This document shows, piece by piece, positions 1-21,162 of a DNA stretch of 21,162 nucleotides. Made by a program: the position numbers and the translations under genes. Positions within the stretch are counted from its first letter, which is position 1; each line of letters opens with the position of its first letter. The notes under the pieces were generated by a model. It was not told the origin of the DNA, searched no databases, and saw only the letters and a program-made list of their open reading frames with translations. Source of the stretch: a virus; the IMG/VR virus record IMGVR_UViG_3300034103_001310, positions 1-21,162 of that record; one strand, given 5' to 3'.

Positions 1-3000
1 ACATATTTCCATGGTGAACGAACTTTGCTCATTACTTCGCTCGCTCGTTCTTTTGAAGCTCTTTCAGATCGCTTGTCTGGTGTTAGATTCTTTTCCATTC
101 TTTCCTGGTCTTCCTTGCTAAGTTGTCCGCTGTAAAACGTCACAACAGCTCCGTCATCACGCTGAAAGGTGATGACCCTTTGACCGTTAATGTCTTCCAT
201 CGGTTCAGAGATCCGTCCGACAAAACCCTTCATTTTAAACTTTCCGTCCGCGCTTGTCAGTGTAGATATTGGCGCAGTTAGATTTTTTGGCATTTCATAA
301 GCTGGGCGATTATTGCTCCAAAACCCATTCCAAAATTTTTGATCCTGCACTCCAGGTTGTTTTTCTGGCAAAGCACTAGGTTTCCTCTTCTGCGTTTGTT
401 GCTGAGCAATTTGAGATGTCATTGCATCAATTGTCGGAACACCCTGTTGCGCCGGTTGTTGCGCAGGTTGCTGCGATTGCGTAGTATTTGGAGAAGCAGA
501 TGGTTTTTTTCCACCGAGAGGATTATAAGGGCCTAGAGGATCAGCCAAAAAGCTTCCAATCGGCCCCCAAATTGGATCGTTTATTGCGTAAGGCCTCCCT
601 TCCTTGTCACGAGCAACGTACTTGTCTTGTTGGGCTGTCGGGCTAGGCGAAGGGTTGTCTGGCAAGTTCCATAAAACACGCTCAGGAGCATCAAAGTTCT
701 TCAGTGTTTCAAGAGCGGACTCTTTTTCTTGCTGCGTATGCGTTCTTTTCAAGACACCCAATGCGTCTTGCACTATAGGTAGATCGGGATTCCATTTATT
801 TGCAGACGAAGCAGTTTGCGGCGCTGGCGGTGGTGCTTGTTGTTGCGGCGCTGACGGTGTTTGCATCACCGGACGACCTTGCGAATCACGCGGTATCGGC
901 ACCACTTGTCCTGCTGGGTTCACCATGTAGCCTCTCGAGGCAAGTTCCTCTGGAGTCAGCCGTCGTTCTTGAGCGTTAGGATCTTTCCACCCATCCCACC
1001 ACGCTGGTCTCGCGGGGGGTTGAAATTGTGGCTCATCACTGGGTAAAGCGTATGGTTTTCCGTATCCGTCAACGCCTCGCTTTTTGAGTTTACCTGCTTT
1101 CTTTAACAACTCTTCAGAGTCTGCATCCCTAAATAACCACCGACCCTTCTTTTTCAATGCTTCCGTCCATTTCTTCCCCTCCGTTGGTCCTAGTTCAGCA
1201 AGAAGTTGAGTGAACGGACTCGTATCTCGCGGGTCCATGTTCGCGTCAGCAGGCGGCAATCGTTCGCCTTTCGGGCCTGTGACTCTAATTCCTGGTTGAC
1301 TTGCTAAACCAGGAGATGTCGCAATTTGCCCGTCTTGCAGCACAGGCTGCTGATAAGCTGGAGGAGCTTCTTGGCGGGCACCTCCTCTCTGAGATAACAT
1401 ACCTCCGCTAACTCCACCAACACCGTATTTGCCCTTGCGTCCGGATTCCAGTTGCTCTGGCGTTGGAGCCTGCCGAGGTCGCGGCTCACGCATTCGTTGA
1501 CCTTCAGGCGTATCTGGATTAAACATCTCTTGGTAAGTTCCTTGGTTTTCACCCTCCATCCTAGTTTCGCTAGCGTAATCCGGTGTCTGCATAACGATGG
1601 CGCGATCTTTTTCGCTGAGGTCTTGCAATGGGATGGCATATGTTTTTCCTTCTTTTGTGCGTATTACCGCAACGTCGCTAACTGCTGGATCGACATCATT
1701 GAAATGGCGGACACCACGAAGTTCGCCTGTAATCGTTTTACCTCTATTGTTGGTCCAAACTTTAGGCTTGCCAATTGACGGTGTATCGGCAGCGACTGGC
1801 CTTTGATTGTATAGCCTGGCAGCTTCATCGAATTTCCACTTCTCGTATGCCGCTGTGTGTGCATCTATCTTGTCAAGTACTTGCTGTCCCCTCGCCCTAT
1901 TTGCTAATTCATTCCTAAAATCATCATTGTATTGCTCGTAGCCGATATTTTGGTTGTATTGAATTTTAGCAGCTGGAGCGTTGGTTTGCTGAGGCTGCTG
2001 TTGCACATTAGCAAGAGACTGCGTTGCGGCTGGAGCGGCAGGCGCAGATGGATTCGTATTAGCCATTTGCGCCAAAATAGCTTCTGCACCAAAGGTATCT
2101 GGAAACCGATCTTCCTGCATTCTCGCCATTGTCCTTGGGTTCGGCGCAACCTGAGCCACACCGTCGTACCCAACCTGCATCAGTTCTGGTCCTTCTTCCC
2201 CGACCGTTACCGTCTGGCCGGGATACACAGGACCGCCGTAACGACGTTCTGCAATCCCTCGTTCGCTTTGAAGCTCGTCAAGCATCCTGCCGTACGGATT
2301 ATCGTCGTCAGCCGCTGCCGCTGGAGGTTGCGATGGCTTAGGCTGACTCATGGAACGCATTGCGTCAAACGGTTGCCGCATTACCTGTATAATCTGCTCG
2401 CTAGTAGGTTTTTCAATTCCTTGCTCTATAAGCCTGGTTTGAGTATTCCTGAACTCGGTGTTAAAATCTTTAAAATTTGTACGCGACCACTGCTCAAAAC
2501 TCGGGCCATCGTTTTGTTGTTGATCGCGCACGGCCACTTCGACAGATGGGTCTAAAGGATAGGCTTCGATAAGAGCCCTTTTGTTTCTCTCAAATCGATC
2601 AAACGCAATTTGTTTTTGCGCATCGTTGAGCGTTTGACTCGACATCAACATTTGCTGCCTAGTCACCAAATCTCGCAATTGCCGCGACACTGGATTGCTG
2701 TAAGCACCAGCCCCAATGTTCTTTATGATGTCCGAATTTTGTTCTTGCCATGATGGCATCGATTGCTGTTGCGGCAATACAGTGTCAACACCAAACGCTT
2801 GCCCAGAAACAATATCCGGTTTTGGTTTTCTTTTTTGTTCTCCAATGCCAACTCCTACGCTGCCGTATTTTAGCGGTTGCATTTGCGCCAAACGCATGGC
2901 GTTATCACTCGCCTGCTGTTGTTTAACCATGTCCATGCCAGCACTAAAGCTCGACTTGTCTTTTCTCGGCAATATGCCAGCAACGTCGTGTCTAACTGTA

Positions 3001-3008
3001 ATTCCCAT
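1..3008 (-). CDS. Large Gln/Pro-rich probable internal virion protein with two SHD1-like domains (3' end outside window)
   Basis: The frame starts at ATG 3008 and stays open to base 1: 1002 codons, no stop. A strong AAGGAG ribosome site lies 8 bases upstream. The N-terminus (MGITVRHDVAG) is followed by a Gln-rich, probably helical part. Residues about 256-275 (GGPVYPGQTVTVGEEGPEL) resemble the VGExGPEL motif common near the C-terminus of phage tape-measure and internal virion proteins. Residues about 416-472 (WTNNRGKTITGEL, then GKTYAIPLQDLSEKDR) fit the SHD1 domain, which is known from yeast Sla1 and expanded in Planctomycetes. Residues about 914-972 (TSADGKFKMKGFVG, then QLSKEDQERM) look like a second SHD1. 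Linkers are low-complexity (PQQQAPPPAPQ, QSQQPAQQPAQQ), so much of it is probably disordered. The SHD1 calls are by eye. The virion role is inferred from position and the motif, and other large phage proteins are possible. Confidence 0.85.
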   Translation of the reverse strand, partial: MGITVRHDVAGILPRKDKSSFSAGMDMVKQQQASDNAMRLAQMQPLKYGSVGVGIGEQKRKPKPDIVSGQAFGVDTVLPQQQSMPSWQEQNSDIIKNIGAGAYSNPVSRQLRDLVTRQQMLMSSQTLNDAQKQIAFDRFERNKRALIEAYPLDPSVEVAVRDQQQNDGPSFEQWSRTNFKDFNTEFRNTQTRLIEQGIEKPTSEQIIQVMRQPFDAMRSMSQPKPSQPPAAAADDDNPYGRMLDELQSERGIAERRYGGPVYPGQTVTVGEEGPELMQVGYDGVAQVAPNPRTMARMQEDRFPDTFGAEAILAQMANTNPSAPAAPAATQSLANVQQQPQQTNAPAAKIQYNQNIGYEQYNDDFRNELANRARGQQVLDKIDAHTAAYEKWKFDEAARLYNQRPVAADTPSIGKPKVWTNNRGKTITGELRGVRHFNDVDPAVSDVAVIRTKEGKTYAIPLQDLSEKDRAIVMQTPDYASETRMEGENQGTYQEMFNPDTPEGQRMREPRPRQAPTPEQLESGRKGKYGVGGVSGGMLSQRGGARQEAPPAYQQPVLQDGQIATSPGLASQPGIRVTGPKGERLPPADANMDPRDTSPFTQLLAELGPTEGKKWTEALKKKGRWLFRDADSEELLKKAGKLKKRGVDGYGKPYALPSDEPQFQPPARPAWWDGWKDPNAQERRLTPEELASRGYMVNPAGQVVPIPRDSQGRPVMQTPSAPQQQAPPPAPQTASSANKWNPDLPIVQDALGVLKRTHTQQEKESALETLKNFDAPERVLWNLPDNPSPSPTAQQDKYVARDKEGRPYAINDPIWGPIGSFLADPLGPYNPLGGKKPSASPNTTQSQQPAQQPAQQGVPTIDAMTSQIAQQQTQKRKPSALPEKQPGVQDQKFWNGFWSNNRPAYEMPKNLTAPISTLTSADGKFKMKGFVGRISEPMEDINGQRVITFQRDDGAVVTFYSGQLSKEDQERMEKNLTPDKRSERASKERASEVMSKVRSPWKY

Positions 3009-3126
3009 GAAAGCCGCTCCTTTTTTCAAGTTTTGATTGTAATATGTTTTAGGTTTTTAGGGTATTTTTGTTCCGCACAGGCCTTTTAAGCCAGACAATA
3101 GACTTCGAGACAATTTACCTCCAACA
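3009..3126 (-). other. Only sizeable intergenic gap, AT-rich leader
   Basis: This 118-base gap separates the protease-like gene from the large SHD1 gene. The half nearest the SHD1 gene is very AT-rich and ends in the AAGGAG site. I looked for -35/-10 pairs on the minus strand and found none that convinced me: CATATTACAAT is a weak -10 candidate with no well-spaced -35. A stem-loop sits at its upstream edge. Only very short open frames without good starts are present. If an internal promoter exists in this window, this is the likeliest place. Confidence 0.5.
3017..3022 (-). promoter_or_regulatory. Strong Shine-Dalgarno site of the large SHD1 gene
   Basis: The minus strand reads AAGGAG followed by 8 bases and ATG 3008. 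This is one of the best ribosome sites in the window and fixes the start of the left-edge gene. It lies at the end of the only non-coding gap longer than 100 bases. Confidence 0.8.
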
Positions 3127-3141
3127 TTAGGAAGTCGGAGG
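3118..3141 (-). promoter_or_regulatory. Stem-loop enclosing the stop codon of the protease-like gene
   Basis: On the minus strand CCTCCGAC and GTTGGAGG can form an 8-bp stem (one G-U pair) around an 8-base loop, TTCCTAAT, that contains the TAA stop at 3127-3129. It is not followed by a U-tract, so it does not look like an intrinsic terminator. It could mark an RNA-processing or stability site before the next gene, or be chance. Confidence 0.35.
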
Positions 3142-3402
3142 GTTTTCGGAAGTGGTTCGGCGGTAACCGAGTCGCCATAAAATCCTAGCCACGTCAGTAG
3201 CCGTCTCGTCAACGGTGTCCTCTGCCAGATCTGGTTGGCAGGCGTGCAATAGCTCATGCAGGATCGTATCGAGTTCTGATTCGCCGGTAAGACGGTCGGC
3301 TATTGTGATCGTCTTGCCGGTCCAATCGCAGAGTCCCATAAACGGACGCTTCATTTCCTGAAACGTTAGGCGGTAGTATTTTCCGCGAAGTCGGCATCGC
3401 AT
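3127..3402 (-). CDS. Small HELLH zinc-metalloprotease-like protein
   Basis: A 91-residue protein. Residues 49-53 are HELLH, a classic HExxH zinc site in which the two His bind metal and the Glu activates water. A downstream helix has E66 as a possible third ligand (EDTVDETATD). The chain is too short for a full peptidase lobe, but tiny SprT-like or minimal gluzincin-like proteins of this sort occur in phages, usually without a known substrate. It starts one base after the phosphoesterase stop, so the two are translationally coupled, and it shares that gene's high GC. A role in processing virion or host proteins is a guess. Clear metal-binding motif, unknown function. Confidence 0.8.
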   Translation of the reverse strand: MRCRLRGKYYRLTFQEMKRPFMGLCDWTGKTITIADRLTGESELDTILHELLHACQPDLAEDTVDETATDVARILWRLGYRRTTSENPPTS

Positions 3403-3403
3403 G

Positions 3404-4246
3404 CTATTTGGCCCTCAGTGTGTCGTATCGGACGCGACCGGACGAGTTGTGCCAATAGAACCGCAACCAGGCAGATCCTAGTGCTTTGGGCCCGAGCATG
3501 CGCTCGACTTCCCAACCGCCTGAGCCGTCACCCCAGGCGTCTTTGTAGCCTGGGCAACGGATGTGTAGTTGCTCGTCTTGGTAGATCACGCCGCGTTCGC
3601 TGATGCGTTGGCGAGGAATTGTAAACGACCACTCATCGTGAGTGTGGCCTGTTAATACGATATTTGCGTCAGGGGTAAATCCAGCAATCCGAGAAGGCTG
3701 TAATGTTCCCTTTGTGATAATCCCCCCACCACCGGATCCGTGGTAGTGATAAAGTGCTAGAGTGTCTTTGATTGATTTGCTGTCGACGAATCGGAAAAAC
3801 ACCCAACCTCCATAGCCGCTGGCCTCAACGATGCCGCCCATCTGTCGCATGCGAGAAGCGAGGCGGTCGGTTAGGTCGGTCTCGTGTTGTTTGGTGATTG
3901 CGGTTTCGTGGTTGCCTCGACCGGCTACCGCGAATTGTTGCATGTACGGTCGGTAGAAATCGGCAGCGGTGTCGACTAGCAAATCGAAGTAGTTGCTGCC
4001 TTGATGCTCTGGACGCAATGCGTTCTTGTCGGCTCGTTTGTCCCATTTGCCTTGCATCGCGCAGAATAGATCGCCGTTGTCGATGATTGGGGCGTCGAAC
4101 TCGACGGCTTCGTCGAGGTGCTTTTTCTCCAGCGATTGGTCGCATTTCGGGTTGTCGTGGTGAACGTCGGATCGGAGCAAAACCCACTGCTCCCAATCTG
4201 AGTTGCGGGCAAGATCAATCTTGATCTCGACAACATTTCTTTCCAT
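3404..4246 (-). CDS. Calcineurin-like metallophosphoesterase
   Basis: A 280-residue protein if started at ATG 4246. All hallmark motifs of the family are present in order: D27-V-H29, G58-D59 (IDNGDLF), G111-N-H-E114, H167-Y-H169 and G200-H-T-H203, which ligate two metal ions. The family hydrolyses phosphomono- or phosphodiesters, including nucleic-acid ends and cyclic or sugar nucleotides, and the substrate cannot be read from sequence. I prefer the 4246 start because GGAG lies 10 bases upstream. A longer version would begin with TTG at 4306 with no ribosome site. The start lies 32 bases inside the preceding multidomain gene. The gene is clearly GC-richer than that neighbour (41 of 60 bases at 3481-3540), suggesting separate acquisition. 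Confidence 0.93.
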   Translation of the reverse strand: MERNVVEIKIDLARNSDWEQWVLLRSDVHHDNPKCDQSLEKKHLDEAVEFDAPIIDNGDLFCAMQGKWDKRADKNALRPEHQGSNYFDLLVDTAADFYRPYMQQFAVAGRGNHETAITKQHETDLTDRLASRMRQMGGIVEASGYGGWVFFRFVDSKSIKDTLALYHYHGSGGGGIITKGTLQPSRIAGFTPDANIVLTGHTHDEWSFTIPRQRISERGVIYQDEQLHIRCPGYKDAWGDGSGGWEVERMLGPKALGSAWLRFYWHNSSGRVRYDTLRAK

Positions 4247-6245
4247 TTTTCGCAGACTCCATACCATTGCAGCATTCCTGTGTTTGGATGTTTGGTTTTT
4301 GCTCAATAGAAATCACCGGGCGCTTCGTAATTTTCGAAATAATCTGAGCTTGCTGGTACGAGGACTCGACAAACCACTTGACATTGAATTTCTGGCATTG
4401 CGCTGCTTTCCAACTCCCAATGCAATTGCGATTGCGTTCTTTCAATGTACCTGGATACATGACGAGCATACCATAGCTTATGCGATATCGCTTTAGCCAC
4501 TCCTCAGTCAAATCTCGGTACGCTTCTCGCCTTGCAGTAATGATGTACGGGACGGTGTAATCTCGCGGAGTTCTGATGGGCTTCCGTGTCGTCATCCATG
4601 CTTGATATCGAGGACCGTCGTCATCGTCTTCTAAAGGGCAATCCTCGCACAACACTCCATCGAAATCTATTCCGACATTATGGTTCCTGAGAATGTATCC
4701 GTTGTTTAGTAAATTCCAGTCAAACAAGTGAGGCCAATCTAAACTCACGGCATACCCAGTTACTTTTTGCCTGCCGTGATTTCCAGCATATACAACATAA
4801 AAAGGCAAGTCGGTGTTTATATTGTCAAATGCTTTCCCGCTACACGTCGAATCGTCAATCACTACCACGCTTCCCGTATGTTCAATTCGCTTTCCGTGTG
4901 TTTCGGGTGATTCGATACGACTGCCTCCACCGATGTACCGCAGCCCATCTGCTGTGATTTCGTATAACGGTACTCCTAGACGCATTGATATGTCGCAAGC
5001 AGCTCGCATTCCAGAACGTGGAACGCCAGCGATACCCGATACGTCTGGATGCTTATCAAGAATAATTTGCGACAAAGACAAGGTATCGCTGGTGAATTTG
5101 TCCCAGGTTATTATTGGCCAAACCAGATCTTTGTTGTTAAGCTGGTCGATGTATTTACGAATAGACTCCAGCCTACTAGGGCAGTTGGAAAAGTGAACGA
5201 AGTACGCATCTTCAAGCCCGTTTTCAAATTCTCCTTTTTTGCGGTCGCCGAACCAGTACTGCCAGTTCCAGCGAGAATCTAGTTTTCCAAGTGTTGCCTG
5301 TCTTTCATATTCCTTGCGTATTTGCTCTCCTATCCAAATTTGTTCGGCACAATGCGTAGTTCCGATATCGACGTTTGGTCTTTTCCAAATGTCGCATGAC
5401 GACTTTCGAGACAAGATTACTCCCGAATTGAATGACACTGGTTGATTTTCGATATTCAACCCGCTGAGGGTGCTAACCGCCTTCCTCTCTCGCGTCAGCC
5501 ATTCGCGGTTCTTGTAGTCTGAGTATTCGTCGTAAACGCAGATTGATTCATTATATTGCTCAAAAATATTTGGAGCGTTCGGCTTAATGACAACATCTGC
5601 ATCGACAAAAAGAACTTCTTCATATTCTTTGGCGAAGTTCCACACCCGAAACTTCTCCATCGGCCCCCATTCTTCGGTATCGTTATCCAGATCGATAAAG
5701 TCGGCATTGACCCGATCCGCGTAGTCCTGCATAAGTGGCCGAGTAAGCTTTAGGATTTCAAGAAAGTGAGATCCGTTTGCCACGGTGATTATTGCTCGCG
5801 ATCGACCGCTATTTGGCCTGCGATTCCTCCAGAGCATGTAAGCTCTATCCATGTCAATTTGCGGTTTTTGCTCCAACAGTTCGCCAGATACGGCGTTATG
5901 AAATTCTACCGTCCACTCGAACCAGTCCTTTTCTGATTTGTATCTTGGTGGAAAACGCTTTAGCAGGTCGTCCGCTTTTCGTTTGCAAGGACAGCTTACA
6001 GGCATAGTCCCCAACACAAGGTCCACAAAATCCTTATCGCCGTTGATTGCGGAATGCAGGCGAGCCCAGATAGCTCGATAAAGAGACCTTCTCACCTCTG
6101 GGTCGTTTGCTTTCTGATGGGCTTTTTTTGCAGGAACAGTTACGGTTTTTTTCCATCCTTTCTTTCCCAAGTACGCTCCGCATTCACAAACGTATGGAAT
6201 GTAGTCAGACGTGACTGGCTTTTTGCAGAATTCGCATTCTTGCAT
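4215..6245 (-). CDS. Five-module fusion: zinc-finger/Erv-like/glycosyltransferase/phosphoribosyltransferase/HAD phosphatase
   Basis: A 676-residue protein. Residues 4-22 hold CxxC...CxC, a zinc-finger-like knuckle. Residues about 51-139 resemble Erv/ALR sulfhydryl oxidases (C85-P-C87, then FPPRYKSEKDWFEW and H116-N117), but with CPC in place of the usual CxxC. Residues about 151-365 look like a GT8-type nucleotide-sugar transferase with D215-A-D217 and FNSGVIL. Residues about 378-515 form a phosphoribosyltransferase with GVPRSG and the PRPP loop VVVIDDSTCSG (460-470). Residues about 522-648 are a HAD phosphatase: D527-F-D529-G-V, T570, K613, E627. A 20-residue tail carries two CC pairs. Known dual-domain ribofuranosyltransferases transfer 5-phosphoribose from PRPP and then remove the phosphate with a HAD domain, so glycan or protein ribofuranosylation is a reasoned inference. 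Start ATG 6245 overlaps the previous stop (TAATG), with GAGGTG upstream. Confidence 0.88.
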   Translation of the reverse strand: MQECEFCKKPVTSDYIPYVCECGAYLGKKGWKKTVTVPAKKAHQKANDPEVRRSLYRAIWARLHSAINGDKDFVDLVLGTMPVSCPCKRKADDLLKRFPPRYKSEKDWFEWTVEFHNAVSGELLEQKPQIDMDRAYMLWRNRRPNSGRSRAIITVANGSHFLEILKLTRPLMQDYADRVNADFIDLDNDTEEWGPMEKFRVWNFAKEYEEVLFVDADVVIKPNAPNIFEQYNESICVYDEYSDYKNREWLTRERKAVSTLSGLNIENQPVSFNSGVILSRKSSCDIWKRPNVDIGTTHCAEQIWIGEQIRKEYERQATLGKLDSRWNWQYWFGDRKKGEFENGLEDAYFVHFSNCPSRLESIRKYIDQLNNKDLVWPIITWDKFTSDTLSLSQIILDKHPDVSGIAGVPRSGMRAACDISMRLGVPLYEITADGLRYIGGGSRIESPETHGKRIEHTGSVVVIDDSTCSGKAFDNINTDLPFYVVYAGNHGRQKVTGYAVSLDWPHLFDWNLLNNGYILRNHNVGIDFDGVLCEDCPLEDDDDGPRYQAWMTTRKPIRTPRDYTVPYIITARREAYRDLTEEWLKRYRISYGMLVMYPGTLKERNRNCIGSWKAAQCQKFNVKWFVESSYQQAQIISKITKRPVISIEQKPNIQTQECCNGMESAKNGKKCCRDQD
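4257..4260 (-). promoter_or_regulatory. Ribosome site that decides the phosphoesterase start
   Basis: GGAG on the minus strand, 10 bases before ATG 4246. The longer in-frame alternative at TTG 4306 has no comparable site, so this supports the shorter 280-residue phosphoesterase. The site lies inside the coding sequence of the multidomain gene. Confidence 0.55.
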
Positions 6246-7423
6246 TATGTCGTCACCTCAACGTAATAGCAGCACTCTGGATCAAAAAGATCCACGACGG
6301 GACGGCATTGGCAAGCAACGTCAGATCCTTTAATGCAATACGGACCAAACAGCCATCTTCCAGTGTTGGCCCCATGATTGCATTCGTATTCAATTGGCGA
6401 TCTGCTCGGAGCGTCTCCTTCGCTTTGAACGCAACCACCAACATTAGCTAATTGATATTTTTCTATTCCGTAGGCAGCTGTACAAGTAAATCTGAATTTG
6501 AACTGTCCGCAACAGTGAAACGTGTCTGTCACCCATGTAGCGTCAATGTCGTCATAGCAAAGCTCAAACTCGCAGTCAACAAGTTGAATCAGTCGCTCGC
6601 ACGAAGAAGTAGTAAAAACCCTCACATTAAGGCAGTAAGGCAATTGAATAAATTCGTCATTGTATTCTACATTGTCAAGGCAATCGCATGTTGAGCAGCG
6701 AGGGCAATTCAGTTCTTGGGTTTTTGGTGGATTGCTATTGAAATGCCGCTGAAAAACGAAATCGTCAATAAGCATATCTTTTTCGGACAAAGAGAAACCA
6801 CAGTAAAATCCATCGGCGTGTAGCCCAGGAGACTCTATTGAAATTGACCCACCTAAAGTTACACCACCAATTCTCGCGCAAAAAAGATTTTCGTCTATTT
6901 CCGCTTGAAACCCGCGAGCGCCTCCAGTTTCTCCAATAATGATTTGCTTTTGCTTGAGAATGGTTTCGACCCCAGCGGAAACTACGCCCAGCCGCAACCA
7001 GCTTTGATCGGCGGGAAGAACGCTACCTCCCAATCGTTCGTACTCTGCGAAGTAGTAGTTTTCTGAAGTGCAAACTTCAGGGTCTCCACTTGATGTTTTT
7101 TTCGCATTAAGAATGATTCTGTACTTTTGGCCGCTGCCATAAGACGCGGTCCTGGGGATTTCGTTGGCTGTCCAAAAAAGAACCGCCATAGACCCTACCT
7201 CGTCTGGGTGCTTGACATTGCATAATGCAATAGAATTTGGAATCTCGCACCTAGCTCGGTAAGTTGGCGATGTAACGATGTAGTAGTCGCCAGGATCGTC
7301 ACACCATCCTTTTCCTTTGAATGGCGCAGAAGTTCGCAAGCCTAGCGGAGTACCGGCTGCGCGAGTGAAGTCATCTTGGAAAACGATGCACTCAACGCAA
7401 CAACATTTGTGCCATCCAGCCAT
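6245..7423 (-). CDS. Cys-rich LamG-like jellyroll protein
   Basis: A 392-residue protein with 28 cysteines. It opens with a CCCVEC cluster, then FQDDFTRA (15-22), the usual entry strand of LamG/concanavalin-like jellyrolls. LIDDFVFQR (218-226) is typical of the exit strand, so residues about 14-230 are probably one carbohydrate-binding-type fold. The remainder (240-392) is a Cys-dense region starting CPRCSTCDC and including CC pairs at 304-305 and 384-385. No signal peptide is seen. It lies 12 bases after the equally Cys-rich 356-residue gene and overlaps the start of the multidomain gene. A virion surface or adhesion role is inferred from operon position. The cysteines could form disulfides or bind metal. 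No family name can be given with certainty. Confidence 0.85.
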   Translation of the reverse strand: MAGWHKCCCVECIVFQDDFTRAAGTPLGLRTSAPFKGKGWCDDPGDYYIVTSPTYRARCEIPNSIALCNVKHPDEVGSMAVLFWTANEIPRTASYGSGQKYRIILNAKKTSSGDPEVCTSENYYFAEYERLGGSVLPADQSWLRLGVVSAGVETILKQKQIIIGETGGARGFQAEIDENLFCARIGGVTLGGSISIESPGLHADGFYCGFSLSEKDMLIDDFVFQRHFNSNPPKTQELNCPRCSTCDCLDNVEYNDEFIQLPYCLNVRVFTTSSCERLIQLVDCEFELCYDDIDATWVTDTFHCCGQFKFRFTCTAAYGIEKYQLANVGGCVQSEGDAPSRSPIEYECNHGANTGRWLFGPYCIKGSDVACQCRPVVDLFDPECCYYVEVTT

Positions 7424-7435
7424 GATTATGTATTC

Positions 7436-8506
7436 TTAATAATATTTCGGATAAGGACATTCACAATCTTCTTCGCCTTCCGTTTCTTGTTCGCATTCGC
7501 AATTTAGCTCCTCTTCTTCGCAATCTTCTGTCTCTGGGTCGCATTCGCACTCCTCCACTTCGTCTGGATCGCACTTGGCTTGGATTATCCAATATTTTTT
7601 GTCTTGAAATACAACAATCCCTTTTGTGCCTTCTTTCATGTCTTCAAAAATGTTGTCTGGGTCGTGGATATCATCTTCGTGTTTGTTTCCACCAACCATG
7701 TCTTGGATACATGCTCTTACGCTTGTTCCGCTCCCAATATCAGCTAGCGACTGAAACCGATAGTGCTTGTTTTTGTTTTCTACGTTTACGATGTAGTACT
7801 TACCCTCTTGAAAGACGACAATTCCCTTGGTGTCAATTTTCATGCCCTTAAACATTTTGTACGGATCGTATATTTTTGAAACGTGTGGTTGGTAGCCAGA
7901 CATTTGCCGAACACACGCATCGCACGATTCTCCTTCCAGATCCTCTAAGGCGTGGAACTTGAAAAATCTCGTTTCTGTGTGGATAAACATCCAGCTTATA
8001 GGAGCTTGATCGTCATCCTTAAGTATATTGATCGAATCAGTTAGGCATTTCGGATGCCCACCGTAATCACGCCCAGAACACTCCCCTGGATTTTGCCCAA
8101 CTCGCCACTTTATTCCATTAGGTGAAGGAGGAAAATAGTGCGGATCGTAATCAGCGGATCCCTGCGTCGGAACAAACGCAGGATATATCTCTCCAACCCT
8201 ATATCTTTTAGGAGTGCCGCTACTTCCCTCGCTGTTTCCTGCGACTCGGCAACCAAAAGGCTTAGCTACTGGTATACCAGGCGCATCTAGAGGTCTGTTT
8301 GGTTTGTAGTCAATAAACTTAAGATACCTCGGGTCAAAACCGCGACAAAGAACATAAGTATCGAACCTGTCTTCCTCAGCTACTTGCATCATTGCGCAGT
8401 ACGGCCAAACGCCTTCTACGCTTAGGCTGTCAAAACTACCTCGCACCGGATTAAACGGCACTGGTATTTTGAATTCTGGTGTCGGCCTGCGTCGTTTTCT
8501 AAACAT
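7436..8506 (-). CDS. Conserved-type phage hypothetical protein with duplicated module and acidic CxC tail
   Basis: A 356-residue protein of unknown function. An N-terminal section (about 45-160) contains DRFDTYVLCRGFDPRYLKF and WRVGQNPGECSG and looks compactly folded. It is followed by a tandem duplication of about 66 residues: copy 1 (about 179-243) has DTKGIVVFQEGKYYIV, copy 2 (about 246-310) has GTKGIVVFQDKKYWII. The last 45 residues are very acidic and carry CxC pairs (C320/322, C336/338, C348/350) plus C312 and C329. It begins 10 bases after the coiled-coil gene. It has no signal peptide or membrane segment. A structural or tail-tip role is plausible only from its neighbours. Confidence 0.82.
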   Translation of the reverse strand: MFRKRRRPTPEFKIPVPFNPVRGSFDSLSVEGVWPYCAMMQVAEEDRFDTYVLCRGFDPRYLKFIDYKPNRPLDAPGIPVAKPFGCRVAGNSEGSSGTPKRYRVGEIYPAFVPTQGSADYDPHYFPPSPNGIKWRVGQNPGECSGRDYGGHPKCLTDSINILKDDDQAPISWMFIHTETRFFKFHALEDLEGESCDACVRQMSGYQPHVSKIYDPYKMFKGMKIDTKGIVVFQEGKYYIVNVENKNKHYRFQSLADIGSGTSVRACIQDMVGGNKHEDDIHDPDNIFEDMKEGTKGIVVFQDKKYWIIQAKCDPDEVEECECDPETEDCEEEELNCECEQETEGEEDCECPYPKYY

Positions 8507-8515
8507 GATTGATTC
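8507..8515 (-). promoter_or_regulatory. Gene junction with TTAAGAAT...ATCATG pattern
   Basis: Between the coiled-coil gene and the 356-residue gene the minus strand reads TTAAGAATCAATCATG, with no Shine-Dalgarno match. The same frame of bases, with different spacer lengths, occurs before the starts at 7423 and 18691. It may be a translation-start context or only similar AT-rich junctions. Confidence 0.25.
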
Positions 8516-10507
8516 TTAAGTTGGGGTCAGCCAGCCACCACCGCTATCGCCAAGACCAGCGATCATCTGGGCCACATCTTTCCACTCAGGCGCAACGTCT
8601 TCTCTTCTTTCGACAAATGCATAAAGACCAACGAGTATTTTATTTCTCTCGTCGAGCTGATAAGCGAGCAACGCCCTGTTTTGATCTGCAATATTCTTCC
8701 AACCCTCTAATCTGCGAACACTACTGTCCATCAATTGCAAAATTGCCTTGTGCTTGTGTTCTGCAAGGGTATTTGCGTTCTGCATGAGCAATACCGCATA
8801 TTTCTCCCTGCCGGAAATAAAGGATGTCAAAGCGCTCTGGAGTTCACTGAGCAAAGTGTGTCGCTCTTGAAGTTTTACCTTAGTAGCCTCTTGTTTTGCA
8901 GAAAACTTTGGCTGAATTATAGCGGCATGCTGGGACTTGATTTGCTGGATTTTTTCGTACCTAGAAATAGCGTCGGTGTATTCCCACTTTCTGAACAGTT
9001 CTTCGAGTTGATATTTTTTGTCCTCGTAGTCGAGGAATTTCTGCCTGAACTCCCTATCTCCGTTGTAGAGCACTGTTTTTATTTCGGTGTCTAGCTTGAT
9101 TCCAAGATCCTTCCAGTCAAAAACTAGCTTTTCATTAACAAATTCTTTTTCTCTGCATTCTTTTGCAATCGCATAGATACCGTTCACTAGCGATGCCTGG
9201 TAATTCAAAAGGCTTGCCTTGAGGGACCACATGTTTCCTAGCGCATCAACTCTTTTTGACTCGGCAGCAAAAGACTGCTCGTACAGTTTGTGTTCGTTGT
9301 CCACTTTTTCGCGATTAAGGCGGTCGTTCAAAAGCTGAATTTGCTCTTCTTTGTCCCTGTTGTTTCTTGCAGTGAAATCGCTCAGGATGATAGAGGTGTA
9401 AAGCCCCCGGCTGACTAATTGTTGCATTTGCTGAGACAGGCTGGAAGCGGCCTGCTCGTTAATCCTTGCAAGTTCCGTTTGGCCAAGGTTATCGAAAAGA
9501 GCACGAGTAACGGTAGCGTTCGATTGGAGCCCGCCTCCGATGCCATTCGCAGCAGAACCGTATTGCCCTTCGTACGAAGTAATAAAACTCCTCAACTCTG
9601 ACTGAAGCGATGCGTTATTCGCAACAATAGAACTCAAGTCGTTCTGAATCTTCACTAGGATTGCTTCGAATTTTGCAATGTACAATTGCAAGTTTTGTTT
9701 AACAAGCTCCGTTTGAGCGCTCAATTGCTCGTAGTGCGACTCCCACTGATCCCGCAGCCCTTCGAGTTTAGTTAGAAACTCTTCAAGATGCTCGGTGTTT
9801 TTGTCGTCTACATTTGAAACTTTAGTCTCTATGTCTTGCAAATACTTCTCGTACTCTTGATCTATCTCTGCAAATTTTTGCTGATATTCGTTAAGAAGAG
9901 CAGTGACGCTTGCGGCCTGCTCGGAAAAAAGAGCAGTTACTGCCTGCGAAGTTGCATTTGCGTTTGTCTCAAAAGCACCAAGCCTGTTTACCATCAACTC
10001 CAACGACTGCTTTGCGGATTCAGCGTCCGCCTCTATTTGCTCTTGATTTTCTGAAATCATTGTCTCGATTTCAGTCATGTAGGTATCAAGATTATCTAAG
10101 AAAACACCAGCTTGGTAATTTTGCTCGTCAACTTGTGCCCTAAACTGAGTAAACGAGCTATCCACCATGTCGAGCATGCTAGCTAATATTTCGCGGTATC
10201 GCTGCTGGTTAGCGTTTCTAGCTTCGTTCGCGGCTACCGTGTATGCATTGCACATTCCAAGAACCGCCGCTTGAGCGCTTAAGCCTGTTTTTTGAGCTCC
10301 AAAATAATTTGTTGGCGGAGTAGTCGTATTGTCTTGTACTATGCTAGTAACTTCCCAGCCCTGAGCTAAAAGCCACCCCATGACGTTTTCGGGGATGCCG
10401 TTAGCGGCTCGCGTTGTCCACCATGTGGAAAACGCTGGGTTGACAATCGGCAATAAGTTTATGTTATTTTGAGCTGGATTTTGCTCTGGTATGTAATCGA
10501 TTGGCAC
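8516..10507 (-). CDS. Long coiled-coil virion-associated protein
   Basis: A 663-residue protein, almost entirely alpha-helical after residue about 85, rich in Glu, Gln, Lys and Ala, with few cysteines. Long heptad-like stretches run roughly 100-330 (for example EIDQEYEKYLQDIE) and 390-600 (KEEQIQLLNDRLNREK), split by a Gly-rich break near 320-340 (AANGIGGGLQSN). The N-terminal 80 residues are a separate, non-helical piece (YIPEQNPAQNN, AFSTWWTTRAANG). Start GTG 10507 has AAGGAAAG upstream. It follows the tail-fibre gene directly. A tail shaft, internal ejection or fibre-chaperone role would fit. No catalytic motif is seen, and the family is not recognised. Confidence 0.83.
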   Translation of the reverse strand: MPIDYIPEQNPAQNNINLLPIVNPAFSTWWTTRAANGIPENVMGWLLAQGWEVTSIVQDNTTTPPTNYFGAQKTGLSAQAAVLGMCNAYTVAANEARNANQQRYREILASMLDMVDSSFTQFRAQVDEQNYQAGVFLDNLDTYMTEIETMISENQEQIEADAESAKQSLELMVNRLGAFETNANATSQAVTALFSEQAASVTALLNEYQQKFAEIDQEYEKYLQDIETKVSNVDDKNTEHLEEFLTKLEGLRDQWESHYEQLSAQTELVKQNLQLYIAKFEAILVKIQNDLSSIVANNASLQSELRSFITSYEGQYGSAANGIGGGLQSNATVTRALFDNLGQTELARINEQAASSLSQQMQQLVSRGLYTSIILSDFTARNNRDKEEQIQLLNDRLNREKVDNEHKLYEQSFAAESKRVDALGNMWSLKASLLNYQASLVNGIYAIAKECREKEFVNEKLVFDWKDLGIKLDTEIKTVLYNGDREFRQKFLDYEDKKYQLEELFRKWEYTDAISRYEKIQQIKSQHAAIIQPKFSAKQEATKVKLQERHTLLSELQSALTSFISGREKYAVLLMQNANTLAEHKHKAILQLMDSSVRRLEGWKNIADQNRALLAYQLDERNKILVGLYAFVERREDVAPEWKDVAQMIAGLGDSGGGWLTPT

Positions 10508-10522
10508 AATAGCTTTCCTTTT

Positions 10523-12919
10523 TTACACTGCTGCGGCCTTGGCAGTCATTTCAAATACCGTCCATGTGTTAGCTGCCGAGCAGAAACACCGAACACCTTT
10601 GTTTGCTGGAATGACAACAGCTGCGTCTGTGGCTAGTCCATTCAACACTCCTCCTGATGCCGGATAAAGTCTGGCCGAAACTGCAGAACTGTTGTTGATT
10701 ACTTCCATGATGTCTCCAGCGGCTCCTGCAGGAAGCCTAACGCCTTTAGTTGCGCTGTCGCAGGTAATAAAAGTTGTGTTGGTTGTCGCCAACGCAACAG
10801 CGTCTCCAGAGTTACTTCCGTCTGCAGCAAAAGGAGATGCGGTGATACTTGCATACGTGGCCTGCGTTCCGTCCCCGCGATAAAACAGCCTTGTGTTGTT
10901 GCTCAACTTTGGCATCAGACCGTGCGCAGACGAAGTTGCGTTCAAGTCCGTGTTGTCGTCTGGTGCGGCCACATCATCAAGCTTTGGCATTGCGTGGACG
11001 TGATCTCGACGCGCGGCGGTCATGGATGACCCAGCTGCCGCAATTCCGAGCCCAGATGGAACCGTTGCGTCAAACAACGCCTTATTGGCGTACACTATTT
11101 CTCCATTATCGATCGCAACTACATTCCGAAATCCAGATGATGGAGCAACGGCTTTAATCAGGAGACCATGCGCAGATGTGGTTGCATTTAAGTCGGTGTT
11201 ATCGTCAGGCGCATAAAAATCGTCGAGTTTTATGGCTTTTGCGTCAACCAAATAGCGATTTGTCCACAAATCAGAAATCAGCAACTTGAATGGAGATCCG
11301 GCAGAATTGACCAAGTACAGAAAGTCGCTAGTTGCCGGAGTTCCTGAAGACGCAAGAGTTGTTGAAACGTATGTTGCAAAAGTAGGATGAAGATTGGCCT
11401 TTAAGTTCGCGTAAGTGAGTTTTTTATTGTCTCCACCATCATCGACCAAAAAGAGATCTCCATCACTGATAGATGCGGCGCTTAACGCTGATATATCGAT
11501 ATCGGCAGCAATGACACCGCTCAAGTAAGACGCAAGACTTCCGACATCAAGTCGAAAACTTGCACTTCCCCTTCGCATCCAAATGTCATCTCCAGTAGTT
11601 ACTGGCGGGGATGCGTCACCTTTGTTCCAAAGCTGCGTTTCTACGTAAGACAACAAGTCGGCTCCAGTTGTCTTTTTTGGCGTAGTCCCATCAATTACGT
11701 AAAACGTATTTCCACCAACTAACGACGTATGCGCAGGCAACCCAGCTACATAAGCGCGGTAATCAGCCCACAAAGTAGACTCTAAATCGCCTAGCGTGGT
11801 TTTCTTTGCAACCGATCCGTCGCCAATCAAAACGAGCGATGCGGAAGAAAGCGGAAGTGTTGCCGAAGACAGGACAGTTAAATTCAGAACGTCCTGCTGC
11901 GAAGTTGCGTTCGTAAACGTCTTCAGTTCATCGACAGTAACACTTAATGTAGATCCTGCCCTTCCTATTACAATTTTGTCTCCGGTAGTTACTGGGCTTC
12001 CGCTTGATGCGGACCAACCGGATGCGATTACATAAGAAGACAAAAGTCCAATGTCAAGTTTTTGCTGAACGCCAGACCGAAATATGACAAAGCTATCTCC
12101 AGACGCACCAGCAACGGCAGCAGTTGCCGCGTTTTGTGTTGAAACGACATAGCTTGCAATGTTTGCTCCAGTAGCTGTTTTTCCGTCAGCACTTCGCTTT
12201 AAGATAAACGTGTCGGTAGCATTTACGGCTCCTGGCAACGCAGAAAAACTATTCCACGCTGACAACACGGTGCTAGTGCCAAGTTTTCCCTCGACGTAAT
12301 CCGAAATCTTTAGCGCAGTAATTTTTTTCGAAACACCGCTATCAATCACGTAAAACGTGTCTGCATCAGCGAGAGACGAAACAGAATCAAGGCTTAGAAC
12401 GTAGTTCAAGAATTGAGCATAGACCCTTGCAGCGATGTCAGCATACGTGGTTTTTTTTGCAACACCGCTTTGAGCAAGCACGTATTGGTCGGACTCGCCG
12501 AGCGTTGCGGCGGAAAGCCCAACAATTTGTGTGCCTAAAGACTGTTGGTTCGCACTCAAAAACGCGCGAACAACGTCAATTTCGATTTGGCGAAGCTCAC
12601 CGCCGTCGTTAAAAATTAGCTTGTCGCCGGATGTGATTGTGGCGCTAGTTCCAATTGCCTCAAGCTTATCGACAATCCAATTGAAAAAGTTCTGTGCTGT
12701 TAATGTTTTTTCGAGTCCAGATTGAAACGCAACAAACTTATCAGAATTTGACAGTGAGACGGAACCAGCGTCCTTGAGCTTGTCGATAATAAAAGAAGCC
12801 AGAGCGGTCGCTGTGACGCTCTTTGAAGACGCTAAATCAACTAACGGAATTTTTTCAGTGCCTTCCAGCGTATCAGCTGGAAGACTAGAGACCCATTCTT
12901 CGAATGTGATTTCTGGCAC
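10523..12919 (-). CDS. Tail fibre protein built from about 13 imperfect repeats
   Basis: A 798-residue protein. Residues 1 to about 560 consist of about 13 imperfect repeats of 35-50 residues with the plan L-x3-D-x-F-x-V-x3-G-x3-K-K-x-T-x5-L-x2-Y-V (for example DTFYVIDSGVSKKIT and NTFYVIDGTTPKKTT). Then come two copies of APDDNTDLNAT(T/S)SAHGL at about 570 and 651, and ARRDHVH (about 635-641), a motif frequent in phage fibres. The C-terminal part (from about 690: KGVRLPAGAAGDIMEVIN, VVIPANKGVRCF) resembles the terminal beta domain of many phage fibres. The likely job is host binding at the tail. Start GTG 12919 has GGAG 8 bases upstream, inside the end of the previous gene. Confidence 0.9.
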   Translation of the reverse strand: MPEITFEEWVSSLPADTLEGTEKIPLVDLASSKSVTATALASFIIDKLKDAGSVSLSNSDKFVAFQSGLEKTLTAQNFFNWIVDKLEAIGTSATITSGDKLIFNDGGELRQIEIDVVRAFLSANQQSLGTQIVGLSAATLGESDQYVLAQSGVAKKTTYADIAARVYAQFLNYVLSLDSVSSLADADTFYVIDSGVSKKITALKISDYVEGKLGTSTVLSAWNSFSALPGAVNATDTFILKRSADGKTATGANIASYVVSTQNAATAAVAGASGDSFVIFRSGVQQKLDIGLLSSYVIASGWSASSGSPVTTGDKIVIGRAGSTLSVTVDELKTFTNATSQQDVLNLTVLSSATLPLSSASLVLIGDGSVAKKTTLGDLESTLWADYRAYVAGLPAHTSLVGGNTFYVIDGTTPKKTTGADLLSYVETQLWNKGDASPPVTTGDDIWMRRGSASFRLDVGSLASYLSGVIAADIDISALSAASISDGDLFLVDDGGDNKKLTYANLKANLHPTFATYVSTTLASSGTPATSDFLYLVNSAGSPFKLLISDLWTNRYLVDAKAIKLDDFYAPDDNTDLNATTSAHGLLIKAVAPSSGFRNVVAIDNGEIVYANKALFDATVPSGLGIAAAGSSMTAARRDHVHAMPKLDDVAAPDDNTDLNATSSAHGLMPKLSNNTRLFYRGDGTQATYASITASPFAADGSNSGDAVALATTNTTFITCDSATKGVRLPAGAAGDIMEVINNSSAVSARLYPASGGVLNGLATDAAVVIPANKGVRCFCSAANTWTVFEMTAKAAAV

Positions 12920-12922
12920 AAT

Positions 12923-14179
12923 TTATCTCCACGCCCCTGAAGGCATTATTACCGCGCTAGCACCTTCCCAAGCCCAGTTCCCGCTGTTTGCTGAGAGAAT
13001 CAGCATCATGTACTTCCCCCGAGCCCTTGGATAAGAGCGATGGTTTACACCAGGAGTCCACACTCCAGTACTGTGTACACCGGAAGACGATCCGCCATTA
13101 CCAGTCAAAGAATCGATTATTGATTTCGCATTGATTGCAACTTGCTCCGCAGTGTCGGCGAGCATTATTCTCCATGTTACATTAACGCTCCCCGCAGCTG
13201 TCATTCCGTGAAGCTGAATAAGCCTCCCGTAACTATTGCCGTCTCCAAGCCTGATCGGCCCTATAGCAACATGAGAGCCAACTCCACTCTTAAACGGCCA
13301 AAATCCTTGATTATCGATGTCGTACATCCAAGACACAGAGCTTCCTGGAATGCGAACGTATACAGACTTTGAGCCGTGATCGTAAGTCAACGTTGTGTCT
13401 TGATCGGAAACATTTACGAGGTGTTCTGGTATCACATCTTCCGAAATAGCTTGCAAGCCCTCTCCAGACGCAGACACAGCGTAAAGACCGTAACGAGACA
13501 AGAAAAAATAATTGTCCAGGTGGTCCCTGCACCATGCCTTCGGTCCTATCATTCCGACATGACGAGATATATTCCGCAGAGATCCTTCCGCTACTGGATC
13601 TCCTCGAAGCACCCACAAGGAATCGCTCGTGGCGGCGAGAAGAACTGCGTCTTTATGAGGGATCAAAGCAACGATGTCTTTACCTATTTCCCCGGCCTCG
13701 GACAGTTGCATAACAGTTGGTCGCGACAGGTCACTAAAATCTGAGCTTAGCGACCAATCGGAATAAGCACCCATACGACTAACATTAACCACCTTGCCGT
13801 TTGGAACAAAAAGCCTGTCGCGATACACGCACTGAGCAGGATGAACCGGAGGACCGCCACTTGCAGGAGTTGGCGCATAAATAACGCCACCACTATGCGA
13901 ACTCGCATTCCCGGTTACAGTCGAAACCGAGCTTCCACCATTTCCAATAACGTTCACGAAGTAGTTTCCGTTCGCGTCAGTCAAAGTCGCGCTTTGTGTT
14001 GCAGGAGGCGAAGACACTGATGGCGGAACAAAAGAACCTCCTCTAAGCCGCCCTCGGAAATCCTCTAGCCGACAATTGACTGCCCACGGACTAAAATACT
14101 GCTCACGCCTGCCTGTTTCTTGTCGAAAAGACAGTCGCCTGTTTACTCCAGATGGAAACAGTATTTCTTTTGTTGCCAT
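12923..14179 (-). CDS. Beta-propeller-like phage tail protein
   Basis: A 418-residue protein. A central region has repeated beta-blade signatures: LWVLRGDPVAEGS (189-200), a conserved-looking ISRHVGMIGPKAWC (204-217), FFLSRYGLYAVS (225-236) and WMYDIDNQGFWPF (284-296). This pattern is common in phage tail proteins that form propellers, including podovirus nozzle-type proteins, so a tail-tube, nozzle or connector role is likely but not proven. A Gly/Ser-rich loop at about 70-110 probably links an N-terminal arm to the propeller. Start ATG 14179 has no obvious ribosome site. The gene follows the stop of the 133-residue gene by 8 bases. No catalytic residues are recognised. Confidence 0.85.
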   Translation of the reverse strand: MATKEILFPSGVNRRLSFRQETGRREQYFSPWAVNCRLEDFRGRLRGGSFVPPSVSSPPATQSATLTDANGNYFVNVIGNGGSSVSTVTGNASSHSGGVIYAPTPASGGPPVHPAQCVYRDRLFVPNGKVVNVSRMGAYSDWSLSSDFSDLSRPTVMQLSEAGEIGKDIVALIPHKDAVLLAATSDSLWVLRGDPVAEGSLRNISRHVGMIGPKAWCRDHLDNYFFLSRYGLYAVSASGEGLQAISEDVIPEHLVNVSDQDTTLTYDHGSKSVYVRIPGSSVSWMYDIDNQGFWPFKSGVGSHVAIGPIRLGDGNSYGRLIQLHGMTAAGSVNVTWRIMLADTAEQVAINAKSIIDSLTGNGGSSSGVHSTGVWTPGVNHRSYPRARGKYMMLILSANSGNWAWEGASAVIMPSGAWR

Positions 14180-14187
14180 GTCATTGC

Positions 14188-14589
14188 TTAAGCATCAGGA
14201 ACTGCAAGTTGACCAGGAGTTCCGTTCGCAGCAACAGTAAACCCCTTCCAATTAGTTGGCGACTCGCAAATCAGGATCGCCATTACATTTTCAGAGAGCG
14301 CAGACTCGAAGTTAGTACCGGTAGTTCCGTTGATACCAACAGCACCTGGAGAAGTCGTTCGGATTTCGCCACCCGTGGCCGCTCCAGCAATGATAACGAT
14401 CTTTCCTGGGTCTGGAGCAGGAAGAATCAAAATGTTATTAACCGCGCCCCAAGTAGGGATAACGAGTTGAAGCAAACGCTCCTCTGGAATCCTTGTGCCT
14501 GCTGCAGTGGCAGTCAGACGCACAATGCCTGGACCATTAGTAGAAAACGCTCGCAACGCATCGTTCAGAATAGTCGAAGGTGTTGTCAT
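14188..14589 (-). CDS. Small virion-type hypothetical protein
   Basis: A 133-residue protein, mostly beta and Gly/Ala/Thr-rich (ATAAGTRIPEERLLQLVIP, IVIIAGAATGG), typical of small phage structural proteins. It has no signal peptide, membrane span or Cys cluster apart from one Cys in LICESPTNWKGF. AAGGAG lies 7 bases before the ATG. It sits between the 107-residue protein and the propeller gene. A head-decoration or tail-accessory role is inferred from context only. Confidence 0.8.
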   Translation of the reverse strand: MTTPSTILNDALRAFSTNGPGIVRLTATAAGTRIPEERLLQLVIPTWGAVNNILILPAPDPGKIVIIAGAATGGEIRTTSPGAVGINGTTGTNFESALSENVMAILICESPTNWKGFTVAANGTPGQLAVPDA

Positions 14590-14609
14590 AAAATTGCTCC
14601 TTGTAAAAA

Positions 14610-14933
14610 CTAATCCTTCATGGTAATTCCGACTTCGCCAGCAACCGAGCTGGTGATTTTCAAAAACCTAGCGCCGTTCAAAGCAACTGGAATTGGATGC
14701 GCTTGGCCAGCAGCAACTGTTTGCGTTAAAGCAGCGCTAGCTGCATCTTCAGCCGCTAAGTAAGGCCCGTCGTTGACCATGCTTGTGTGCCACGTCAACG
14801 TTGTTAAAGACGATCCAGAAGGGATATAGATCATCCCTGCTGCAAAATCGCCGTAATTGATTGCGCCGCTGTCTGCAACTGCTGCAGCAACAGAAACTCT
14901 CCCAATTGAATTGCTGTATCGATTGTTGGTCAT
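14610..14933 (-). CDS. Small beta-rich virion-type hypothetical protein
   Basis: A 107-residue protein, beta-rich and uncharged in the middle (GMIYIPSGSSLTTLTWHTS), ending in FLKITSSVAGEVGITMKD. The style is that of small structural or decoration proteins in phage operons. Its ATG overlaps the stop of the adaptor-like gene (ATGA), so translation is probably coupled. I recognise no named family and no catalytic motif. Confidence 0.8.
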   Translation of the reverse strand: MTNNRYSNSIGRVSVAAAVADSGAINYGDFAAGMIYIPSGSSLTTLTWHTSMVNDGPYLAAEDAASAALTQTVAAGQAHPIPVALNGARFLKITSSVAGEVGITMKD

Positions 14934-15979
14934 AAAAGTTCACCACCAAATGTTAGGCTTCCGATTCTTTGCTCTCGGCTTCGAAAATTGTAATCAAAAA
15001 CCCCAAATTTACCATTTTCTCCTTTGGGCAAGTCCGGGCCAAGACTTGTAGGACTAGACCGTTCTTGGTCTCTTTGTATCGCTATTGAAATCAATTCTTG
15101 AAAACGCTTTTCGTGAACGTGTTCTCGTTCTTCATAATTATGCTCTGCAGACGCCAAGCAGGCTTCAAGTATGACGTGTCCAAGTACTGAGCCGCCGACA
15201 GGATATGGATTTTCGGAGTTTATCTCAACTGGCCGCAAAATCATCGGTGCTTTCAGCGTATAAACAGCATCGGGGGTTGGGTAAAACACAATAGATTTCC
15301 TGCTCCCAACATCTGGATCAAATAAAGTTGTCCTTACAGAATAAAACGCAGGACGGCCATTTTCGGGATTTGATGATTGCAATTTTCTTATTACCGAATC
15401 ATGCCTTATTTTGACCGACGGATACCATTCGTCATCTCCCGGTAAATAAACCAAGTCGCTATCTCCTGAAACATCTGCAAAAGCAGAGGGCATACTGACT
15501 TCAGGTTGACCGAGAACAGTCGTCACGGTAGCTAAAGGTCGGAAAAAAGACCAGTCGTGAATAGAGTACACGCGATTCAAGCCGTCGCTAATGCAGTACT
15601 TTATTCTTGTCATCTGCTCAGAAGAATAACCTCCTTCTACTCCAAACAGGTAGTGACCAACTCTGTTCCTAAGCGTCGTGTAGTCTATACCGGAAGCGGT
15701 TCCAGATGATATTGCTGGAAATTCTACTTCAAAATGGTAGCTAGCCCCATCGTAATTGAATTCAACGAACGCCGAATACGCAACCCCAGGAAGGTCGTCG
15801 AATTGATACTGGTATGTTCCAGGCGCAACCAGCACCATCGGAGTTCCGTTTGCAACAACTACTGCGTTTGTGTCGGTTCTTTTCACCCCAAATGAATTTG
15901 TAGGATCAGAAAGTAATGCCGAGTCTGGAGCAGTGGCAACCCCATCAACTTTGAAAACTTTTTTGATAAGCCTTGGCAT
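14930..15979 (-). CDS. Probable head-tail adaptor with extra N-terminal domain
   Basis: A 349-residue protein with two parts. Residues 1-95 are a small beta domain (FKVDGVATAPDSALLSDPTN, YQYQFDDLPGVAYSAFVEF) of a kind often fused to phage structural proteins. Residues about 98-349 (DYTTLRNRVGHYLFG, ISDGLNRVYSIHDWSFF, IVFYPTPDAVYTLKAP) resemble phage adaptor or tail-connector proteins, in which an N-terminal helical bundle with a DGL...R...W motif is followed by a beta section. The C-terminal region is helical and charged (EEREHVHEKRFQELI). An adaptor at the portal-tail junction is the favoured reading, but it is a motif-level guess. The gene starts 2 bases after the previous stop, with GTAGG nearby. 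Confidence 0.8.
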   Translation of the reverse strand: MPRLIKKVFKVDGVATAPDSALLSDPTNSFGVKRTDTNAVVVANGTPMVLVAPGTYQYQFDDLPGVAYSAFVEFNYDGASYHFEVEFPAISSGTASGIDYTTLRNRVGHYLFGVEGGYSSEQMTRIKYCISDGLNRVYSIHDWSFFRPLATVTTVLGQPEVSMPSAFADVSGDSDLVYLPGDDEWYPSVKIRHDSVIRKLQSSNPENGRPAFYSVRTTLFDPDVGSRKSIVFYPTPDAVYTLKAPMILRPVEINSENPYPVGGSVLGHVILEACLASAEHNYEEREHVHEKRFQELISIAIQRDQERSSPTSLGPDLPKGENGKFGVFDYNFRSREQRIGSLTFGGELL

Positions 15980-15981
15980 TT

Positions 15982-16536
15982 TTAACCTACGTTTGTGCTG
16001 AAGTCTTCTACCGTTATGTTTTTCGTTCCGGAAATCTCATCTGGTATCAAATCTGTTTTCGCCTTGATAGCTGCGTTTAGGTCTGTCTGCTCTTTTACTG
16101 CGTTCATGACGCCAACAGCAGGTATTCCGATCGTCCCGGAAGATCCAAAGCCAAGAATTGCTCGAATTGCAGTTTTTTCTGGCGTAGTCCAATCCGTATT
16201 TACACCGACACCGATATATCTATTCGCAAGTGAAAAAGACGCTACCTGGACACCGACGACGCTTATGTCATCTACCGTCCCAGATGTTATGACGACTCGA
16301 AAATCGGATCCCGTTGAATAAAAAGCATCTGAAGTCGGGATTGAGAATAAGTGGTGCCCGGTCACTCCATCAAAATCCACGGTCAGCGCAGACGCTTCAG
16401 AACGTTGAGTGAGACTACCGTCTTTATAAACACTCAATTGAGGTGAGCCAGCAAGTGTAATAGGAGTACCGTCTGACCTTCGGGTGTTAAATGCACCCCG
16501 TATTACGGAACCTGGATTAAAATCTCCGATGTACAT
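15982..16536 (-). CDS. Tail-associated beta-domain protein
   Basis: A 184-residue protein. MYIGDFNPGSVIRGAFNTRR, then SVYKDGSLTQ, DFDGVTGHHLFSI and AFYSTGSDFRVVI, is a pattern I know from many phage tail-region proteins: one immunoglobulin- or BppU-like beta domain covering about 1-110. The remainder is a helical extension (KEQTDLNAAIKAKTDLI). Its ATG overlaps the stop of the tandem-repeat gene (TAATG). It probably takes part in a tail-tip or fibre-base structure, but which part is unknown. Confidence 0.82.
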   Translation of the reverse strand: MYIGDFNPGSVIRGAFNTRRSDGTPITLAGSPQLSVYKDGSLTQRSEASALTVDFDGVTGHHLFSIPTSDAFYSTGSDFRVVITSGTVDDISVVGVQVASFSLANRYIGVGVNTDWTTPEKTAIRAILGFGSSGTIGIPAVGVMNAVKEQTDLNAAIKAKTDLIPDEISGTKNITVEDFSTNVG

Positions 16537-17552
16537 TATTGGACCAAGCCTCCATGTAGCATGTCGCCAAAACCTATTGGACCGCCTGCGCCGATCAGGC
16601 TAAATTTATTGGGTAGTTTATGAACCACGGTTACACTTCCAACAATTGGAGAGCCTGCATCTATAGCAACAGGAATTAAGCCGTGGTTTTGGGTCAGCGT
16701 GACGGAGCCAAGTACAGGAATTCCGGCAGCAAAATTGCTAGGTACTATTGCCCCAGGGGGTATTACCGTAGGCCCGCCTAGTACCGGCGCACCGGCAGCT
16801 AGGTTGCTCGGCGTTAGACTGTGGTTCTGCGTTAGCGTGACAGTACCAATTAAAGGAACACCACTTAGGATCGCCACTGGCAAGAACGAGTGCAATTGCG
16901 TCAGCGCGGTTGTGCCGACAACGGGATCGCCAGCTGCTAGGTTGTTCGGTGCAACTGCATGGTTCTGCGCCAGCGTAGAGGTTCCGACAACAGGCGTTCC
17001 TGCTGTCAGGTTCGTTGGTGCGATTGCTCCAGCGAGCGAGACGGTCAGCGTCTCGAGGACCGGCGTTCCGGCTACCAGGTTGCTCGGTGCGACCGCGTGA
17101 TTCTGCGTCAGTGCTGACGCGCCGAGCACCGGCGATCCAGCGGTGATGCCGGTTGGTGCGACCGCGTGATCCTGAGTCAGTGCCGACGTGCCGACAACCG
17201 CCGATCCCGCTGCGAGGCCAGACGGCGAGAGCGAGTGGGTTTGCGTGAGGCTGGTCGTTCCGAGGACAGGCGTCCCAGCGGTGAGATTCTCGGGGCTGAG
17301 CGTCCCGGCGAGTGTGACGGTGGTCGTTTCGGGGACAGGTGTTCCGGCAGCAAGATTGCTAGGTGCAAAACTGTGGTCTTGACTTAGTGCAGTAGCACCC
17401 AGTACTGGCGTGCCGCCGACTAAATTTCCTGGGGTGAGGGAGGCATTGTTGTTAGTTCCCAGCAATCCACCAAAAAGAAACAACAGCCCCTGCTGTCCGC
17501 CCAATGGCGTTGAGACTGTTGGCAATGCGGGAACACGATTGCGTAATGGCAT
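16536..17552 (-). CDS. Tandem-repeat tail protein, 12 units of about 23 residues
   Basis: A 338-residue protein. After a hydrophobic N-terminal section (about 1-34), residues about 35-312 are 12 tandem units of 22-24 residues following NH-x-L-x-P-x-N-L-x-A-G-x-P-V-x-G-x3-L-T-Q. Every fourth junction replaces the LTQNH type by TVTLAG or a relative, giving an exact 92-residue higher-order period. The C-terminal 25 residues are different (KFSLIGAGGPIGFGDMLHGG). Such Pro/Gly-rich arrays are known from phage tail fibres and are probably extended, beta-rich rods. GC content changes strongly inside the gene. AGGGG lies about 10 bases before the ATG, after the LamG-like gene. Confidence 0.87.
   Translation of the reverse strand: MPLRNRVPALPTVSTPLGGQQGLLFLFGGLLGTNNNASLTPGNLVGGTPVLGATALSQDHSFAPSNLAAGTPVPETTTVTLAGTLSPENLTAGTPVLGTTSLTQTHSLSPSGLAAGSAVVGTSALTQDHAVAPTGITAGSPVLGASALTQNHAVAPSNLVAGTPVLETLTVSLAGAIAPTNLTAGTPVVGTSTLAQNHAVAPNNLAAGDPVVGTTALTQLHSFLPVAILSGVPLIGTVTLTQNHSLTPSNLAAGAPVLGGPTVIPPGAIVPSNFAAGIPVLGSVTLTQNHGLIPVAIDAGSPIVGSVTVVHKLPNKFSLIGAGGPIGFGDMLHGGLVQ
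16615..17450 (-). repeat. Coding tandem array of 66-72 bp units
   Basis: DNA of the 12 repeats in the 338-residue gene. Unit lengths of 22, 23, 23 and 24 codons recur in that order, making 276-bp blocks. Individual units have diverged at the third codon position. The array is protein-coding, not CRISPR or satellite DNA. Confidence 0.85.
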
Positions 17553-17555
17553 CGA

Positions 17556-18278
17556 TCAGTCCCCTAATAATGGAGGACGGTTAAGATACGGATGTCCACC
17601 GCCTAATGCCTCGGGAAAACCGCTTGACCAAGCAAGTATCCCTTCCAATCGTCGTATATCTGCTGCTTGTAAAGCTCTATCAAAAAACACGACTTCGAAA
17701 ACATCGCAAGCGTCTGCACTTTTTAGGGTTATTTGGCTATCTTCTTGGCTGTAAACCGAAGCCACAATGGAAGACAAAGATCCGACTCTTAATACTCCGC
17801 TAGTGACCTGCCCGACAAGTGATGCAACAATTGGTAAATTTTGTCCTACAGAAATATCGCTGGGGGACGATCCGAGCGAACCACGGACTGCAGGTGTTGT
17901 GTCATTTCGCAGTGACCCCATCGGGTTGTCAAAGATGTCCAGGATTTCCAGCTCGAATGTCTCGCTAGATTTCTGCCAGTACAAAACCGCTACAGTAAAC
18001 TCAGATAGCGACGAGATTGTCGCACTGCTTCCAAGAGGCTTGGACACTGTTGTGCGAATTGTCGGTCGTCCGGCCACTGATCCTAATGGTGGCCTGTTCG
18101 ATGAATTACTTTGCGTGAAGTTAAGCGATGTGCCTGTCACAATTGAAGAAATGTTTCCGCTGCCATCTGTTCGGACTACTCCTGGTCGAGCGTGCGCCCA
18201 AATAATGGGACGCAAGCTCTGCATCGGCATCAGCCTTCCTTGCAAATTAGCATCGGTATACACATCACCCGATCGCAT
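17556..18278 (-). CDS. LamG-like (concanavalin-fold) surface protein
   Basis: A 240-residue protein. Its C-terminal part carries the signature of LamG-like jellyrolls: VVFFDRALQAADIRRLEG (196-213), ILAWSSGF and HPYLNRPP (229-236). The N-terminal part (LRPIIWAHARPGVV) opens the same domain, so the whole chain is probably one jellyroll of the usual size. These domains typically bind carbohydrates, so attachment to the host surface is the likely use. It begins by overlapping the stop of the 137-residue gene (TAATG) with GAGG upstream. It has no signal peptide and no cysteine cluster. Confidence 0.87.
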   Translation of the reverse strand: MRSGDVYTDANLQGRLMPMQSLRPIIWAHARPGVVRTDGSGNISSIVTGTSLNFTQSNSSNRPPLGSVAGRPTIRTTVSKPLGSSATISSLSEFTVAVLYWQKSSETFELEILDIFDNPMGSLRNDTTPAVRGSLGSSPSDISVGQNLPIVASLVGQVTSGVLRVGSLSSIVASVYSQEDSQITLKSADACDVFEVVFFDRALQAADIRRLEGILAWSSGFPEALGGGHPYLNRPPLLGD

Positions 18279-18691
18279 TACGTCACATCCTCGTTAAATG
18301 GACAAACGTACATTTCGTTACCACTAGCGGCAAATGGACCTCCAGAATTGTTGACTACAGAAAACCGAAGCGAAAACGGATACAGTCGAACCATCGGGAT
18401 GATTGCCACCTTAGCTGACGCACCGCTGTTTAGTGTCACCGGGTACAAGTCTCCAGCAGCCCTATCAGCGGTATCAGTTCCGTCATTTACTGTGACTCGA
18501 AGCGAGATCGTTCCAGCGGTTGATGGAGTGATCGAACCAAGCTTGATGGTTACTGCTCCGTACAAATCGCGATTGGTTGAATTGTCGTAAGTGACAACCG
18601 ATGACTCGCCAGTATTTGCTAGGGAGTTGAGTGTTGTTCCGGCAAAGTTGGAGCTTCTTGTTCCTGGCGTGGCCCATTTTGCGACAGCCAT
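18278..18691 (-). CDS. Beta-rich virion-type hypothetical protein
   Basis: A 137-residue protein. MAVAKWATPGTRSSNFAGTT followed by LNSLANTG and DLYGAVTIKLGSITPSTAG is a form I associate with small phage structural proteins of beta-sandwich type. It has one Cys, no transmembrane segment and no signal peptide. GAGG lies 9-10 bases before the ATG. Its first 73 bases overlap the end of the Cys-rich lipoprotein gene in another frame, an unusually long overlap here. A decoration or tail-surface role is inferred from context. Confidence 0.8.
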   Translation of the reverse strand: MAVAKWATPGTRSSNFAGTTLNSLANTGESSVVTYDNSTNRDLYGAVTIKLGSITPSTAGTISLRVTVNDGTDTADRAAGDLYPVTLNSGASAKVAIIPMVRLYPFSLRFSVVNNSGGPFAASGNEMYVCPFNEDVT

Positions 18692-18870
18692 GATCCATCC
18701 TCATTCTTAAATTGGTGGCAGATACAAGATTCGTGACATTGATTTCGGTGGCAAGCGCAATACTCGTCACACGGGTTACATTCACAAGGCGGCTTGCATC
18801 GTTCGCAGCATGGAGTGGAATTGCATCCTGCCAATAAAAACAGCCCGACAAATAGCAATCTACAAACCAT
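18619..18870 (-). CDS. Small Cys-rich lipoprotein
   Basis: An 83-residue protein with a clean lipoprotein signal: short basic start, hydrophobic run LLFVGLFLLA, lipobox L13-A-G-C16. It should be cleaved by signal peptidase II and lipidated at C16. The mature part has 12 cysteines, most between residues 16 and 51, including CxC pairs at 29/31, 38/40 and 49/51 and three His (41, 46, 52), suggesting metal binding or disulfides. The rest is a polar tail overlapping the next gene by 73 bases. Start ATG 18870 overlaps the previous stop (TGATG); GTG 18873 is possible but less likely. Phage lipoproteins include outer-membrane spanins and superinfection-exclusion proteins. The sequence does not decide between these. 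Confidence 0.75.
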   Translation of the reverse strand: MVCRLLFVGLFLLAGCNSTPCCERCKPPCECNPCDEYCACHRNQCHESCICHQFKNEDGSWLSQNGPRQEQEAPTLPEQHSTP

Positions 18871-19031
18871 CACAGGCTCCGTAGTGCAGTTAGTGTGGTC
18901 TGCGTCTCAGCGATTTGCACGTCGAGTTCCTCAACGCGATCGATGTCGCCCAATGCGTCGGCACTGGTACGGAGTTGCGACAACGTCGCGACCTTGCGAG
19001 TTAGCAATCCAATCAAGTAGTCAATGCTCAT
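18870..19031 (-). CDS. Small helical phage protein (53 residues)
   Basis: A short gene of 53 codons plus stop. It starts at ATG 19031, one base after the Kelch-like gene's stop codon, and ends in TGA overlapping the lipoprotein ATG. The protein (MSIDYLIGLLTRKVATLSQL, then RTSADALGDIDRVEELDVQI) is almost wholly helical with heptad-like hydrophobics, probably forming a small coiled coil. Tight coupling on both sides and an uninterrupted, amphipathic frame argue it is real. Small proteins of this look recur beside phage structural genes. Function unknown. Confidence 0.75.
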   Translation of the reverse strand: MSIDYLIGLLTRKVATLSQLRTSADALGDIDRVEELDVQIAETQTTLTALRSL

Positions 19032-19032
19032 G

Positions 19033-20457
19033 CTAGATCACCATTTGACGCAGCAACACGGTCGATGTATTGAGAAGAATGTACACGTAAAAAATGTCTG
19101 TAGCTCCGTCTTTGTACACCACGTCAAAGGCAGTATCGCCGACGAGTGCTGCGCCTTGCGGATACAGCATCGTCCCCCACGGAAACAATTCGCTTCGTAC
19201 AAAATCGAAGGCGAACCAACGTCCGGTGGCTTCCTTTTGGATGTACAGCCGATCGTTGTGCAGAGCGTATTTTGTGCCGGTCGTAAACGTCTCAGACGAT
19301 GGCGAGTAGGTGATCGTCGCCCAAGTGTTGCCTGGAATGTCGTAGCGATGCAAAGCACCGCTAGCCGCACCTTGAAACGAGTAGATGTAACGACCGTTTA
19401 GGATCAAACTTTCGTTCGTCCAGTCGCTTGCCGTTGACGAGTGGACCCAGTGTGCAGACATGCCAGCACCGGGGGCTGCTGCTCTCGCCGCGACAGGTGA
19501 CAGAGTGGACCACGTATTGGCCGTGATGTCATAGCGGTACATCGTGACCGCGTTGTTTCCAAGCAGATAGAGGAAGTTGTCGTTGCCTTCGATTGCGTAC
19601 TGACTGGTAGCATCCGGTGTTGTCGTCCAAGTCGCAACGGTTAGTGTGTCGGCAGTGTTTGCCGTGATCGTACGAATTTGCCCAGCACCCGTTCCTGCAG
19701 TGATTCGCACTTGGGAGTTGATCCAGCTCGACGCTTGCCAAGTCTTGCCCGTTTGCACGAGCGTTGTGGCGGTTGCCGAGGTCGCAGTGCCGGTGGCGAA
19801 GGACTTGAAAGCACCATCGACAATCGAAGGGGTGGCAACGAGTTTCGCATCGGTGCCAAAAGACGCGGGCATGTTCGCGAGCGTCGTAAAGGTGTTGGTC
19901 GCCCAATCGTACTTACGAAAACTAGCCGCAGCGGTGGAACCGTTTCCAGCCACGTACCACGTCGGCGTAAGCAGTCGGTACACCGTCGAAGCAGAAAACG
20001 CCGACCCTTGAGTCGCCACCGTGATTACAGCGTTCGTTCCGATCGTGTTGCTGACAATATCCAAAACCGAACCATTGTTCGGCCCGGCCATGATGTGGAT
20101 CTTGTATCCACGCAGATCGCGCGCAAGAGTCTGGTTTGTGGTGATCGTGCTGGTTGTTCCTGCCGTTGCGGTCAGCGAAAACACAGCGGTACTTGCACCG
20201 ACCGAGAACGCTGACGCTGTTGCCGATGCTCCCGCACCAAGAGCCGCAGCTAGACCAACGGTTGGTAACGTAACCCAACCATCCTCTTCCGGCAGATATA
20301 TCAATGCAGAGTTTTGACCTGTCAGGTAGAGTTGCTGCTGACGAAAGTGGCGCGAGGAAGAAATCAGCATCCCCGCCGCCGTGGTTGTTGGCGATGGGGA
20401 ACAGAACTCCCACCGCTTGAGATCAAGTATTTTTCGGTTGCCGTTTGTTGTTGTCAT
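19033..20457 (-). CDS. Kelch-like beta-propeller phage protein with two related inserts
   Basis: A 474-residue protein. Kelch-like blades occur at about 180-197 (FRKYDWATNTFTTLANMP), 306-321 (MYRYDITANTWSTLSP) and 368-383 (ALHRYDIPGNTWATIT), so a beta propeller is expected. Two small beta inserts with mutual similarity interrupt it: about 103-166 (DLRGYKIHIMAGPNNG) and about 220-291 (WINSQVRITAGTGAGQIRTI). Such inserts are common in phage surface proteins. No signal peptide and no catalytic residues are seen. AGGAAAT lies upstream of ATG 20457. It is GC-rich (41 of 60 bases at 19441-19500). It is probably a virion or tail-surface protein. Confidence 0.85.
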   Translation of the reverse strand: MTTTNGNRKILDLKRWEFCSPSPTTTAAGMLISSSRHFRQQQLYLTGQNSALIYLPEEDGWVTLPTVGLAAALGAGASATASAFSVGASTAVFSLTATAGTTSTITTNQTLARDLRGYKIHIMAGPNNGSVLDIVSNTIGTNAVITVATQGSAFSASTVYRLLTPTWYVAGNGSTAAASFRKYDWATNTFTTLANMPASFGTDAKLVATPSIVDGAFKSFATGTATSATATTLVQTGKTWQASSWINSQVRITAGTGAGQIRTITANTADTLTVATWTTTPDATSQYAIEGNDNFLYLLGNNAVTMYRYDITANTWSTLSPVAARAAAPGAGMSAHWVHSSTASDWTNESLILNGRYIYSFQGAASGALHRYDIPGNTWATITYSPSSETFTTGTKYALHNDRLYIQKEATGRWFAFDFVRSELFPWGTMLYPQGAALVGDTAFDVVYKDGATDIFYVYILLNTSTVLLRQMVI

Positions 20458-20466
20458 GTGTATTTC

Positions 20467-20931
20467 CTAAGTAACGGAAATGTTGCGTCGGAGGTTGTCG
20501 GCTTGCATTTTCATCAAAGCCGGGATCTGATCGTTGGTGGCAAAACCACCGAGCTGAGATTGATTGGTAAGCGTTGTCACCGTACCGGACGAGATGGTTG
20601 TTGACCCAAGCGTCACGTTGAAGTTTCCGGCTGTTGGGCTTCTCGCCTCCATGATCGGGAACCCAGAAGCGCTAGGCAGCGCCATGCCAATCGTTCGCGT
20701 CAAAGTTGCGATTGCAAATCGCATCGCCTCGATTGCTTCGATCAACTCGCCATAGGCAGCGACGGGGATCGGGTTATTCGCCGACACGTCAGCAACCGTT
20801 TTAGAGTCGTCGGCACCATCGAACGTCGCGAGCCCGACGACTTGAACCTGTGCCGTTTCGCCGCTGTACGTGACCTCGCGGCTTGCTGCTTTCGCGCCGC
20901 TGCCTGGGGTGATTGGTACGTTGTCAGCCAT
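20467..20931 (-). CDS. Small virion-type hypothetical protein
   Basis: A 154-residue protein. MADNVPITPGSGAKAASREV followed by AQVQVVGLATFDGADD is a familiar opening of phage structural proteins from environmental genomes. A helical middle (GELIEAIEAMRFAIATLTRT) and a Thr/Ser-rich stretch (TLGSTTISSGTVTTLTNQSQ) follow, and it ends with MKMQADNLRRNISVT. It begins 3 bases after the truncated gene upstream. No enzyme motif, signal peptide or Cys is seen. Probably a decoration or accessory virion protein. Confidence 0.8.
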   Translation of the reverse strand: MADNVPITPGSGAKAASREVTYSGETAQVQVVGLATFDGADDSKTVADVSANNPIPVAAYGELIEAIEAMRFAIATLTRTIGMALPSASGFPIMEARSPTAGNFNVTLGSTTISSGTVTTLTNQSQLGGFATNDQIPALMKMQADNLRRNISVT

Positions 20932-20934
20932 GTG

Positions 20935-21162
20935 TTAGCTCGCTTGCGGAATGCGGATCGTAAACGAACTGGTCGAGAACGTGTTTCCGTTGGTGACGGC
21001 CTGCGGTGAGGACAGTGCACCAGTCGCCAGTAGTCGGAAGTTGACGGTGTCGGTAATCGCGTAATGCGTTGCCGTGCCTGTGGCCGTCACGTTTCCCCCT
21101 GTCAACGCTTGCACCGTCACTTGCCGACCGTTTGGCGAACCGGCGGCTGGGGCACCGATGGC
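20935..21162 (-). CDS. Small virion-type hypothetical protein, 5' end outside window
   Basis: The frame is open from 21162 down to the TAA at 20935 and gives 75 residues. The visible upstream part reads AIGAPAAGSPNGRQ and continues through VQALTGGNVTATGTATHYAI to TSSFTIRIPQAS. GTG 21120 is only an internal candidate: the frame continues upstream with similar Gly/Ala-rich sequence, so the true start is probably beyond the window. It is a beta-rich phage protein of a type common near capsid or decoration genes. Function not recognised. Confidence 0.75.
   Translation of the reverse strand, partial: AIGAPAAGSPNGRQVTVQALTGGNVTATGTATHYAITDTVNFRLLATGALSSPQAVTNGNTFSTSSFTIRIPQAS

Follow-up and report, generated by a model that had tools for sequence, protein, structure and literature searches.

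A glycosyltransferase, phosphoribosyltransferase and phosphatase fused in one protein of a phage structural gene cluster, most probably a ribofuranose-adding glycan enzyme

The window analysed here, a stretch of 21,162 bases that is a complete IMG/VR record, encodes a real, conserved and unusual fusion protein. It belongs to a phage structural gene cluster and most probably adds ribofuranose to a glycan. On balance, we favor the view that it is a multi-step glycan-modifying enzyme encoded among tail genes, in which a GT-A glycosyltransferase, a phosphoribosyltransferase (PRTase) and a HAD phosphatase would together add ribofuranose, the likeliest acceptor being a cysteine-rich protein encoded upstream.

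The start codon of the fusion gene shares bases with the stop codon of the preceding gene (TAATG), and the two genes are therefore probably translationally coupled. The location within a phage structural cluster, proposed in an earlier sequence-only reading, is borne out by an upstream gene with a Pfam match to the SU10 adaptor and by tail-like genes that are syntenic with those of other phages. The sequence motifs are also found where that reading had placed them (C4xxC7 and C20xC22, DAD at residues 215-217, VVVIDDSTCSG at 460-470 and DFDGV at 527-531; Table 1). Elsewhere in the window, positions 3127-3402 encode a small protein of 91 aa that contains a zincin-like HELLH motif and is kept beside the locus in L008 and L146, and positions 16536-17552 encode a 338-aa protein of repeated units (LAAGTPVLGTTALTQNHSLAPSN and similar), probably a fibrous structural protein.

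Table 1. Features of the fusion gene and its surroundings; positions are those of the window unless a locus is named.
Feature	Positions	Strand	Evidence
Metallophosphoesterase-like gene, downstream neighbour	3404..4306	minus	phrog_7339 E=4e-11; 70% identical to, and syntenic with, L146
676-aa fusion gene	4215..6245	minus	ATG start; full-length relatives L006-L009, 61% identity
HAD phosphatase (T4 Pnkp phosphatase-like), residues 520-650	4296..4688	minus	fold, profile; D527, D529, R572, K613, E627 in 70/70
DFDGV, HAD motif I, residues 527-531	4653..4667	minus	D527 and D529 in 70/70
Type-I PRTase domain, residues 376-518	4692..5120	minus	profile, predicted model, fold match
VVVIDDSTCSG PRPP loop, residues 460-470	4836..4868	minus	D464 69/70, D465 70/70, G470 68/70
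GVPRSG pyrophosphate loop, residues 407-412	5010..5027	minus	R410 68/70, G412 70/70
GT-A (GT8-like) glycosyltransferase, residues 149-372	5130..5801	minus	Pfam GT8; PBCV-1 A64R; homologues L146, L151-L158
DAD metal/nucleotide-sugar motif, residues 215-217	5595..5603	minus	D215, D217 invariant in 11 relatives
Erv/ALR-like helical domain, residues 53-145	5811..6089	minus	W60, H64, C85xC87, H116 N117
Cys knuckle CxxC...CxC, residues 4-22	6180..6236	minus	cysteines in sequence
392-aa Cys-rich protein (28 Cys, N-terminal CCCVEC), putative virion protein, candidate acceptor	6245..7423	minus	same position in L006, L151, L153, L158
Other Cys-rich genes upstream of GT or PRTase-HAD genes	L006:5741-6871; L153:3341-4567; L146:3789-4607; L116:5911-7602; L010:6091-7443; L057:3359-4624		

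Structure prediction recovered both folds that had been assigned to the C-terminal half, a PRTase at residues 378-515 and a HAD phosphatase at 522-648. In the AlphaFold model of this half (pLDDT 92), the first module has the type-I PRTase fold and matches XGPRT (Z 14.7, rmsd 3.5 over 124 residues), and the second matches the T4 Pnkp phosphatase 5uj0 (Z 11.7, rmsd 2.7 over 120 residues). The family profiles match xanthine/purine PRTases (E=4e-12) and Pnkp1 (E=8e-5), respectively; RecA matches in the HAD profile search were rejected as an artefact of many weak pieces. Furthermore, R410, G412, D464/D465, D527, D529, R572, K613 and E627 are retained in 68-70 members of an alignment of 70 sequences, 35 from phages and 35 cellular. 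The PRPP loop, with its vicinal acidic pair D464 D465 (69/70 and 70/70) and G470 (the three being kept in 68-70/70 sequences), has not been lost in the homologues, and the HAD motifs are complete, with D527/D529, K613 and E627 present and T570 of motif II being T or S in all 70. The succession of a PRTase and a HAD phosphatase in one chain thus holds, since the folds match and hardly any catalytic residue varies in either domain. Between the window and L006, these two parts are 75-79% identical, and pN is 0.14-0.17 despite near-saturated synonymous sites, which indicates strong purifying selection on both domains.

The GT8-like transferase with its DAD motif was likewise confirmed. The Pfam GT8 score of 26.4 bits is above the cut-off of 24.3, the DxD motif is invariant, and the best structural match of the modelled part (residues 147-369) is A64R of PBCV-1 (Z 14.1, rmsd 3.4 over 183 residues; next fold 11.9), in a predicted model of the GT and Erv parts that is weaker (pLDDT 68) and, for the GT, weak in its C-terminal half. 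A64R (PDB 2p6w, 2p72, 2p73) acts in major-capsid glycosylation, although it belongs to an algal virus and is 16% identical to the GT part.

The N-terminal modules fared less well. The Erv/ALR-like segment falls under the Pfam cut-off in the single window sequence, but Evr1_Alr is matched by 9/9 family members, the family profile matches the solved Erv1 structure 2hj3 (E=1e-9), and the predicted model matches 3gwl (Z 11.5, rmsd 2.0 over 90 residues), a helical fold for which Z alone says little. Like the Erv1/ALR sulfhydryl oxidases, the domain has the helical fold and, from the FAD site, the W..H and HN motifs, H116 N117 being invariant. However, the CxxC redox pair of these oxidases is replaced by CxC in the window and its GT-carrying relatives, with CGSC in L116 only. 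The helical domain therefore stands but the canonical active-site motif does not, and because of the CxC we claim neither membership among the sulfhydryl oxidases nor oxidase activity. Similarly, the CxxC and CxC cysteines at the N-terminus are present as described; from these cysteines only we infer a knuckle, and its metal binding. The knuckle is kept in L006 and L151-L158 and missing from L146. The term “five-module enzyme” is thus too strong for these two parts, in which catalysis is hypothetical.

The full architecture is kept in four viral contigs (L006-L009), with 61% identity over the length of the protein. Proteins in L151-L156 consist of the knuckle, Erv-like and GT parts only, in the same place and with the same gene order as in the window; L146 encodes the Erv-like and GT parts, and its next gene is the metallophosphoesterase gene that the window also has downstream; and L116 encodes the Erv-like domain with the PRTase-HAD unit and no GT. 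These architectures imply that the chain is modular, with the PRTase-HAD part gained or lost at one junction, and this part is best seen as a detachable C-terminal unit because related phages have the knuckle, Erv-like and GT parts alone at the same locus. When viral contigs were scanned for exact peptides of the whole 676-aa protein, there was no match, so that alignment was needed to find relatives, and tblastn searches of 50,697 records of isolated phages with the full protein, the PRTase-HAD half and three family relatives returned no two-domain match. As a test for a planctomycete host, the Erv-GT profile was run against 294 genomes without a match, a result that is uninformative for want of a positive control.

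The PRTase-HAD unit is widespread in cellular genomes. Our scans recovered at least 390 bacterial and archaeal genome loci and 52 viral loci, the weakest viral matches being to the HAD part only. The 80 cellular loci that were kept (L018-L097) come from Alphaproteobacteria, Bacteroidota, Planctomycetota, haloarchaea and others, and on rhizobial plasmids the two domains occur together, with 90% of the unit covered in tblastn. Rhizobial and other cellular proteins such as WP_077988892.1 have the same two domains and catalytic residues as the phage protein and are about 30% identical to it across 90% of the unit, but have no knuckle, Erv-like or GT-A part. In the records examined, their annotation goes no further than “phosphoribosyltransferase family protein”, and we found no dedicated family model for the two-domain family.

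The genes around 26 diverse cellular homologues, 88 in all and mostly no more than two genes away, include up to 17 Pfam matches to one GT4-type model, 16 to GT2, 7 to Wzx-type flippases and 3 to Wzy/ligase, counts that have no matched background; glycosyltransferases account for no more than a few percent of genes. Further leading families are methyltransferases, ABC exporters, O-antigen ligase and sulfotransferase, and none of the leading families in this sample are salvage or Ter genes. For example, L042 has Wzt and a GT2 on either side, L045 has two GT4 genes around it, and a flippase precedes L050. The loci are thus polysaccharide loci and not salvage operons, and by this context the cellular homologues are not confined to nucleotide salvage. 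This cellular family is a candidate group of ribofuranosyltransferases. In Rhizobium sp. Kim5 (L002:606-13248), the PRTase-HAD gene is located near genes for a UbiA prenyltransferase, GtrA, an FAD oxidoreductase and an SDR, a set resembling a pathway for polyprenyl-phosphoryl pentofuranose; also nearby are a gene of the caspase family and a type VI secretion locus. In a viral contig (L124:6272-8140), the unit is extended at its C-terminus by about 330 aa, which look GT4-like by eye and are possibly an independent GT fusion.

In a maximum-likelihood tree, the window PRTase-HAD belongs to a phage clade of 13 rows (support 99/86) that is clearly separated from the members in cellular polysaccharide loci. 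An inner subclade of 12 rows (99/70) consists of the window, L006, L008, L102, L116, L013, L103, L108, L105, L129, L010 and the planctomycete-MAG locus L057, and most of its members have N-terminal Cys modules or an Erv-like domain. A Cys-rich gene (3.4-7.5% Cys) is located immediately upstream in 11/11 distinct loci of this subclade versus 1/21 other phage loci (Fisher p 9e-8, with threshold and pattern chosen post hoc and loci partly related). For all phage members p=2.5e-4, and for the cellular control p=0.81; L107, where the upstream gene is a GT2 by eye, was left out of the pattern. Many of the Cys-rich proteins have an N-terminal CCC-x-C cluster, and no convincing Pfam or PDB relative was found for those of the window family, L116 and L103. 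Cys-rich genes also precede GT-only forms, including L146, although the search for homologues of the Cys-rich protein of the window did not recover the one in L146. A tail-end cassette in L102 (7761-11046) combines a Cys-module PRTase-HAD gene with a methyltransferase-like gene (by eye), a sulfotransferase and a sugar epimerase, and methyltransferases lie downstream of the L013 and L057 enzymes.

The glycan reading is backed by the polysaccharide loci of the homologues and by the top match of the GT part, a capsid-glycosylation GT. In the proposed mechanism, the GT-A domain would move a sugar from a nucleotide sugar onto the acceptor, the PRTase would transfer 5-phosphoribosyl from PRPP onto a hydroxyl of that glycan, and the HAD domain would take off the 5-phosphate so that ribofuranose remains. 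As the acceptor we favor the Cys-rich protein of the adjacent upstream gene, which is a putative virion component, because the phage clade of the window sits directly downstream of Cys-rich genes; the knuckle and the Erv-like module may then serve its docking or redox maturation. A bolder proposal, which we offer as a tentative possibility, is that the phage-specific clade represents PRPP-dependent ribofuranosyltransferases of a second kind, distinct from gPRT/CriT, that act on a glycan of adjacent Cys-rich virion proteins, and that its fusion here to an initiating GT-A and to an Erv-like module recognising or oxidising the Cys-rich substrate has produced a self-contained machine for virion glycosylation and maturation.

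We also considered the possibility, unlikely in our view, that the same enzymology is directed at a host surface glycan, for receptor masking or seroconversion during infection. GT8 enzymes also make host-type glycans, which counts against the favored reading, the cellular relatives are placed in surface polysaccharide loci by their context, and some phage members adjoin GT2 genes. However, the window gene overlaps a gene of the structural cluster and is co-oriented with the tail genes, and the constant neighbour in the clade is a Cys-rich protein and not a membrane export system.

Quite improbable is a role in nucleotide chemistry, in which the PRTase and HAD domains make a nucleoside-like metabolite or serve salvage while the GT acts independently. 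The PRTase is XGPRT-like, the HAD domain resembles polynucleotide 3'-phosphatases (Pnkp), and W510 is kept and aligns near the purine-stacking Trp of XGPRT, so that a nucleotide-type substrate retains some probability. In 6-oxopurine salvage PRTases, an Asp in the PRPP loop (DDxxD-TG) is the general base. This position is C468 in the window and an Asp in 5/70 members, and we therefore rejected membership in this group. A precedent is provided by the Ter modules of jumbo phages, in which PRTases with HAD phosphoesterases have been proposed to make nucleoside signals (PMC7824862), but the cellular neighbours in our sample are glycan genes, with salvage and Ter genes absent from the leading families, and the unit is here fused to a GT-A domain. 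We favor PRPP-dependent phosphoribosylation and dephosphorylation over salvage, since the residues of the PRPP loop and the HAD domain are near-invariant and the general-base Asp is not, and salvage is further demoted by the glycan-related genomic context. Modification of phage nucleic acids, by phosphoribosylation or glycosylation of modified bases or by end repair, is very improbable: the HAD domain resembles the T4 Pnkp phosphatase and some phage PRTase-HAD genes adjoin DNA methyltransferases, but the gene lies among structural genes, the scan of window proteins revealed no gene for DNA hypermodification, and the clade adjoins Cys-rich proteins and sugar-modifying enzymes.

If the favored glycan reading is correct, PRPP-dependent ribofuranosylation extends to virions, and Cys-rich phage virion proteins are tied to dedicated modifying enzymes. 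Furthermore, a large family, represented at hundreds of loci in cellular organisms as diverse as Mesorhizobium and haloarchaea, would become candidate ribofuranosyltransferases of surface polysaccharides, predicting which organisms should carry ribofuranose.

The fusion logic is already known from bacterial capsule enzymes, and we found no description of this enzyme family and its virion-cluster setting in the literature searched. The sequence-only reading knew of no such fusion in a virion gene cluster; the setting holds, but Cj1432 and Bcs3 are precedents for joining a GT, a HAD phosphatase and a ribosyl-PRTase. Its ribofuranosyltransferase logic stands in the succession of PRTase and HAD; the PRTase itself, with its vicinal DD and reverse order, is not demonstrably of a known ribofuranosyltransferase family. 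Because domain order and active-site layout differ, we do not file the phage protein in the gPRT-PRP/CriT-CrpP family. No gPRT or CriT structure was named among the best 60 of 103 PDB sequence matches or the 50 best fold matches, which does not prove the absence of kinship. Cj1432 of Campylobacter jejuni, a GT4-HAD-ribosyl-PRTase capsule enzyme with a demonstrated three-reaction logic (PMC12096443), likewise joins its sugar transferase to a HAD phosphatase and to a PRPP-dependent transferase for ribose-5-P in one chain, but its GT is a GT4 and not GT-A/GT8, its order is GT-HAD-PRTase instead of GT-PRTase-HAD, it serves a cellular capsule and it lacks an Erv-like module. In H. influenzae b, Bcs3 (CroT-CrpP-CriT) follows the same logic with a ribitol-phosphate transferase (PMC10299916), and the gPRT-PRP ribofuranosyltransferases combine a PRTase-fold transferase with a HAD phosphatase for phosphoribosylation followed by dephosphorylation (PMC11127046). 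Both share with the phage protein this pair of domains and the two-step logic, the latter on the phage side by analogy. In Bcs3 and Cj1432, the phosphatase precedes the transferase, whereas the PRTase comes before the HAD domain in the phage protein. Finally, D680 and E818 on separate loops replace the vicinal DD in CriT, which also has helical-bundle insertions (PMC10299916), whereas the phage family has a vicinal DD and a compact PRTase.
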